Assembly: GCA_021323655.1 (NCBI GenBank)
Contig: JAJPKO010000010.1
Coordinates: 248,001-312,000, forward strand
DNA: 64,000 nucleotides
Reading direction: 5' to 3'
Origin: Acidobacteriaceae bacterium
GTDB taxonomy: Bacteria; Acidobacteriota; Terriglobia; Terriglobales; Acidobacteriaceae
The position numbers were made by a program, and so were the translations under genes. Under the pieces are notes generated by a model. It saw nothing but the letters and a program-made list of their open reading frames with translations. It searched no databases and was not told the DNA's origin. The stretch's first letter is position 1. Each line of letters begins with the position of its first letter. Below are positions 1-64,000 of this stretch, in pieces.

Positions 1-1441
1 GATACGCGTCGGCTGCCATGACCTGCCGCAAGGGAGCGATGCCGAAGAGAAAGCTGCTGGCCAGCGCAAGTACCAGCGCAAACGCATAGGTATAGGCGTC
101 AGGATGTACAGGCACGTTGATGGGAAAGTCCGGAGTAGGATGCATGGCACTCAAACCGCGCAACAGGACCATGCTTCCCGCCAGGCCCAGCGCGCCGCCT
201 GTGAGTGCAACCAGCAGCGCTTCTGTCAGCAACTGGCGCAGAATCCGAACGCGGCTGGAGCCAAGCGCCATGCGCAGGGCCATCTCGCGCGAACGGTCGG
301 CAGCATGGGCCGCAAAGAGGCTGCCGAGGTTTGCGCAGGCGGCGAGAAGAATCAGCAGCGCCAGCAGCAGCAAACCCGCCATGAATGCGCGCACCGGCCC
401 CCGAAGCATGTTCCCGGCCAGCCCGGGCCGAGCCAATGAGAACTGCATTGCATCATCATCTTTGGGGTACGTCTTCTTCAGATAGCTGGCGATGGTATTC
501 AGATCAACTGTGGCCTGCGCGGGAGTGTAGCCTGCTTTGAGCCGTCCAATGAGCCAGAATTCACGATTGGAGCGGGCGTTCAGGTTGTTCCATCCTTCAA
601 TCTGCTCCTGATTGACGAGAGGGGACCAGAGATCAGGGGAAAAGAACAGCTCGGTCCCACGAAACGCGGGCGGTGCTACACCGAGAATCGTATATGGGTG
701 TTTGTTTAACTCGACCCTGCGGCCCACCACATCGTGATCACCCTGAAAATGGCTTTGCCAACAGGCATAACTCAGCACAACGTAAGGAGCGCTGTCAGGA
801 CCGTGTTCGTCTGTGCTGTGGAAGAAGCGGCCAAGATACGGCTGAATGCCAAGCAGGTCAAAGTAATTGCCGCTCGCCTCATACAGCCAGATGGGAGATG
901 GGTTGTTCCCGACGCGCAGTGCGGCAGGCGCAATCTGATAAGCGATGATGCCCTCAAAGCTGCGGTTGCGGTCGCGCAGATCAAGGTAGTTGGGATACGA
1001 CTGCGACGGAAAATTGTCCTTGCCTTCCTGAATGGTGTAGAGGCTTTCCGCATGGGGCACGTTCAGCGGGCGCAAAATGAGAGCGTTCAGCACACTGAAG
1101 ACAACGGCATTCGCACCGATTCCAAGGGCCAGCGTGGCAATGGCGATACAAGTAAACCCGGGGGACTTTCGCAGCGTGCGGAAGGCAAATCGCAGGTCCT
1201 GCAACAGGCCTTCTATAAAATTTCCGCCTATGGCCTCGTGACTTTGCTGGCGGTACTTTTCCTGCCCTCCAAATTCAATGCGTGCGCGCCGTTCTGCCTC
1301 CGTGCGAGAGAGGCCGGAGCGCTCCAGATCATCAGCGCGGTGCTGAATGTGTGAGCGCAGCTCTTCTTCCAATTCGCGCTCGACGCGGGACGGGAAGAAA
1401 AATTTTGCTCCAGGAGAACGTAGCCATGCCGCAAGTTTCAT
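1..1441 (-). CDS. ADOP-type ABC permease (FtsX/MacB family), 3' end cut off by window
   Basis: About 480 codons are visible, with no stop before the left edge. The protein starts with a prefix domain of about 80 residues (RELEEELRSHIQH, then an ARIEFGGQEKYRQQ stretch) and continues with the hallmark LRKSPGFTCIAIATLALGIG, the first membrane segment of acidobacterial duplicated orphan permeases. The visible end still shows an FtsX-like region (FPINVPVHPDAY, then a membrane segment ending FGIAPLRQ). The start at 1441 overlaps the stop of the PadR gene as ATGA and is preceded by GGAGGAA, so the two are translationally coupled. Family members are inner-membrane proteins, often without their own ATPase gene, and their substrates are mostly unknown. 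I infer an export or envelope role only from the family. Confidence 0.9.
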   Translation of the reverse strand, partial: MKLAAWLRSPGAKFFFPSRVERELEEELRSHIQHRADDLERSGLSRTEAERRARIEFGGQEKYRQQSHEAIGGNFIEGLLQDLRFAFRTLRKSPGFTCIAIATLALGIGANAVVFSVLNALILRPLNVPHAESLYTIQEGKDNFPSQSYPNYLDLRDRNRSFEGIIAYQIAPAALRVGNNPSPIWLYEASGNYFDLLGIQPYLGRFFHSTDEHGPDSAPYVVLSYACWQSHFQGDHDVVGRRVELNKHPYTILGVAPPAFRGTELFFSPDLWSPLVNQEQIEGWNNLNARSNREFWLIGRLKAGYTPAQATVDLNTIASYLKKTYPKDDDAMQFSLARPGLAGNMLRGPVRAFMAGLLLLALLILLAACANLGSLFAAHAADRSREMALRMALGSSRVRILRQLLTEALLVALTGGALGLAGSMVLLRGLSAMHPTPDFPINVPVHPDAYTYAFALVLALASSFLFGIAPLRQVMAADAY

Positions 1442-1779
1442 ATTTCCTCCGGTTGCGCCGAGAGGGCAGCGGCAATGGCCGTGGCCAGACGGTTCCAGTT
1501 GTCGGTCTCTTCGCGCAGGCGTTTGCGTCCCGCGACGGTCAGCTCATAATACTTGGCGCGGCGGTTGTTCTCAGAGATGCCCCACTTTGCTTTAAGCAGT
1601 CCCTGACGCACGAGGCGGAACAGTCCTGGATAAAGTGCACCCTGCTCAATCAGCAATGCCTGGCCTGAAATCTGATGGATGCGCAGAAGAATGCCGTATC
1701 CATGCAACGGGCCGAGTGAGACTGCGCGGAGGATGAGCAGGTCGAGAGTGCCGGGAAGTATTTGTGCCTGGTCGGGCAT
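1438..1779 (-). CDS. PadR-family transcriptional regulator
   Basis: 113 residues, the usual size of a short PadR protein. It shows the PadR winged-helix pattern: LPGTLDLLILRAVSLGPLHGYG, then IEQGALYPGLFRLVRQGLLK (recognition helix and wing) and a C-terminal dimerisation helix with YYELTVAGRKRL. It is the first gene of a two-gene operon with the ADOP permease and overlaps it by 4 bp. In acidobacteria PadR genes commonly precede ADOP genes and are thought to control them. An 8-bp inverted repeat just upstream (1804-1832) is the likely operator, which would make it autoregulatory. The ligand is unknown. Confidence 0.93.
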   Translation of the reverse strand: MPDQAQILPGTLDLLILRAVSLGPLHGYGILLRIHQISGQALLIEQGALYPGLFRLVRQGLLKAKWGISENNRRAKYYELTVAGRKRLREETDNWNRLATAIAAALSAQPEEI

Positions 1780-1803
1780 GAAGACTTTCTCTCTCCTTAA
1801 TAA

Positions 1804-1832
1804 TTTAGGAATATAGACTTACCTTTCCTAAA
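1804..1832 (-). promoter_or_regulatory. Candidate PadR operator
   Basis: Perfect inverted repeat TTTAGGAA (1804-1811) and TTCCTAAA (1825-1832) with a 13-bp spacer, 25 bp upstream of the padR start. The position and symmetry suit autoregulation by the PadR dimer. No experimental support. Confidence 0.55.
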
Positions 1833-2081
1833 CTGTAAAGGAGGAACATTGTCCCGCAGCCCGATGCGTGGGGTTGCCCACCCGGCCGCACTTTTTCTTA
1901 AGTTCTTCCATTGGTCCACCATGAGACAAGCAACCGGGGCTGACGCAACATCCTCAGAGAAAAGGTGTCACAACTACAGGTGGGGTTGAGGGGAACTCAC
2001 ACGAGGAAAGAAATGCCAGAAGCTTCTCGAAACCTGCGATGGTGGAACAGGGCAACGAAGGGCGGACGGCAGGGTACAGGA

Positions 2082-3347
2082 ATGAAAGCGAAAGCGAAAT
2101 ATCTCCTTCAACTTTTGTTCGTTATGGCGCTGGCGCTGGGTTTTTCGGCTCCGTCAGAAGCGCAGATCAGCATCGGCATTGCCGTGCATATTGGCCCGCC
2201 AGCGCTGCCGGTGTATGAGCAGCCCATGTGCCCCGGCCCGAATTACATCTGGGTGCCTGGCTACTGGGCATGGAACGGCTATGACTACTACTGGGTCCCG
2301 GGCACGTGGGTGATTGCGCCACAACCTGGATACCTGTGGACACCGGGCTACTGGGGATGGGGTGACGACGGCTATTACTGGCATCCGGGGTACTGGGGAC
2401 CTCACATCGGGTTCTATGGCGGCATTAACTACGGCTATGGATACTTCGGGTCCGGCTATGAAGGCGGATACTGGCGCGGCAACAACTTCTACTACAACAC
2501 CGCCATTAACCGCGTAAACACGACCGTGATCAAGAACGTGTACGTGAACAAGACGGTCATCAACAACGTGAACGTGACGCGCGTAAGCTACAACGGCGGA
2601 CAGGGCGGCATCCAGGCGCGTCCAACGCAGCAGGAGATGGTGGCAGAGCGTGAGCACCACATTGGGCCGACGCAGGTGCAGCAGACGCACATGCAGATGG
2701 CGCGGCAGGTACCTGGAAACTTCTATAAGCAGAACCATGGTGCGCCGGTCGCGGCAGCGGTAGCGCGTCCTGCAACGTCGGTGAATGACTTTCATCGCAA
2801 TGCAATCGCGGCCCGTCCAGTGGCTGCCCCGGTGAACAACAATCGCGGCGGGATGAACCGCCCGAACCAGGCGGTGCAACCGAACCGTCCTGGACAGGTA
2901 CAGGCCCGGCCTGAGATGAACCGTCCACAGCAGCAGGCGCGGCCGGAGACCATCCCGCAGCGGCAGCAGCAGACACGGCCTGCTCCGCAGACGGAACGCC
3001 CGCAGCAGTCGAGACCTGCACCGCAGTACCACGAGCAGGCGAGACCGCAGGTAGAGCGCCCGCAGCCCCAGGCAAGACCGCAGACGTATTCGCAGCCACG
3101 ACCGGAACCGAGGCAAAGGCCGCAGACCTACTCTCAGCCACGGCAGGAACAACGGCCGCAGACTTACTCGCAGCCACGACCGGAACCGAGGCAGCAGACT
3201 TACTCCCAGCCACGGCAGGAGTCAAGGCCCGCTCCGCAGATGCGCCCTGAGAGCAGACCGCAGCCGGAACTACGGCCCCAGCCGCAGCCTCAGGTGCATG
3301 AACAACCGCACGAACAGCCCCATGGCGGCGGACGATTTGGCCGCTAA
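2082..3347 (+). CDS. Secreted YXWGXW-repeat protein with Pro/Gln/Arg-rich tail
   Basis: 421 residues from the ATG at 2082; an upstream in-frame extension to 1965 is possible, but the signal peptide (KAKAKYLLQLLFVMALALGF, cleavage near APSEAQ) begins at 2082. Residues about 40-125 hold tandem aromatic repeats such as YIWVPGYWAWNGYDYYWVPG, matching the YXWGXW repeat family. A Tyr/Asn-rich middle follows, and from about residue 290 a low-complexity tail made of degenerate units like RPQTYSQPRPEPRQ. The protein is probably exported to the periplasm or cell surface. Its function is unknown. It is followed by a good terminator and appears monocistronic. Confidence 0.85.
   Translation: MKAKAKYLLQLLFVMALALGFSAPSEAQISIGIAVHIGPPALPVYEQPMCPGPNYIWVPGYWAWNGYDYYWVPGTWVIAPQPGYLWTPGYWGWGDDGYYWHPGYWGPHIGFYGGINYGYGYFGSGYEGGYWRGNNFYYNTAINRVNTTVIKNVYVNKTVINNVNVTRVSYNGGQGGIQARPTQQEMVAEREHHIGPTQVQQTHMQMARQVPGNFYKQNHGAPVAAAVARPATSVNDFHRNAIAARPVAAPVNNNRGGMNRPNQAVQPNRPGQVQARPEMNRPQQQARPETIPQRQQQTRPAPQTERPQQSRPAPQYHEQARPQVERPQPQARPQTYSQPRPEPRQRPQTYSQPRQEQRPQTYSQPRPEPRQQTYSQPRQESRPAPQMRPESRPQPELRPQPQPQVHEQPHEQPHGGGRFGR
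3073..3230 (+). repeat. Tandem degenerate repeats encoding Pro/Gln/Arg units
   Basis: Within the tail of the YXWGXW protein, units of roughly 45-55 bp recur around GCAGACNTAYTCNCAGCCACG. They encode QTYSQPR followed by PEPRQ or QEQRP. The copies are imperfect, and such tracts can change length by slippage. Confidence 0.7.
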
Positions 3348-3367
3348 ACCTGAACCGCCAGCGCAGA

Positions 3368-3393
3368 GGCCCGGAGAAATCCGGGCCTTTATT
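3368..3393 (+). terminator. Rho-independent terminator of the YXWGXW gene
   Basis: Stem GGCCCGGA (3368-3375) and TCCGGGCC (3380-3387) around a GAAA loop, followed by TTTATT, 20 bp after the stop codon. Confidence 0.85.
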
Positions 3394-3394
3394 C

Positions 3395-3701
3395 ACGTTC
3401 CATAGAAGCGCCAGACTGCGTACATTGGATCCGGCTCCAGTCAAAAGCACCAGCGTGACTGCCATTTCCAGAATGACGAAGACGCTTTGCGTGCATGGCG
3501 CATGCTGTTGGCACCGCGCAGGACCCTATTCACAATGGAAAAGATTGCGGTGTTTGCGCAGATGCCCAGAGTGAGCGAGAGGACGGCGGTTGCAGTAAAC
3601 CGAGGGTCTTTCCGCAACACGTGCAGATCAAAGGGAATGTCCTGCCAGATGGTCTCGAAGCCTGGGAAGTCCTTCGCGCTCGCAATAGCGTGCGGAATCA
3701 T
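3395..3701 (-). pseudogene. Remnant of an ADOP permease gene (internal deletion and frameshift)
   Basis: One frame (3701 down to about 3490) encodes DLHVLRKDPRFTATAVLSLT followed by LGICANTAIFSIVNRVL, the first membrane segment of an ADOP permease. A different frame (about 3488 to 3395) then encodes VFVILEMAVTLVLLTGAG and VRSLALLWNVN, which in intact ADOPs lies a few hundred residues further on. The two parts are almost adjacent, so the middle of the gene was lost and the reading frame changed. What remains is far below the family's usual 800 or so residues. It is distinct from the intact ADOP at the left edge. Confidence 0.8.
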
Positions 3702-3737
3702 TCCATGTTTCCTATGGAAAGCAAGAGGAAACGAAAT

Positions 3738-3772
3738 GCCCCACTCCAGCCAGAAAAGGCTGGAAATGGGGC
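3738..3772 (-). terminator. Hairpin downstream of the lipoprotein gene
   Basis: Nested stems GCCCCA/TGGGGC (3738-3743, 3767-3772) and CCAGCC/GGCTGG (3746-3751, 3758-3763) with an AGAAAA loop. On the minus strand it is followed by ATTTCGTTTCC. It lies 29 bp beyond the stop of the gene at 3801-4592. Confidence 0.6.
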
Positions 3773-3800
3773 GGCTTGTTGACGCTCAACTGAGGACTTC

Positions 3801-4592
3801 TCAGCGTAGCTGGATGGAATTTGCCAGCCGGAAGCTTACGACGGATTCCGCAGGAATGGTAATGTCTTTGTTGCCCGTGAATGCAGCAAGGCCCGTGCCT
3901 GCGCCTGCTCCTGCCAGTCCGCCGACTACGAGGCCCACACCGCCTGTGGCGACTCCGCCGATCAGCATGCCGAGTCCACTGCCCCCGCCGATGAAGGCCG
4001 CTGTGCGCTTGCCTTTGCCCTTTTTGGTGCGGGTAAGGCTGCTGGTCTCAATGCGGTAGTGCTGGCCGTTCACGTTCAGGCCTGTCAACGTAAGTTGCAG
4101 GTAGGAGCGGCCCTTGAAATGTCCACGCTTGTGCGCGCGCACCACGATGCCCTCTGCGCCAGAGCCTGCCGGAATGACCGTGCTGCCGCCCACCTCAATG
4201 GGATCCACTATGGTACCGGTGAAGGACTCGCCGGATGAGGCGTGCTTCACATTGATGGTCTGGTTCATGCGTACGCGCAGCACCGTTCCTGCCGGAACAG
4301 AAGGCAGCGTGGCCGGAGCAGGCTGCGGCTGGGCCGAGGCGGACGGGCGGGCTGCAGCATTGCTTGCGGATGAGGCCGGTTGCGCCGGTGCTGCTGCAGT
4401 ACTTGCGGACTGGGCCGAGGGTGCTGGCATAGTATTTGCGGGCTGCGCCTGCTGCGGTGCTGCCTGTGCATTCTGGTCAGGAGCAGCAGGCTGCGCTGCG
4501 GCTGTCGGATTTTCCGGGTTGGGCTTGTTCGATCTGTTGCATCCTGCGGCAAGCAGCAATGTGAGCAATGCGATGGCTGAAGCTTTCTTCAT
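3801..4592 (-). CDS. Putative lipoprotein with Ala/Pro-rich linker and Gly-rich domain
   Basis: 263 residues. The N-terminus MKKASAIALLTLLLAAGC has a lipobox (LAAGC), so it is probably a lipid-anchored envelope protein. Residues about 25-95 are an Ala/Pro/Gln-rich linker. Residues about 100-185 form a folded-looking part (GTVLRVRMNQTINVKHASSG, VIPAGSGAEGIVVRA). A Gly-rich stretch with GGGSGLGMLIGGVATGGVGL follows and may be membrane-associated, before the end ITIPAESVVSFRLANSIQLR. I do not recognise a named family. It is divergent from kbl. Confidence 0.8.
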   Translation of the reverse strand: MKKASAIALLTLLLAAGCNRSNKPNPENPTAAAQPAAPDQNAQAAPQQAQPANTMPAPSAQSASTAAAPAQPASSASNAAARPSASAQPQPAPATLPSVPAGTVLRVRMNQTINVKHASSGESFTGTIVDPIEVGGSTVIPAGSGAEGIVVRAHKRGHFKGRSYLQLTLTGLNVNGQHYRIETSSLTRTKKGKGKRTAAFIGGGSGLGMLIGGVATGGVGLVVGGLAGAGAGTGLAAFTGNKDITIPAESVVSFRLANSIQLR

Positions 4593-4686
4593 TCACTTTC
4601 TCCTTACAGGGTGATCCTTGCGCCCTCCATACCCCTCCACGATAGGATGCTAGGTTGGCCCATTTTTCGTAAAGCGAGGCACTTTT

Positions 4687-5904
4687 ATGTCCACGGCACT
4701 CTCTCAGCGTCCGCAATTGAGGCACCTTACCGCTGCACTCGATGAGCTGAAACAAAAGGGGACTTATTTCAAACTGCGCGTGCTGGATGATGCGCAGGCC
4801 CCAGTTTGCACCTATGATGGTAAAAAAGTCATCAATCTTGCTTCCAATAATTATCTGGGGCTGTGCGACCATCCAAAGCTGCGCGAAGCGGCGATCGAAG
4901 CGACGAAGCGGTATGGCGTAGGCTCCGGTGCGGTGCGCACCATTGCAGGCACCATGAAGATCCACATGGAGCTGGAAGAAAAGATTGCGCGCTTCAAGAA
5001 TGTGGAAGCCTGTGTCGTCTTCCAGAGCGGATTTACGGCCAATGCGGGCACGGTCTCTTCGATTCTCGGCAAAGAAGACTTCATTATTTCTGACGAGCTG
5101 AACCATGCCAGCATCATTGATGGCGCGCGCCTCTCACGGGCCAAGATCAAGGTCTTCCGCCACAAGGATGTGGCCCACGCCGAAGAGCTTTTGAAGGAAG
5201 TGCAGAACGAACCCGGCCGCAAGCTCATCATTACCGACGGCGTCTTTTCCATGGACGGCGACATTGGCCCCATTGACCAGCTCTGCGACCTGGCAGAGAA
5301 GTATGGCGCCATCATGATGGTGGACGACGCACACGCTTCGGGCGTGCTCGGGCGCAATGGACGCGGCTCGGTAGACCATTTTCAATGTCATGGCCGCGTG
5401 GATGTGCAGGTGGGCACGCTCTCAAAAGCCATTGGTGCGCTCGGGGGATACGTCTGCGGCAGCCGTGATCTGATTGACTATCTCTACCATCGCGCACGTC
5501 CATTTCTGTTTTCGACATCGCATCCGCCATCGGTCACCGCAACGTGCATTGCTGCGTTTGATCTTATTGAAAATGAGCCGGAGCGCATTGAGCGCCTATG
5601 GGACAATACCCGCTACTTCAAGGCAGAGCTGGGCCGCATCGGGTTTGATATCGGCGGCAAGACGACGCCCGCAAGCGAGACGCCGATTACGCCCATCATA
5701 ATAGGCGATGGCAAGAAGGCCATGGAGTTCTCGCGCGCACTCTTCGACGCGGGCGTAATGGCCACAGGAATCGTCTTCCCCACGGTGCCCGAAGGCAAAG
5801 CGCGCATCCGTACTATTATGACCAGCGAGCACACACGCGAGCAGCTGGACCAGGCCCTGGATACGCTTGAGAAGACGGCGAAGAAGCTGGGGGTCCTGGG
5901 CTAA
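4687..5904 (+). CDS. kbl: Glycine C-acetyltransferase (2-amino-3-ketobutyrate CoA ligase)
   Basis: 405 residues, full length for the alpha-oxoamine synthase family. It is a cytosolic PLP enzyme that cleaves 2-amino-3-oxobutyrate with CoA to glycine and acetyl-CoA, the second step of threonine catabolism. Seen: NNYLGLCDHP near the N-terminus, GSGAVRTIAGT, HASIIDGARLS, the aspartate of MMVDDAHASGVLG, and the PLP lysine in GTLSKAIGALGGY. 8-Amino-7-oxononanoate synthase and serine palmitoyltransferase are close relatives. The kbl call is favoured by overall similarity and by a threonine dehydrogenase gene at 32384-33424, 26.5 kb away. GAGG lies about 11 bases before the start. Confidence 0.85.
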   Translation: MSTALSQRPQLRHLTAALDELKQKGTYFKLRVLDDAQAPVCTYDGKKVINLASNNYLGLCDHPKLREAAIEATKRYGVGSGAVRTIAGTMKIHMELEEKIARFKNVEACVVFQSGFTANAGTVSSILGKEDFIISDELNHASIIDGARLSRAKIKVFRHKDVAHAEELLKEVQNEPGRKLIITDGVFSMDGDIGPIDQLCDLAEKYGAIMMVDDAHASGVLGRNGRGSVDHFQCHGRVDVQVGTLSKAIGALGGYVCGSRDLIDYLYHRARPFLFSTSHPPSVTATCIAAFDLIENEPERIERLWDNTRYFKAELGRIGFDIGGKTTPASETPITPIIIGDGKKAMEFSRALFDAGVMATGIVFPTVPEGKARIRTIMTSEHTREQLDQALDTLEKTAKKLGVLG

Positions 5905-5931
5905 AGCAGGACTTCCAGGGTAATTACTAGA

Positions 5932-6006
5932 TGATAATCATCCACTAAGTGGCTGATTATCATCCTTCACATGGTTGATTATCATCCCTTTTATAGTTGA
6001 TAATCA
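5932..6006 (+). repeat. Four TGATWATCA palindromes at exact 22-bp spacing upstream of the DUF4143 ATPase gene
   Basis: TGATAATCA at 5932, TGATTATCA at 5954, TGATTATCA at 5976 and TGATAATCA at 5998: start-to-start distance is 22 bp each time, about two helical turns. The first three are followed by TCC. A -10-like TATAGT sits at 5992-5997 between the last two copies, and the gene's ATG is 6 bp beyond the last copy. This arrangement suits a cooperatively binding repressor or autoregulator. The binding protein is unknown. Confidence 0.75.
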
Positions 6007-6011
6007 AACCT

Positions 6012-7253
6012 ATGTTTCGCCGCCATCTGCTCGGTCCACTGGAAAACGCCCTGTCTGACACGCCTGCCGTGCTGGTCAATGGAGCGAGGCAGACAGGAAA
6101 GAGCACACTGGTCCAATCGGATGAAGGTGGGCTGGCCGAGCGCCAATATCTTACCTTTGACGATCCCGGCATCCTGGACGCGGCCAGGAGCGATCCCAAT
6201 GGCTTTATCGCTGGCCTCATGTCTCCGGTCACGCTGGATGAAGTGCAGCATGTTCCTGAGATATTCCCGGTCATCAAAGCTGCGATTGACCGGGACCGCC
6301 GGCCTGGACGTTTTCTGCTGACCGGCTCCGCCAATATCATGCTCCTGCCCAAAATTTCAGGGTCTCTGGCCGGACGCATGGAAGTTCTGACTCTCTGGCC
6401 CTTTTCACAAGGAGAGTTAAACGGAGTACAGGAGAACTTTGTAGATGCCTTGTTTTCCGGGACAACCCCCAGCTGGAGGGAAAAAATCACCAGAATCTCC
6501 TGGAGGGAACTGCTTGAGGCCACAGTTGCAGGCGGGTATCCTGCCGCGATCGCGCGACAGAGCGTCTCTCGTCGCAACGCCTGGTTTGAGTCGTATATAA
6601 CGACGATGCTGCAGCGGGATGTTCGCGATCTGGCCAACATCGCTGACATTGCGGCTGTTCCCCGCCTTCTCTATGTGGTTGCCACCCGTGCCGGATCGCT
6701 GCTGAACTTCGCTGACCTGTCGCGGACGATGTCCTTGCCACAGACGACGCTGAAGCGGTACTTTGCTCTGCTGGAAGGGACTTTTCTTGTCCAGCTTTTG
6801 CGGCCATGGGCCAGAAATCTGGGCAAGCGCGTGATCCAGACGCCGAAGGTTTACCTGAATGACAGCGGTCTGCTGGCTTACTCATTAGGTGCCACTGTGG
6901 AGCGATTACAGGCAGAAGGAAATCTTGCCGGGCCTTTGCTGGAAAACTTTGTTCTGATGGAGCTGCACAAGCAATGCACCTGGAGCGAGACCCGGGCGGA
7001 GTTGTATTACTGGCGCACAGCCTCTGGCCAGGAAGTGGACATCGTGCTTGAAAACCGTATGGGAAACGTAGCAGGGATCGAGGTCAAGGCCGCCGCGACG
7101 CTGGGAGAAAAAGATGTCCGTGGGCTGCAGGCACTGGCCGAAACGGCCGGCAAAAACTGGCTGCGCGGAATTGTGCTTTACACCGGGACCGAGGTCATTC
7201 CATTTTCAGCCAATCTGCACGGCGTACCCATCAGCCGCTTATGGTCTGCCTAG
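6012..7253 (+). CDS. AAA-type ATPase with DUF4143 domain
   Basis: 413 residues from the ATG at 6012. A TTG at 5997 would add five residues but lies inside the repeat array. Walker A GARQTGKST sits near residue 30, and Walker B-like VTLDEVQHVPE near residue 75. A sensor region LLTGSANIMLL follows. The C-terminal half has the DUF4143 pattern: KVYLNDSGLLAYSLG, then a PD-(D/E)XK-like tail YYWRTASGQEVDIVLE...GIEVKAAA. Such proteins are widespread and scattered in bacterial and archaeal genomes, with no settled role. No ribosome-binding site is evident and the promoter-like TATAGT is very close, so the mRNA may be nearly leaderless. Confidence 0.88.
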   Translation: MFRRHLLGPLENALSDTPAVLVNGARQTGKSTLVQSDEGGLAERQYLTFDDPGILDAARSDPNGFIAGLMSPVTLDEVQHVPEIFPVIKAAIDRDRRPGRFLLTGSANIMLLPKISGSLAGRMEVLTLWPFSQGELNGVQENFVDALFSGTTPSWREKITRISWRELLEATVAGGYPAAIARQSVSRRNAWFESYITTMLQRDVRDLANIADIAAVPRLLYVVATRAGSLLNFADLSRTMSLPQTTLKRYFALLEGTFLVQLLRPWARNLGKRVIQTPKVYLNDSGLLAYSLGATVERLQAEGNLAGPLLENFVLMELHKQCTWSETRAELYYWRTASGQEVDIVLENRMGNVAGIEVKAAATLGEKDVRGLQALAETAGKNWLRGIVLYTGTEVIPFSANLHGVPISRLWSA

Positions 7254-7261
7254 GCCTGAGT

Positions 7262-8227
7262 TCAGTAGCTTTCCACCGCAATTCCCGTGCGAGGCCCTTG
7301 CGCGTCGTAAATGCCCCAGGCCATGCGCGGAGTATTGTGGGCCAAGCCATAGCGTCCATTCGGGTCAAGCAGAATGATGCCGCCGTGTCCGCCCATGCGC
7401 TTGTAGAGATACGCAATTGCTTCCGGCGCAACCTGCTCCGGGGAGCGACCCTGCTGCACTCGGTCTGTGGCCCACTTGCCCAGAACGAGCTTCATAATGG
7501 GCTCACCCCATCCAGTGAGGGAGACAGCGGCACTGAGATTGTCGGCATAGCAGCCGCATCCGATGAGCGATGAATCGCCGACGCGCCCGGGCATCTTATT
7601 CAAAGTGCCTCCGGTAGAGGTGGCCGCTGCGAGATTGCCTTTAGCATCGACCGCCACTGCGCCGACTGTGTCATGCGAGGCAAGATGCGCGGCTGTCTCC
7701 GGAGACTTATCATCGCCGGCAAAGGTGAGGTCGGGCAGTCCGGCGCGCTCCTTCGCCTGCGCTTCTTTCAACCGCTCACGCTCGCGCTCAAGCACCAGCT
7801 CAGAATTATCAATCAGTTCCATACCGTGGGCCTGTGCGAACTCTTCGGCACCCTCGCCGACGAAATACACATGCGGGCTTTTATCGAGCACCAGCCGCGC
7901 TGCATGAATAGGGTTGCGCAGGCGCTCGACACAGGCCACGCCTCCGGCGCGCATCGTTCCGCCGTCCATAAGAAGGGCATCAAGCTGTACGCGGCCATCG
8001 CGCGTCAAAAAGCTGCCGCATCCGGCATCAAAGGTGTCATCGTCTTCGAGCACAGCGACCGCGGCCTCTACTGCATCTACTGCAGACGCGCCTTTGGCCA
8101 GTAGCGAGTACCCAGCCTCAAGAGCATGCCGGACGCCGCGCTCGTGCGCCTCGGTCATATCATCGGGAATGGCCCACGCGCCTCCATGGACGAGCAAAAT
8201 GGGTGTACGTGACATAAGCGAACTCAT
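7262..8227 (-). CDS. Isoaspartyl peptidase / plant-type L-asparaginase (Ntn hydrolase)
   Basis: 321 residues, normal for the family. It is made as a precursor that cleaves itself before a catalytic threonine, here the T of SHDTVGAVAVDAKGN. N-terminal signatures are LLVHGGAWAI and DAGCGSFLTRDG. Substrate-binding GRVGDSSLIGCGCYAD and the C-terminal GHGGIILLD are also present. It hydrolyses isoaspartyl dipeptides and asparagine. No signal peptide is seen. A second possible start is the ATG at 8215. It lies tail to tail with the DUF4143 gene, 8 bp apart, and just downstream of the FAD/Fe-S oxidoreductase on the same strand. Confidence 0.9.
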   Translation of the reverse strand: MSSLMSRTPILLVHGGAWAIPDDMTEAHERGVRHALEAGYSLLAKGASAVDAVEAAVAVLEDDDTFDAGCGSFLTRDGRVQLDALLMDGGTMRAGGVACVERLRNPIHAARLVLDKSPHVYFVGEGAEEFAQAHGMELIDNSELVLERERERLKEAQAKERAGLPDLTFAGDDKSPETAAHLASHDTVGAVAVDAKGNLAAATSTGGTLNKMPGRVGDSSLIGCGCYADNLSAAVSLTGWGEPIMKLVLGKWATDRVQQGRSPEQVAPEAIAYLYKRMGGHGGIILLDPNGRYGLAHNTPRMAWGIYDAQGPRTGIAVESY

Positions 8228-8250
8228 GATTGTACTTCAGCGCGGTTGTC

Positions 8251-11169
8251 TTATCTGAAGCACCTCAGCACCTCGGCCAGATGCAGGGCGCTGCGGCTGG
8301 AATTCTGGGAAATCTGTTCGCGGCAACTGAAACCATCGCTGACAAGGATGGTCTCCGGCGCCGCTTTGCGCACGGCAGGCAGCAGCACGCGTTCGCCAAG
8401 TGCCTGTGACACCTCGTATTTCTCTTTCTCGAAGCCGAACGGCCCGGCCATGCCACAGCAGCCTGAATCCAGAAGCTCGACATCTGCTCCGCTGGCCTTC
8501 AAAATCGCAACCTCATCTTTCATCTTCATCAGCGATTTATGGTGACAGTGGCCATGCAGCACAACGCGCTTTCCAGCAAGCGAAGGCGCGCGGTATTCCG
8601 GCGCGCGCCGGACAAGAAATTCGCTCAGCAGGAGAGATTGTTCGCTCAGCCATTTTGCGCGTTCGCTCTGCGGAAAGAAATTCAGCAGCTCATCGCGCAT
8701 GACGCTGGCGCAGCTCGGCTCAAGAAAGATGAAGGGCATTCCCGCGTCAATCTGCGGAGCAAAGACATGAAGGACCTTTTCCAGATAAGCACGGGCCTGC
8801 TTCAGAAAACCGAAATCGTAGAGGGGGCGCCCGCAGCAGATATGCTGCTTTGGCGTGAAGGCGGCAAACCCCGCATCGGACAGCACCCCATGCGCGGCAG
8901 CAAGCACTTGCGGATGAAAGTAGTTGTTCCACGTGTCCGGCCACAGCACCACCTGGGCCTGCGCGTTGCTGCCTTTCGCGCTGCTCTGATAACTGCGTGG
9001 AGCAAATTGCGGAAGCCTGCGCTGCGGCGCGATCCCCAGAATGCTCTTGGCAAGCGAGCTGATCCCGGGGACCTGCAAGGGCAGGTTGGCCAGGCGCGGC
9101 GTAATGCCCGGAACCACAGACGCGAGATGCGCCCAGCGGTCCATAAATCCAAAGGCATAGTCGCGCAGCGCGTGACTGTGGCGCTCATAGTAGTGCGCCA
9201 GAAATTCAGCCTTGTACGTGGCGATGTCCACATTGACCGGGCACTCGCTTTTGCAGGCCTTGCAGGAAAGGCACAGGTCCAGCGCCTCGCGCACATGCTC
9301 ATCGCCCCAGCCCCCCTGAAGCACATGGCCCTCGAGTGCTTCCCATAAAAGATGCGCGCGCCCGCGCGTCGAATGCATTTCCTCGCTAGTGGCCATGTAG
9401 CTGGGGCACATGGTGCCTGTCGCCTGCTTGCGACATGCGCCCACGCCCACGCAGCGCAAAGTGGCTTCACCAAACGATCCTTTGTCTTCAGGGAACTGAA
9501 AGTATGTGGCCGGCTTGATGGATTTGTATCCCGCACCCAGCCGCAGATTCTCATGCGGCTCATATACGGGCACCGGGCCAATCATCTTGCCCGGATTCAT
9601 CTTGTTTTCCGGGTCCCACAGCGACTTGAATTCGCGAAAAGCCTGCATCAGCTCCGGGCCAAACATTTTGGGCAGCAGCGCGCCGCGTGACTGGCCGTCG
9701 CCATGCTCTCCGGAAATAGACCCGCCGTATTTCAGGACCACATCGGTTGCGCGATCAAGGAACGCGCGAAATTTGCGAATGCCCTCCTCGCTTTCCAGAT
9801 CAAAATTGATGCGCATGTGCACGCATCCCTGCCCGAAATGGCCATACATGGGCGTGCGGTAGCCAAACTGGTCCATCAGGTGGAATATCTCGCGCAGATA
9901 GCCCCCGAGCTTTTCCGGCGGAACAGCCGAGTCCTCCCAGCCCTCCCATCCATGCGGCTCTCCCGGAACGAAGACCGTGGAGCCCAGCGCAGATTCGCGC
10001 ACATGCCACACACGCGGCGCTTCGGCTTCAGAGTAGTGGCGGGCCTGCGCGGGAATTTGTCTCACCACATCCAGAAAGCGCTCCACCTGCGACGCAACAT
10101 CCTCCGGCGACCAGCCACCGAACTCCACCAGCAGATGTCCGCGCCCTTCCGGCAGAAGCGTAATGTCATCCAGCGCAAGCCGCTTGCGTCGCATAAAGTC
10201 CACCAGCATCCCATCAAAGCCTTCAAGCCCAATGGGCTTCGACTCCAGCACAAACGGCACATGGTCCGCTGCAATAAATGGATCGGCAAACCCGAGCACC
10301 ACCAGGCGCCGGTGCGGCGGACTCGGCATCAGGTTCAGCGTTGCGCCCAGCACCGTCACGCAGGTACCTTCGGTGCCCACCAGCGCGCGCGCCACATTGA
10401 AGCCGTTTTCCGGCAGCAGCTCATCCAGGTTGTATCCGGAAACGCGGCGCGGAATGCGCGGAAACCGCTGCTGAATCAGCTCCGCATACTTGTCGCGGAT
10501 GCGCCGCAGGCCGGCATAGATTTCGCCTTTACGGCCGCCTGCCGCGATGATGCTTTTCAGCTCCTCTTCACTGGTTGCGCCCACGGTCATGCGCGTGCCG
10601 TCGTAAAGCAGCACATCAAGCGACTGGATGTTGTCCACCGTCTTGCCGCCCATCAGCGCGTGTACGCCGCAGGAGTTGTTACCGATCATGCCGCCGATGG
10701 TGCAACGGTTGTGCGTCGCCGGATCAGGCGCGAAGGTCAGGTGGTGTTCTTCCGCAGCTTCACGGACGCGGTCGAGCACGATGCCAGGCTCCACGTGTAC
10801 CAGCTTCTTTTCCGCATCGAGCCAGTGAATGCCGCGCATGTACTTTGAAAAATCAAGCACCACGGCGACGTTGCAGCATTGTCCGGCAAGGCTTGTGCCT
10901 CCGCCCCGCGCAAGCACCGGCGCGCCCAGTTCACGGCACGTTGCAAGCGTGGCCGTCACATCGTCCACGTCGCGGGGGACCACCAAGCCAATCGGCACCT
11001 GGCGATAATTGGAAGCATCGGTCGCATACAGGGCACGGGAGCCGGCATCGAAACGCACTTCTCCCCGCACTACCGAGCGCAGCTTCTGCTCAAGCTCATG
11101 CGATGCGTTGAAGCCCTCATGGGGGCGCTGTTTGTTGTTCAGGACAGAAAACTGAGAGAGGGTGACCAC
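8251..11169 (-). CDS. FAD-binding and Fe-S oxidoreductase (GlcD/GlcF-like fusion, lactate/glycolate dehydrogenase type)
   Basis: 972 residues. The N-terminal half is a FAD_binding_4 domain (VVPRDVDDVTATLATCRE, LARGGGTSLAGQCCN, TIGGMIGNNSCGVHALMGGK) followed by a FAD-oxidase C-terminal domain (SGEHGDGQSRG). The second half carries two 4Fe-4S motifs (GVGACRKQATGTMCPSYM and CLSCKACKSECPVN) and two CCG-type motifs (HICCGRPLYDFG, DSGCCGMAGPFGFE). This architecture is used for quinone-linked oxidation of D-2-hydroxy acids such as D-lactate or glycolate. The start is GTG at 11169. The symporter gene just upstream on the same strand (37 bp gap) supports uptake and oxidation of a monocarboxylate. The exact substrate cannot be fixed from sequence. 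Confidence 0.88.
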   Translation of the reverse strand: MVTLSQFSVLNNKQRPHEGFNASHELEQKLRSVVRGEVRFDAGSRALYATDASNYRQVPIGLVVPRDVDDVTATLATCRELGAPVLARGGGTSLAGQCCNVAVVLDFSKYMRGIHWLDAEKKLVHVEPGIVLDRVREAAEEHHLTFAPDPATHNRCTIGGMIGNNSCGVHALMGGKTVDNIQSLDVLLYDGTRMTVGATSEEELKSIIAAGGRKGEIYAGLRRIRDKYAELIQQRFPRIPRRVSGYNLDELLPENGFNVARALVGTEGTCVTVLGATLNLMPSPPHRRLVVLGFADPFIAADHVPFVLESKPIGLEGFDGMLVDFMRRKRLALDDITLLPEGRGHLLVEFGGWSPEDVASQVERFLDVVRQIPAQARHYSEAEAPRVWHVRESALGSTVFVPGEPHGWEGWEDSAVPPEKLGGYLREIFHLMDQFGYRTPMYGHFGQGCVHMRINFDLESEEGIRKFRAFLDRATDVVLKYGGSISGEHGDGQSRGALLPKMFGPELMQAFREFKSLWDPENKMNPGKMIGPVPVYEPHENLRLGAGYKSIKPATYFQFPEDKGSFGEATLRCVGVGACRKQATGTMCPSYMATSEEMHSTRGRAHLLWEALEGHVLQGGWGDEHVREALDLCLSCKACKSECPVNVDIATYKAEFLAHYYERHSHALRDYAFGFMDRWAHLASVVPGITPRLANLPLQVPGISSLAKSILGIAPQRRLPQFAPRSYQSSAKGSNAQAQVVLWPDTWNNYFHPQVLAAAHGVLSDAGFAAFTPKQHICCGRPLYDFGFLKQARAYLEKVLHVFAPQIDAGMPFIFLEPSCASVMRDELLNFFPQSERAKWLSEQSLLLSEFLVRRAPEYRAPSLAGKRVVLHGHCHHKSLMKMKDEVAILKASGADVELLDSGCCGMAGPFGFEKEKYEVSQALGERVLLPAVRKAAPETILVSDGFSCREQISQNSSRSALHLAEVLRCFR

Positions 11170-11205
11170 GGCAGTATCGTAACAGTTTGCAACAGGCCGG
11201 GAACT

Positions 11206-12726
11206 CTATGCTCCCTGCATCTCGTAATCGGCTGCCATCGTCGAATCTGTGTCGCGTTCGCGCCCCGCCGCATTCAGCGCAAGCGTCACTCCGACGGAGA
11301 CGAGCAGGTTGATCAGCAGCGACGGGACCGCGGCATACATGGCGAACGTGTGTCCGGCAATGTGCAGTGGACATATTGAGCTTTTCAGGTCGCGCGTCCA
11401 CGCCATTCCTGTGCCTGCCGTCATGCCTGCCAGCCAGCCCCAGAAGAGTGCGGTTCCGCGAAACCAGCGGGTAAACAGGCCCAGAATCACAGCGGGAAAG
11501 ATCTGCGCGATCCAGATGCCGCCCAGCAGTTGCAGCTCAATCGCATACTGCGCGCGAACCAAGAGCACAAACGTGAGCGCCCCTATTTTCAGAAAGAGTG
11601 AAACCAGTTTGGCCTGTGCTGCTTCCTGCTTTGGCGTCATGGAACGGTGGATCAGCTCACCATACAGATTCCGCGTAAACAGATTGGCCGCTGCAATGGA
11701 CATGATGGCCGCAGGAACAAGCGCGCCGATGCCGATCGCCGCAAGGCAGAAGCCAGAGAAGTACTCAGGAAACATATGGACAAAGAGCAGCGGCACGGCG
11801 CTCGATGTATCGGCGGAGTGGATGCCCGCTGCCAGTGCGAAATATCCAAGCAGCGCGATCAGTGCCAGCAGCAGATTGTAGGCAGGCAGCAGCGCGGCGT
11901 TCCGCTTGATGACGCGGCCGCTGGCCGAGCTGAGCACGCCCGTCGCCGTATGCGGGTACAGTACAATGGCGATCGCCGATCCAAACGCGAGAGTGGCATA
12001 GCTCCAGTATTGAGATGGCTGCAGGATGATCGAGGCGGGCGGCTTTTTCTGTGCCAGGGCCGCGCTCGCAGCGGAGAAGACATGCCCATATCCGCCCAGC
12101 TTTGACGGAATGACCAGGATGGCGGCAATCACCATGATGTAGAGCATGATGTCTTTCACAATGGCGATGACAGCAGGCGCGCGCAGGCCGCTTGAATATG
12201 TGTAAGCAGCAAGAATGACGAACGCCGCAATCAGCGGCCACTCTCCTCTGAGGCCAAGGGCTGAAATCACTTCCTGCATGCCCACAAGCTGCAGGGCGAT
12301 GTAGGGCATCGTGGCAAGAATTCCGGTAAGCGCAATCGCAACAGCAAGTGGACGATGGCCGAACCGGCCCTTGGCAAAGTCGGCCAGCGTTACGTATCCG
12401 CGGCGATGGCACACCTGCCACAAGCGCGGCAGCACCAGCATCATGTAAGGGTAGAGCAGAATGCAGTAGGGGATGGCGAAGAATCCCGGCGCGCCTGTGC
12501 CATACAAGGCAGCAGGCACAGCAATGACTGTGTATGCAGTGTAGAAGTCGCCACCAATCAGAAACCATGTAATCAGAGTGCCGAAGCGGCGCCCGGCGAG
12601 GCCCCATTCTTCCAGGCTGTGCAGGTCGGCACGTTTCCAGCGCGCAGCCCAGAATCCGGCAAAGGTGACCAGCAGAAAGCAGGCGCAGAAAATTACAGTT
12701 GCAATGGCATGGAGAGGTGCTGTCAT
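11206..12726 (-). CDS. Sodium:solute symporter family permease (monocarboxylate type)
   Basis: 506 residues with about 13 hydrophobic segments. SSF signatures are seen: EEWGLAGRRFGTLITWFLIG near the N-terminus, FTAYTVIAVPAALYG, and the ALVPAAIMSIAAANLFTRNL region that is characteristic of SSF proteins. The likely substrate is a monocarboxylate such as lactate or pyruvate, inferred from the downstream FAD/Fe-S dehydrogenase. The ATG at 12726 is divergent from the FAH-family gene, with a 99-bp region between them. Confidence 0.85.
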   Translation of the reverse strand: MTAPLHAIATVIFCACFLLVTFAGFWAARWKRADLHSLEEWGLAGRRFGTLITWFLIGGDFYTAYTVIAVPAALYGTGAPGFFAIPYCILLYPYMMLVLPRLWQVCHRRGYVTLADFAKGRFGHRPLAVAIALTGILATMPYIALQLVGMQEVISALGLRGEWPLIAAFVILAAYTYSSGLRAPAVIAIVKDIMLYIMVIAAILVIPSKLGGYGHVFSAASAALAQKKPPASIILQPSQYWSYATLAFGSAIAIVLYPHTATGVLSSASGRVIKRNAALLPAYNLLLALIALLGYFALAAGIHSADTSSAVPLLFVHMFPEYFSGFCLAAIGIGALVPAAIMSIAAANLFTRNLYGELIHRSMTPKQEAAQAKLVSLFLKIGALTFVLLVRAQYAIELQLLGGIWIAQIFPAVILGLFTRWFRGTALFWGWLAGMTAGTGMAWTRDLKSSICPLHIAGHTFAMYAAVPSLLINLLVSVGVTLALNAAGRERDTDSTMAADYEMQGA

Positions 12727-12825
12727 TCAGGTGTCTTGAGAGTACCCAATGCGCAGAACGTCATCAATAGTTACAGTCGAAAAGGCCCTCGTTTTAAGAT
12801 GGCTGCACAAGAGAAAGGCGGTTGC

Positions 12826-13650
12826 ATGAAGCTTTATCGAACAACGCGTGGGATTTTTGTGGAGGAACAGGGACGCTTCTTCCCCGTGCAGGCAGCGGGA
12901 TGGGACGAACTCATCACCAGAGAGGACGTGCATACCTATGTGTGCAATGCTGCGCGCGGGGAACCGGCAAAGCATTTTGATCCCGCATCTGTCCTCGCAC
13001 CCATTGTGGGGCAGGAAGTCTGGGCCGCGGGCGTCACCTACTACCGCAGCCGCGACGCGCGCATGGAAGAGTCGAAGGATGCAGGCGGAGGCACATTTTA
13101 TGACCGCGTGTACTCGGCGAAACGGCCTGAACTTTTCTTCAAGGCGACCGGTCGCCGCGTCATCGGCCCGAACCATCCGGTGCACCTGCGGTCAGATGCA
13201 CAATGGACAGTTCCTGAACCGGAATGGACAATGCTTCTCCATCCATCAGGCTCAATCCTTGGCCATACCATCGGCAACGACATGAGCTCACGTGACATTG
13301 AAGGTGAAAACCCGCTTTATCTCCCTCAGGCAAAGATTTACAACGGCAGTTGTGCACTCGGCCCCTGCATTCTGCTCTCACCAGAGCCGCTGGCGAAAAA
13401 CACGGCCATTCACCTTGCAATCACGCGCAAAGGCCAGGCTGCCTTCACTGGAAGCACAACCCTTGCCGAAATAAAGAGACAGCCCGAAGAGCTGATAGAA
13501 TATCTTTTTCGCGACAACCGATTTCCGCAAGGAGTCTTCCTGATGACCGGCACCGGCATCATTCCAGGCGATGGTTTCACCCTCCTGAGCGGTGACCAGG
13601 TGCGTATCAGTATGGATCCCGTGGGAGTGCTGGAAAACCCCGTGGCATGA
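12826..13650 (+). CDS. Fumarylacetoacetate hydrolase family protein
   Basis: 274 residues from the ATG at 12826, preceded by AAAGGCGG. An open frame runs upstream into the symporter region, but the homologous part starts at KLYRTTRGIFVEEQG. The metal-binding pattern of the family is present: PEPEWTMLLHPSG (E-x-E) and GNDMSSRDIEGENPLYLPQAK. The ending GDGFTLLSGDQVRISMDPVG is typical. Members are cytosolic, Mg-dependent C-C hydrolases or sugar-acid dehydratases. The QAKIYNGSCALGP stretch resembles 2-keto-3-deoxy-sugar acid dehydratases, which is weak evidence for a sugar-acid role. Confidence 0.85.
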   Translation: MKLYRTTRGIFVEEQGRFFPVQAAGWDELITREDVHTYVCNAARGEPAKHFDPASVLAPIVGQEVWAAGVTYYRSRDARMEESKDAGGGTFYDRVYSAKRPELFFKATGRRVIGPNHPVHLRSDAQWTVPEPEWTMLLHPSGSILGHTIGNDMSSRDIEGENPLYLPQAKIYNGSCALGPCILLSPEPLAKNTAIHLAITRKGQAAFTGSTTLAEIKRQPEELIEYLFRDNRFPQGVFLMTGTGIIPGDGFTLLSGDQVRISMDPVGVLENPVA

Positions 13651-13680
13651 AATGGGGCTATTCCCGATGGATATTTGGGC

Positions 13681-14412
13681 TTAATACGGCGTTGACTGCT
13701 CCTGTTCATATTCATAGGTGTGGCCGAATTTGTTGGTGTGTATAGCATTTGAGTCGGGGATTGGGACCTTGAGGATGCCAAGGTCTGTTCTGCCGGGGGC
13801 AAGGTGGATGGTTCGTATGAGGTGCCCAAGAAAGGACTGAGGCACTCCTTCCACCCAGACCTGCATTCTGTAATCCCCTGGAGGGATGTTGGAAACTACG
13901 ATCGAACCACCCACATCAGCCATGCCATAGAGATCTGCAGGAATGCTGATGATAACAGCACTCATTTCAGGATGGATATTGCAGAAGATATAGGAGACGC
14001 CTTCGCGAGAGAAGGTGACGGACTTGCTCGATCCAGCTTCGTACAGTCCCAAGTCAAAGCGTTTTCCATCAAAAAGCGAGAAGACGTTATGAAAGAAGGG
14101 GTCGGCATTGGGAAACTGGACAGTGCCACCCACAGGGACAACTTGCAGATGGGGAACAAAAGTCCGGTTCTTCTGCAAGAGCACATAGTGGCGTCCCGAA
14201 GGAAAAAGGACCGCAGGTGTTCCGGCGAGTGGATCCAGCCACATGACGGCCGAGGCTGACCGGTGCTTTCCGGGCTGATCCGGCACAATTTGAAGACGCA
14301 GCTCAGCCATCGGATTGTGCGCAGGTACTCTCTGGGCAGAGAGCTGCGACAGAGCGAGACTGAAGATGGCGAGTGCTGCCAGCAGACACGATGTGATTGA
14401 TTGCGCTTTCAT
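13681..14412 (-). CDS. Periplasmic cupredoxin-domain protein (methylamine-utilisation/plastocyanin-like)
   Basis: 243 residues from the ATG at 14412, which overlaps the porin stop as TGATG. A signal peptide is present (LLAALAIFSLALSQLSAQ). The cupredoxin fold covers about residues 85-160: VPVGGTVQFPNADPFFHNVF supplies one histidine, and FCNIHPEMSAVI supplies Cys, His and Met, giving a complete type 1 copper ligand set. A short beta-rich region follows (SIVVSNIPPGDYRMQVWVEG). It is the last gene of the response regulator - kinase - porin - cupredoxin operon. The context suggests electron transfer or copper handling in the periplasm. Confidence 0.82.
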   Translation of the reverse strand: MKAQSITSCLLAALAIFSLALSQLSAQRVPAHNPMAELRLQIVPDQPGKHRSASAVMWLDPLAGTPAVLFPSGRHYVLLQKNRTFVPHLQVVPVGGTVQFPNADPFFHNVFSLFDGKRFDLGLYEAGSSKSVTFSREGVSYIFCNIHPEMSAVIISIPADLYGMADVGGSIVVSNIPPGDYRMQVWVEGVPQSFLGHLIRTIHLAPGRTDLGILKVPIPDSNAIHTNKFGHTYEYEQEQSTPY

Positions 14413-15932
14413 CAAAACTTATATCCTGCTGCAACGCCGATGATGTTTGTTCTCGAAGCCGGGCCAATCACAGGAAAACTGGTGAGACGGCGGTATTCCA
14501 GGGAAAAAAGCAAATAGGCGCTGGGACTGTAGATCACATTGCCCAAATAGGTTCGGTTCCTGGCCAGGTCCTTATAAATACTGTCCCCCTGTGTGGCATA
14601 CGGTCGCAGCTCTCGAGCAAAGACGTTATCGAAACCCACTGCGGTATTGAATTGAAGTCGTTCGCTGATCTTCTCCTGTAATTGCGCCCATCCTCCGACG
14701 TCGCTCAGGGGGCGCAGGTAGTGAGTGTTTGAATACGGTTCAAAATAATAGACAAAGTCCTTATAAGCGCCTCCTCCAAGCCCACCGAGCGCAAGTCCCC
14801 TGTAAAAGCTGCCTGAGAGCTGGAGACCCGCAGGCAGATGGAAGCGGGCGTCAAGAGTGCCGGCCCAGGCGTTGTATCTTGTGCCGAACGAATCATGCGG
14901 AGCAAAATATCCACCCAGGCCAAAATGATTGCCCATCTCGCGACCTTCTGGACTGAGGAGCGCGATGCGTGCTTCAACTCCAGGCCAGCGGCTTTGCTCA
15001 GCAGCACTGGGTAAAGTTCCGCCGGTGGAGCTGGCAGAGGATGATACCGGAGGATCTCCGACATCTATGAGTGCGGCCTGCAACCTGAGGTCATGGGAAC
15101 GGGGCAGAGGAAGGTCTTGCGTGATGCCCAACTGTGGATTCCATGTCCACAGGTTTCCCGACCACGCCAGAGCAGGTTCGGCAATGGCCACGACCGATGC
15201 CGGGGAGTCAGGACTGAAGACAGGCCGGTCGAGGGAGAAATAGGCTTTGGTATGCTGCCACTCCAGGCCAGCGTGCGCCGTGCGCAGTCGCAGCAGGTTG
15301 GTGCTGCCGCTGGAATAACCGTTGTAGGCTGATTCTGACCCGCTGAAATCAACCCTCAGGTCAGCGTAACTTTCGGCCCCCAATAGGTGCGGCCCATGTG
15401 CATCCAGACCCAGAACAGTCTGGCGAAGAGTCATTGCCGTGCTTCCTGGTCCGCCGACGGATACGGCAGGCGTTGAGGGGGAGTTCACAGCGGATGTATT
15501 AGCAACGCCGCTCAGGAGGAGCAGGCCGGTGATCTTGACAGGATATTTCGATTCACTCTCGACTTTGGTTTGCTCGTGTGTTGCAATTTCAGACTGCTGG
15601 ATGTCCTGCCGTTCACGAAGCTCCTCAATCTCTGAGGAGGAGGGGGGAGCCTGGTGATTCGCCAGGTTTTGACCCACCTGTTGCTGCAAGTCTTTCAGTT
15701 GCCTACGCATTTCTTCCAGCTGGTGCTGGGTCTCCTGTATCTGAGCCTCTGCCCGCGTCATAGCGTCGGTGAGTTGCTGGATCCGGTACGGCACGCTCGT
15801 GGCTGTACCGGTTTGTGCAGAGAGCCACTGAGAGTTGGCCCAGAGGATGGCCATAGACAGTGATGCTGTGCGGGAGATGGAGAGGAGGGACACGAGAGGT
15901 GTCACGTTTCGTCTATATCCATACCTTTTCAT
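14412..15932 (-). CDS. Outer-membrane porin-like protein with N-terminal coiled coil
   Basis: 506 residues from the ATG at 15932, 20 bp inside the 3' end of the kinase gene. A longer frame to 16061 has no support. A signal-like N-terminus is followed by a coiled coil around residues 45-90 (AEAQIQETQHQLEEMRRQLK). The rest is rich in alternating aromatic strands (YADLRVDFSG, FHLPAGLQLSGSFYRGLALG) and ends with a beta-signal-like GPASRTNIIGVAAGYKF. The shape resembles putative porins with a periplasmic anchoring coil. It is translationally coupled on both sides (kinase, cupredoxin). Confidence 0.8.
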   Translation of the reverse strand: MKRYGYRRNVTPLVSLLSISRTASLSMAILWANSQWLSAQTGTATSVPYRIQQLTDAMTRAEAQIQETQHQLEEMRRQLKDLQQQVGQNLANHQAPPSSSEIEELRERQDIQQSEIATHEQTKVESESKYPVKITGLLLLSGVANTSAVNSPSTPAVSVGGPGSTAMTLRQTVLGLDAHGPHLLGAESYADLRVDFSGSESAYNGYSSGSTNLLRLRTAHAGLEWQHTKAYFSLDRPVFSPDSPASVVAIAEPALAWSGNLWTWNPQLGITQDLPLPRSHDLRLQAALIDVGDPPVSSSASSTGGTLPSAAEQSRWPGVEARIALLSPEGREMGNHFGLGGYFAPHDSFGTRYNAWAGTLDARFHLPAGLQLSGSFYRGLALGGLGGGAYKDFVYYFEPYSNTHYLRPLSDVGGWAQLQEKISERLQFNTAVGFDNVFARELRPYATQGDSIYKDLARNRTYLGNVIYSPSAYLLFSLEYRRLTSFPVIGPASRTNIIGVAAGYKF

Positions 15933-17775
15933 GTGTAGTGACCTGATCAGGAAGTTTTTGTTCGGAACCAGTGGGCGCAGGCGCCTGTGGCTCGCGTGCG
16001 ATTCGCAACTGGAACACGGTTTCTTCAGGACGGCTGCGGAGAAGAACAACTTCCCCTCCATGTTCGACGGCTATGCAGTGGGCGAGAGTGAGTCCCAGGC
16101 CTGTGCCTTTCTGCTTCCCATGGCTGACAAAAGGTTCAAAGAGCTTGCCGCGAATGTTTTCAGGAACACCAGGGCCATTATCGGTGATATTTACGATTAC
16201 GTATTCACTCTCTACTTGCAGATGGACGGTAACTGCAGCCTGTGGTCCATTGGCGCGCGCAGCCTGACAGGCATTCAGGAGGAGGTTGTAGACAGCGCGC
16301 TCAATCTGCTTGCCATCCACAATCGCCACAGACTGGGCGGGCCCGCTGAATTCTGTGACCAGGTGTACGCCTCTGGCATCAGGATGAGAGCGAACGAGAG
16401 CGACAGCGCGCTCAATGAGTGCGGGCATCAACTCCGGGGCCTTTCTCAAACTCACGCCAGTGCGGCTAAAGATAAGCAGCGACTCGAGCATGTCAGTGGT
16501 ACCGAGCACGGCAGTCCGGACATCCGCGAATATCTCATTGCGCTCCTCTTCAGAGAACCGCCCCGACGCTAAAAATTCGGCATTCGCATAGACGGCAGCA
16601 AGATAGTGCCGAAGATCGTGGGAGACAGAGCTGGCCATGCGGCCGATTGTGGCGAGACGTTCAGCATCGAGAAGCTCCCGGTTCTTTTGCTGAATCTCAT
16701 CGCGCATGCCCGCGAATGCCTCGCTCAACTGGCGCACTTCTTGTGTGCCGTGGGCGGGGAGACGGTATTGGCTGTCTCCAAGACCAAAGGCCCGGACTCC
16801 GCGCGAGAGGTCCTCCAGCGGACGAGTCAGCAGTCGGGCAAGCGCGATCATCAGAACTGTTCCACACAACAAAGCCAGCACGCCGGTACTGAGGACGACG
16901 CGATCAATGCGATGGATCCAGCGCTCCGCGGGTCCGAAGGACTTGAGCAACACCAGTTGCAGCGGTGAAGTCGCGGAAGCAGAGAGATCCGCTGTCGAGA
17001 CAAGATAGCGCGTGTCCCCGAGTTTTACCTGCACGGGCCTCGCTGGGGTTGCGGAAGCTAACAGAGGATTGGAGAGGCCCGCCTGTTCCTTCTGTGACAA
17101 AGTGGTTGCCAACACATGACCACCGCTCATAAAAGTTGCTTCAACGTCCGTGGGCTGACTGATCTGGCGAACGGTACGCTCGATGGAGATACCGCTGATG
17201 ACATAGCCGAGCAGCGTGCCGTTTTCATCGCTACCGAAGTAAAGCGGCTTCAGTGAACAGGCATATAACGATGTGCCGTTGATAAGGTAATGCTTGTCAC
17301 TCGAACGGAGCAGAAGATGGAGCGCTGCCCGGATGGAGGCATTGGCCTGCTCACCTTTTGCGTACACTGCTACGACCCGTCCTGTTGCGTCGGCAAGCGC
17401 GAAGAAATCTGTTCCGCTCAGTCGCCAGAATTCTACGGCGCCATCCTGAATGGTGAGCTCATCGCCGCTGGTCATCAGGGCCTTGAGGGTGGGCAGTTCC
17501 GCCAGCAGTGCATTTTCGCGGTCGAGTGCTGCGAGACGTTCAGCCTGCAGATTCTCGAATGTGATGACGGACTGCATGAGGTCCTGCGAAATATTGTCCG
17601 TGACCTGGGCACGGAGGCGATGGCGCAGCATGACCAGGCAGAGTGCAGTCACAATAACTGTAACCACCGCCATGGCCAACACCAGCAACACATGGGTCTT
17701 CAACGGCGGGAAGCGAGGAAGCTGGCCCGAAGAAACGGGACGAGCATCATGGGACAAATTTGTATCCTGCGCCAT
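15913..17775 (-). CDS. Sensor histidine kinase
   Basis: 620 residues from the ATG at 17775 (a TTG at 17817 is less likely). Order: membrane segment near residues 25-50 (VLLVLAMAVVTVIVTALCLV), a periplasmic sensor domain of about 220 residues, a second membrane segment (VLALLCGTVLMIALARLL), a HAMP-like linker, then the phospho-acceptor SVSHDLRHYLAAVYANAEFL and an HATPase domain with N-box NLLLNACQAA, G1 ITDNGPGVPENI and G2 GTGLGLTLAHCIAVEHGG. It overlaps the response regulator gene by 29 bp and the porin gene by 20 bp, so all are expressed together. The signal is unknown. The downstream porin and cupredoxin hint at an envelope or copper/redox signal. Confidence 0.92.
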   Translation of the reverse strand: MAQDTNLSHDARPVSSGQLPRFPPLKTHVLLVLAMAVVTVIVTALCLVMLRHRLRAQVTDNISQDLMQSVITFENLQAERLAALDRENALLAELPTLKALMTSGDELTIQDGAVEFWRLSGTDFFALADATGRVVAVYAKGEQANASIRAALHLLLRSSDKHYLINGTSLYACSLKPLYFGSDENGTLLGYVISGISIERTVRQISQPTDVEATFMSGGHVLATTLSQKEQAGLSNPLLASATPARPVQVKLGDTRYLVSTADLSASATSPLQLVLLKSFGPAERWIHRIDRVVLSTGVLALLCGTVLMIALARLLTRPLEDLSRGVRAFGLGDSQYRLPAHGTQEVRQLSEAFAGMRDEIQQKNRELLDAERLATIGRMASSVSHDLRHYLAAVYANAEFLASGRFSEEERNEIFADVRTAVLGTTDMLESLLIFSRTGVSLRKAPELMPALIERAVALVRSHPDARGVHLVTEFSGPAQSVAIVDGKQIERAVYNLLLNACQAARANGPQAAVTVHLQVESEYVIVNITDNGPGVPENIRGKLFEPFVSHGKQKGTGLGLTLAHCIAVEHGGEVVLLRSRPEETVFQLRIAREPQAPAPTGSEQKLPDQVTTHEKVWI

Positions 17776-18490
17776 AGATTGTAAGCAGATGCGTTGGCTC
17801 TGCCGGATTGGGCTCAAGCTTTTGACGCAGTTTCAGGATCTGGTTGTCGACGGTCCGCGTTGTGGGATAGGAGTTATACCCCCAGACCTCATTCAGAAGG
17901 ACCTCGCGTGTGAGTACACGGTCTGGATTCTCAGTGAAGAACTTCAGCAGCTTGAACTCGTGCGCGGTGAGTACGACTGGAACGCCGCTTCGCTTTGCGG
18001 TCATACTTTTAAAGTCTATTTCGCAGTCGGCAAACCGGTAGACGCTGGAAACCAACGGCCTACGCTGCCGGCGGATGGCGGCCTGCACGCGGGCGAGCAA
18101 TTCACGTGGGCTGTAGGGTTTGGTGACGTAGTCATCGGCACCTAGCTCGAGGAGCAGGACCTTATCAACGACTTCGCTGATGGCACTCAGCACAATCACG
18201 GGTGTCTCATTGGAGAGGCCCTTGAAGGTCTGGCATAGTTCGCGCCCGGAGATTCCGGGAAGAACAAGGTCGAGAATGACGGCAATGGGACGCTCGCGGC
18301 GAAACGCCTCAAGCCCCGTAGGGCCGTCCTCGGCACCCACAACAGCATAATGCTCGCTTATGAAGATCCTGCGGAGCACTTTCTGCATACGCGGATCATC
18401 TTCGATGACAAGAATGGTGCCAAGGTTCATCGCCGGTGATGACGCTCCGAGCTCGACATCTTCTTCCATTGAATCCGTGTTCATTGCCAT
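17747..18490 (-). CDS. OmpR/PhoB-family response regulator
   Basis: 247 residues. The receiver domain (about 24-140) has the acidic pair in LVIEDDPRM, the phospho-acceptor aspartate in AVILDLVLPGISG and the lysine in DYVTKPYSPREL. The winged-helix output domain (about 150-247) ends RTVDNQILKLRQKLEPNP and LLTIYGAGYKFVP, as in OmpR/PhoB. An alternative start at 18430 would remove an acidic N-terminal extension. It is the first gene of the operon with its kinase. OmpR/PhoB proteins bind direct repeats with an 11-bp period, and such repeats (TGACA) occur at this promoter and through the cluster up to 32.1 kb. I infer that it controls them. Confidence 0.93.
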   Translation of the reverse strand: MAMNTDSMEEDVELGASSPAMNLGTILVIEDDPRMQKVLRRIFISEHYAVVGAEDGPTGLEAFRRERPIAVILDLVLPGISGRELCQTFKGLSNETPVIVLSAISEVVDKVLLLELGADDYVTKPYSPRELLARVQAAIRRQRRPLVSSVYRFADCEIDFKSMTAKRSGVPVVLTAHEFKLLKFFTENPDRVLTREVLLNEVWGYNSYPTTRTVDNQILKLRQKLEPNPAEPTHLLTIYGAGYKFVP

Positions 18491-18539
18491 GATGGCCCAA
18501 ACTCAAACCCACTTCTATTCTGGCCGATCCGGCCTTAGA

Positions 18540-18580
18540 ATTATGCTCCCAGAATGTAGAAATGACAATCGGATGACAAT
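18540..18580 (-). promoter_or_regulatory. Promoter of the response regulator operon with two inverted-orientation TGACA half-sites
   Basis: On the minus strand TTGTCA (18568-18563), a 17-bp spacer and CATAAT (18545-18540) form a sigma-70-like promoter. TGACAAT occurs at 18563 and 18574 on the plus strand, 11 bp apart, so the repeats run opposite to transcription, unlike those of the other cluster promoters. This suggests autoregulation, possibly negative. Confidence 0.65.
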
Positions 18581-18691
18581 TATGGTTATGCTCTGGCCGG
18601 AGGTGGCCCGCGCGAGATAATCAGTGGCGTGCAGGGGAATGTCCGTTGTCGCCGAGAAGCAACAGCAAGAATCATATGGGCAGGACCCCTG

Positions 18692-19039
18692 TTATGGCAC
18701 CACATGAAGCATCAGGGTCATGGTTCCATGACCGGAGCCGCAGAAGACTGAACAGCTTCCGACAAAATCTCCTGTCTTCTCAGGCTTAAATTGCAACTCT
18801 GCTGTTCTGCCTTTGCTCACAGTGACGTTCAGATTCAATTCGCGAAAGCGGAGGCCGTGCGTAGTATCTATACTCCTGATTACGAAAACAACTGGCTGTC
18901 CTTTTTTCACTGTAATTTCTGCAGGTTCATATGCAAACCTCTTTGCAGTCACTTCGATACGTCTTGGCCTGTCCTGCGCGCGTACAATAACTCCGGTGAG
19001 TGTTGAAAAACATAAGACCAGCAGCATCCACTTCTTCAT
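18692..19039 (-). CDS. Small secreted cupredoxin with CuA-type motif
   Basis: 115 residues from the ATG at 19039, which has GGAGAA seven bases before it. A signal peptide MKKWMLLVLCFSTLTGVIVRA is followed by a single cupredoxin domain. The C-terminal motif CSVFCGSGHGTM matches the binuclear CuA ligand pattern C-x3-C-x3-H-x2-M of cytochrome oxidase subunit II and N2O reductase, and an upstream histidine (DTTHGLRF) fits the remaining ligand. There is no membrane anchor after cleavage and no oxidase gene nearby, so it may be a stand-alone periplasmic electron carrier or copper chaperone. Confidence 0.85.
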   Translation of the reverse strand: MKKWMLLVLCFSTLTGVIVRAQDRPRRIEVTAKRFAYEPAEITVKKGQPVVFVIRSIDTTHGLRFRELNLNVTVSKGRTAELQFKPEKTGDFVGSCSVFCGSGHGTMTLMLHVVP

Positions 19040-19060
19040 CAAAGAGTTCTCCTTGAAATC

Positions 19061-19114
19061 ACGTTAGTGCGCAAATCCGCAGTGAGTTGTCATTCCAGGG
19101 TTAGCTAATTGTCA
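19061..19114 (-). promoter_or_regulatory. TGACA-repeat promoter of the CuA protein gene
   Basis: Read on the minus strand: TGACA at 19114 and at 19092 (22 bp apart, with a degenerate TAACC at 19103), then 20 bp to TAACGT (19066-19061), a TAnnnT -10 element. The orientation is the same as transcription. Confidence 0.6.
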
Positions 19115-19208
19115 GAAGATTATTCGCCATGGTTTATCGCATGCTGTAAACACAGAAGTATGCGTGCGGCCCCTTCTGCCGTGGTGTCTTTCAATGCCCC
19201 TGGCGAAA

Positions 19209-19272
19209 TGACAATGAATTGACATGGTCCAGACGATACCGAGACAAGCAAAAGTGCATTTATCGCTAGCTT
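19209..19272 (+). promoter_or_regulatory. TGACA-repeat promoter of the porin-cytochrome-ribB genes
   Basis: Four half-sites at 11-bp steps: TGACA 19209, TGACA 19220, AGACG 19231, AGACA 19242. A 19-bp spacer then leads to TAGCTT at 19267-19272. The predicted transcription start is at or very near the ATG at 19279, so the mRNA may be leaderless. Confidence 0.65.
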
Positions 19273-19278
19273 GGGAGT

Positions 19279-20340
19279 ATGTTGCGTTCGATTTCGCGCC
19301 ATCATCTTTCTCACCCGACTCGCCGAATAAAACGTATTGCAGTGTCATTGGCGCTGTTGTGCACTGCCGGGTTTGCCAGTGCACAGAACACGCCACTGCT
19401 CTCTGGCGGTGTTGGTTTTCTTTCGAACACGAACAAAGGCAATACAACATACAGCCCCATCATTGAGCCGCTGATCGCCGCGCCCATCGGCAGCCATCTC
19501 CTGTTTGAGTCCCGCGCGACTCTTACAGAGTCCTTTTTTCCGAAGGGACCGGGGCAGCCTGGATACGACCACAGCCATTTCGTGGCACTAACCTATCTTC
19601 AGGGCGACTACATTGCTGCTCGACACCTCACGATTGTGGGTGGAAGCTTTCTCACTCCGTTCGGCACATATAACGAGCGCCTGTCGCCTCTCTGGATCAG
19701 TAATCTGCAGGATGGTCCGCTGATTGCGGGCCTCGGATCCATGGCGACGGGTACGGGTCTCGGCGGCGAACTTCGAGGTTCAGCGATTTCGCGCCAGAAG
19801 TATTCCATTGATTATGTTGCATACTTCTCTGCACGCAGCGGAAACGAACAGTTCAACTCCGAACGCTCGACGGGTGCGCGCGTGAGCCTATATCTACTCG
19901 ACAGCCGCCTGGAAGCAGGCATTTCTTACGCTCGTTTGCTGCAAGGCGTGCAGGAGGACTTCTATGGTACCCATGTCTGGTGGGAGCCCAAAGGCACTGC
20001 ATTCCGGCTTCGCTCAGAGTTTGCTCGCGGTCATCATGCGGAGGGCTATTGGATCGAGGCAGACTACCGGACCCAGGCTTTCGGCGGGCTGGACAGTTGG
20101 ATTGGCCGCATCGAGCCGGTGTTCCGGATGCAACAGACGTTTCGTCGCGACACTGTCGCCAGCGACAGCCTTCCGCCAGTGAACACACAGCGGGCCGATT
20201 TCGGCCTGGATTACAACCTGCCGCATAACACAAGGATACTCACGAGTTATTCACGGCAGTTTTCTTCTACTGGCAACAAAAACATCTGGGAGACGGGTAT
20301 TGTTTATCGCTTCCTGTTTCCGACCTGGAAAGGAAAATAA
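19279..20340 (+). CDS. Putative outer-membrane beta-barrel protein
   Basis: 353 residues. A basic N-terminus and a signal peptide (RIKRIAVSLALLCTAGFASAQ, about residues 16-36) precede a body of alternating polar/aromatic strands (GNTTYSPIIEPLIAAPIGSH, IVGGSFLTPFGTYNERL, GYWIEADYRTQAFGG). It ends WETGIVYRFLF plus a short basic tail. The pattern resembles porin-like proteins found with periplasmic cytochromes. The cytochrome gene starts directly after its TAA, and ribB follows, so it heads a three-gene unit under a TGACA-repeat promoter. Confidence 0.75.
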   Translation: MLRSISRHHLSHPTRRIKRIAVSLALLCTAGFASAQNTPLLSGGVGFLSNTNKGNTTYSPIIEPLIAAPIGSHLLFESRATLTESFFPKGPGQPGYDHSHFVALTYLQGDYIAARHLTIVGGSFLTPFGTYNERLSPLWISNLQDGPLIAGLGSMATGTGLGGELRGSAISRQKYSIDYVAYFSARSGNEQFNSERSTGARVSLYLLDSRLEAGISYARLLQGVQEDFYGTHVWWEPKGTAFRLRSEFARGHHAEGYWIEADYRTQAFGGLDSWIGRIEPVFRMQQTFRRDTVASDSLPPVNTQRADFGLDYNLPHNTRILTSYSRQFSSTGNKNIWETGIVYRFLFPTWKGK

Positions 20341-20628
20341 ATGGTTTCAAAACATCTGCTCGGACTTGCTCTCAGCCTGAGCACAGTTGCCACCCAGGCA
20401 CAACAACTGCATACACAGAAGCCTTTGAAGATACAGCCGGCAAAGCATCAGGCCTCATCATTCCACAGCGAAGGTGAACGCGTGTTTGCCCAGAACTGTT
20501 CCCGCTGTCACAACGCCCCGGAAGGTTTTTCACAACGCATCGCAGGGACGATTGCTCGACACATGCGCGTCCGCGCCCAGCTCAGCCAGCATGATGAGCA
20601 GGAGCTGCTTCGCTTTTTAAATCCGTGA
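20341..20628 (+). CDS. Small periplasmic monohaem c-type cytochrome
   Basis: 95 residues. The ATG follows the porin TAA with no gap. After a signal peptide (LLGLALSLSTVATQAQ) there is one CxxCH haem motif (QNCSRCHNAPEG) near residue 53, and a short C-terminal helix region. A downstream methionine in RHMRVRAQL could be the sixth ligand. Pairing with a porin-like protein suggests a small periplasmic electron carrier. Confidence 0.82.
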   Translation: MVSKHLLGLALSLSTVATQAQQLHTQKPLKIQPAKHQASSFHSEGERVFAQNCSRCHNAPEGFSQRIAGTIARHMRVRAQLSQHDEQELLRFLNP

Positions 20629-20724
20629 AATATGTGCTGATGATCCTGCAACTCCGAATCCATATCAGGTCTGAGCAGGGCCGCGGTTAGTGGAGACCTT
20701 CAAGCCAGAGTTGATGGAGATAAT

Positions 20725-21386
20725 ATGCCATTCCCGTTCGTGAATGTACCGCAAGCTATCGAAGAATTTCACTTGGGCGCATGGTCGTCATTGTTGATGA
20801 TGAAGACCGCGAAAACGAAGGGGACCTTGCCATTGCCGCCGAGTTCGTTACCGCTGAGGCGATCAACTTTATGGCGAAATATGGCAGAGGGTTGATATGC
20901 CTGACGCTTACCGAAGAACGCGCCGATTACCTCGATCTTCGGCCCATGGCGCAGGTGAATACGTCCCGCTTTGACACTGCGTTTACTGAAAGCATTGAAG
21001 CCAGGGAAGGAGTCACAACCGGGATCTCGGCCCACGATCGCGCGCATACGATTCAGGTTGCAATTGACCGCCGCAGTACCGCGCATGATCTGGCCAGGCC
21101 TGGGCACGTGTTTCCGCTACGCGCGCGCAAGGGAGGTGTACTCGTGCGAGGTGGTCAGACGGAAGCATCCGTGGACTTGGCCGCACTGGCGGGTTTGGTT
21201 CCCGCGGGAGTCATCTGCGAGATCATGAACGATGATGGCAGCATGGCTCGTGTACCTGATCTGATCCTGTTCTGCAACAGGCATGGCCTAAAGTTGCTCA
21301 CGGTCGCAGAACTGGTTCGTTACCGGATGCAGATGGAGCGGCGCATATGGAGCAGGGCAGACCGAGCAGCATACGTGATGCGCTGA
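20725..21386 (+). pseudogene. ribB: 3,4-Dihydroxy-2-butanone 4-phosphate synthase, interrupted by a 1-nt frameshift near the N-terminus
   Basis: RibB makes the four-carbon unit of riboflavin from ribulose 5-phosphate. The main frame (20781-21386, 201 residues) has the Mg/substrate motif [15 protein letters not shown], then [37 protein letters not shown] and a usual C-terminus. The natural start is the ATG at 20725, with GGAGA six bases before it. That frame gives [18 protein letters not shown], the expected N-terminal helix, but goes out of phase at about 20775-20781. One extra base (GGC CGC ATG instead of GGC GCA TGG) would join both frames as [12 protein letters not shown]. So either one base was lost, the sequence has an error, or translation begins at 20781 without the first helix. 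I class it as broken or frameshifted, with moderate certainty. Confidence 0.8.
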
Positions 21387-21409
21387 TGGATCAGATGCAG
21401 CGCAAAATG

Positions 21410-22348
21410 TCAGTCTATCTGGCTCACCATTCTAAAGTATCTTGCGCGAGCTTCTGGTGTTTCGGCGGTCTCGGCCAGTTGTATCAAATCTGCTTTTGTC
21501 GGCTTCAAGGTCAGCGGTAAGATTTTCCAGTAATATTTCAGCTTGTCTGAACGCCAGCCCGCATAAGTCTTCTCCCATGATTTTCCCGATTCCCCTGCAA
21601 AGACAAGGTTTGAAGGATGCAGCACCCGGCGGGCATCCTGGAACCTGCAATCCAATGACAAGCGTAGCTGATGGGAAAGGTTGGGCGCGGCAGCATGCAC
21701 CGTCAGGCTATGGAAGATGAGGACGTCTCCAGCATATACGGGGCCTCCCGCCCAACCGCTACCAATTTCTGAGCCCGCAGGAATCTCCGGAACGTGGAGG
21801 CCCTCTCTTTGATGTGGCTGAATCCCGAACCTGTGAGAGCCCTCAAGAATTTGCAGAGGGCCAACCTCTACCGGGCAATCGTGGAAGGGGATCCAGACAG
21901 TAAAAAACTCCGGGTCTCCGCCCATAAACTCGTAGTCCTGATGTGCATGTGTCACCAGGCGCTCACAATGCGGAAAGATCAACCTACCTATCGGCTTGGG
22001 GTGTACCAGGACGATGTCGCCAGAGAGCATCTCCATCACGGCACGTAATGCGGGGTGATGTGGCAAAGCATGAAAGGACTCCAGATTGAACACCCGCTGG
22101 TAAACCTTCTTAAAGCGCGGGTCAGGATCACCACAGGCGGCAGAGGGATTGGCCCTCCGCTCTACCGGGTCGTGCCCGTCGATCAACCAGCCAGCTGATG
22201 AGAGCACTTCCGTCACGTCCCCGAGGACGGTGCTCACCGCATCCAGGGGCAAGAGTCCGCGAATGAGCGCATAGCCTCGTGAGTCCATGGCGCTGCGCAG
22301 AGACTCCGGCGTAAGATCGCGTGCTTGAATTTCATAAAAAGCCTTCAT
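21410..22348 (-). CDS. Phytanoyl-CoA dioxygenase (PhyH) family Fe/2-oxoglutarate oxygenase
   Basis: 312 residues from the ATG at 22348, which is preceded by GGAGGT. The double-stranded beta-helix metal triad is seen as THAHQDYEFMGG (HxD) and the distal histidine in IFHSLTVHAAAPN, with an arginine in LRLSLDCRF for 2-oxoglutarate. PhyH enzymes hydroxylate or halogenate small molecules and are common tailoring enzymes in natural-product clusters. It has its own four-half-site TGACA promoter and lies divergent to the HprK-like gene. Confidence 0.87.
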   Translation of the reverse strand: MKAFYEIQARDLTPESLRSAMDSRGYALIRGLLPLDAVSTVLGDVTEVLSSAGWLIDGHDPVERRANPSAACGDPDPRFKKVYQRVFNLESFHALPHHPALRAVMEMLSGDIVLVHPKPIGRLIFPHCERLVTHAHQDYEFMGGDPEFFTVWIPFHDCPVEVGPLQILEGSHRFGIQPHQREGLHVPEIPAGSEIGSGWAGGPVYAGDVLIFHSLTVHAAAPNLSHQLRLSLDCRFQDARRVLHPSNLVFAGESGKSWEKTYAGWRSDKLKYYWKILPLTLKPTKADLIQLAETAETPEARARYFRMVSQID

Positions 22349-22390
22349 GGCGGACCTCCGCCGCTTCGGGATGGGTTGCAGCTGAGAGTC

Positions 22391-22454
22391 ACAATAGCGC
22401 TCTGACGTTGGCAGCGTGTCTTTGCTTCGTCTGCTCTTTGTAAGTTGATTGTCA
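22391..22454 (-). promoter_or_regulatory. TGACA-repeat promoter of the PhyH gene
   Basis: Minus-strand half-sites at 11-bp steps: TGACA (22454), TTACA (22443), AGACG (22432), AGACA (22421). Then 19 bp to TATTGT (22396-22391). The order and type of half-sites match the porin promoter (TGACA, TGACA, AGACG, AGACA). Confidence 0.65.
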
Positions 22455-22476
22455 TGGCCGAACGCGCATGACCTGG

Positions 22477-22529
22477 TGACAATTTTCTTACCTTGGAGTG
22501 ACATGCATCCTTCCGTTTTTTCATATGCT
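22477..22529 (+). promoter_or_regulatory. TGACA-repeat promoter of the HprK-like kinase gene
   Basis: Half-sites TGACA 22477, TTACC 22488 and TGACA 22499 at 11-bp steps, then 19 bp from the end of TGACAT to TATGCT (22524-22529). The ATG at 22546 follows within about 10 bases of the predicted transcription start. Confidence 0.65.
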
Positions 22530-22545
22530 CTATGTGTAAGAACCT

Positions 22546-23565
22546 ATGCCAACCCTGGACACAATATCAGCCGCAGCTACTCTGCACAGTAAAAACAAAA
22601 CCAACCGGCCACAAGATGCTCTGTTTTGCGATATGGAGCTGCCATTCCGCGAGACGTTCTACCCCCTTGGTTATGCCGTTGAGATCATCACGAACGACCT
22701 GGATGTTTTGAAAGCTGCCTGTGAGAGTTTTGGACACAGATGTTTAAATCATGAGAGTACAGCTTTGTGTATACGCGTCGGTGTCATCGAGAGTCCAAGC
22801 TCAAGGTGTCCGCCAGAGCCTACGCGACGCGAATACAACCACCTGTACTCTCTGGTAGCGGACGCTTATAACCAGGCATTGCTGGACCTGAAGACATGCA
22901 CCTGCTTTGCCTGGATCAGTACTCCAGCCGTAAAAGACCGCCTGTATTTCCGTTACAACTTTCTTGAAAAAATGGTTTATCTGTTACTCGGCGCTTCAGT
23001 CGTGACCGACATTCATGCGGCATGTATAAGCAAATACGGGAAAGGGGTACTGCTTTGTGGCGATTCGGGAGCGGGCAAGTCTACGCTTGCCTATGCGTGC
23101 GCACGCGCGGGCTGGATCTACACCTCAGACGACACCTGTTATTTAATCAATAATGCACCAGGTGCACGCGTCATTGGACACTCGCATCGTGTCCGCTTTC
23201 GTCCTGCTGCGAAAGACCTCTTCCCGGAACTTGCGCCATATGGAATCACACGACGCATGGAAGGAAAACCATCCATCGAAATCCCTATCTCGGTGCTCCC
23301 GGTCTTTTCTACTGCGAACGAAGCTGATATCTATTCGGTCATTTATCTGAACCGCCTTGCAGCAGTGAGTGCCAGGCTCCTGCCTCTCCCGGATGGCACA
23401 GCGACACACCGCATGAAAAAAGAACTATTTTCCGCTGGCGAGATCCGCACAAAACACGAGAAGATGCTCGAAGCATTCACGGACGTACCGGTCTACGAAC
23501 TGCAATACACAGACCTGGACGACGCGATTCAGCAGCTAGACGCCTTCATCACAACGATCGTCTGA
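22546..23565 (+). CDS. HPr kinase-like P-loop protein
   Basis: 339 residues. The Walker A motif GDSGAGKSTLAYACARAGW near residue 170 and the following SDDTCYLI match the C-terminal domain of HPr kinase/phosphorylase. The N-terminal 150 residues are not the usual HprK N-domain. Stand-alone HprK-like proteins occur in RiPP and other secondary-metabolite clusters, where some phosphorylate the product. That role here is inference. No HPr gene is nearby. Its last 17 bp overlap the 3' end of the converging glycosyltransferase gene. Confidence 0.82.
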   Translation: MPTLDTISAAATLHSKNKTNRPQDALFCDMELPFRETFYPLGYAVEIITNDLDVLKAACESFGHRCLNHESTALCIRVGVIESPSSRCPPEPTRREYNHLYSLVADAYNQALLDLKTCTCFAWISTPAVKDRLYFRYNFLEKMVYLLLGASVVTDIHAACISKYGKGVLLCGDSGAGKSTLAYACARAGWIYTSDDTCYLINNAPGARVIGHSHRVRFRPAAKDLFPELAPYGITRRMEGKPSIEIPISVLPVFSTANEADIYSVIYLNRLAAVSARLLPLPDGTATHRMKKELFSAGEIRTKHEKMLEAFTDVPVYELQYTDLDDAIQQLDAFITTIV

Positions 23566-24787
23566 GTGTCAGCGCATCTTCTATGAGATCAGCAGCCCGC
23601 TCAAGACCGCGGGCCGCGATGATCTTCTTCTGCAATTCCATGGCATTGTTCCGGTATCTGTCATCATTCAAAATTTTGATAATGGCCGCTCTAATTTCTT
23701 CCGGGGCAAGCTTGCTGACAGATAGCACCTCCGCCGCTCCCAGCCATTCCAGGCGGGCAGCCATCGCGGGCTGGTCGAAGGCGCAGGGAATGGCGATCAT
23801 TGGTTTCCCATACATCAGCGCTTCAAGCACAGTGTTGGATCCTGCGTGCGTAATGATGGCCGCCGCTCTTTTCAACAGGTCCAATTGCGGGGCCTTTTGT
23901 ACGACCAGCGGAGCTCCGGCAAGATCGCGAAACATCTCGGAATTGCGCCGGCTGCCGAGTGAAATGACCAACTGTAGATCGAGCCCATCACAAGCTGCTG
24001 TAATCGCGTGGAATGTAGACACATCCCCACGCAATGTTGTTCCTAAAGAGGCATAAATTATGGGTCGTCCATCAAGCCGGTCCCAGGGAAAGTCCACATG
24101 CGGCCGCGCTGCCTGGTCAACAAACGGCCCGGTATAGTGGAAATTTTGCGGCAGATCACCGCGCGGGAAATCCAGGCACTGCGGTAATTGCGTAAGATGA
24201 GCAAGCTCCGTGGACATCGGCTGCATCTGACGAACAGGTCTAAGGCCAGCGTTCCGCCTCAACCTGTTGAGATGAAAGAGCACGGGACCCCTCATTCGGT
24301 GAATCGAAATCTCCAGAAAATGTTTTTGCAAGCGGCCGGTCCAGGAAAGAGTTGGAGTGATGCGACGCGGCGCTGACCAGCCGAACCTGTGAGGCACTGA
24401 CGTTGAGATTACAAAATATGGCAGCCCCAGTATTTCTGCGATAGAGGGACCCGCAAGCGCAACCTCGTCGAGAATCAACGCATCAATCCGTGCGCCTCTG
24501 ATTGCAGGAGGAGCTTCGCGCAGAAACATCTCCATTTCGTCAGCGGTCCGCCGAAGACGGTAGCGTAACTCTGCAAACTCCCCAGCTGGGCCCTGTTTCC
24601 GCTGAATGACAGACGCTTTGGCGCCAACGGGCACAAATGCCATCCCATTACTGTGCATGTGGTCTGCCAGCTCTGGGCGATGAAAAAAAGTCACTGTATG
24701 ACCACGCGTTGTGAGCTGCCGTGACAAGCTGAACAACGGATTCAAATGGCCTGCACCGCTGATTGACAGCACACCAAAGGCTGGCAT
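23549..24787 (-). CDS. MGT-family (GT1) UDP-glycosyltransferase
   Basis: 412 residues. N-terminal domain: GVLSISGAGHLNPLFSLSRQL with the family's catalytic-type histidine at GAGHLNP. C-terminal nucleotide-sugar domain: PIIYASLGTTLRG, APQLDLLKRAAAIITHAGSN, TVLEALMYGKPMIAIPCAFD QP. The pattern matches macrolide and zeaxanthin glycosyltransferases (YjiC/CrtX-like). It is expected to transfer a sugar to a small hydrophobic acceptor in the cytosol. GGAG lies six bases before the ATG at 24787. It diverges from a methyltransferase gene, each with its own TGACA repeats. Confidence 0.9.
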   Translation of the reverse strand: MPAFGVLSISGAGHLNPLFSLSRQLTTRGHTVTFFHRPELADHMHSNGMAFVPVGAKASVIQRKQGPAGEFAELRYRLRRTADEMEMFLREAPPAIRGARIDALILDEVALAGPSIAEILGLPYFVISTSVPHRFGWSAPRRITPTLSWTGRLQKHFLEISIHRMRGPVLFHLNRLRRNAGLRPVRQMQPMSTELAHLTQLPQCLDFPRGDLPQNFHYTGPFVDQAARPHVDFPWDRLDGRPIIYASLGTTLRGDVSTFHAITAACDGLDLQLVISLGSRRNSEMFRDLAGAPLVVQKAPQLDLLKRAAAIITHAGSNTVLEALMYGKPMIAIPCAFDQPAMAARLEWLGAAEVLSVSKLAPEEIRAAIIKILNDDRYRNNAMELQKKIIAARGLERAADLIEDALTLRRSL

Positions 24788-24805
24788 TCACATCTCCTTG
24801 ATTTC

Positions 24806-24847
24806 AATATTCCATCGCGACGCCGCGCTGTTGTCTGCGAAATGTCA
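24806..24847 (-). promoter_or_regulatory. TGACA-repeat promoter of the glycosyltransferase gene
   Basis: Minus strand: TGACA (24847) and AGACA (24836) 11 bp apart, then 19 bp to AATATT (24811-24806). Confidence 0.6.
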
Positions 24848-24872
24848 TTTTGGGCTTGCGCAAACAACAAAA

Positions 24873-24899
24873 TGACAAACAAGTGACTGGCCCGAGGCA
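24873..24899 (+). promoter_or_regulatory. TGACA repeats upstream of the first methyltransferase gene
   Basis: TGACA 24873, TGACT 24884 and AGGCA 24895 at 11-bp steps, 25 bp before the ATG at 24924. No convincing -10 element follows, so this is the weakest member of the set. Confidence 0.45.
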
Positions 24900-24923
24900 C
24901 TTGCGGCCGCGCGGCGAAGGACA

Positions 24924-25661
24924 ATGAAGCAAGCAATGGTCATGCCAAGCTTCATAAATATTGCAGGTAGACGGCGGATTGGCGCGTTCTTCCATTCGCT
25001 TCGCCGCAGGCCGCGCCCCATAGACAAATTGGATGTACGCTCGGCATACCGGCTCTGGGCACCTCTCTACCAAGCGGAAACTGTGACCAGCTTTCTGGAT
25101 GAAGTGCTGGCCCAGGAAATGCTTGCCGACCTTTCTTATAAGCATCTGCTTGATGCAGGTTGTGGCATCGGACGACGTATCGTGAACCTACCTAATGCAA
25201 CGGGTCTTGATCTCAGCCCGGAAATGCTTAAGGCCGGAAGAGCGCAAAATGTGGTGTCCGGCGACATCAGGGAAATGCCTTTCCCTAATGCCTGTTTTGA
25301 TATGGTATGGTGCCGGCTCGTGCTCGGGCATCTCTCTGATCCGCTCGCTGCTTATCGTGAATTTGCCCGAGTTTCTGTTCCTGGCGGCCATGTTTTCATC
25401 ACAGATTTCCACCCGGACGCTGTCGCGGCAGGACATACACGCAGTTTTACCGACAAGTCAGGACGGGTCCACGAAATCGAGCACTATGTTCATCAGGACC
25501 ACGTCGCGCTCGCAGAGCAAGCAGGGCTTTCTCTTGCGGTACAACGGGACGGAACAGTGGGAGACAATGTGCGCAGCTTCTACGCCGATGGAAGAGGACT
25601 CAAGGCATTCCAGAGAGACCTGGGACTCAGGCTCGTTGCTGCATTTTTGTTTCGCTTATGA
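24924..25661 (+). CDS. Class I SAM-dependent methyltransferase
   Basis: 245 residues. The SAM-binding motif I is LLDAGCGIGRRIV, followed by TGLDLSPEMLKAGR, the motif II region FPNACFDMVWCRLVLGHLSD and post-motif VPGGHVFITDFHP. It resembles the UbiE/small-molecule C- or O-methyltransferases. GAAGGA precedes the start. The last 82 bp overlap the 3' end of the converging amidohydrolase gene. Substrate unknown. Confidence 0.87.
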   Translation: MKQAMVMPSFINIAGRRRIGAFFHSLRRRPRPIDKLDVRSAYRLWAPLYQAETVTSFLDEVLAQEMLADLSYKHLLDAGCGIGRRIVNLPNATGLDLSPEMLKAGRAQNVVSGDIREMPFPNACFDMVWCRLVLGHLSDPLAAYREFARVSVPGGHVFITDFHPDAVAAGHTRSFTDKSGRVHEIEHYVHQDHVALAEQAGLSLAVQRDGTVGDNVRSFYADGRGLKAFQRDLGLRLVAAFLFRL

Positions 25662-26791
25662 CCGATCACCTCTTCCACTTCTTTCATTAAGCATCTCACC
25701 GGGGCGCGCAACCAACGTGCGTTTTCGTGTATGCGCAAACATTCCAGGCCGTTCCTTGCCTGCAAAGGTAAACGGGCATAGATATCATTTGAAGCAAGCT
25801 TTACCTCCCCTCCAACAAGCACCAGCTCTATGTCTGCGCTTGAGAGCGTAGCCAATCTGGAGGCCGCATCCTCGCCCGTGTCACGGACGGCGATCAAATC
25901 CGCTCGGCCGCCTTCCCGGATTGTTCCTTCCCCACCTTTCAGGCGGAGAATGTTCGCGGGCGCTATCGTCACCATTCGGGATGCTTGTTCCGGAGAAAGT
26001 CCATAGGCAAGGACAGCGAACCGGACCTCATCCAGCAAGTCCCCTGTTCCGGTGATAGGCGAATCGCTCCCCAAGCTTGTGTTCTCAAGTTCATTTATCA
26101 GCCGCCGGTCCGGTAATCTCCCAAAAAGGAAGTAATTTGAGGATGGACACACGATCAGAGATGCATGGCGCTGCTTCATAAGGGCGATCCCGGCGTCGTT
26201 TATAGCCAACCCATGCACGAGCACAGTATTTGCGGCCAGCACTCCGAGCCGGTCAAGGCCAAATATATCCTGCATGGCGAGATCGTCTACTCCTTCACAC
26301 GCGTGAATCATAAAAGGCGCGCCTTCCGGCGTAGCCGCATATGCCCTTGCAAGATCGCCGCCCAGAGCGAGAGAGTGTGCCCATCCATAGCGTTGAACAA
26401 CCCGGACCGGAAAGTCCTTGCGCTGCAGTTCCAGCCAAAGCGGATCATGATGGCAGACCGTAGTGACGCCGCAAAGCAGGTTCCGGATGCCTCCCCACCA
26501 GAGGCGGACATGCTTCGGTATTTGACCATAGGCATGAATTACATCGGCAAGCGTCGCATGAATATCTTCGCCCCAGTCTATGTAATTCCGGTATGGAGGA
26601 TGTCCTAACCGCGGGTACAAAGCGAATTGCAGATGATCATGCGCGTTGATGAGGCCGGGCATTACTAGAAATCCGTCAAGGTCTATTGCCATTTGCGCGG
26701 AAAGCCGGCCGGGCAGGATGCGAGTGATCCGTTCGCCCTTTATTTCAATGGATCGGCTGCCACGGAGGACGAGCGCGTCCGGACTACGCAT
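25580..26791 (-). CDS. Amidohydrolase-superfamily metal-dependent hydrolase/deaminase
   Basis: 403 residues from the ATG at 26791, which overlaps the methyltransferase stop by 8 bp. Starts at 26806 or 26851 are possible. The TIM-barrel metal motif HxH is in MPGLINAHDHLQFALYP. Further ligands are HACEGVDD and VLVHGLAI, and the catalytic aspartate is in LGSDSPITGTG. A composite beta-domain flanks the barrel (GRADLIAVRD). This places it with chlorohydrolase/cytosine deaminase-like enzymes that remove amino or similar groups from heterocycles. With RibA in the cluster a heterocyclic substrate is plausible, but this is inference. Confidence 0.85.
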   Translation of the reverse strand: MRSPDALVLRGSRSIEIKGERITRILPGRLSAQMAIDLDGFLVMPGLINAHDHLQFALYPRLGHPPYRNYIDWGEDIHATLADVIHAYGQIPKHVRLWWGGIRNLLCGVTTVCHHDPLWLELQRKDFPVRVVQRYGWAHSLALGGDLARAYAATPEGAPFMIHACEGVDDLAMQDIFGLDRLGVLAANTVLVHGLAINDAGIALMKQRHASLIVCPSSNYFLFGRLPDRRLINELENTSLGSDSPITGTGDLLDEVRFAVLAYGLSPEQASRMVTIAPANILRLKGGEGTIREGGRADLIAVRDTGEDAASRLATLSSADIELVLVGGEVKLASNDIYARLPLQARNGLECLRIHENARWLRAPVRCLMKEVEEVIGHKRNKNAATSLSPRSLWNALSPLPSA

Positions 26792-27704
26792 GTTTTCTCG
26801 CAACATAGACGCGGAACCGGGACGGCTCGCGGTGCCCGCGCAGTCGGGCAACCCATGGACGCATGGCCCATCTTATGCCATACCAGGGGCGGTGTACCGT
26901 CCAGGTGATAGAGAGCGCCTCCGCGAGCCCCTTGAGACGCTCATCTGTGAGATATTCCTGGCTTCTAATGGAATCCGATGCTGTGCCAAACCTTTGCTGG
27001 AACACAGCCTGCCGCTCGGCCACCATCTGTCTTCCGCTTTCCTCGCATGAGTACCATGGCGTGTCGCTAATAATCAAAATTCCTTCCGGTTTCAGGCAAC
27101 GCAGGGCCTCACGCAGTGTTTCTTCATAATTTTCAGAGTAGTGAAACGACGCGTTGAAGATGACTACATCAAATTGTTCGTTGCGGAAAGGCAGATGAGG
27201 AATCTCTGCCTGAAAGCGGGGAATCGGGACCGATAGATGGCGTTCGAAGTGCATTGCAGCACCGAGCCCATCGTTCTGGTTTGTAAGCAGGTCAACAGCG
27301 ACTGGCTTATGGCCGGCAAGCGACAGCCGAAAACTCATCCAGCAGTTGCCGGCGCCCAAATCGAGTACACGACTGCGATGGAATGGCCTGATCACTCGCC
27401 TGATTATGTAGTCATAGCTCCGGGACCTGATCTTCCATTGATCACTGTTTCGATCGCTGATGTCTTTGTAAGGCAGCGCCGTGTAGAACTCTTCACTCTG
27501 GCTTCCTCTGCCTTCGGCCGACCGGATGCGTTCGTACTCTTCTATAAATTTCGCGTAGTGAAAGGCCCTCTCTTCGGGCAGAGCACACACGATTCCGTCC
27601 TGGACTCTGAATCGAAAGCCACACCTGAAACAGTCGAAGGCTTCGACCACTGCACCGCAACGAGGGCATTGGAGCTCGATGAGGTTTTCAACAGATACTG
27701 TCAT
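26784..27704 (-). CDS. SAM-dependent methyltransferase with N-terminal zinc-ribbon-like segment
   Basis: 306 residues from the ATG at 27704, overlapping the radical SAM stop as ATGA. Residues about 8-35 contain CPRCGAVVEAFDCFRCGF, a likely Zn-binding ribbon like Trm112-type segments. The methyltransferase core follows: RVLDLGAGNCWMSFRLS, PVAVDLLTNQNDG, FRNEQFDVVIFNASFHYSEN, LKPEGILIISDTPW. It sits between the radical SAM gene and the amidohydrolase gene, with overlaps on both sides. Confidence 0.87.
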   Translation of the reverse strand: MTVSVENLIELQCPRCGAVVEAFDCFRCGFRFRVQDGIVCALPEERAFHYAKFIEEYERIRSAEGRGSQSEEFYTALPYKDISDRNSDQWKIRSRSYDYIIRRVIRPFHRSRVLDLGAGNCWMSFRLSLAGHKPVAVDLLTNQNDGLGAAMHFERHLSVPIPRFQAEIPHLPFRNEQFDVVIFNASFHYSENYEETLREALRCLKPEGILIISDTPWYSCEESGRQMVAERQAVFQQRFGTASDSIRSQEYLTDERLKGLAEALSITWTVHRPWYGIRWAMRPWVARLRGHREPSRFRVYVARKHA

Positions 27705-29146
27705 GCTGTGAGCTGTTCTACAGGAACAAATGAACTGGGGGAAAAGGAGAAAGCATCGGGAACGCGGCTCACTGGCTCCATCTGCGCAACTTTCTGCCAC
27801 AGTCGAGCAACATTCTCACCCTCAGGAGACTTCCATGAATCGACTTCGGCATGCAATGCGTCACGTACTGCGCGATAAAAATCTGTAGTGTAAGCCGCCT
27901 TGAACAGGATGCAAAGGTCATCGCTGTCCGTCCAATTGCGCTTGCTCCCGAGTTGGGACTGCACGCGTTCGTAAAAGGCTGTTCCCGGCAAGGGATAAGA
28001 AAATGAGATCCCGATATCGTCCGGGCGTGTGCTCCGCACAAACGCAAGTGTTTCCTGAAGCTCGCGCCAACCCTCTCCGGGGTAACCGAATTGCAGGAAG
28101 AAGCAGGCGCGAATGCCGGCCCTCCTTAGCCGTTCGCGCGCAGTCCTCACCTCCTCGAGCGTAATTCCCTTGTCCATTGCATCCAGGATGGTCTGCGATC
28201 CGGACTCCACTCCCATCCACACCTCGGCGCATCCAGCGGCCTTGAGGCGCAGAACGGTGTCCTCACGCATGAGGTCCGCACGGGACTGCACTTTGAACGG
28301 GAGCGCTGCCTCGCGCTTCGCCACTTCTGCTGCAAACTCCTGCACCCAATTGTGGTTCAGCGCGAATACATCGTCGCCAAACCAGATGTGGTCTACCTTT
28401 GCCCGCTTTAACTGTGCCATTTCTTCCGCTACAGAAGACGCTGCACGAAGATGAAAGCGGTTTCCAGAAACAGGTTTTGCGCACCAGTTGCAGCGAAAAG
28501 GACAGCCACGGCTCGCGACCATGTTGGTGGAAAAGTACCCATGCGCGTTCATCCAGGCCTCTCGATAAGGGCTTAGGCTTACGAGATCTCGCGCAGGAAG
28601 AGGGAGCTCTGCCCACGCTGCATTCTTCGCGAGCGGCTGCCCGGTGCGGACGATTTGCCCGCTCCTGTCCAAGCGTACCAGCCCGTCCAATTCAGCAGGC
28701 TTTTCTCCATGCAGAAGCGCCGAACACAGATCAGCGAGAACGTTCTCCGTTTCTCCGCACAATACATAATCAAATCCATGCGCAAGGAACAACTCCGGGT
28801 TGTCGGTTGAATCGGATCCATGCACGATGACCGTCGCACCCATCCCACGGGCTGCATTTGCAATTTCCCATGCTACCTCTCTCATTCGCGAAAGGCACAT
28901 CTTGGAAAGAAAGTTGAAGTCATCCTCATACACCGCCACGATCTTTGGCTGCTGTTGCTCGAGCAGGCCTATAAACTTTTCTCCTGGCGGCTCCAGCATG
29001 GTGTCAAATACGACCACAGAGATACCGCGTTCGCGTAACGCGGTGGCCGCATAGAGAGTTCCAATGGGCATATACGGCTGCATTTTGCGCAACTGTTTTG
29101 CATCATACGGAAGGTGATACGAATGAGTTAACAGGACATCTGCCAA
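27701..29146 (-). CDS. B12-binding-domain radical SAM enzyme
   Basis: 481 residues if it starts at TTG 29146, which has GAGGTGG just before it. An ATG at 29203 would add 19 residues but lies upstream of the predicted transcription start. The N-terminal cobalamin-binding-like domain (LYAATALRERGISVVVFDTM, TVIVHGSDSTDNPELFL, DYVLCGETENVL) is followed by the radical SAM motif RGCPFRCNWCAKP (C-x3-C-x2-C), WFGDDVFALN and VWMGVESGSQTILDAMDKGI. Relatives methylate unactivated carbons or rearrange skeletons in natural-product pathways. It heads a unit with a methyltransferase and an amidohydrolase. Confidence 0.88.
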   Translation of the reverse strand: MADVLLTHSYHLPYDAKQLRKMQPYMPIGTLYAATALRERGISVVVFDTMLEPPGEKFIGLLEQQQPKIVAVYEDDFNFLSKMCLSRMREVAWEIANAARGMGATVIVHGSDSTDNPELFLAHGFDYVLCGETENVLADLCSALLHGEKPAELDGLVRLDRSGQIVRTGQPLAKNAAWAELPLPARDLVSLSPYREAWMNAHGYFSTNMVASRGCPFRCNWCAKPVSGNRFHLRAASSVAEEMAQLKRAKVDHIWFGDDVFALNHNWVQEFAAEVAKREAALPFKVQSRADLMREDTVLRLKAAGCAEVWMGVESGSQTILDAMDKGITLEEVRTARERLRRAGIRACFFLQFGYPGEGWRELQETLAFVRSTRPDDIGISFSYPLPGTAFYERVQSQLGSKRNWTDSDDLCILFKAAYTTDFYRAVRDALHAEVDSWKSPEGENVARLWQKVAQMEPVSRVPDAFSFSPSSFVPVEQLTA

Positions 29147-29181
29147 AGGCCACCTCGAAGACGCAAAACTGCTCAGGAACC

Positions 29182-29235
29182 AGCGTAGCCTTGAGGCAGG
29201 CATGAAGTTGTCTTCCTATTGTCAACTCAATGTCA
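29182..29235 (-). promoter_or_regulatory. TGACA-repeat promoter of the radical SAM operon
   Basis: Minus-strand half-sites TGACA (29235), TGACA (29224) and AGACA (29213) at 11-bp steps, then 20 bp to TACGCT (29187-29182). The first half-site includes the TGA stop codon of ribA. Confidence 0.65.
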
Positions 29236-29846
29236 TCGTTTGATGGAGGTCCATATCGAAGAAGTGTCCGAGCTTTTCACGTTTGGCGCAAGGTAATTGG
29301 CAGAGTGAGGACCCACAGGTACTGTGGCGCTTACCCGTTCCGTAATTTCGGTTCCTGCAGCCAGCACCGCGTTCATCTTCTCAGGATTGTTTGTCATCAG
29401 CCGTATGGCCGGAAGTTTGAGATGGCGCAGAATTTCCACTGGAAGACGATAATCACGCAGATCAATAGCATGTCCCAGCTTCAAGTTCGCTTCGATCGTA
29501 TCCAGCCCCTGCTCCTGCAGAGCATACGCGCGCAACTTGTCCATCAACCCTATACCACGTCCTTCTTTATGTTCATAGAGCACGACCCCGCGACCCTCTT
29601 TTGTAATCATTCGCAAAGCAAGATGAAGCTGATCGTGACAATCGCAGCGCAACGAATGAAATACGTCCCCGGTTGTGCATTGCGAATGGATGCGGACAAG
29701 AGGCGGAGAGCTGTACAGATCGCCAAGCACGAGGGCCAGCGCTGTCTCAGGACTTCTCTCCGCGTACCCTCCTTCAAAGCCCGCAACCGGAAGTTTGCCC
29801 AAGGTGTGGGAAAGCTGATGTCTGCGATTTGCTTAAGAACAAACAT
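29233..29846 (-). pseudogene. ribA: GTP cyclohydrolase II, interrupted by a 1-nt frameshift near the N-terminus
   Basis: GTP cyclohydrolase II opens GTP to the pyrimidine precursor of riboflavin. The main frame holds the zinc cysteines in HSQCTTGDVFHSLRCDC, the catalytic YEHKEGRGIGLMDKLRAYALQ, EANLKLGHAIDLRDY and RLMTNNPEK. The natural start is the ATG at 29846, with AGGAGT eight bases before it; it gives MFVLKQIADISFPTPWANFR, the expected N-terminus. The frame then slips at about 29783-29790, and the rest (AGFEGGYAERSPETALALV) continues in another frame. One added base would restore a normal protein. It lies between a methyltransferase gene (26 bp upstream) and the radical SAM gene. Loss of function, sequencing error, or use of an internal TTG start cannot be told apart here. 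Confidence 0.82.
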
Positions 29847-29872
29847 GTGGATGACTCCTGTGAGGGCGTAAA

Positions 29873-30688
29873 TCACATCTGCTTTCGCCGGAACTGATAC
29901 AGCACATGATCTCCCAGCATGGCCAGCGGTCGCGAAAGAACACCGTCTACGCGTTCCATGACTGTGAGGAGCCGCGGATGCTGAGAAATCCATGGCTCTG
30001 CTGCGCTCGGCGGAACGGTCACGCCAATGCCGATGCGTTTTTCAAGCACGAACCATTGGCTAAATGAGCGCACAATCTGGGCGCGGCGATGATATACAAC
30101 CTCAAACTCGTGCTTCGCCAGTCTCGCCGGCGCTGCGCCGTGCTTGAAGCGCCTGAACGCCTGGGTCGGCCGACCGCGGAGTGTTTCCACTATCATCTCA
30201 GCCGGACAGCATGTGCCAAACAAAACCAGCATTGCAGCTGCTCCGGGCATCAACATCCGGGCCAGCCCACGCGCAACCGCCCCCAGGTCTGCGACACAGT
30301 TCAGAGGCGCAAAATTTGAGAAGGCCCCATTAAATAATGGCTGCCCCGAAGCACAATATCGCTCGGCAAAATTCTCCAGATCTTCTCCTGCACACACCTC
30401 CGCTTCGCTTCCAAACGGCACCAGCTTTTCTCTAGCGATGCCGACCATTGAAGGCGACGGGTCCGTCAGCAGGACATTAAATCCGATGGCAGCCAGAAAG
30501 GACGCATCCTCACCTGTACCCCCGCCCACTTCCAGAATGCGACCTTTGCTGGGAAACTGCTGTAGAAGGGCGGCCCGCACGGCCTGGCGCTGCGCGGACA
30601 CGCTCTTCCATGTGCCGAACCGCGAATCAAACACTGGCGCGATCGCGTCAAAAGCCAGCGCTGAGGGACTCAAAGAAGATCTGGTCAT
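29873..30688 (-). CDS. Class I SAM-dependent methyltransferase
   Basis: 271 residues from the ATG at 30688, overlapping the stop of the upstream gene as ATGA. Motif I is GRILEVGGGTGEDASFLAA, motif II region NVLLTDPSPSMVGIAREKL, then FNGAFSNFAPLNCVADLGAV and LMPGAAAMLVLFG. The C-terminal part is larger than in minimal enzymes (RAQIVRSFSQWFVLEKRIGI). Its partner genes are the nucleotidyltransferase-like gene before it and ribA after it. The substrate is unknown, but it resembles small-molecule rather than rRNA methyltransferases. Confidence 0.85.
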   Translation of the reverse strand: MTRSSLSPSALAFDAIAPVFDSRFGTWKSVSAQRQAVRAALLQQFPSKGRILEVGGGTGEDASFLAAIGFNVLLTDPSPSMVGIAREKLVPFGSEAEVCAGEDLENFAERYCASGQPLFNGAFSNFAPLNCVADLGAVARGLARMLMPGAAAMLVLFGTCCPAEMIVETLRGRPTQAFRRFKHGAAPARLAKHEFEVVYHRRAQIVRSFSQWFVLEKRIGIGVTVPPSAAEPWISQHPRLLTVMERVDGVLSRPLAMLGDHVLYQFRRKQM

Positions 30689-31923
30689 GACTGGCTGTCC
30701 AGATGCTGGCCCCAACGGCGCGATTCCATTGCATAGCGAAGTCCCTCAACCAAATGGAAGCGTATGCGAGAAAAAACAAACCGAACCTGTATTTTGTAGC
30801 GCGCGAGCTTGGTTGTAAATGTTTCGCCAGTCTCCTCACGGACAACTGTCGTCGGCAACTGGGATGGCAACAGGGATTTTTTCCATGGCCGTATTGCAGG
30901 AATTCCGGAAGCCTCAAGTTCCCTTTGCAGCAAGAGGTAAAGCTTCGTTCCGGGATGCTCACTGAACACCGCGCGCTGGCCGTAGAGTTCGATCCAAAGT
31001 TGTGCCCAGCCAGGCAGCCGATCCGCTGTCCAGACACTCAACGCCCGCGGAGCAAACTCACCCATGATGGCGGTCAATAGGCCAATCACTATTCCAATGC
31101 CGAAGCAGCACCTTCTGTCCTCTTCATCTCTCGCCCGAAGCCCATTCCAAAATTCATCATCGTGTCTCCGGGCGCACACATGGCGATAAAACTCCAGCAA
31201 ATGCGATACACGGACGAACGCATTGCACACATCTTTAAAGGCATGCATCGCCTGCCCCAGAAAAAGGTCCTCGGGAGATAGTACCGGCATCGTAACGCCG
31301 AACATCTCGCGATAAACAATACGGTCCAGCCGGGACTCTTTCGCTTTCGACTCCGGCTCCATATGCAGTTCCACAGTGCGATATGGAAGGTCTTTGTAGA
31401 AGTCGCGTACCGAAACATAAGGGCTTTCATGGATCTTGAACTCCCACGTCGCCCCTTTGTTGGCATACAGCCGGTATCCTCTTTGCTCAAGAATCTGCCG
31501 GGCCATGGGTGCGCCCTCCACCGAGACCAGATAATCAAGATCGAACTGGTGCCTCAGTTCCGGATGGGGCACGGAAAGCGGAGTGAGTGAAATGCCCTTC
31601 ATAACGCTGTAACGAAGCCGAGCCTTTTGGAAGGCATGCTGAATGGCAACAGATTCGCGGACAAGCCCACCTGTTCGCTGAATATTGTCATTCAGGTCCC
31701 CCTGCAGCCGTTTCAGAACAGGTGGCGGAAAAGCGCTGGTCAATCCTCTCTGTGTTGTCTGCTCCAGGAAATATAGGGCCAAACCACTTATATCAAGCCA
31801 ATGCAGAAACCTTCGCCATTGCCGGGGAGAAAGACCTGTCAGGCGGTCAGGCTTTAAGGCATTTGACTCAGAGAAGCTGCGCAGGACATCTCGAAAAAGT
31901 CCTTGTTGCGAATTCAATCGCAT
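30685..31923 (-). CDS. Nucleotidyltransferase-like protein (NTP_transf_5 type)
   Basis: 412 residues from the ATG at 31923, with GGAGAA upstream; a longer frame to 32064 is unsupported. The central part ARLRYSVMKGISLTPLSV, then HQFDLDYLVSVEGAPMARQI, matches the K-G and D-x-D pattern of the family called uncharacterised nucleotidyltransferase (NTP_transf_5). Later, VELHMEPESKAK and VLSPEDLFLGQAMHAFKDV are also typical. This family turns up in lasso-peptide and polysaccharide gene clusters with unproven roles. It heads the unit nucleotidyltransferase - methyltransferase - ribA. Confidence 0.78.
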   Translation of the reverse strand: MRLNSQQGLFRDVLRSFSESNALKPDRLTGLSPRQWRRFLHWLDISGLALYFLEQTTQRGLTSAFPPPVLKRLQGDLNDNIQRTGGLVRESVAIQHAFQKARLRYSVMKGISLTPLSVPHPELRHQFDLDYLVSVEGAPMARQILEQRGYRLYANKGATWEFKIHESPYVSVRDFYKDLPYRTVELHMEPESKAKESRLDRIVYREMFGVTMPVLSPEDLFLGQAMHAFKDVCNAFVRVSHLLEFYRHVCARRHDDEFWNGLRARDEEDRRCCFGIGIVIGLLTAIMGEFAPRALSVWTADRLPGWAQLWIELYGQRAVFSEHPGTKLYLLLQRELEASGIPAIRPWKKSLLPSQLPTTVVREETGETFTTKLARYKIQVRFVFSRIRFHLVEGLRYAMESRRWGQHLDSQS

Positions 31924-32063
31924 TCCCGCTGTTCTCCGGCCTGGCACTGACACAAAAAAAGACACCCGATTGCCGCAGCAGCTTCTGCATCTGGTATGGA
32001 TTGTTGACCAAGCGCGTGGATCATTTGGCCCTCCTGATGCCCGGCAGGTTCGTGCTGATTGCA

Positions 32064-32116
32064 AGGCTACCTATGATCCACCCGCTAGTTGTCACTGTTT
32101 TGTCAGCCGAATGTTA
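32064..32116 (-). promoter_or_regulatory. TGACA-repeat promoter of the nucleotidyltransferase-methyltransferase-ribA unit
   Basis: Minus-strand half-sites TAACA (32116), TGACA (32105) and TGACA (32094) at 11-bp steps, then 19 bp from TGACAA to TAGCCT (32069-32064). Confidence 0.62.
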
Positions 32117-32117
32117 T
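32089..32117 (+). promoter_or_regulatory. Sigma-70-like promoter of the 49-residue peptide gene, overlapping the TGACA repeats
   Basis: TTGTCA (32089-32094), 17-bp spacer, TGTTAT (32112-32117). The -35 hexamer is an inverted TGACA half-site, the same design as the response regulator's own promoter at 18540-18580. Confidence 0.5.
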
Positions 32118-32169
32118 CGCTTATTGCCGCAAGACCAGGATTTTGGGCAAGTTGCGGAAAAGAAGTACC

Positions 32170-32319
32170 ATGACCGACCAGTGGAAGCCGAAGGGACCTG
32201 GCAGACCCACACTACTTGTAGGAGCCTCTACAAGTGACTGCAACCACGCTGCGGTTGTCCAGCCCGCAACCCCTGGTCTCCCGACATGCGTTCCGGTAAA
32301 ACCACGCTCGGCTGCCTAA
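32170..32319 (+). CDS. Small peptide of 49 residues, possible RiPP-type precursor
   Basis: The ATG at 32170 follows AAAAGAAG and ends at TAA 32319, giving MTDQWKPKGPGRPTLLVGAS then TSDCNHAAVV, a Pro-rich stretch and KPRSAA. It has no signal peptide. The N-terminal half (W-K-P, then RPTLLVGAST) loosely resembles leader regions of the P-x-L-x-x-x-G type bound by RiPP recognition domains. The second half has two cysteines (residues 24 and 40) and many prolines. It is read from a promoter that overlaps the TGACA boxes of the nucleotidyltransferase operon, and is followed by a strong hairpin. No cyclase, protease or recognition-element protein is visible, so the precursor idea is a hypothesis. Confidence 0.45.
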   Translation: MTDQWKPKGPGRPTLLVGASTSDCNHAAVVQPATPGLPTCVPVKPRSAA

Positions 32320-32342
32320 CCACGATGAAGAAGTGAACTTAA

Positions 32343-32380
32343 CAGGGACTGCGCAGGTCTCAGCGAATGCGCAGTCCCTG
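32343..32380. terminator. Bidirectional hairpin between the peptide gene and tdh
   Basis: Perfect 13-bp stem CAGGGACTGCGCA (32343-32355) and TGCGCAGTCCCTG (32368-32380) with a 12-nt loop, between two converging genes. Only a weak T-rich stretch (GTTAAGTT) follows on the minus strand, so it may work as a terminator for tdh or as an mRNA-end stabiliser for both. Confidence 0.6.
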
Positions 32381-32383
32381 GCC

Positions 32384-33424
32384 TCAGGCAAGGCCCTGCC
32401 AGTTGAGAATGACTTTGCCGGAATTGCCCGAGCGCATCGCTTCAAAGCCATTCTCAAATTCACTCCAGTCATAACGGTGCGTAATGACTTTTGAGATATC
32501 GAGACCGGATTGCAGCATGACGGTCATCTTGTACCAGGTTTCGTACATCTCGCGTCCATAGATTCCGCGAATGGTGTACTGATTAAAGATCACCTTGGCC
32601 CAATCAATGGCCATCTCTGACGGTGACGGAATGCCGAGCAGGGCAACTTTTGCGCCATGGCTCAGATTGGTGAGCATGTCCCGAAAGGCATGAGCATTAC
32701 CCGACATTTCCAGTCCAATGTCGAACCCCTCCTGCATGCCCAACTGCTCCTGCACCTGGGTGAGGGTTGTTTCGCGCGGATTCACTGCCTTCGTTACGCC
32801 CGCAGCGTGCCGCGCAAGCTCGAGCCTGTACGGATTAAGGTCAGTAATCACCACGTGTCGCGCCGCCGCATGTTTGGCGACAGCCGCGGCCATAATGCCG
32901 ATGGGCCCTGCGCCGGTGACCAGCACGTCCTCACCCAGCACCGGGAATGCAAGGGCGGTATGCACAGCATTTCCCAGAGGATCAAAGATCGCTGCCACCT
33001 CCAGAGGAACCTCAGGAGCGTGCCGCCAGATGTTTGTCATCGGCAGCACAATGTATTCGGCGAAAGCGCCAGCACGGTTTACGCCTACGCCCGATGTGTG
33101 TGCACAAAGATGACGGCGGCCCGCAAGGCAATTGCGACATCGCCCGCAAACCACATGGCCTTCGCCGCTGACCCGGTCACCCACATGAAAGTCCGTGACA
33201 TTGGAGCCGACTTCCACGATCTCACCTACAAACTCATGACCGATGACGAGCGGCACGGGAATGGTCTTTTGCGCCCATGTGTCCCACTCGTAGATGTGCA
33301 GGTCTGTGCCGCAAATCCCCGTGGCCAGCACGCGAATCTTTACATCATTGATTCCCACCTGCGGCTCAGGAACGTCCTCGATCCAGAGTCCCCGCTCGGC
33401 CCTTGCCTTTACCAGAGCTTTCAT
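32384..33424 (-). CDS. tdh: L-threonine 3-dehydrogenase
   Basis: 346 residues, the standard length. It is a zinc-dependent medium-chain dehydrogenase that oxidises threonine to 2-amino-3-oxobutyrate with NAD. Seen: catalytic zinc region [20 protein letters not shown] and [12 protein letters not shown], the structural zinc cysteines in [15 protein letters not shown], and the Rossmann motif [18 protein letters not shown]. The DTWAQKT stretch is typical of threonine dehydrogenase rather than sorbitol dehydrogenase. GAGGAAA precedes the ATG. Its pathway partner kbl is at 4687-5904 in this window, not adjacent as in many bacteria. Confidence 0.92.
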
Positions 33425-33462
33425 TCGTTTTCCTCTTCTGTCATTATGCCCGGATGAAGCGG

Positions 33463-35127
33463 TTAAATTTCAAAAGGCCATGCTCCGGCATCTCCGAACC
33501 AGTTGTAGTTCTTTTCTACGCTTCCAAACTTCCACTGTTGCGGAGTGGAGCTGGTTTGCCAGTCTGCTGCGCGTACTTCGCCATGCGCGGACTGCACGAT
33601 TTCAAAGGCCTCGCGTATGGCGCTCCGCTGTTCCGGCCCGATCGCTTCCGGCGCGGCTGAGATAAACAATGTCGTCCCGCTCCGTGCAATCAGGTCAAGC
33701 CACTGCCTGCTCTCGTTCCACGGTGTCTCCTTCGTAATTGGAACGCAATCCGCATCCAGGAAGAAGAATGTCTTGTGCTGCGGCAGCCGGTAAGCGAGAG
33801 TGTTGACTCCCATGCGCCGCGTGCGCTCCCAGATGCGCCCGCTCACATCATCTCCCGTGCGCTGGATGTCGAAAATTCCTGCCGCCAGATGTCCGATTGT
33901 ATTGCAGCCGATCACGAGCGTAGATTCGCCTGCGGCCTTGCGAATGGACTGATACAGATCACGCACGATTTCGGCATTGGTCTTCGTGCGGTCATGAAAG
34001 CTCCAGCCGGGAAGCGACGGACTTGGCCCCATGAATTTTCCCCACTGCCCAAAGAGCTCGAACGTTGTGTAGTCATGCTTGATCAGGTCGTATTTCCAAG
34101 ACACAGCATCTTTCACGCTGGACAGAACTGCATTCAATGCCTCGGGAATCGTTGGGTCATAGGCGCGGGTCTTGGCATAATGGCCCTCCGCTGGCAGAAG
34201 CAGATTTTGCGCAGCATCGTCGGGCGCTCGTAATGGGCGAATCCAAATGCCAGGCCGGACACCGTGCGAACGAATTGTCTGCGCCAGCCCGGCCATGTCC
34301 GGAAATTTTTGCCATCCGTCATCTATGACGGTAAACGGCCGTGCACCCTTTGCCGGGCTGAGCGATGCAACCAGCTCGGCATCTCGAATGATCTGCTCCC
34401 GAGTGTTTTCGCCATACGCGTAGTACCAATCATTGCTGCCGTACACAGGAAACTGCGGGACACGGGGCACATCGCACATCCTCCTGCAAAAAGCCGTGGC
34501 CGCGGACATGGCATCTTCGCCAGCGCTGCTTCCATACGAAACAACCGTGGCTGCAAGCAGCGTACGTTGGCCCAGGTCTGCGGGCGATCCGCCATTTTGC
34601 AGATCAAGCCACAATGACACGCCTTCTGGATCCAGTTGCCAGAAGCAGAAGGCCCCAGCCCCCGTTTTTACTCCATAACCGTGCAGGCGCTTACCGTCCG
34701 ATGCGAGAAAATACCACGGCATGACGCGCTCGGGAACCATGTGCTCCCAACGCTGGTCGCCATAGCTGCGCTCCCAGGCATCGCCTGCCGCAAGCAGCCC
34801 GGTTGATACTTTCTGCTGCCAGCGCAGATGGATGTGTGTGGGGCAACTTCGCTGGGTGGAGAGATGAATCTCGATTCCGCCGGAGGAAGGCCGTGTCTCA
34901 AGGAGTGCTCCGCCCACTTCCCATGCAGCAGAGGAACGCTTCATTTCCTGCGGGCTGTTGAGGGTGAAGAAGGCGGTGACCACATCCGGCTGACGCACTA
35001 CTTCAGGAAATGTGGACGCACTCGAATTCGCCGCCTGTGCGACGGATTGCAGAGATCCTGCAGGCGGCAATGCTGCACCGGAGAGAAACAGTCCGGCAGT
35101 AAACCTGCGACGCGACAACAAATTCAA
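33463..35127 (-). CDS. Exported GH36-like alpha-galactosidase-type glycoside hydrolase
   Basis: 554 residues. The N-terminus [18 protein letters not shown] is a Tat signal (S-R-R-R-F). The catalytic barrel shows [43 protein letters not shown], the likely nucleophile aspartate in [11 protein letters not shown] and the likely acid/base aspartate in [16 protein letters not shown], as in GH36 and related clans. The substrate could be an alpha-galactoside, but GH36 also contains other activities. It lies 38 bp downstream of tdh's start in the opposite reading order, so it may be cotranscribed with tdh. Confidence 0.8.
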
Positions 35128-35234
35128 CGTGGCTGACCCTCAATGTAAAGATATAGGAAGAAGACCTGTCCGGTCAGCGGAACGACTATGGAGGATGACA
35201 GGGCGGATTGAGCTGCACTGAGATGTGCTGAAGT

Positions 35235-36239
35235 GTGAAAACGGTGAGTGGTGGCAGGGACGTAACCACATTCGCGTCTCATTTTCAGCAGGTTAGAAAT
35301 CCAAGCTCAAAAGTTGACCCACAGTTGCATAGAATTAAATCTGTAATTTCTTCGTTGGCAGGCTCAAGGGTGCGAGCGGAACTGGGACAAGCCATTGCGA
35401 TGCTGCGCAAGGGAGATGAAGAAAGCACTCAGCATGCTCTCGAGTTACTCCAGCGCATCGTGCTTTCCTTTGGAATCAAAGTATGCGGTCACCGCGAAGA
35501 TGCTGAAGATACGGCGCAGGAAGTGCTCTTTAGCGCGCTGCCACATCTTGCCGCCCTCAAGGACCCTCAGGCACTTTCAGCATGGCTTTACACGGCTGCG
35601 AAGAACCGCTGCCTGCAGGGGCGCAGAAAAGCCAGCTACCGCAAGTCCGTGCCGCTCGAAGAATTAATCCCCGGCGACGCAGAACTCCATGCGCTGCTGC
35701 TGGCCGACCCCGCGGCCACTCCGGAAGAGCAAATCCTCAGCAATCAGGACCACCAGTTGCTGCACCGCGCAGTTCTGGCCCTCCCGCCGCCGTACCGGAT
35801 TGTGCTTGTCCTTCACGATATGGAAGAGCTTGATACGGACCTTGTGGCCCGCATCCTTTCCATCCAGCCCAATACCGTGCGCGTGCGCCTTCATCGCGCC
35901 AGACTTCTTGTGCGTCAGGAGATGGCCCGATTCCTTCACCGCGAGGGCGTGTCCAAACGCCGCAAAAAGTCGACAGCCAGACGTCCCGCCGCGTGCCGCG
36001 AGATATTTGCCAATCTCTCTGAATATTTAGACGGCAAACTTCCTCCCGCGGACTGCGACCGCATGCGCGCTCATATCGAGGCCTGCCCGGCATGCGTCGC
36101 TTTCATTCGCGACCTCAAGCAGGCCATCGACCGGTGCCGCTCCTTTGAAGCGTGCCCGGATGGTAAAGCGCGGCCTATCCTGCGCCGCCTTCTCACCGAA
36201 GAATACCTGCGTCTGAAAAATTCTGCCCCAAATCTGTAA
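35235..36239 (+). CDS. ECF-type sigma factor fused to a C-terminal zinc-finger (zf-HC2-like) domain
   Basis: 334 residues from GTG 35235; the true start may be later, since the first 45 residues look non-conserved. Sigma region 2 covers about 60-125 (HREDAEDTAQEVLFSALPHL, SAWLYTAAKNRCLQGRRK). Region 4 covers about 180-235 (LHRAVLALPPPYRIVLVLHD, ILSIQPNTVRVRLHRARLL). After a basic linker comes CREIFANLSEYLDGKLPPAD followed by HIEACPAC, the H-x3-C-x2-C pattern of zinc-binding anti-sigma domains. The regulator therefore seems to carry its own redox- or zinc-sensitive control domain. A promoter shared with the downstream efflux operon overlaps its stop codon. Confidence 0.87.
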   Translation: MKTVSGGRDVTTFASHFQQVRNPSSKVDPQLHRIKSVISSLAGSRVRAELGQAIAMLRKGDEESTQHALELLQRIVLSFGIKVCGHREDAEDTAQEVLFSALPHLAALKDPQALSAWLYTAAKNRCLQGRRKASYRKSVPLEELIPGDAELHALLLADPAATPEEQILSNQDHQLLHRAVLALPPPYRIVLVLHDMEELDTDLVARILSIQPNTVRVRLHRARLLVRQEMARFLHREGVSKRRKKSTARRPAACREIFANLSEYLDGKLPPADCDRMRAHIEACPACVAFIRDLKQAIDRCRSFEACPDGKARPILRRLLTEEYLRLKNSAPNL

Positions 36240-36265
36240 TGAACTTAGTCCTCACGTCGTTTAGA
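36235..36265 (+). promoter_or_regulatory. Candidate ECF promoter, copy 1
   Basis: TGTAAT (36235-36240), 17-bp spacer, CGTTTA (36258-36263), then GAGGAGTGC. The -35 element overlaps the TAA of the sigma gene. It matches the copy at 37745-37773 in both boxes, in spacing and in the flanking AAATC and GAGGAGTGCnGGTATC. Confidence 0.68.
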
Positions 36266-36379
36266 GGAGTGCAGGTATCGGAAGCCGTGCTGAGTCCGAC
36301 TCGGGTTGGGACAACTGGCTTCCCGCCCTCTCGTGGCGTGGAGCCGAGAAGGTGAAGTTTAGCGACTTTTTACAGCCAG

Positions 36380-36500
36380 TACAACACAGGTGGTCCGCGC
36401 TGTCCTCTTTATCGATCCGGAGAGCAAAGTGCGAGCCCTGCTCTACTATCCACTGAGCAACGGATGGAATTTTCAGGAGATCAAGCGGTTGTCACCCGGA
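36380..36500 (+). pseudogene. Remnant of a 1-Cys peroxiredoxin gene (C-terminal part)
   Basis: The frame encodes VVRAVLFIDPESKVRALLYY followed by PLSNGWNFQEIKRLSPG, closely matching the part of Prx6-type peroxiredoxins just after the active-site domain. Neither the N-terminal active-site region (PVCTTE motif) nor the end of the protein is present. The fragment happens to be in frame with the downstream rhodanese gene. I read it as a leftover from a deletion. Confidence 0.75.
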
Positions 36501-36572
36501 TCTGTGATCTGCGTGCATCGGAACATCGACGTTGTTACAATGACTGCGGATTTGCCAAACGGATCATTCGGG

Positions 36573-37058
36573 ATGGATGCGAGGAGAAAACCATACTTTC
36601 ACGGTATTTTTGTGGGAATCGTTTCGATTCTCATTACCACGGGTCTACATGCCCAGTCTTCGAACCCGATGAGCACAGCGGTCATTCCGAGCGACCATCT
36701 CGTACAACCGGAGCAGCTCAATCATGAGCTGCAAATCCATCCTCAGGGGGTGCTCATTCTTCAGGTCGGCTCGCGCGTTCTGTTCGAAGAGGCACACATT
36801 CCCGGTGCGGAGTATGCGGGGCCAGCCTCGCAGTCCGAAGGGCGGGAAATATTGCGCAAACGCGTGGCGAAGCTGCCGCGCAACCGCGGGATCGTGATCT
36901 ACTGCGGCTGTTGCCCCTGGAACCGCTGCCCCAATCTTGGCCCTGCCTGGAATCTGCTCGCACAGATGGGATTCACGCATGTCAGAGCACTTTATCTTGC
37001 CAATAACTTTGGCGCCGATTGGGTGGCGAAAGGATTTCGTGCTGAGCAGTCACATTAG
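36573..37058 (+). CDS. Exported rhodanese-domain protein
   Basis: 161 residues from the ATG at 36573, where a signal peptide begins (RRKPYFHGIFVGIVSILITT, cleavage near GLHAQ). A start at 36540 is also possible; the longer open frame upstream is the peroxiredoxin remnant. The rhodanese fold is seen in VLILQVGSRVLFEEAHIPGA, and the active loop is GIVIYCGCCPWNRCPNLGPA, unusually rich in cysteine. The end ALYLANNFGADWVAKGF is typical. It may handle sulfane sulfur or thiols in the periplasm. The thioredoxin-like gene overlaps its 3' end by 20 bp. Confidence 0.82.
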   Translation: MDARRKPYFHGIFVGIVSILITTGLHAQSSNPMSTAVIPSDHLVQPEQLNHELQIHPQGVLILQVGSRVLFEEAHIPGAEYAGPASQSEGREILRKRVAKLPRNRGIVIYCGCCPWNRCPNLGPAWNLLAQMGFTHVRALYLANNFGADWVAKGFRAEQSH

Positions 37059-37575
37059 CCGCAGGAGCATATTCGTTCGGCAAGTTAGCTATGCAGGCAT
37101 TGTTCTCGGTCTTTTGCTGGCCGGGGCGGTCGGCCATGCGGCTGACAGAATGCTCAACCGTCCCGCCCCGGCATTTTCGCGCTTCGATCTGGACCACACG
37201 CGCGTGAGCCTCGCCGCATATCGCGGCAAGGTAGTGCTGCTGAACTTCTGGGCCACGTGGTGCGCTCCCTGCCGGCTCGAAATGCCACGGTTCGTAGAGT
37301 GGCAGAGCCGATATAGGGGCAACGGACTTCAGGTGGTAGGCGTCTCGATCGATGACGACGATTCACCGGTGCGTCCATTTGTTCAGAAGCTGAAACTGAA
37401 TTACCCCGTTCTGATGGGCGATGCGCGCCTGGGCGAGAGCTATGGCGTGCTCGGCGTGCCCGTAACCTTTCTCATCGACCGGAGGGGCGTGATACGAGCG
37501 CGGTTCGAAGGCGAGGCCGATTTGAGCAAGATGGAGAGCGAGATTCGGGACCTGCTCGGCGCCTCAGCACACTGA
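37039..37575 (+). CDS. TlpA/ResA-type thioredoxin-like protein, exported
   Basis: 178 residues from GTG 37039, preceded by AAAGGA and overlapping the rhodanese gene. An N-terminal membrane or signal segment (AGIVLGLLLAGAVGHA) leads into a thioredoxin fold: VVLLNFWATWCAPCRLEMPR with the CxxC motif WCAPC, VVGVSIDDDD, YGVLGVPVTFLIDRRG with the cis-proline. Such proteins reduce or exchange disulfides in the periplasm. Together with the rhodanese protein it looks like a thiol/sulfur module downstream of the ECF promoter. Confidence 0.9.
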   Translation: MLSSHISRRSIFVRQVSYAGIVLGLLLAGAVGHAADRMLNRPAPAFSRFDLDHTRVSLAAYRGKVVLLNFWATWCAPCRLEMPRFVEWQSRYRGNGLQVVGVSIDDDDSPVRPFVQKLKLNYPVLMGDARLGESYGVLGVPVTFLIDRRGVIRARFEGEADLSKMESEIRDLLGASAH

Positions 37576-37744
37576 TCTCCTTCAGACAATGATCGGCGAG
37601 AAGGCGTATCATGGGCTCAGTGAAAACCCTCTTCGCACGAGACCTGAACATGCAATAGCAAATTGCGCTGTGCACCCATATGGGGGCTCTGCAGCGTTGC
37701 CTCTGACAAAAGACATCTGCGCATAAAAATTTCCTCCGCAAATC

Positions 37745-37775
37745 TGTAATGAATCCGCCCCTCGCGGCGTTTAGA
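37745..37775 (+). promoter_or_regulatory. Candidate ECF promoter, copy 2 (efflux operon)
   Basis: TGTAAT (37745-37750), 17-bp spacer, CGTTTA (37768-37773), then GAGGAGTGCGGGTATCCGAA. About 115 bp upstream of the TolC-like gene. The similarity with copy 1 extends over some 45 bp, and a CTCnCGGCGTGGAnCCG element recurs further down both leaders. Confidence 0.68.
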
Positions 37776-37889
37776 GGAGTGCGGGTATCCGAACGGGCAC
37801 CCCATTTGAGGAGGCACAAAGATTCCGCGCCATCTCACGGCGTGGAACCGCGTTCGCTCGTTTCCGGATGCCGACTGAGGTCGAAGAGA

Positions 37890-39248
37890 ATGGGTATACG
37901 GCGTTCGAGGATCGTTGTCATGATGCTGCTTGCGGCAGCGCTTCCGGCGGCCGCAATGGGCCAGCAGGCTACGCTGACCCTTCGTCAGGCCATCGATCGA
38001 GCCCTCGGTGAAAATCCAGAAATCGCAATGGCGCGCGCCGACCAAAGTACAGCCAATGCAAACGCATCGCTGGTGCGCACCGCTCTATTTCCGCAGCTCA
38101 ACTTCGCAGAGGATCTATCGCGCGGCAATGACCCGGTCTACGTCTTCGGCACCAAGTTGCGCCAGCAGCGATTTACGCAGGATGACTTCTCGCTCGATTC
38201 TCTGAACCGCCCTACGCCGATTGGAAACTTCGCTACTCGTTTCAGTGGCCAATGGATGCTCTTCAACTGGTTTGGAACCGAGCGCCAACTGCGCGGCGCT
38301 CAACTCGGTTCTGCCAGTGCGGCTTCGATGAGCGAGGCCGTCAGACAAAGAGTGGTCTTCCGGGTTGTCCAGGCCTACCAGGCCGAACTCTACGCGCAGC
38401 GTCAGCTCGCGGTCGCACAGCATGAAGAACAGACCGCCCAGGCTCTTCTCCATGATGCACAGGCCCGTGTCAAAGCCGGCCTTGCCATTGACTCCGATCT
38501 GCTTGCTGCGCAGGTGAATCTCGCGGCACGCCAGCAGGAGACCATCGCTGCTGAAGGTCAGATAGACACTTCATGGGCGGAACTCGAATCCGCCATGGGA
38601 GGTGCCATCGGCCCTCGCCCTGCGCTCCAGCCCCTCGACGCCAAAAGCTTTCCGGATGGAATTTTGGCCGACCATATTACTGCTGCGCTCAAGGCTCGTC
38701 CCGACCTCGAGGCGCTCCAGCAGCAGTCCGCCGCGCAGGAGCAACTTGTGAAGGCTGCCCGTTCTGAACTTCTCCCGCAGTTGAGCGCCTATGGCAACTG
38801 GGAGATGGACCGCCAGACCTTTGCCGGTGAGGGTGGCAACAACTGGGTGGCCGGAGTACAGCTCAACCTCGACATCCTGCCTCTCAGCAAGCGTGCTCAT
38901 CTTCAGCAAGCCCAAGCCGCGAGAGAGAAAGCCCAGGCTGAGGAGCACTCTCAGGATCTCGCGATTCGCCTCGCCGTGAGCCGCGCCTTTGCTGCCCATC
39001 AGACGGCCGAACGTATGGTCGCCACCGCCCACGCCTCCATGGACCAGTCAACCGAGGGCCTGCGTATTCTGCGCAACCGCTACCAGGCCGGTCTTGCCAC
39101 CATGACCGACCTGCTGCGCGCAGAAGACCTCGAGCGGCAGAGTCAGAATGACTACTGGCGCGCGGCTTATGGCAATACCGTGGCTTACGCCGGATTGCTC
39201 TACGCCACTGGACAACTTACACCCGACTCCGCGGAGACCTTGCAATGA
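37890..39248 (+). CDS. TolC-family outer-membrane efflux protein
   Basis: 452 residues from the ATG at 37890. A signal peptide (VVMMLLAAALPAAAMGQ) is followed by the TolC pattern: TLTLRQAIDRALGENPEIAM, long helices with Ala/Gln repeats, and a second copy near the C-terminus (VSRAFAAHQTAERMVATAHA, ILRNRYQAGLATMTDLLRAE). It forms the outer-membrane duct of the RND pump encoded next. The stop overlaps the start of the fusion-protein gene by 4 bp. Confidence 0.92.
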   Translation: MGIRRSRIVVMMLLAAALPAAAMGQQATLTLRQAIDRALGENPEIAMARADQSTANANASLVRTALFPQLNFAEDLSRGNDPVYVFGTKLRQQRFTQDDFSLDSLNRPTPIGNFATRFSGQWMLFNWFGTERQLRGAQLGSASAASMSEAVRQRVVFRVVQAYQAELYAQRQLAVAQHEEQTAQALLHDAQARVKAGLAIDSDLLAAQVNLAARQQETIAAEGQIDTSWAELESAMGGAIGPRPALQPLDAKSFPDGILADHITAALKARPDLEALQQQSAAQEQLVKAARSELLPQLSAYGNWEMDRQTFAGEGGNNWVAGVQLNLDILPLSKRAHLQQAQAAREKAQAEEHSQDLAIRLAVSRAFAAHQTAERMVATAHASMDQSTEGLRILRNRYQAGLATMTDLLRAEDLERQSQNDYWRAAYGNTVAYAGLLYATGQLTPDSAETLQ

Positions 39249-40351
39249 AACGCGCCTTGTACGCTTCTTCTTCATTAACTATCGTGCTGATCCTTGGCTG
39301 CTCACACCACAGTCCAGTTCCTTCCGCGCCGTCCCCAGTCCGCGCGCAACTTGTCGAAAGTGTCAGCGCCGAGGAACCGCAGGTCATCCAGACCACCGGG
39401 ACAATTCATGCGCGTGAAACGGCAACTATCTCGGCCCAGGTGCCAGGCCATATCCGCACGGTGCTGGTTCAGGCCGGTGACCGTGTCCGCCCAGGTCAAC
39501 TGCTCGTCACGCTCGACGGCGATGCCATACAATCCGCGTTTGAACAGGCGACGGCCGGAGCAGCGGCTGCTGAAAAGCAGCAGATGGCGGCAGAGTCAGA
39601 AGCGTCGCTGGCTGCGGAAACGCTGAAGCGCTATCAAATGCTTCGGGAGCAGAAGAGTGTCAGTCCCCAGGAGTTCGACGAGGTTCAGAAGCGTTCTGAG
39701 GCTGCGCAGTTGCGCGTTGCCTTCTACGCTGCCCAGAGTAGGCAGGCTCAGGCAGCGGTAGCCGGCGCGCGTACCCAGCTTGGCTATACCACGCTCCATG
39801 CACCGTTCGCGGGCATCATTACGGCGCGCCTGGCTGATCCCGGGACGCTGGCTGGTCCGGGTGTGCCTCTTCTCCAGATCGACCGAGACGGTCCGCTTCA
39901 GGTTTACACCACGGTCGACGAATCTCTCATCGGCTCGCTTCGCAATGGCATGAAGATTCCCGTGGACGTTGAAACTTCACTCAACAGCACTCTCAACGCT
40001 ACGGTTACCGAAATTGTGCCTGCGGCCGACCCGGCCAGCCGCAGCTTCCTCGTCAAGCTTGATCTTCCATCGTCGCCGGGTCTACGCGCGGGCATGTACA
40101 CCAAGGTTGGCATTCCCGACGGCGCCAGGGCCATGATCCTTGCGCCGTTGTCGGCTGTTGTGATGCGCGGGTCGCTGGCCTGTGTCTATGCACTTGATCA
40201 GAGCGGCGCCGCACAACTGCGTTACGTCACGCTCGGCAACCGTCACGGCGGCCAGGTTGAAGTTCTTTCCGGCCTTGCTGCCGGTGAGACCCTGGTCAAC
40301 AATCCCGGCGACCGCGATCTGGCCGGCAGACGCATCGAGGCGCAGCCATGA
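39245..40351 (+). CDS. RND efflux periplasmic adaptor (membrane fusion protein), lipoprotein
   Basis: 368 residues. The N-terminus YASSSLTIVLILGCSHHSP has a lipobox. Barrel-sandwich and hairpin regions follow: ISAQVPGHIRTVLVQAGDRV, then ARTQLGYTTLHAPFAGIITA, and the C-terminal beta-barrel LDLPSSPGLRAGMYTKVGIP. The gene overlaps TolC upstream and the RND pump downstream by ATGA, so the tripartite system is translationally coupled. Confidence 0.92.
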   Translation: MKRALYASSSLTIVLILGCSHHSPVPSAPSPVRAQLVESVSAEEPQVIQTTGTIHARETATISAQVPGHIRTVLVQAGDRVRPGQLLVTLDGDAIQSAFEQATAGAAAAEKQQMAAESEASLAAETLKRYQMLREQKSVSPQEFDEVQKRSEAAQLRVAFYAAQSRQAQAAVAGARTQLGYTTLHAPFAGIITARLADPGTLAGPGVPLLQIDRDGPLQVYTTVDESLIGSLRNGMKIPVDVETSLNSTLNATVTEIVPAADPASRSFLVKLDLPSSPGLRAGMYTKVGIPDGARAMILAPLSAVVMRGSLACVYALDQSGAAQLRYVTLGNRHGGQVEVLSGLAAGETLVNNPGDRDLAGRRIEAQP

Positions 40352-43300
40352 AGCCGCAGTCGGAAACGCCCCATGCCCACGGAATTGCGGGACGGGTCGC
40401 CCATGCCTTCATCAATTCGAAGCTCACGCCGCTGATCATCGTGGCCTCGCTGGCTCTGGGCTTCTTCGCTGTGCTGGCTATCCCGCGCGAAGAGGAGCCG
40501 CAGATCCTGGTACCCATGCTCGACGTCATGACTGCCATGCCCGGCGCATCACAGCAGGAGATCGAGCAACGCGTCACCAATCCTATTGAGAACCTGATGC
40601 ACGAGATTCCCGGCGTCGAGTATGTCTATTCGATCTCGAGCCCTGGCCAAAGCCTCGTCATCGTCCGCTTTCTTGTGGGCACTTCGCAGGAAGACGCGCT
40701 CGTCAAGGTCTACAGCAAGCTTTACTCCAATGCCGGCCGCCTGCCACAGGGTGCTTCGCAGCCACTCATCAAGGCGCGCTCCATCGACGATGTCCCCATC
40801 CTCGCGCTCACACTTTGGGGCGAGCGCTACAACGGTTACCAGTTGCGCCAGATAGCGGATGAGGTCCAACACGCGATCCGCCAGGTCCCCGACGTTTCTG
40901 AAACCACAATCATCGGCGGCCAGCCGCGCGCCATGCGCGTGATCCTTAACAGCTCCAGGCTCGCTGCTTTCGCGCTCTCACCTGAAGATGTGGTCGGCCG
41001 CCTGCGGGCCGCCAATGCGCGCACCCAGGCCGGCGAATTCGCTGCCGGTAATCAGGAGATCCGCGTCGAAGCAGGAAATTTCTTCCACGATACACAGGAT
41101 CTCGAACAGGTCGTCGTGGGCGTGGGCAATGGCCAGCCTGTGTATCTTCGTGACGTGGCGGATCGCGTTGTGGACGGCCCCACCGAAGCGCAGGATTACG
41201 TTCTCTTCGGTACAACGCAGGCCCACGCTGGGGGTACTCCGGCAAAGGAATATCCGGCTGTCACGATCACCATTGCCAAGCGCAAAGGCACCAACGCGAC
41301 CGACATCGCCAATGCTGTGCTCAAGCGCGTGCATGAGATGAATGGCGTTACGCTACCATCCGATCTGACCATCACCACCACGCGCAACTATGGCGCTACC
41401 GCAAAGGACAAGTCCGACACCCTGCTCAAGCACCTGCTGCTGGCAACGCTCTCCGTCACTTTCCTCATCGCGCTCTTCCTCGGTTGGCGCGAGTCGGGCG
41501 TGGTGCTGCTAGCCATTCCCGTGACGCTCGCACTCACGCTGGTCATCTTTTACCTGATGGGCTACACCCTCAATCGTGTCACCCTCTTTGCGCTGATCTT
41601 CAGTATCGGCATCCTCGTAGACGATGCCATTGTTGTCGTCGAAAACATGGTTCGCCACTTCCGCATGCCCACGCACAGCCGCCGGCCGCTCAGCGAAGTT
41701 GCGGTAGAATCCGTAGCCGAAGTCGGTAATCCCACCATCCTCGCAACTTTCACCGTCATCGCCGCCATTCTGCCTATGGCCTTTGTGCGAGGGCTCATGG
41801 GTCCTTATATGCGGCCAATCCCGGTCGGCGCTTCGACCGCCATGTTGTTTTCTTTGGTCGTCGCGTTTGTTGTTTCCCCGTGGGCCGCGCTGCGCCTGCT
41901 CGGCCGCAAGCACCTTGCGGGCGCGCATTCCCTGACTCCTGAAAAAGAAGGCTGGCTCACCCAGTTTTATCGCCGCGCGATGCGTCCATTACTGCGAAGC
42001 GCGCGCAACCGCTGGATCTGTCTTGGCGTTGTCGCGGCCCTGTTCGTGCTGTCCTGCGGCCTGGTGCCACTCAAAATGGTGCTCGTCAAAATGCTGCCCT
42101 TCGACAACAAGAGCGAGTTCCAGGTGATCGTAAACATGCCGGACGGCACACCGCTCGAGCAGACCACCCATGTTGCGCAGGCCCTCGGTTCCTATCTCAG
42201 CCAGCAGCAGGAAGTCGAAAACTATCAGATTTACTCCGGGGCCTCGGGCCCCTTCAACTTCAACGGCCTCGTTCGCCACTACTACTTGCGCCACCAGCCA
42301 AACCAGGCCGACATCCAGGTGAACCTGCTCCCTGCCGACAAACGCAGCGCACAAAGCCACGCCATCGCCCGCCGGCTGCGCCCGGAACTTGATCGCATTG
42401 GCGGCCAGTTCGGCGCGCGCATTCAGGTCTCTGAAGTTCCGCCTGGGCCGCCTGTGCTGCAGACCCTTGTTGCCGAAGTCTACGGTCCAAGCCTCGATGG
42501 CCAGATTGAGGTGGCGCGGCAAATCAAGCAGGTATTCAACGAGACTCCAGGCGTAGTCGATACCGACTGGTACATACAGGACCCGCAGCAACAGCTCGAA
42601 TTTCATGTCGACGAAGCCAAGGCCGCGCTGCATGGAATTCCCGTGGCCCAGATCGCACAGACGCTCGCCCTTGCCACCTCCGGAGCTCAGGCCGGCTTGC
42701 TCCATGTCCCCGATTCCCGCGAAGCCGTGCCCACGGTCGTCGAACTCGATCGCCCGGAACGTTCCTCCGAGCAGGGTCTTCAAAATATCCGGCTGCGCGG
42801 CTCCGACGGCAGCATGGTCTCGCTCCGCGAGCTTGTCGAAGTGGAACACACCACGCTCCAGCCCGACATCTATCACAAGAACCTGAAACGCGCGGTCTAC
42901 GTCACCGGCGACGTGGCCGGCGCCGAAGAGAGCCCCGTTTACGCAATCCTCAAGATGAACCGGGCGCTCGACAAGCTCAGGCTGCCCGATGGCACTTCGC
43001 TTGTCCGCTACAACTCGATCCAACCGGAGTCTACCGATCACTACTCAATGAAGTGGGATGGCGAGTGGCAGATCACCATCGAGGTCTTCCGCGATCTCGG
43101 CTTGGCCTTCGCCGCCGTTCTTGTTCTCATCTATGTCCTGGTCGTCGGCTGGTTCCGCTCCTTTACCGTGCCTCTGGCCATCATGATTCCCATTCCTCTT
43201 ACGCTGGTCGGCATTCTTCCGGCGCACGCCATGATCGGAGCTTTCTTCACGGCCACTTCTATGATCGGCTTCATTGCCGGCGCGGGCATTATCGTGCGCA

Positions 43301-43611
43301 ACTCGATCATCGTTGTCGATTTCATCGAGCTTCGCCGCACCCAGGGCATGCCGCTTGCTGAAGCGGTCGTCGATGCCGGAGCTGTCCGTCTGCGGCCGGT
43401 CCTGCTGACCGCCGCAGGTGTCATCGCCGGCGCCTCCGTGATCCTTGCTGATCCTATCTTTCAGGGCCTCGGTCTCTCGCTGATTGCCGGTGGCGTTGCT
43501 TCCACATTCCTGTCCTGGCCTGCCGTTCCGGTGCTCTATTACATGTTGCACGACGGAAAATCGCAGGCCGAAACACCCGCTTCTCTCACGCAACAGGAGA
43601 TTGCACAATGA
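40348..43611 (+). CDS. RND-family efflux pump, inner-membrane component
   Basis: 1087 residues, a full AcrB/HAE1-sized protein with 12 expected membrane segments. Seen: an N-terminal membrane helix around SKLTPLIIVASLALGFFAVL, porter-domain signature MPGASQQEIEQRVTNPIENL, TM4 with the acidic pair in FSIGILVDDAIVVVENMVRH, and the duplicated half ending FIAGAGIIVRNSIIVVDFIE. The DD in TM4 suggests proton-driven export of organic compounds, as in HAE1 pumps. The substrate is unknown. The preceding rhodanese/thioredoxin genes and the sigma factor suggest a stress-induced pump. Confidence 0.93.
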   Translation: MKPQSETPHAHGIAGRVAHAFINSKLTPLIIVASLALGFFAVLAIPREEEPQILVPMLDVMTAMPGASQQEIEQRVTNPIENLMHEIPGVEYVYSISSPGQSLVIVRFLVGTSQEDALVKVYSKLYSNAGRLPQGASQPLIKARSIDDVPILALTLWGERYNGYQLRQIADEVQHAIRQVPDVSETTIIGGQPRAMRVILNSSRLAAFALSPEDVVGRLRAANARTQAGEFAAGNQEIRVEAGNFFHDTQDLEQVVVGVGNGQPVYLRDVADRVVDGPTEAQDYVLFGTTQAHAGGTPAKEYPAVTITIAKRKGTNATDIANAVLKRVHEMNGVTLPSDLTITTTRNYGATAKDKSDTLLKHLLLATLSVTFLIALFLGWRESGVVLLAIPVTLALTLVIFYLMGYTLNRVTLFALIFSIGILVDDAIVVVENMVRHFRMPTHSRRPLSEVAVESVAEVGNPTILATFTVIAAILPMAFVRGLMGPYMRPIPVGASTAMLFSLVVAFVVSPWAALRLLGRKHLAGAHSLTPEKEGWLTQFYRRAMRPLLRSARNRWICLGVVAALFVLSCGLVPLKMVLVKMLPFDNKSEFQVIVNMPDGTPLEQTTHVAQALGSYLSQQQEVENYQIYSGASGPFNFNGLVRHYYLRHQPNQADIQVNLLPADKRSAQSHAIARRLRPELDRIGGQFGARIQVSEVPPGPPVLQTLVAEVYGPSLDGQIEVARQIKQVFNETPGVVDTDWYIQDPQQQLEFHVDEAKAALHGIPVAQIAQTLALATSGAQAGLLHVPDSREAVPTVVELDRPERSSEQGLQNIRLRGSDGSMVSLRELVEVEHTTLQPDIYHKNLKRAVYVTGDVAGAEESPVYAILKMNRALDKLRLPDGTSLVRYNSIQPESTDHYSMKWDGEWQITIEVFRDLGLAFAAVLVLIYVLVVGWFRSFTVPLAIMIPIPLTLVGILPAHAMIGAFFTATSMIGFIAGAGIIVRNSIIVVDFIELRRTQGMPLAEAVVDAGAVRLRPVLLTAAGVIAGASVILADPIFQGLGLSLIAGGVASTFLSWPAVPVLYYMLHDGKSQAETPASLTQQEIAQ

Positions 43612-43808
43612 CTGTTGAACGTGCCGTTCGTTTGCTGGCCGGCGTAATCGTGCTTGTGTCTCTTGCACTTGCCCACTGGGTCTCTGTCGAGTGGCTCTGG
43701 CTCACCGCATTCGTTGGACTCAACCTGCTGCAGTCGGCATTCACCAACTGGTGTCCCGCCATGAGTTTTTTCAAGTGGATGGGCCTGCCCCCGGCGGCCC
43801 GCTTGTGA
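43608..43808 (+). CDS. Small DUF2892/YgaP-like membrane protein
   Basis: 66 residues, overlapping the RND gene by ATGA. It has two hydrophobic helices (VRLLAGVIVLVSLALAHWVS, WLTAFVGLNLLQSAF) and the motif TNWCPAMSFFKWMGL characteristic of the inner-membrane YgaP domain family, which is often fused or linked to rhodanese. The rhodanese gene in the same region supports a shared role in sulfur or thiol handling. Confidence 0.85.
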   Translation: MTVERAVRLLAGVIVLVSLALAHWVSVEWLWLTAFVGLNLLQSAFTNWCPAMSFFKWMGLPPAARL

Positions 43809-43836
43809 CGCCAATGCTTTCTGAGGAAGTGCTGCG

Positions 43837-44082
43837 ATGAAACAGAAGCGAGTTTCCCAACGGACAGCCAACCGGCTCAAAGACGAGGTCTACCGCCAGA
43901 TGTTGCGTCTCGAAGGAGATCGCTCCGCGGCTCGCTTGCTCCTCGTTCTCGCGTTGCTCAAGGCCTGGATGGCTCTTGAAGAGCAACCTCCGGATTGCGA
44001 GCCGCGCCAATGGCTGCGCAGGATTTGCCCTTTCTGCGTCAGCCTGATCGAAGATGCGAGGAAGTTGGCAACTGATGAGTGA
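43837..44082 (+). CDS. Hypothetical protein of 81 residues
   Basis: No family recognised. It is charged and helical, with a CPFC motif (RRICPFCVSLIEDARK) near the C-terminus that could bind metal or form a disulfide. The start at 43837 follows GAGGAAG. It lies 28 bp after the DUF2892 gene and is probably the last gene of the efflux operon. Confidence 0.6.
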   Translation: MKQKRVSQRTANRLKDEVYRQMLRLEGDRSAARLLLVLALLKAWMALEEQPPDCEPRQWLRRICPFCVSLIEDARKLATDE

Positions 44083-44222
44083 GAGGCGAGATTTCCCGCG
44101 GTGTTTTTTCTGGAGCTGTTATGCATGAACGAAGATTCAACCCGGCTTACTTGCTGGCTGCCGCGCGCCGTCCTCACTTGAAAAAGGAACGCCCCTCTTT
44201 GCCGGAGTCATTGAAGATTAAT

Positions 44223-45287
44223 CTACTTCGCTGCCCGCTCCGGCGAATGAATGAATACATCCACCTGCTGCCCAACATACACGGGGAATCGCGGCGGCTC
44301 AAACTTGAATTCCAGTTGAAGCACGCGCACATCTACTCGTTCTGAGTTCGAGCCGGTCAGGTTCTGCTTCGGCACCATATAAGGCACAATCCGCACAAAC
44401 TGCATGGGAAACTGACGCGACGAATCGCCCTTCAGCATCGCGGTTGCTGTTGAGCCGGGGAGCACGTGGGACGCATTGATCTCATCCACATCCACGCGCA
44501 CCATAAGAGAATCTGTATCGCCAAAGAGTACCGGCGAAGTTCCAGACGTACTGGAAAGATATTCACCTACACGGTTATTCACCTGCAGGATTTTGCCATC
44601 TGCCGGAGCGCGCACCGTCATCTTGTCGAGCAGCACCTGTTGCTGATCACGCGTAGCAATCATGGTTTGCAGGTTGGCCTGCTGTTCTGCGAGGGATGCT
44701 TCGGCATTGTGTAGTTGTGCTTCGGCCTGCTTTAACTGCGCCTCCGCCTGCTGCCAGCGTGCTTTGTCGGCATCGCGGGTCTTGGCACTGGTCATGTATG
44801 CCTGGTCTGAGATGATCCCGTCCTTATGCAGACCCTCATCACGTCCGGCAATCTGCGCCGCGTCATCATAGGTTGCCTTTGCCGTATCAACTGCGGCTTT
44901 GGCGCTGTTCATATTGGCCTGCTGCGTGAGAATGTCCGCCTGTGCCGTCTGCACAGCGGCCCGCGCTTTAGCCACATTTGCCTCCGCCTGCTCGACGATT
45001 GTGCGCTGCTCGCGATCATCAATCGCGTAGAGTTTGTCGCCGCGATGGACGATGTCGTTTTCCTTCACATACAGAACGCTCAACTGGCCCGATACCGGAG
45101 GCGCAAGATTGTAGTTGCGGTCGGATGCTTCGACGATTCCGGTCGCGGCGATTGCATTCACAGTCGGAGCAGTGGGAGGCGCAGCCAGCGGTTTCTCATG
45201 CGGCACGCGTCGCGCGGACACGGTCACCCACACCGCAATCAGAACCACGCCGAACAGCGGAAGAAAAATACTCAGCCGCTTCGTCAT
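44223..45287 (-). CDS. HlyD/DevB-type periplasmic adaptor of an ABC exporter
   Basis: 354 residues. An N-terminal membrane anchor (IFLPLFGVVLIAVWVTVSA) is followed by the biotinyl-lipoyl-like region PPVSGQLSVLYVKENDIVHR. A long helical hairpin (about 90-210) full of Ala/Gln heptads comes next, then DKMTVRAPADGKILQVNNRV. The gene overlaps the ABC ATPase gene by 4 bp. Together they form a DevBCA-like exporter under the TetR regulator at the head of the operon. Confidence 0.9.
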   Translation of the reverse strand: MTKRLSIFLPLFGVVLIAVWVTVSARRVPHEKPLAAPPTAPTVNAIAATGIVEASDRNYNLAPPVSGQLSVLYVKENDIVHRGDKLYAIDDREQRTIVEQAEANVAKARAAVQTAQADILTQQANMNSAKAAVDTAKATYDDAAQIAGRDEGLHKDGIISDQAYMTSAKTRDADKARWQQAEAQLKQAEAQLHNAEASLAEQQANLQTMIATRDQQQVLLDKMTVRAPADGKILQVNNRVGEYLSSTSGTSPVLFGDTDSLMVRVDVDEINASHVLPGSTATAMLKGDSSRQFPMQFVRIVPYMVPKQNLTGSNSERVDVRVLQLEFKFEPPRFPVYVGQQVDVFIHSPERAAK

Positions 45288-46030
45288 TGGATACTCTCCT
45301 TTCTATGTCCCGCAGCAAATTCATTCTCATGAATTGAAAGAATCCGCCCATCCAGCATCTCCGCAATGCGGTCGCCATAGGGGAAGATACGGTTGTCATG
45401 CGTCACCACGACAATGGCGCGATTGTCTGTCAGCGCGGTTGAGCGGAACATTTCGAGGACCATCTTTCCTGTTTCGCCATCGAGCGCCGCAGTAGGCTCA
45501 TCGCACACGATCAGCTTGGGTTCTGTGATCAAGGCGCGCGCAATCGCTACGCGCTGCTGCTGGCCACCGGAAAGTTGTGACGGCAGAAAGTCAGCGCGCT
45601 CCGCCATGCCAACTTTTTCGAGATATTCTTTTGCTCTGGCTACGGCTAGTTCGAAATCCGTGCGGTGAATCAGCAACGGAATCGCGACGTTCTCCGCGGC
45701 CGTAAGCGTGGGCAGCAGATTGTATTGCTGAAAGATGAAGCCGATATTGTCACGCCGGAACGCTGTTTTCTCCTGCTGGCTGAGTTTGTCAATACGCGTC
45801 CCGAAAACATCGACTTCGCCGGAAGTTGCATCAAGGATTCCAGCAAGCACACTCAAGAGCGTCGTCTTGCCGCAACCCGACGGCCCGACCAGCAGCAGAA
45901 GCTCGCCTTGATGCACATTGAAATCAACCTGGTTCAGCGCGTGAACTTCCGTCGTCCCCATGCCGAATAATTTCGTAACGCCACGCAGACACGCCGCGTG
46001 CGTGCCATTTGCTGTATTGCATGCGTTCAT
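45284..46030 (-). CDS. ABC transporter ATP-binding protein (LolD/MacB/DevA type)
   Basis: 248 residues from the ATG at 46030, directly after the permease TAA. Walker [17 protein letters not shown], signature [16 protein letters not shown], Walker [14 protein letters not shown] and the switch histidine VVVTHDNR are all present. It energises the permease encoded upstream for export or release of an envelope substrate. Confidence 0.94.
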
Positions 46031-46031
46031 A

Positions 46032-47156
46032 TTAGCCACGAAACACCACCGCTGGTTCAAGCTTCACTACTTTTCGGATACTCATCAGCGCTGAGAGCAG
46101 GCAGATGGCAATGATCGCTACAAAACTAATCAGCACCAGCGGCCATGGCGTATTGAAGGCCATCTTGCTGTCCTGCCCGCCGGCGATCATCCCAAAGATG
46201 CCGCCCAGCCCGGCGCCTCCGCCGAAGCCGACCAGTCCAACAAGCAGCGCTTGCAAGAGAATCATCTTCGTCAGCGTCGCTGCGCTTGTGCCCATCGCCT
46301 TCAGCGCGCCAAAGTAGCGCTCATTCTGCAACGCGAATTGATAGAACGTCTGTCCCACAATTGACATGCCCACCAGAAACACCATCGCCAGCGAAGTGCC
46401 AATCGCAATGGGAATTCCGGTGTTCTTCAGGTAATAGCCCATCGTCAGCCAGCGAAACTCCTGCTCGGAGTACGCAGCGAGGCCAGTAGTTTTGCGGATG
46501 CGCTGCGTAACTTCGCTTATTGGCAATCCATCCGCCGGAGCCGCCAGCACAAAATTCAGCTGCTTGCGCTGCTGCGGCGCATATTGCAGCGCACGATCAT
46601 ACGACGCATACACAAATGGATAAGAAAAGAAATCGCGCGGTACATCCGCGATGCCTACCACGCGCGCCTGGTTGTCATTCATCTCGAAGACCTGCCCCGG
46701 CTTCGGGTTGTTCAGCTTCTCCGATTCCGCTCGTCCAATCACCACGGCTTGATCCTGCACCAGCAACTGCCCATTGCCCGAAATCATTCTCGGACGGCCA
46801 AAGAACGTATCGTTGTCCAGGCCATACAAACGTACCGTCTGATAATTGCCATCCGGCAAATGCGCGGAAACCAGTTGCAGCAGCAACGGCACAGCCCACT
46901 TTACGCCGGGAACGCTCCGCACTCGCTGCAAATCCGTATCGAGCAGCGGCTTGCTTTCATCCACGCTGCGCAGTTGCGGGTCTGTGACCCAGATCGGCGC
47001 CCCAACCACTTCGATAGGCCGTGCTGTGCGCAGAATCAGCCCACAGAAAATGGACCCCTGCTGCAGAAACAAAAACGAAACGACAACCAGGCTGCTTACC
47101 AGCGTGAAATATTTGCTGCGGTCGCCCATCAGCATCTTGATCGCAATCTTCCACAT
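46032..47156 (-). CDS. FtsX/DevC-type ABC permease
   Basis: 374 residues. One N-terminal membrane helix (YFTLVSSLVVVSFLFLQQGS), a large periplasmic domain, then three C-terminal helices (AIGTSLAMVFLVGMSIVGQT, ILLQALLVGLVGFGGGAGLG, LVLISFVAIIAICLLSALMS) and the ending KVVKLEPAVVFRG. This is the MacB/DevC topology. It lies 2 bp after the TetR gene and 1 bp before the ATPase gene. Confidence 0.91.
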   Translation of the reverse strand: MWKIAIKMLMGDRSKYFTLVSSLVVVSFLFLQQGSIFCGLILRTARPIEVVGAPIWVTDPQLRSVDESKPLLDTDLQRVRSVPGVKWAVPLLLQLVSAHLPDGNYQTVRLYGLDNDTFFGRPRMISGNGQLLVQDQAVVIGRAESEKLNNPKPGQVFEMNDNQARVVGIADVPRDFFSYPFVYASYDRALQYAPQQRKQLNFVLAAPADGLPISEVTQRIRKTTGLAAYSEQEFRWLTMGYYLKNTGIPIAIGTSLAMVFLVGMSIVGQTFYQFALQNERYFGALKAMGTSAATLTKMILLQALLVGLVGFGGGAGLGGIFGMIAGGQDSKMAFNTPWPLVLISFVAIIAICLLSALMSIRKVVKLEPAVVFRG

Positions 47157-47158
47157 CG

Positions 47159-47860
47159 CTAGCTCGCTCCTTTCTCACGCTCCAGCCCGCGCAGCCCGAG
47201 CGCGACCAGATGCGCCATGTGCGCTGAGACCATCTCGATATACTCCGGGCTGTGCGAATCCACGCCGGCAAGCACGCGATACGATGCGCGCGCCTTGAGC
47301 GTGTGAATGCATTGCCCGATGATTCCCGAAATAGTCATAAAGACGCTCATCTCCGGAAGCCTTGGCGCAAGCATCAAAATCACCTCGCGTAGAATCGTGC
47401 CCACCGGCTGAAAGAACTCGCGTATGACCGGCTCAAACCGCGGCTTGCCCTCTGACTGCTCGCGCATCACGAGATGGCTGTGCCTTGCCGCCGGCGACGC
47501 CATCATTTCAAGAAACTCTCGAATGCATGCCCGCAGCGCCTCTTCTGCAGCTCTGCGGCCCTTCCCGCGTCGGGCCGCATCCAGATGCGTCTGCATCCTG
47601 TCGCGCATTTCAGCACAGGGAGCCAGGCATGCCCGCAGTGCTTCGGTATAAAGCGCATCCTTGCTGCCGAAGTGGTAGCTCACCGCCGCCACATTCACGC
47701 CCGCCGCTTTTGCCAGATCACGCACACTAGTTCCCTCATAGCCTTTCTCGGCAAAGAGCGCGATGGCCGCATCAATCAGTCGCGCGCGCGCATCCTCCTG
47801 CTCCTGGATACGGGCTGACCCAACCCGTCGCTTCTTCTTAATTCGATTCTTAGCAACCAT
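47159..47860 (-). CDS. TetR/AcrR-family regulator with CecR-like C-terminal domain
   Basis: 233 residues. The N-terminal helix-turn-helix is RLIDAAIALFAEKGYEGTSV followed by AAGVNVAAVSYHFGSKDALY. The C-terminal part (MREQSEGKPRFEPVIREFFQ) matches the DUF1956/CecR type, which in E. coli also governs an HlyD/ABC exporter. It heads the operon with the DevBCA-like genes. Two tandem palindromes 13 bp upstream are its probable operator. Confidence 0.92.
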   Translation of the reverse strand: MVAKNRIKKKRRVGSARIQEQEDARARLIDAAIALFAEKGYEGTSVRDLAKAAGVNVAAVSYHFGSKDALYTEALRACLAPCAEMRDRMQTHLDAARRGKGRRAAEEALRACIREFLEMMASPAARHSHLVMREQSEGKPRFEPVIREFFQPVGTILREVILMLAPRLPEMSVFMTISGIIGQCIHTLKARASYRVLAGVDSHSPEYIEMVSAHMAHLVALGLRGLEREKGAS

Positions 47861-47872
47861 GATTACCTATTT

Positions 47873-47897
47873 AAACGAATGTTTAAAACGATTGTTT
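47873..47897 (-). promoter_or_regulatory. Tandem TetR operator candidates
   Basis: AAACGAATGTTT (47873-47884) and AAACGATTGTTT (47886-47897): two near-palindromes of 12 bp, one base apart (period 13 bp), just upstream of the TetR start at 47860. Confidence 0.65.
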
Positions 47898-48547
47898 GAA
47901 TCATAAAACGCGAACCGCATCTCTTGCAAGAGTCTCGGGCGTCAAATTTTTGTCAGGAATTTATGCAATAGGAATGCGCGGATCGGCATTCCATCCCACC
48001 CGAACCCGGCGGCTTGTAAAAGTATGCTCATTTGTTGCTTTAGGGTCTCTTTCCCTTTGCGATTGTGATACCGATCAAGTTCCCCGGCTCACTTTCAGGT
48101 TGGTATGCTGCGCAGTCCTGCTTTGCCTTCGGCCAGAACTGCACCAAAATTTCCAGGTCGGAATGCTCCGGTTCCTCGATACAATCCTGAATCACAAGCC
48201 CCGAACACTGCAGCAGGTATTCGCAAGAGCTCGCTAACGCTCATCAAAATGCTTGACCTTGGGAGGAAGTCTGTGTAAACCGTGACGGAGGCGTGGGATG
48301 GTGCCAAACCCGCACAACCACAAGAAGTCGGCGGGAATATTCTACATTCTCGGCGGACGGAGGGAAGGACCTCTTAGGGAAATAGGTCGTGAAGGCCTCT
48401 CGTCTGGTTGATCGAACACGTCAAAGCAAGCGTGATCGAATACGAACCGAACGGACCGTTTGCCATAGGCGCGGCAAAATTCCCGTGCAGCAGCGAAGAG
48501 AGCGGTGTTCAATGGCCATCCCGATGAGAAAGGTAAATGAAGGCAGT
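47898..48547. other. Long intergenic stretch without a supported gene
   Basis: Between the TetR operator and the TPR gene. Open frames exist on the plus strand (47896-48237, and the upstream extension of the TPR frame from 48389), but neither shows recognisable protein features. No repeat or RNA structure was recognised. Confidence 0.5.
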
Positions 48548-49579
48548 ATGTCGAGTGCAATGCGTCCTTTTGTATTTGTAACTGTGTTGTTCATCGCAAC
48601 CCTTTTAGGGTTCGCGCAGGCGCAACAATCGAGTCAACCATCGCTTGCAGAAGCTCAGAATTTTTTGCGTCAAGGTAAAAGCGCGGAGGCATTTTCCATT
48701 TTGCGGCAACTGGCTGCTCAACAGCCACCGGTCAAGGGTGTTCAGCATATTCTGGGAATTGCATACTATCGGACTGGCAAACTGATTGAAGCGCAAAAGG
48801 CATTTGACATGGCTATCAAGGAAGACCCCAATGATCTTGAATCTGTGCAGATGCAGGGCCTCACGTTGTATCGTCTCGGACGACCTGCAGAAGCTATTTC
48901 TTATCTCTCTCGTGTGCGCCAATGGATGCCGAATGCGAATGCCGATTCAAATTACGTGCTTGGCCTCTGTTACATGACCGCAGGCCAATACGATAATGCG
49001 CGCGAAGCTTTCGCGACGGAATTCAGCGTCGCGCCTAATTCAGCATCGGCCTATCTGCTTCTCGCCACCATGCTGATGAATGCTAATCTCCCGGAATTCG
49101 CGTTAGAGCAGGCGGCCAAGGCAGTACAGCTATATCCGGCACTGCCACTTGCACATTTCACCCTTGGAGAGGTGTACCTGTACAAGGGTGATATCGAACA
49201 TGCGACGCTCGAATTTGAACAAGAGCGGCGCATCAATCCCAGCTATGCAGCTACCTACGATCGCCTGGGAGATGTTTACAGCCGCACTGGGAAGCTGCAG
49301 GAGGCGCAGGAAGCATTGACTAAGGCTATTTCGCTCGACCGCACCAGCACTGGACCATTCATTCAGATGGGCAAGGTGCTGCTGCGTCGGGATGATCCAC
49401 AGACTGCAATTCTGTATTTAAAGCACGGTGAAAAAATGGACCCCGCTAATTTCCTTACGCACTCACTGCTCGCACAGGCATACCACAGAGTTGGATTGGA
49501 GGATGAAGCGAAACAGGAGGCAGCCTTAGCATCCAAGGCTCATTCTGAAAATGAGCTGCAGCTTCAACCGATTCAATGA
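48548..49579 (+). CDS. Exported TPR-repeat protein
   Basis: 343 residues from the ATG at 48548, which has AAGG about nine bases upstream; a start at 48512 is possible. A signal peptide (FVFVTVLFIATLLGFAQAQ) is followed by about eight TPR units, for example YRTGKLIEAQKAFDMAIKED, MTAGQYDNAREAFATEFSVA and YSRTGKLQEAQEALTKAISL. TPRs mediate protein contacts. It converges on the winged-helix membrane regulator, with 7 bp overlap. Confidence 0.85.
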   Translation: MSSAMRPFVFVTVLFIATLLGFAQAQQSSQPSLAEAQNFLRQGKSAEAFSILRQLAAQQPPVKGVQHILGIAYYRTGKLIEAQKAFDMAIKEDPNDLESVQMQGLTLYRLGRPAEAISYLSRVRQWMPNANADSNYVLGLCYMTAGQYDNAREAFATEFSVAPNSASAYLLLATMLMNANLPEFALEQAAKAVQLYPALPLAHFTLGEVYLYKGDIEHATLEFEQERRINPSYAATYDRLGDVYSRTGKLQEAQEALTKAISLDRTSTGPFIQMGKVLLRRDDPQTAILYLKHGEKMDPANFLTHSLLAQAYHRVGLEDEAKQEAALASKAHSENELQLQPIQ

Positions 49580-50814
49580 ATGCGAACCGTCACCAGGTGT
49601 GTGCGCAAGGGCACTCCTCCGCCGATCTCTGTTTCCAGCACAGCTTCAAAGGAATGAATCTGATGGTCTTTTCCAGTAACCTGCCGAAGCAGTTCCGCCG
49701 CCGTATCCGGATGGCAGACATAATCGACTGCCGCCTGCGTTCCAAAGGTTGTCAGCCCGCTGAAGATCAGCATTTTTTTACCTGGCTGCACTCCGGGGAG
49801 AAGCGCCAGAATGGCGTAATCCTTTGTCAATGGATGTTCAGGGCGCGAATACAACTGTGGCTCACCCGGTTTGGGATGATGATTGAGTAGTCCTGAAAAA
49901 CCAGGACCGGTAGTCATAGTGAAGTCAGTGGTGGATTGCAATACGCGCAAGGATACGTTTTCAGCAACCGACCCAATGAACACAAGGTTCTTGCTCCTGG
50001 CCTCATCCCACGTTGTCAGCAGGCTGCGCTTAAGAATGAAATGCGCGTGTCGAGAATCAAAAAGTCTGGTCAGTGTATAGACAGAAGCAAGTTCTCCAAT
50101 GCCCGTATATGTATCGACATAATCGTCGGCATTCAGAGGACTGATCCCCTGTTCCGGAGGGTTCGCATAGCGTAGGCCGCTCCTGGAGTCACCTGTGAAC
50201 ATGGCATTGCTGAAAATTACGAGCGGCGGATCATCGGTGAGGAATGGCTTCCAGAATTTTTCTACCGGCGTTTCAGCAAATACAGGTTTCATCCACAATT
50301 GCCAAAGCAGAGCGGTTGAAACAATGACTATCGGCAATAACAACAGGAGCCATTTCCATGACCAAACTTTGCTCTTACTCGGGATGGTTTCGAGGATGGG
50401 CTTTTTGGTTACTTCGCCATTGGCGGGAACAGGTTCAAGAACTCCCATCTCCTTTTTTTTTGATACAAAAATCGGGAGATAGTGGCCTTTAGGAATTTCC
50501 ACAATCAGCTCTTCGTTCGCTCCCTCTTCGGCAAAATATGCCGCCAATTTTTGCCTCAAAAGCCGGGCGTGGGTGCGGACAATGCTGTCTTCGCTGGAAT
50601 TGTATCCTGGGTGCCGATCAAAAACTCGAATCCCGATCTGTTGCTCAGTTGCGTCTTCCGGTGCTTCGCGGATGGCACAATCTGCCGTATAAAACAAGAA
50701 TTCACGTAATCTGACGGAAGACTTCAGATGACGACTCGACGCAATGCGCTCGATTAATGCCCATCGCACATCTTCCATGCTATGGATTCCAAACGATTTA
50801 TGGAATGCGGTCAT
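49573..50814 (-). CDS. Membrane-anchored winged-helix regulator-like protein
   Basis: 413 residues; an alternative start is 50778. The N-terminal ~110 residues (LKSSVRLREFLFYTADCAIR, GIRVFDRHPGYNSSEDSIVR, THARLLRQKLAAYFAEEGAN, IVEIPKGHYLPIF) match the winged-helix domain found at the start of TolB- and cyclase-linked signalling proteins. One membrane helix follows (WLLLLLPIVIVSTALLWQLW), then an extracytoplasmic domain of about 230 residues that I do not recognise. It may bind DNA from the membrane. It is divergent from the first Oar receptor gene, with a palindrome between them that could be its target. Confidence 0.75.
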   Translation of the reverse strand: MTAFHKSFGIHSMEDVRWALIERIASSRHLKSSVRLREFLFYTADCAIREAPEDATEQQIGIRVFDRHPGYNSSEDSIVRTHARLLRQKLAAYFAEEGANEELIVEIPKGHYLPIFVSKKKEMGVLEPVPANGEVTKKPILETIPSKSKVWSWKWLLLLLPIVIVSTALLWQLWMKPVFAETPVEKFWKPFLTDDPPLVIFSNAMFTGDSRSGLRYANPPEQGISPLNADDYVDTYTGIGELASVYTLTRLFDSRHAHFILKRSLLTTWDEARSKNLVFIGSVAENVSLRVLQSTTDFTMTTGPGFSGLLNHHPKPGEPQLYSRPEHPLTKDYAILALLPGVQPGKKMLIFSGLTTFGTQAAVDYVCHPDTAAELLRQVTGKDHQIHSFEAVLETEIGGGVPLRTHLVTVRIH

Positions 50815-50841
50815 AGCCCAGAATTGATTCTTTCATGCAGT

Positions 50842-50857
50842 ATTTGACGGGTCAAAT
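50842..50857. promoter_or_regulatory. Palindrome in the divergent promoter region of the Oar receptor
   Basis: ATTTGAC-GG-GTCAAAT, a perfect 7-bp inverted repeat, 27 bp upstream of the winged-helix membrane protein and about 200 bp upstream of the receptor gene at 51058. Confidence 0.5.
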
Positions 50858-51057
50858 CACCGTAAAAGCATGTTGTTGACGTTTACAGTCGTCTATTTCT
50901 GCACCGATATTTGGATCATCTGCTGACATGGCGAACAGCAGGTGAGAGCAATGTGCTACGAAAAGCAGTCCCCGGGATTGCACTATTTCCGGTATGCGGG
51001 AGAACAGCAGTTCTGGTTTCTTCATATTCCTGGCAGTAGATTTTTCAGGAGGCAGTT

Positions 51058-54000
51058 ATGCAAAGGTCCTCAGATGTAACTAGAAAATTCCTCTACAACT
51101 TGCAATGGATCTTTTTTTTGCTCCTCTGTCTGGTTATTGGTACAGCCTCGGCGAGAGCACAGGCGGTTTACGGTTCCATTTTCGGAACCGTCACCGACAA
51201 TACCGGTGCTGTCATCCCAAACGCGACCGTTACAGTCACAGATATTAGTAAAGGAACCGCGGTCAGCGTCCAGACCAATGAAAACGGCGCCTATACCGTT
51301 CAACATCTTATTCCGGACACCTACCGGGTCGAAGCAAAAGCGGGCGGTTTTCAGGTCAGTTCTGTAGATAATGTGATCGTCTACGCTGATACCCAGCCGA
51401 AAGTCGATTTGCAGCTTACCGTTGGCTCGGTTTCAAACACTGTGACGGTGAGTGCCGCAGCGCCACTGCTGGAAGCAGACCGCGCCGATGTCAGCACGAT
51501 TCTCAACTCGCGCGCCATTGAAAATCTACCCAACCTGAACCGAAACTTTACCGCATTCGAATTGCTCACCCCGGGAACCACCTATATCGGCTGGAACGTG
51601 GGCGAAGCGAATAATCCGCAACGTAGTCAACAAATCGAGGTCAATGGACAATTGCCCTTCGCTACTGGTTACGAGCTGGACGGAACCGACAACCAAGACC
51701 CGATCATAGGCGTTGCTGTCATCAATCCCAACCTGGACGCTGTGTCTGAACAAAAGGTCACTTCGCAGAACTATGATGCCGAATTCGGCAAGGCTGTGGC
51801 AGGACTGGTCACTGCGCAGACGAAGTCAGGCAGCAATGCGTTTCATGGTTCGGCATTTGAATATCGTCGCTCCGATGCGCAACAGGCCCGTGATCCCTTT
51901 ACCGAGTCGACGCGCAATCCTTTAACTGGACGATACATCGCGCCAAATCTCCACAACCAGTTTGGCGGCTCCATTGGCGGTCCGATTTTCAAGGACAAGC
52001 TGTTCTTCTTCGGTGATTATCAGGGATTGCGTGAGAAAACCGGCTCCGCAGTACTGACTACAGTGCCGACGCAGCTGGCGCACCAAACGTGCACATCCGG
52101 CAATGATTGCAATCTCAGTGAGTATCTGCAAGGAGGACAGGGTCAAATTTTCGACCCGTCCACAAATGAGACAGGCTTGGCGGGAAGAACTCCGTTCCCC
52201 AACAACATCATTCCCGCCAATCGCCTGGCTGCACCCGCCATCAATCTGATGAAAAAGATGCCTGAGCCGAATGTTGCCGGAGCGGGAATTGTCAACAATT
52301 ATGCCGCCTCAGGATCAGGCATTTTCAATACGAATCAATTCGATATTCGCATTGATGGAAGGACTAGTGATAAGCTGCATCTCTTTGGGCGCTATACCTA
52401 CTTTGGCTCTGAATTGTCAGGCTCTCCATATTTTGGCGCGGGGGCGGGCAGGGCTTTGGCAGCGGCGGCTTTGCGGGTACTGATGATGCGCGCGATCAGA
52501 GCATCGCTGCAGGCGGCGACTATGTTGTCTCTCCAACCTGGCTTACAGACTTTCGTTTTGGCTACTATCGCATTCATGTAGATGAGCACGGGCCGGACTT
52601 CCATCGGCCGCTTGGAAATGAGCTCGGCATTCCCAACGCAAACGTGGGCGATCTTGCGCTGAATGGCGGTCTCCCACAATTCAACATCGACAACGCCAGC
52701 AATGGCACGAATGGTGGCGGCAATCTCGAATATGGAACCTCCGCGGCACAGTTCCTGCAAAATTCCAGCCAGTATCAGATCGTGAATAACTGGTCGCACC
52801 AGATTGGCAACCACAATATCAAATTCGGGGTTGACCTCCGCTATGGGTTGAACCACCTCATCGGGCTCGACAATAACAATCTGCGCTCCGGTAATTACCA
52901 CTTTGCCCAGACACGGACTGCGGGAGTTCTTAACCCGGCCAATGGAACTACTTCGTCTGGTCTGGGTTTTGCCACGTTCCTGCTCGGCGATGTAACCGCA
53001 TTCCAGCGCACTCAAACCCAGTTCACTGATGCGCAGGAACGGCAGAAGCGCTTTTTCTACTATGCTCAGGACCAGTGGAGACTGACATCGAAACTCACTT
53101 TCAACTATGGCCTGCGCTGGGAGTGGTATTTCCCTGAATCTGTCAATGGCAAAGGACGTGGAGGTCTGCTCGATCTTGGCACGGGGAATATCCGCATCGC
53201 CGGTTACGGAAATTACGGGACGAACCTGAATGTAGAGAAGAGCTGGAACAACTTTGCCCCGCGCTTCGGTTTCGCCTATCAGATCAAACCAACCACGGTG
53301 ATCCGTGCCGGATATGGACGCGTCTACGGCCAAGGATGGTCAGGTGATACCTATGGCGAAGTGCTGACCTTCTCATATCCGATTCAGGTGTCGCAGAACT
53401 TAAACCCGGTATCCAATGCTGCAGCTGTCTTCAACATCACGCAAGGGCCGCCATCTTTCAGTTTTGCTCCGATTCCTGCCGATGGCAATTATCCGTTGCC
53501 GGATGGCGTGAGCGTTCCGACTCGCCCGTTGTGGGTTCGTCTGCCAACGCTCGATGCCTGGAATTTGACGCTGCAGCAGGAGATTACTCCGACGCTGTCA
53601 TTGCAAATTGGCTATGTTGGCAGTCATGGCGTGCATAACATGTTTGACTCGTCTAACCAATTTGATCCGAACCAGCAGACCATCGCCGGCTTCGATCAGA
53701 TCAATCCAAATACAGGCGTGACTTACACGCAAAACGAGCGCAGGCCTTTTTTCAATGGCACTGCGCAACGACAGCTTGGTCTGACCTTTGGTAAACCATT
53801 CGGTTGGACCCAGAGCCTGCGCTACAACGCCAACCAGGCCACTTCCAGCTATCAAGCGCTTCAGGTCAAGCTGGAAAAGCGCTACAGTAATGGGCTGCAA
53901 TTCCTAACGCACTACACATGGTCGCGCGCTTTGGCGCATGAATCGTATTACTTTGCCATCAATCCACGCGTAGGCTGGGGACCAAGTTATTACAACCGTC

Positions 54001-54617
54001 CAAATGCTTTTGTGTTTGCCGGCAACTGGGATCTGCCTTTTGGCCGCAACAAGGCCATCGGCAGCGGTGCTCCAGGATGGGTGAATCAGATCATTGGTGG
54101 TTTTGCTCTAAATGGCGCCCTCACCTGGGAGCAGGGATTGCCATTCACGCCTAGCTATACAAACTGCGGAGCAGATAATGATCTTGGCATATGCTATCTG
54201 AACCGCACTGGAGCGAGCTTTAATCTAGGATCCGGTTCTCTCGATCCTGTTGCGCACAAGGTTCGATACTTCACACCGTCTCCTTATGCACTGCAATCGA
54301 GTGGCCCGCAATCGTCGTTCGGAGCGTTCTCGCGTCCGGCAGTCGGGACATTCGGCAATGTTGGACGCAATTCGTATTTTGGACCAGGACTCTTCAATAC
54401 CGATCTGTCGCTCGCCAAATCCTTTGATATTCGTGAAGGTGTGCGGTTCCAGTTGCGTGCTGAAGCATTCAATGTCTTCAATCACCCCAACCTTGGGCAA
54501 CCGGACTCCTGCGTAGACTGCCAGGACGGCAATGCCGGAACGATTTCGAGCATTGTCGCCACCCAGGATGGAACCTCGATGCGCCGCCTGCAATTCGCAG
54601 CGCGCTTCCAGTTCTAA
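51058..54617 (+). pseudogene. Oar-like TonB-dependent receptor, split by a 1-nt frameshift
   Basis: AGGAGG precedes the ATG at 51058. A signal peptide ends near SARAQ. The N-terminal carboxypeptidase-regulatory-like domain (VYGSIFGTVTDNTGAVIPNA, YTVQHLIPDTYRVEAKAGGF) and the plug (ELDGTDNQDPIIGVAVINPN) precede the barrel. At about 52440-52450, in the run GCGGGGGCGGG, the frame changes. The first frame ends in unrelated residues at 52581. The receptor continues in another frame with GQGFGSGGFAGTDD, DYVVSPTWLTDFRFGYY and the rest of the barrel, ending MRRLQFAARFQF at 54617. Together it would be a normal receptor of about 1180 residues. A missing G in the homopolymer (sequencing error or phase change) explains the break. 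Confidence 0.88.
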
Positions 54618-54638
54618 ACTAAGGGAAAGGCTATCCAT

Positions 54639-54672
54639 GGGGCGGATTATCATGGTTCGCCCCTTATTCTTT
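54639..54672 (+). terminator. Terminator after the Oar receptor
   Basis: Stem GGGGCG (54639-54644) and CGCCCC (54658-54663), followed by TTATTCTTT. Confidence 0.65.
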
Positions 54673-54704
54673 ATCCATTATGATAGGACTCCATTCAAGA
54701 ACAG

Positions 54705-57290
54705 ATGAAGCAACTCCTGAAATATTTGCTCTGGTTTCTTTTCGTTGGCGCGCTTATTTCGACTTGGGGACAAGAACCATCGCTGGAAAGCCTGGCGCTA
54801 AGCACAGATGCTTCTGCAGGGCAGCGCTTTGTCGCAGTTCACGGGCAGCGTGCGGCACTGATGGGCTATTCAGAGCAGGGATTGGAAGCGTGGGCATATC
54901 CGTTCCAGATACTTTCTAACTATCGCATTGGCTTTCAGCCGCAAGGCGCAACCAGCGAGAGCGACGGCCGACTACTTTTGCGGCGAGTGATCTACCGTCC
55001 GGATTCCATCACGCGCACGTACATTGGGCCTGATTACATCGTGAAGGAGAAGCTCTTTGTCCCTATCGATCAGCCAGCTGCCATCATCACGTATGAAGTA
55101 AACTCTCCGCAACCTACCGACATCGTAGTGCATTTCACGCCGGTCCTTAATCTCATGTGGCCGGGCGCTCTTGGAGGACAGAGCACCGCATGGAATTCCG
55201 CCGCTTCCGGATATGTCATCTCCGAACCGTTGCATGGCAATTCAGCAGTTATCGCTTCACCGCAGATCGTTGCCAATGACCAGATTGCCAACACGACACT
55301 ACATACGGATAATACGCTGGCCCTCACACTGCGTCCTGAGAGGACAAGTGATTCTGCCGCCGCAACTCTCTATATCGCGCTCAATCCACAGGGAACGAGC
55401 AATGCCGCAGCCACCGTCAAATCATTATCCGAAAGCCTGCAAAATCTCGAAGTGCAATCTCAGACTCACTACGCAGACCTTGAGCAGTCTTCGCTTCAAA
55501 TCCACACCCCGGATGAAAAAGTGAATCAGGCACTGGCATGGGCGAATATTGCACTCGATCAGGCATGGGTCTGCAACTCGAAAATCGGATGCGGCATTGT
55601 CGCAGGCTATGGCCCATCGAGAAATGAGCGGCGCCCGCAATATGACTGGTTCTTCGCCGGGGATGGGCTCGTCGCTGTGAACGGGCTTCTTGCTACAGCC
55701 CAATACTCGCGAGCGCGCGATGAGCTGGAATTCATCACGAAGTACCAGGACAAAAGGACGGGAATGATCTGGCATGAGATATCGCAAAGCGCCGGATACA
55801 TCGACTGGTCAAAGTATCCCTACATGTTTGTGCATGTGGACATCAGCTTCGATTATCTCGCCGTGGTTGCCCGCTATGTCTCCATCACCGGCGATACTGC
55901 TTTCGCACGTGAGCATTGGGATTCCATTGCAGCCGCTTACATTTATTGCCGCTCCATCATTCACCCGCAGGACCATCTTCCTCATATCCCCGCTGATAAG
56001 GAAGGCGCGAACGAGCAGGAGCGGCCGGAGGATGATCTGGAACTTTCATCAGAATGGGTGGCGGCAACGGCAGGCTTTGCCGATCTCGCTGATCAGACCG
56101 GCCACCCGCAGGAAGCAGCAGAGGCGCGCGAATCCAATCGGTTGGCACGTGCGGCGATTGCCGCCAACTACTGGGACGCAGCACACCATTTCTGGATCGA
56201 TGGGCACACAACCTCCGGTAAGGCCATCTTCACGCGCAGGAGCGGATTTTATTCCTCCATCCTGCAGGGAGTATTTTCTCCAGAGCAGAATGAAGAGATT
56301 CTCGACCAGCTTGCGTCAGCGCAGTTTCAGACTGACTGGGGCACGCGCAGCGTCGCCGCAGACTCGTCCATCTACAATCCTTATTCCTATGCGATGGGAA
56401 GCGTATCCGCACTCAACTCTGCCAGTGCGGCAATGGCATTCTGGAAAATGCATCGTCCGGATACAGCTTTCTCGATCTGGAGCGGCCTTATGCCATGGAA
56501 CTCGCTCGATTCCCTCGGCCACCTGCACGAAGTGCTAGCCGGAAACTTCTACCATCCGCAACTGGAATCTGTTCCGGAGCAAACATGGTCATCCGCAGGG
56601 CTCCTGGATAGCGCAATCAGAGGGCTTTTTGGATTGGAGATTGACGGTCTTCATAACAGCATTACCTTCACGCCTCATTTGCCTGCGCAATGGGCTGAAG
56701 CATCAATGAAGCACATTGCTACATCGCGTGGCCTGCTGGATATCTCACTGCATCAAGACGATAAAAATACCAGGCTCGAAGTAATCAATCACGGCCAACC
56801 GATAAAGCTCATTTATGAACCTCGTATACCGCTGGGAGCACGCCTGCTGAATTGTGATATTGATGGTCGCCATGTCAACTGCGATACGAGAGGCTTCTCC
56901 GCCGAAGAGCAAGTACATCTCGATGCAGAGATTCCTTCGGGTACAAGCCATTATTCTGTAAGATTTGTTGGGGGTGTTTCTCTTACTCTACCCAAGGCGT
57001 CTCTTCAACTCGGGGATCAGAGCAGCCAAATAAAAATCACGAATATCAAGTGGGCTGACGATAATCTACACATCAATGCGGATATTCCGCTACATACTGC
57101 GAGTACCCTTCAGCTTATAACTCCACTGAGCATTAATAAAGTATCAGGGGCATCCGTTTTTTCCATATCCACCGATCGATATAAGGTAAGCTTGAAGCCT
57201 TCCACAAAGCTGAAGGAACGCGCCGGATATACATCCTCACAACTTCAGATTACCGTGAGGAATGATTTCAAACGAGATCGACATCGCTAG
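54705..57290 (+). CDS. Exported six-hairpin glycosidase (amylo-alpha-1,6-glucosidase/GH63-like)
   Basis: 861 residues with a signal peptide (LLKYLLWFLFVGALISTWGQ). The N-terminal beta domain (about 30-260) precedes an (alpha/alpha)6 barrel, seen in QALAWANIALDQAWV, RPQYDWFFAGDGLVAVNGLL, WHEISQSAGYIDWSKYPYMF, RPEDDLELSSEWVAATAGFA and YNPYSYAMGSVSALNSASAA. Aspartate and glutamate residues in these stretches are candidate catalytic acids. A C-terminal beta domain of about 150 residues follows. It resembles glycogen-debranching-like enzymes, but the export signal suggests an extracellular oligosaccharide as substrate, perhaps one imported by the neighbouring receptor. Confidence 0.78.
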   Translation: MKQLLKYLLWFLFVGALISTWGQEPSLESLALSTDASAGQRFVAVHGQRAALMGYSEQGLEAWAYPFQILSNYRIGFQPQGATSESDGRLLLRRVIYRPDSITRTYIGPDYIVKEKLFVPIDQPAAIITYEVNSPQPTDIVVHFTPVLNLMWPGALGGQSTAWNSAASGYVISEPLHGNSAVIASPQIVANDQIANTTLHTDNTLALTLRPERTSDSAAATLYIALNPQGTSNAAATVKSLSESLQNLEVQSQTHYADLEQSSLQIHTPDEKVNQALAWANIALDQAWVCNSKIGCGIVAGYGPSRNERRPQYDWFFAGDGLVAVNGLLATAQYSRARDELEFITKYQDKRTGMIWHEISQSAGYIDWSKYPYMFVHVDISFDYLAVVARYVSITGDTAFAREHWDSIAAAYIYCRSIIHPQDHLPHIPADKEGANEQERPEDDLELSSEWVAATAGFADLADQTGHPQEAAEARESNRLARAAIAANYWDAAHHFWIDGHTTSGKAIFTRRSGFYSSILQGVFSPEQNEEILDQLASAQFQTDWGTRSVAADSSIYNPYSYAMGSVSALNSASAAMAFWKMHRPDTAFSIWSGLMPWNSLDSLGHLHEVLAGNFYHPQLESVPEQTWSSAGLLDSAIRGLFGLEIDGLHNSITFTPHLPAQWAEASMKHIATSRGLLDISLHQDDKNTRLEVINHGQPIKLIYEPRIPLGARLLNCDIDGRHVNCDTRGFSAEEQVHLDAEIPSGTSHYSVRFVGGVSLTLPKASLQLGDQSSQIKITNIKWADDNLHINADIPLHTASTLQLITPLSINKVSGASVFSISTDRYKVSLKPSTKLKERAGYTSSQLQITVRNDFKRDRHR

Positions 57291-57497
57291 CCAGGCTTCG
57301 TCTATAGTTCGCTCTCCATTTCTGAGTGTTGACGCGACACAGGCCCACCGGCGCATGCGCATATCGGCAAACTGCAATAACCCGCTCTTATTTGGCGAAA
57401 AAAACGTTAGAAATATGCGCAAAAATTGCTATTAGCGCTTGTATCTGTGCTTGGAGCAAGGCTAAATTTGCTGTAATACAAAACAAGGGAGACATCT

Positions 57498-58703
57498 ATG
57501 TGTCCGATCGAGCTTCCACTCGCTCGTTTTTCCCGCCGCTCATTTCTCCGCTATTCCGCAGCCACGTCCATTGCCGCCTCCATTCCTATACTCACTGAAG
57601 CGCATCTGGCGCACGCGCAGCGTCGCCGCGTAGCAAAGAATATCCCGGCAGACGCAGTCCGCATCGACGCCAACGAAAACCCGCTAGGCCCCTGCTCTGG
57701 CGCGTGCGCGACCATCTCCAGCCTGATCCCGGAAGGAGGACGCTACGACTTTGATTTGACTCTGAAGCTGGTAAATACCTTCAGCGAAATGGAGGGTCTG
57801 AAGCCGGAATATGTCATGCCCTATGCAGGATCAAGCGAGCCTCTGCATTACACCGTCCTTGCATTCACTTCAAAGGACAAGCCTTATGTAACCGCTGATC
57901 CCGGTTATGAGGCGGGAATGTATGCGGCGAAATTCAGCGGCGCAAAAATCCTGCAGATTCCTCTCACGAAAGATTATGCCCACGATGTAAAGGCAATGGT
58001 CGCAGCCGATCCGAACGCGGGTGTGCTCTACATCTGCAATCCCAATAACCCGACGGGCACAATCACCAGCCACGATGACATTACCTACGCAGTTGCGAAT
58101 AAGCCCAAAGGCTCAATTTTGCTGATTGACGAAGCCTATATCCATTTTTCCGATGCCACGCCGTCCCTTGACTTTGTAAAAGCGGACAAAGACGTCATTG
58201 TTCTGCGGACATTCTCAAAACTCTACGGAATGGCCGGCATGCGTTGCGGCCTGGCCATTGGACGGCCTGACCTGCTTGCGAAGCTGCAACTCTACGGAAT
58301 GAATGCGCTACCCATTATGGCAGTGGCGGCGGCAACAACCAGTCTGCAGGACAAAGATCTTGTAACGCAGCGTAAAAAGATGAACTCAGATACCCGCCAG
58401 GAGACCTTCGAATGGCTTGCGGCGAATAACTATAAGTTCACGCCTTCACAAAGCAACTGCTTCATGCTCGACACCGGGCGGCAAGGCAAAGAAGTGCTTG
58501 CGGCCATGCAGAAGAAAAATGTTTATGTTGGCCGAGTATGGCCATCCTGGCCCACATATGTACGTGTAACCGTAGGCACGCGGGCAGACATGGAGAAATT
58601 TCGCACAGCATATAAAGAGGTTATGAGCTCATCGACTGCGGGGCTGGAGCCGCTTCCATTGACGAAGCAGTTGCGGGATGCTCCGCATACACATCTTTCC
58701 TGA
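57498..58703 (+). CDS. Tat-exported class I/II aminotransferase (histidinol-phosphate aminotransferase-like)
   Basis: 401 residues; GGGAGAC precedes the ATG. The N-terminus ARFSRRSFLRYSAATSIAAS is a Tat signal. The fold-type I PLP pattern is complete: RIDANENPLGPCSGA, YAGSSEPLHYTVLAF, LYICNPNNPTGTI, SILLIDEAYIHFSD, the PLP lysine in RTFSKLYGMAGMRCGLAIG and the C-terminal arginine in YVRVTVGTRADMEKFRTAY. Sequence resembles HisC-type aminotransferases. Export of a folded PLP enzyme is unusual but recurs in this group of bacteria. It converges with the exported amine oxidase gene. Confidence 0.88.
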   Translation: MCPIELPLARFSRRSFLRYSAATSIAASIPILTEAHLAHAQRRRVAKNIPADAVRIDANENPLGPCSGACATISSLIPEGGRYDFDLTLKLVNTFSEMEGLKPEYVMPYAGSSEPLHYTVLAFTSKDKPYVTADPGYEAGMYAAKFSGAKILQIPLTKDYAHDVKAMVAADPNAGVLYICNPNNPTGTITSHDDITYAVANKPKGSILLIDEAYIHFSDATPSLDFVKADKDVIVLRTFSKLYGMAGMRCGLAIGRPDLLAKLQLYGMNALPIMAVAAATTSLQDKDLVTQRKKMNSDTRQETFEWLAANNYKFTPSQSNCFMLDTGRQGKEVLAAMQKKNVYVGRVWPSWPTYVRVTVGTRADMEKFRTAYKEVMSSSTAGLEPLPLTKQLRDAPHTHLS

Positions 58704-58713
58704 ATGTGGAGAA

Positions 58714-58769
58714 GCTAATTCTGCGAAGCGAAGAATCTCAAACCGAGGCTCTTCGCCCAGAATGACGGC
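58714..58769. repeat. REP-like intergenic inverted sequence
   Basis: The gap between two converging genes contains ATTCTGCGAAGCGAAGAAT and then CTCTTCGCCCAGAATGACGG, with GCGAAGA/TCTTCGC complementary arms. This style of sequence (…CTTCGC…AGAATGACGG) is typical of interspersed repeats in many bacterial genomes. Only one copy is in this window. Confidence 0.45.
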
Positions 58770-58802
58770 TATGTGCCTGGTCTACACCAATAGGGAAATG
58801 TT

Positions 58803-60374
58803 CTAAACCTTGCTTGAATTTCCTTGCTGCACTGCAATTCCAATCTGGTTGATGGTGCGATGCGCAGAAAGCGCCGCGCCTTCCTGCCAGCCGACGATGT
58901 GGCTGGTATGGTCGCCGGCGAAGTACACACGGCGGTCCGGAAGAATGATGCGCTTATATGTATTCGCATAATCGCTTCCGTAACCATGTACCCACGAGCC
59001 GAGATTGAATGGGATCTCGCCCCAGTTGATGTAGACAGGATTTGTTAATTCTTTCGAACAACCTGGATGCAGCTTTTCAATTGCCGTGCGCGAGGCATCG
59101 AGCTTTGCCTGGATATTCGGAAGCCGTCCGAAGTCGGTGCCGTTCTCAACGGAGTAGCCGCCGACGATGATGCCTTTCGACGAAAAGAACTCGGCGCTTG
59201 GGTACCACACGACATCCACGATATGCCGCAAATAAGAAAGGCCGCCATAGATGTTATATTCCTGCTCCCAGAAGCGCCGAGCCTCCCACGCCACTTTATA
59301 ACCAGAGTCATAACTGGTTTCGCTGATCAGGGCCTTCACATCAGAAGAAAAATCCGTATCAATCGTCTTCACTACGCTGAAGGGCATCGTGCAGATGCAA
59401 TAATCCGCCGTGATCGAATCGGATTTCCCGGTCTTCTGATCGAGATACGTGACAGTCACATCTGTTGGCGACTGGCGAATCTGCCTCACATCCGCGCCAT
59501 AGCGGATAATACTGCCCAGCTTCTTCTCAAATGCAGCCGGGATTCTGTCCATACCGCCGACAGGCTGGAACATCGTTGCCTGCCAGTCGATCACATCTTC
59601 AGCGAGCAGACCTTGCCAGAGATTTGCATCGAGCAGCGCATGCATTGGCAACGGATCTTTGGCTTCAGGAGCAGCCAGACCGGCTCCGGGATACACTTTG
59701 AAGCCCGAACGCTCCGACCCTTTAAAAGTGTAGTCAGGCGAAAGGTCTCCATACTCGCGCAAAAAGGCGAGCATACGCTCCTTGTCCTCGCTGCTCAAAT
59801 CCTCATCGAGCGCGCCTTTGCGGACGCACTTTGCCAATAGTTCAGAAACATGGCCGCGCGTATCGTTGACCATCTGCCGCTGCTCCACGGGCTTGCCGCC
59901 GTTCAACCTGTCGCATTGCAGCAGCGTTCCGCGCGACGTATTGACTTCTACTTCAAGCGGCACTCCCAACTCGCGGCAGTAGCCGAGCATGGTGGTATGG
60001 ATCGATGGCAGGCGCGCCGGTCCGGCATTGAAATAGCGTCCTTCTTCAAAATTGCAAACCTGCTGAGTACCGTCGGCAAACTGTATTTTTGTGCCGCGGC
60101 GAATGCTCCAGTTACGCCCACCTACCCGCTCACGCGCCTCAAGCACGGTACATCGATAACCAGCCTTATTGAGTTCATAGGCTGAAACCAGGCCGGCAAT
60201 GCCTCCTCCAAGAATCACAACACGGGCGCCTTTGCCCTCAACCGGCCTCAATGCTTCCTGAGCATTCGCTCCCGGCGCAGGCAACAGGCCCAGCGACTGC
60301 ATCAGTGTGAAAGCGGCACCATAGCCACCAGCCTGACCGACCCGCATCAGAAACTCACGTCGACTTATTCCCAT
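58803..60374 (-). CDS. Tat-exported flavin-containing amine oxidase
   Basis: 523 residues. The N-terminus MGISRREFLMRVGQAGGYGA is a Tat signal. The FAD-binding Rossmann motif VVILGGGIAGLVSAYELNKA, then VLEARERVGGRNWSIRRG, and the C-terminal RVYFAGDHTSHIVGWQEGAA define the flavin monoamine oxidase/L-amino-acid oxidase family. It probably oxidises an amine or amino acid outside the cytoplasm. The neighbouring exported aminotransferase suggests a shared amino-compound pathway in the periplasm. Confidence 0.9.
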   Translation of the reverse strand: MGISRREFLMRVGQAGGYGAAFTLMQSLGLLPAPGANAQEALRPVEGKGARVVILGGGIAGLVSAYELNKAGYRCTVLEARERVGGRNWSIRRGTKIQFADGTQQVCNFEEGRYFNAGPARLPSIHTTMLGYCRELGVPLEVEVNTSRGTLLQCDRLNGGKPVEQRQMVNDTRGHVSELLAKCVRKGALDEDLSSEDKERMLAFLREYGDLSPDYTFKGSERSGFKVYPGAGLAAPEAKDPLPMHALLDANLWQGLLAEDVIDWQATMFQPVGGMDRIPAAFEKKLGSIIRYGADVRQIRQSPTDVTVTYLDQKTGKSDSITADYCICTMPFSVVKTIDTDFSSDVKALISETSYDSGYKVAWEARRFWEQEYNIYGGLSYLRHIVDVVWYPSAEFFSSKGIIVGGYSVENGTDFGRLPNIQAKLDASRTAIEKLHPGCSKELTNPVYINWGEIPFNLGSWVHGYGSDYANTYKRIILPDRRVYFAGDHTSHIVGWQEGAALSAHRTINQIGIAVQQGNSSKV

Positions 60375-60464
60375 TATTCATTCACTCCATAACTTGCACG
60401 AGATACAGCCTGCCCGAATCCGGGTAGGTAAGTGGAGGAGGAAGCTCCTGTCTTAAATAAAGGG

Positions 60465-63400
60465 CTAGAAGATGATCTTCAGTGCTAATTGCGTATTGAA
60501 TGGCTCGCCCGCGCCAATGCCGGGAGCTCCGTTGTAATCGCCAATCGTGTCATAAAGGGTACCTAGCTGCGAACCAACCGTGTTGCGCGGCGGGGCGAAG
60601 TTAGACTTATTTGTGAGATTGAACATCTCAACGCGGAACTGCGTATTGATGCGTTCTGTGATCGGCGTGTTTTTGAAGAACGACAGGTCCCATGAGCCGT
60701 ACCCGGGACCGGAGTACTGATTGCGCCGTGAATTGCCGAAGGTATATTGCGCGGGATTCACAAAGGCATTTGCATTCAACCATGATTGCGTTGTTCTGGA
60801 GTTGTGATGCACGTCCTTGTAGGGATTGCCCACAACATCCGCACGCTGCACACCTTCATTCGTTCCCGTAGTATCGCTTGAAGACATCACACTGAACGGC
60901 TGGCCGCCATGCAGCGTCAGCAGAGTATTTGCCTGCCATCCTGAAGTCAGCAGTTTCCAGTGACTGGATCCAGGAATCTCATAGGAAAAGAAGCCAACAA
61001 ATGTATTCCTTACATCAAAATCGCTGTTGCCGTAGTCGCCTTTGAAGTTATGGCTGTCCTGCGGAAGCTGCCCGCGATAAGCAGTTACTTCATCAAGGCT
61101 GTGGCTCAATGTATAAGTCACGCTGGAACTGAGCCGATGCCAGCTTTGTGTTCTTAGAGTGGCCTGCAAGGAGTTGTAATTTGAAGTGCCGATACTCTCA
61201 ATCTGGTTAATGGGATTTGTGCCAACCAGAGGGTTCGCGCTCACGGATGACTGCACAAACTTTGAATAAATCCCGGGAGTCACACCTCTTCCGGAATTGA
61301 CGAAGCTTTGATTGATATCAAGAATGCTCAGGAGGCGTCGCCCCTGGCTGCCGACATATCCCAGCTGCGCCACCATTTTGCCGTTCAGGCTTTGCTCTAT
61401 TTGCAGGTTATAGTTCATGTTGTAAGGCGTGCGGAAGTTCTTATTTATTGAGAACAGAGCGCACGGGCAATCAGCAGCGCTGCTGGATGGAAATACCGGA
61501 ACTCCACTCTGAATCGGGCTGGATGAGCCGATGTTGATTGGTTGCACTGTCAACACTGGGCTGGGTCCGCTTGGGTTTCCTTCCACGCCATTCGGAGCGC
61601 CATTGCCGGGTCGGTTATCGAGAAATGGGTTGAGATTAGGAGTATCAAAATAGAAGCCGTAGCCTCCACGCAACACCGTGTTAGATGTGGCCTGGTACGA
61701 AAACCCTATGCGTGGACTGAAGTTGGTCCAGCTTCGCTGATAGAGTGAACTGATCTGTTCTCCCTGAAAAACAATTCCACCCAGATCGGGACGAAAGACC
61801 GACAAATCTTTGTTGCCGTCGTGAAGCGGCCCTTCATAGTCATAACGAATGCCGTAATTGAAGGATAGCTTAGGAGAAATCTGCCACGCATCCTGAGCGA
61901 ATAGATCGAAGGTGTTCACGAATACCTGGCGCTCTGGATCGCCAATAGCAATCGAAGAGCCGGTCGGAGAAATATATCCGGCCATAAAATCGGCCAGAGG
62001 CAACAGATTTGTGTCCCCGCCATATGGCGCAAGGTCTTCAGAAGTCCACGGCCCCTGCGCGCCATCAAACGTGAGTGAACCAAGCGCGTGGCGATGATAA
62101 AACTCGTTCAGCTGCGCCTGACGATATTCACCGCCAAACTTGAACTGATGTTTTCCAATTGTCCAGGAGAGGTCATCGGTAAGATGTCCGGTGATGTCGT
62201 TGCGGCCCTCAGGTGGAGTCTCGCCAGTGGGATCAAACTCCCCATTTGCGCCAATATTGATATTGGGTGATCCGGGAAATGGCGCGCCGGTCACAAGACC
62301 AAGGGCAGACGGATTGAAGTCGGTTTCGAAATCGTCGAATAGCTGGTTGAAGTAATTCACGCCCGCCAGCACCTGATTGGCAAGAGTTGGCGTGAAGACA
62401 TGGTTATAAACCAATGCATAGTTTTGCACGTGAATTGGAGCCACTTCGTAATAAGCCTTGAGGATAGAGCCTACCGGAGCTACCTGATTTCCCTGCCCTG
62501 CGAACCAGTGCGCGGAAAGACTGTTGCGGTCATTGATCGTGTAGTCAAGTTTTATCAGGCCGTTATAGCTGTAGCCGTATTCCGGATCAACGCTGGTGTA
62601 GTTATTTGTGGACGCAGGACCGCTGAGGGCATAGCTCGGCCATAGACCCTTATAAGAGCCTTTCCCGTTAATAAGCGCAACGGCAACAGGATTAACAGCA
62701 ATTCCGTGATTGGCAAGAACTGCTTCAGCCTCTGCCTGATAAGCAAGTGACGGTTCAGTCGCCTGCGCCGGAACTCCGATGGTGAAATTCTGTTTTTCAA
62801 ATGTTATAAACCAGAAAAGTTTGTCTTTGATAAATGGGCCGCCTGCGGAGAAGCCCCAGTTCTGATTTCGCACTTCCTGCTTTGTCTTGGTAAATGGATT
62901 CTTGGCGCCGAGAGCTTCATTGCGGTTGAAGTAGTAAGCAGTTCCGTGAATTACATTTGTGCCGGAGCGGAGGCTCAGATTGACCGTGCCTCCGGGATTT
63001 CTGCCGGATTCCGGAGGTGCTTGCGTCTGCGCCGAGAACTGCTCAACTGCGTCAATCGGCAGCACAGTGCCCGCAATGCCGGAGACGCCGCCCTGATTGA
63101 CGGCGGGAATGTTATGCCACAGATCGTTGTTATCAATACCGTCAATCTGCCAGTTCATCTGGTTGGCGCGCGTGCCGTTCAGCGACCCATAGCCGCCGCC
63201 TACATATCCTGCAAATCCGGGAGTCAGCGCAATCAGCTGAGTAAAATCGCGCCCATTCAGGGGAATGTCCTGGACAGCTTTGCTCTGCAGCACGGTTGTC
63301 TGCGTCGTCGAAGTTGTATCCAGCGCCAGAGCTGCAGCAGATACCTCGACCGTTGTAGCCTGCGAAGCTACTGTTAACTTAACCGGAAGCGTATAGATGG

Positions 63401-63704
63401 TTCCTGCGGTTACGCCGACGTTGCCCACCTTAATCATCTGGAAGCCGCTGGCAGTTGCGGTAACCGTATATGTGCCCAGCGGTAAATCCTGAAATGCAAA
63501 CTCGCCGCCACTGGATGTAATCGTGGTGTGTGCAACCTGCGTTGCGTCGGCGGTAGCCACGACCTGAGCGCCTGCAATTACGGCTCCAGCCTGATCGGTG
63601 ACAACCCCATTGATGCCGCCACGAAATGTTTGCGCCTGCAGCAGACAGGCCGCAAATAGAACTACGACTGTGACAGATAGGAATAAAGGACGCCGGAACA
63701 ACAT
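60465..63704 (-). CDS. Oar-like TonB-dependent receptor
   Basis: 1079 residues, intact. A signal peptide (FLSVTVVVLFAACLLQAQ) precedes a carboxypeptidase-regulatory-like domain (GGINGVVTDQAGAVIAGAQV, FQDLPLGTYTVTATASGFQM) and a plug (KAVQDIPLNGRDFTQLIALT). A long beta-barrel follows, ending AGEPFNTQLALKIIF with the C-terminal aromatic expected for outer-membrane insertion. These receptors take up oligosaccharides or other large ligands with TonB energy. About 90 bp separate it from the amine oxidase start, so cotranscription of receptor and oxidase is possible. Confidence 0.93.
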   Translation of the reverse strand: MLFRRPLFLSVTVVVLFAACLLQAQTFRGGINGVVTDQAGAVIAGAQVVATADATQVAHTTITSSGGEFAFQDLPLGTYTVTATASGFQMIKVGNVGVTAGTIYTLPVKLTVASQATTVEVSAAALALDTTSTTQTTVLQSKAVQDIPLNGRDFTQLIALTPGFAGYVGGGYGSLNGTRANQMNWQIDGIDNNDLWHNIPAVNQGGVSGIAGTVLPIDAVEQFSAQTQAPPESGRNPGGTVNLSLRSGTNVIHGTAYYFNRNEALGAKNPFTKTKQEVRNQNWGFSAGGPFIKDKLFWFITFEKQNFTIGVPAQATEPSLAYQAEAEAVLANHGIAVNPVAVALINGKGSYKGLWPSYALSGPASTNNYTSVDPEYGYSYNGLIKLDYTINDRNSLSAHWFAGQGNQVAPVGSILKAYYEVAPIHVQNYALVYNHVFTPTLANQVLAGVNYFNQLFDDFETDFNPSALGLVTGAPFPGSPNINIGANGEFDPTGETPPEGRNDITGHLTDDLSWTIGKHQFKFGGEYRQAQLNEFYHRHALGSLTFDGAQGPWTSEDLAPYGGDTNLLPLADFMAGYISPTGSSIAIGDPERQVFVNTFDLFAQDAWQISPKLSFNYGIRYDYEGPLHDGNKDLSVFRPDLGGIVFQGEQISSLYQRSWTNFSPRIGFSYQATSNTVLRGGYGFYFDTPNLNPFLDNRPGNGAPNGVEGNPSGPSPVLTVQPINIGSSSPIQSGVPVFPSSSAADCPCALFSINKNFRTPYNMNYNLQIEQSLNGKMVAQLGYVGSQGRRLLSILDINQSFVNSGRGVTPGIYSKFVQSSVSANPLVGTNPINQIESIGTSNYNSLQATLRTQSWHRLSSSVTYTLSHSLDEVTAYRGQLPQDSHNFKGDYGNSDFDVRNTFVGFFSYEIPGSSHWKLLTSGWQANTLLTLHGGQPFSVMSSSDTTGTNEGVQRADVVGNPYKDVHHNSRTTQSWLNANAFVNPAQYTFGNSRRNQYSGPGYGSWDLSFFKNTPITERINTQFRVEMFNLTNKSNFAPPRNTVGSQLGTLYDTIGDYNGAPGIGAGEPFNTQLALKIIF

Positions 63705-63850
63705 AGCAAAAACCTCCAGGGAAAGATAGGAAAAATCTATAATTTTGTAATTGAGCTGACTACTCAGTTAAAGCGCGCAGGAGAGGATTTCTACGAACGT
63801 TCTTTGGGATAACGCGCAGGATGAAATGTCTGCCGAATAACTTCCATGTC

Positions 63851-63863
63851 CAAACTTAGTTTG
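63851..63863. promoter_or_regulatory. Palindrome upstream of the second Oar receptor
   Basis: CAAACT-T-AGTTTG, a perfect 6-bp inverted repeat about 150 bp upstream of the receptor start at 63704; a possible operator. Confidence 0.4.
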
Positions 63864-63896
63864 AACAAATGCGTGAATTCAACAGCAAATTTGAGG

Positions 63897-63941
63897 TATT
63901 CGATAAATCCAATTTCAGCGATAAACAGGATTTATTCGATA
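63897..63941. repeat. TATTCGATA direct repeats with embedded dyad
   Basis: TATTCGATA at 63897 and 63933 (36 bp apart). ATAAATCC (63903-63910) and GGATTTAT (63928-63935) form complementary arms between them. Upstream of the second receptor gene, near the window edge. Function unknown. Confidence 0.4.
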
Positions 63942-64000
63942 CGGATCCAAGTCAGAAAAGAAAAAAAGAATGACGAAATGGGCAAATGTTTTATATTGCT

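Follow-up and report, generated by a model that had tools for sequence, protein, structure and literature searches.

A Repeat Array with 22-bp Spacing before a DUF4143 ATPase Gene: A Probable Dedicated Operator, Predicted to Be Autoregulatory

The Array and the Gene behind It

The window studied here, that is, the whole 64-kb stretch of DNA that was analyzed, contains a gene for a DUF4143 protein and, directly before it, an array of four repeated units (table 1). The initial annotation had described four exact copies of the palindrome TGATWATCA in this array, and all of them were found in their places, in steps of 22, 22, and 22 bp. The common unit exceeds this 9-bp core, being about GNTGATWATCATCC in units 1–3 and GTTGATAATCAAAC in unit 4. 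The spacers between the units are 8 bp long and differ in sequence, and the cores are kept.

The array is rare at every scale that was searched. TGATWATCA has five matches in the window, the fifth being solitary at position 52014; in 100 dinucleotide-shuffled versions, the number of matches averaged 0.39 and never exceeded 2. Across the genome of 4.59 Mb, in which the array lies on a 480-kb contig, the sequence TGATWATCA-N13-TGATWATCA matches this array and nothing else, and the reversed pattern has no match. The wider core GNTGATWATCANC is present at four places of the genome, three of them in the array (units 1–3) and one elsewhere, apparently in coding sequence when inspected by eye; reversed, it does not occur.

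Table 1. Coordinates of the Array, the Predicted Promoter, and the Domains of the DUF4143 Protein (nucleotide positions in the window; residues in the protein)
Feature	Position	Strand	Basis or detail
Operator unit 1, GATGATAATCATCC	5930..5943	+	core TGATAATCA, 5932–5940
Operator unit 2, GCTGATTATCATCC	5952..5965	+	core TGATTATCA, 5954–5962
Operator unit 3, GTTGATTATCATCC	5974..5987	+	core TGATTATCA, 5976–5984; includes −35-like TTGATT, 5975–5980
Operator unit 4, GTTGATAATCAAAC	5996..6009	+	core TGATAATCA, 5998–6006; includes −10-like GATAAT, 5999–6004
Predicted sigma-70-type promoter, TTGATT-18-GATAAT	5975..6004	+	consensus match, from the last two operator units
DUF4143 protein gene	6012..7253	+	Pfam, PADLOC, structure models, invariant residues
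AAA_14 ATPase domain	about residues 18–136		
Winged helix	about residues 215–290		recognition helix 244–256; reading of the order of elements in the model
PD-(D/E)XK nuclease-like domain	about residues 296–413		E341, D343, E357, K359

Domains of the DUF4143 Protein

Pfam assigned AAA_14 (PF13173, 85.7 bits against a cut-off of 27) and then DUF4143 (PF13635, 154.3 bits against 28.1) to the protein, and these were its sole matches at E 0.001. The PADLOC model PDLC04790 for PDC-S01, a single-gene phage defense candidate, matched residues 2–412 with 535.5 bits, that is, nearly the whole protein. As described in PMC12988326, where 29,494 PDC-S01 systems were counted in bacteria and 9,986 in archaea, PDC-S01 is the fourth most common (candidate) prokaryotic defense system, and validation is pending for most defense candidates.

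A sequence search of the PDB returned nothing at E 0.001. The AlphaFold2 model, built on an alignment of 56 sequences (55 of the 73 usable loci plus the window protein), had a mean pLDDT of 91.2. Over residues 1–293, the closest solved folds were the archaeal ATPases PABY2304 (2qen: Z 15.2, 4.5 Å over 253 residues) and SSO1545 (2fna: Z 14.0, 4.6 Å over 253 residues), at 17% identity, followed by NLR, CED-4, and Avs5 proteins among others. Foldseek and VIA-align set the ATPase near SSO1545, and Foldseek also set it near Orc/Cdc6 and RuvB; SSO1545 itself is grouped in PMC4599002 with Cdc6/Orc1, RuvB, Apaf-1, CED-4, and NLRC4. Behind the ATPase domain, helices 215–225, 233–240, and 244–256 and strands 260–263 and 279–282 of the model were read as a winged helix.

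The C-terminal part was also modeled alone (pLDDT 93.8). Its best comparisons were Can2 (8q41: Z 9.7, 3.8 Å over 117 residues) and McrBC (6hz4: Z 9.0, 2.8 Å over 106 residues), and the weaker ones were SduA (7.3), Card1 (7.0), Cap4 (6.5), and NucC (6.2), in a range of Z that possibly reflects a common arrangement only; Foldseek alone gave zero matches with E below 0.001 for this model. The four candidate catalytic residues listed in table 1 are invariant in the 56 aligned sequences, and likewise in the subset of 43 that was realigned as a domain. With the conserved residues and a restriction-endonuclease-like fold in the model, the C-terminal domain fits the PD-(D/E)XK superfamily as a putative nuclease, and the whole protein is probably a DNA-cutting ATPase.

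The Repeats Overlap the Predicted Promoter

The last two units of the array contain a promoter-like pair with 9 of 12 consensus matches, so the repeated sites overlap the predicted promoter of the DUF4143 gene. This pair is one of four equal-scoring sites in positions 5850–6100, two on each strand, where shuffles would lead one to expect 0.2. Palindromic units allow equal scores on both strands, and this site was picked because of its position before the start codon. The initial annotation had taken TATAGT as a −10-like element at the end of the array; this hexamer does occur (5992–5997), but it is probably not the −10 box. The promoter-like pair sits within the array itself.

The start was taken as the ATG at 6012, in an open frame that reaches back to a TTG at 5997 within the last unit. 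Only 7 bases separate the end of GATAAT from this ATG, and the transcript should therefore start at or beside the start codon, which points to leaderless transcription. Among relatives with at least 40% identity, 70 of 91 have, between 20 and 9 bases ahead of the start, a −10-like hexamer that agrees with TATAAT in 4 or more of its 6 positions, against 16.6% of 1682 control places. A Shine-Dalgarno-like word is found in 12 of the 91. Control at the level of RNA was also considered and was rejected as improbable: a search of positions 5800–6200 gave no Rfam match up to E = 1, a hairpin loop would not fit into palindromes of 9 bp, and transcription probably begins at or near the ATG.

Arrays before Closely Related Genes

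Relatives of the gene were drawn from 200 family genomes, genome contigs (the best 80 of 139), plasmids, viral contigs, and 396 phylum genomes. Plasmid relatives came to 510 records, with 8 of the 20 listed matches examined, and 60 further phylum stretches, mostly the next best, were added by hand, skipping split or short ones. Of the 209 matching loci, 5 duplicated another locus around the start and were dropped, as were 7 in which the upstream DNA was too short or the match began only after residue 40; the 197 loci that were counted may still include near-identical ones.

At all 29 loci with 60% identity or more, the gene is preceded by units that keep exactly to the 22-bp register: two units in 15 loci, three in 11, four in 2, and five in 1. 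The count allowed 1 mismatch in one core and up to 3 in each of the others, so that outer units can be weak. Only 2 of 1450 mono-shuffled controls had at least two units under the same count. In 24 of the 29 loci, the last core begins 12–14 bases ahead of the place of residue 1, and in the other 5 it is more distant. The titles of the records in this group name Acidobacteria, Verrucomicrobia, and one Omnitrophota, most of them being metagenome bins in which single taxon labels may be wrong. The operator array of the initial annotation had been staked on the recurrence of such arrays before other DUF4143 genes, and they are present there, at every close relative. One record filed as viral (IMGVR_UViG_3300031711_000005) was seen to carry two operator units at a DUF4143 gene of 71% identity.

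The Array Is Tied to the Gene

When 300 family genomes were searched for the repeat itself, 7 of them turned out to have the exact tandem pattern, and its reversed form had no match. At five of these seven sites, a full-length DUF4143 match follows (two of the five, in genomes G272 and G298, do not differ from each other around the start). A sixth, L134 (G274:C40, array 1501–1531), has two units adjoining a DUF4143 remnant of 26 residues. At the seventh, L130, a stretch of 87 bases shows 80% identity with the promoter region of an intact relative, and there is no DUF4143 match at E 0.01. The remnant at L134 corresponds to residues 384–409, as though a deletion that began at the start of the gene had taken nearly all of it and spared the operator. 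The exact tandem pattern also occurs in two viral-contig stretches, neither of which has a DUF4143 match (tblastn, E 0.01), and these were treated as unrelated rather than as relatives. In the genome of the window itself there is a broken second DUF4143 gene (L127, G000:C54:17278–17598), and a degenerate array of three units with about 22-bp spacing was seen by eye at it.

No flanking ORF is common to more than three of the 29 loci (flanks of 1.5–3 kb, often less), and the three that share one are the closely similar L042–L044. In the other genome of the genus, no DUF4143 gene follows the upstream neighbor kbl, and a copy with 74% identity lies elsewhere; the gene is therefore accessory at this place. 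In some genomes, two DUF4143 genes of the group occur (G388:C1; G496:C173, at 6631–7818 and 8237–9448, about 420 bases apart). The accessory nature of the gene, together with the plasmid relatives, would be in keeping with repeats that serve as the recombination or insertion site of a mobile element carrying the gene. We regard this as very improbable, since the motif scan of the window gave no second copy of the repeat at the far end of the DUF4143 gene, and since the register is held relative to the start codon.

Spacing and Repeat Type in the Wider Family

The spacing reaches beyond the close relatives, and the unit changes on the way. A best self-period of 22 or 23 in the upstream region was shown by 27 of the 29 loci in the band from 60% identity upward, by 19 of 23 at 46–60%, and by 41 of 45 at 40–46% (87 of 97 in total). 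It was 22 or 23 in 14 of 45 loci at 35–40% identity and in 7 of 55 below 35%, and in 114 of 2650 other segments of the first locus set, which consisted of the earlier 112 loci with 2 duplicates dropped. Units resembling GGTTGAnnnTCAACC are found at 46–60% identity. At 40–46%, the unit is AATYnGmCG, which does not look palindromic by eye, and the period is 23 in 29 of 45 loci and 22 in 12. At 10.5 bp a turn, 22 bp are 2.1 helical turns and 23 bp are 2.2; the repeats thus stand about two turns apart, as is expected of iteron-like sites. Palindromes exactly two turns apart, on which the initial annotation had built its picture, are accordingly not general, the relatives at 40–46% having mostly 23 bp and a unit of another appearance.

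Below 40% identity, long inverted repeats are common: a score of at least 10 was reached in 22 of 49 loci, against 0.8% of 644 control segments. Two further observations concern inverted repeats and palindromes. Six loci at about 30% identity (L026–L030 and L033) have inverted repeats of the TGCAAAATATACG type near the start codon, and all six have a recognition helix like SPSTANHW. And in Thermus thermophilus HB27, the gene TT_RS11170 (L128, 19854–21074, on pTT27) has the palindrome TGAATGA-CTA-TCATTCA just before its ATG. PMC4406477 reports for TT_P0211, a DUF4143 gene of the same strain that may differ from TT_RS11170, a 6.6-fold change with a plasmid present; this report was not counted as evidence here.

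When one rule was used for both kinds of repeat, an array or an inverted repeat was found at 141 of 197 DUF4143 loci and neither at 56. The corresponding figures were 37 of 1182 for other segments and 16 of 275 for the intergenic regions that precede other ORFs in these loci; the thresholds were set after viewing the sequences and applied alike to the controls. Tandem duplications do occur, and one might ask whether the repeats arose by chance or by a simple duplication without function. The spacers that differ around kept cores, the register in every close relative against almost none of the shuffled controls, and the excess over the intergenic controls leave this explanation a negligible probability.

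Repeats are also known as places of assembly, DnaA or Orc1/Cdc6 on origins and Rep proteins on iterons being oligomers nucleated on repeats. The array could be mainly an assembly or target site that nucleates an oligomer of the ATPase, with gene control as a secondary effect. Two to five repeats at 22–23 bp, the nonpalindromic look of the unit at 40–46% identity, and an ATPase fold near SSO1545, Orc/Cdc6, and RuvB speak for such a site. It is less easily reconciled with an array that overlies the promoter-like pair and, in most close relatives, stops a short way before the start, or with the long inverted repeats, a usual form of operator, that many distant relatives have at the same place. 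Moreover, one plasmid copy of the gene adjoins the plasmid's own replication gene, and the copy of the window lies on a 480-kb contig of a 4.59-Mb genome. We consider a primary role in assembly unlikely.

Unit Sequence and Protein Subgroup

The sequence of the unit was compared with the recognition helix of the protein in 193 of the 197 loci. Particular helices are typical of particular units: PQTTLKRY goes with GGTTGAnnnTCAACC (the GGTTGA type), QPTVHRY with TTCACnnnGTGAA (9 loci), SVPTI with GAGnAATCTAAAG (13 loci), and SPSTANHW with GCAAAATATACG (6 loci), while the class AATYnGmCG has many helices (the 12 commonest per class were tabulated). These motif classes were written by hand after viewing the sequences and leave 73 of the 193 loci unclassified. 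Of the 193 upstream regions, 45 have a palindrome with a GATWATC-like core, as do 68 of the 7548 control segments. The outer bases of the upstream palindromes (GGTT, GAAT, GTAT, GGGC, GGTG, GAGC, TTGC, and CGCA) mostly vary with the type of helix. There are exceptions: L141 has the helix PQTTLKRY but GGTG as outer bases, L183 has GGTG with another helix, and two loci with the SVPTI helix fall in another motif class. Thus, the unit sequence co-segregates with the protein subgroup, and not one to one.

We attempted to place the specificity within the protein. Covariation of protein windows with the operator, controlled for overall identity, gave partial correlations of at most 0.13; windows of the helix were near the top, and those of Walker A were equal or higher. 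A matched comparison of loci of the same and of different classes put residues 92–100 and Walker A first, with the helix unremarkable. Neither test singled out the winged helix, no claim is made to have located the determinant of specificity, and common descent alone could explain the match between unit and helix.

These results also bear on the question of who binds the array. A separate regulator of the host might bind it and control the DUF4143 gene: the units resemble ordinary repressor sites, and the failure to place specificity in the winged helix leaves room for another binder. Against it, the 13-bp core is found at just one other place of the genome, apparently coding, so that no regulon shows. 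Furthermore, the array travels with the gene across records of Acidobacteria and Verrucomicrobia, no other ORF is widely common beside it, and its unit changes with the DUF4143 subgroup. A host regulator is, in our estimate, improbable.

A Proposed Operator for the Gene's Own Product

That the array is an operator dedicated to the DUF4143 gene and covering its promoter is well supported. Since a dedicated operator covers the promoter, autoregulation, which the initial annotation had suggested, is the best reading; the operator and its position support that suggestion in part, and its other parts, namely the binder, repression, and dimers on one face of the DNA, are inferred. The array is local and dedicated, and the gene is solitary, with no sign of a regulon and no shared neighbor, which points to the gene product as the binder. 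We therefore predict, as the likely explanation, that the array is an autoregulatory operator bound by the DUF4143 protein itself.

Binding by the protein, repression, cooperativity, the trigger, and a role in defense would fit together as follows. The winged helix of the DUF4143 protein would bind the units of its own operator, and molecules on neighboring units, about two helical turns apart, could touch each other and so bind cooperatively. The bound protein would cover the −35 and −10 elements and the approach to the start codon; RNA polymerase would be shut out, because the last two units carry both elements and end near the start codon, and the gene would repress itself. The ATPase domain would probably set whether the protein stays on the operator. 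Either a nucleotide switch or titration by foreign DNA would then lift the repression of the gene and ready the C-terminal nuclease for action. This trigger for defense is held with much less confidence than the autoregulatory operator. Two points speak against this picture: in STAND ATPases such as CED-4 and the NLRs, which are among the next-best fold matches, the winged helix serves nucleotide switching rather than DNA binding, and 56 of the 197 DUF4143 loci have neither kind of repeat.

Several known systems resemble parts of this arrangement. The ATPase-to-winged-helix part is alike, in the model, to that of the STAND and Orc-Cdc6 ATPases (CED-4, NLRs, Avs5, MalT, and Orc1/Cdc6), from which the DUF4143 protein differs in its nuclease-like C-terminal part and its gene in having an operator array of its own. 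Iteron-binding Rep proteins are winged-helix proteins that bind direct repeats of about 17–22 bp and regulate themselves from an operator; the DUF4143 protein has no match to a Rep family in Pfam. The mycobacterial IniR is a promoter-binding, SSO1545-like ATPase that induces iniBAC (PMC5760070); as described there, it differs in that DNA is bound by a separate domain at the C terminus and in having a MalT-like domain, with no nuclease mentioned. AbiEi, the product of a phage-defense gene, controls its own promoter negatively through inverted repeats (PMC7319586), but it belongs to a toxin–antitoxin system, and the DUF4143 gene stands alone. To the outline of PDC-S01 in PMC12988326, the present analysis adds a proposal for the layout of the promoter and for a probable DNA ligand. 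Among the matches listed in the open-licence literature (titles and beginnings of abstracts), no operators of PDC-S01 or DUF4143 genes were found. Autoregulatory operators are an old kind of control, and PDC-S01 is already known as an abundant candidate. What would be new, as judged from the sequences, is an operator specific to the subgroup, with a spacing of 22 or 23 bp kept in the branch of the window, before a solo ATPase–nuclease gene.

As a more speculative extension, on which we place modest weight and which may well prove wrong, each PDC-S01 could be a one-gene device for sensing and striking that is parked on its own promoter. ATPase molecules would line up on the 22- or 23-bp repeats, or on an inverted repeat, and keep the gene silent until invader DNA or a change of nucleotide drew them off, which would free the promoter and arm the nuclease at once. 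The DNA address would have been diversified many times, with its place and often its spacing kept and its unit changed, co-resident copies would work without cross-talk, and the operator would reveal the cognate DNA. If the upstream repeats are the genes' own operators, many PDC-S01 genes are preceded by the very DNA that their product recognizes. DNA binding, regulation, and the trigger would then be directly testable, and the winged helices and sites of the family would form a ready-made set in which the one can be paired with the other.
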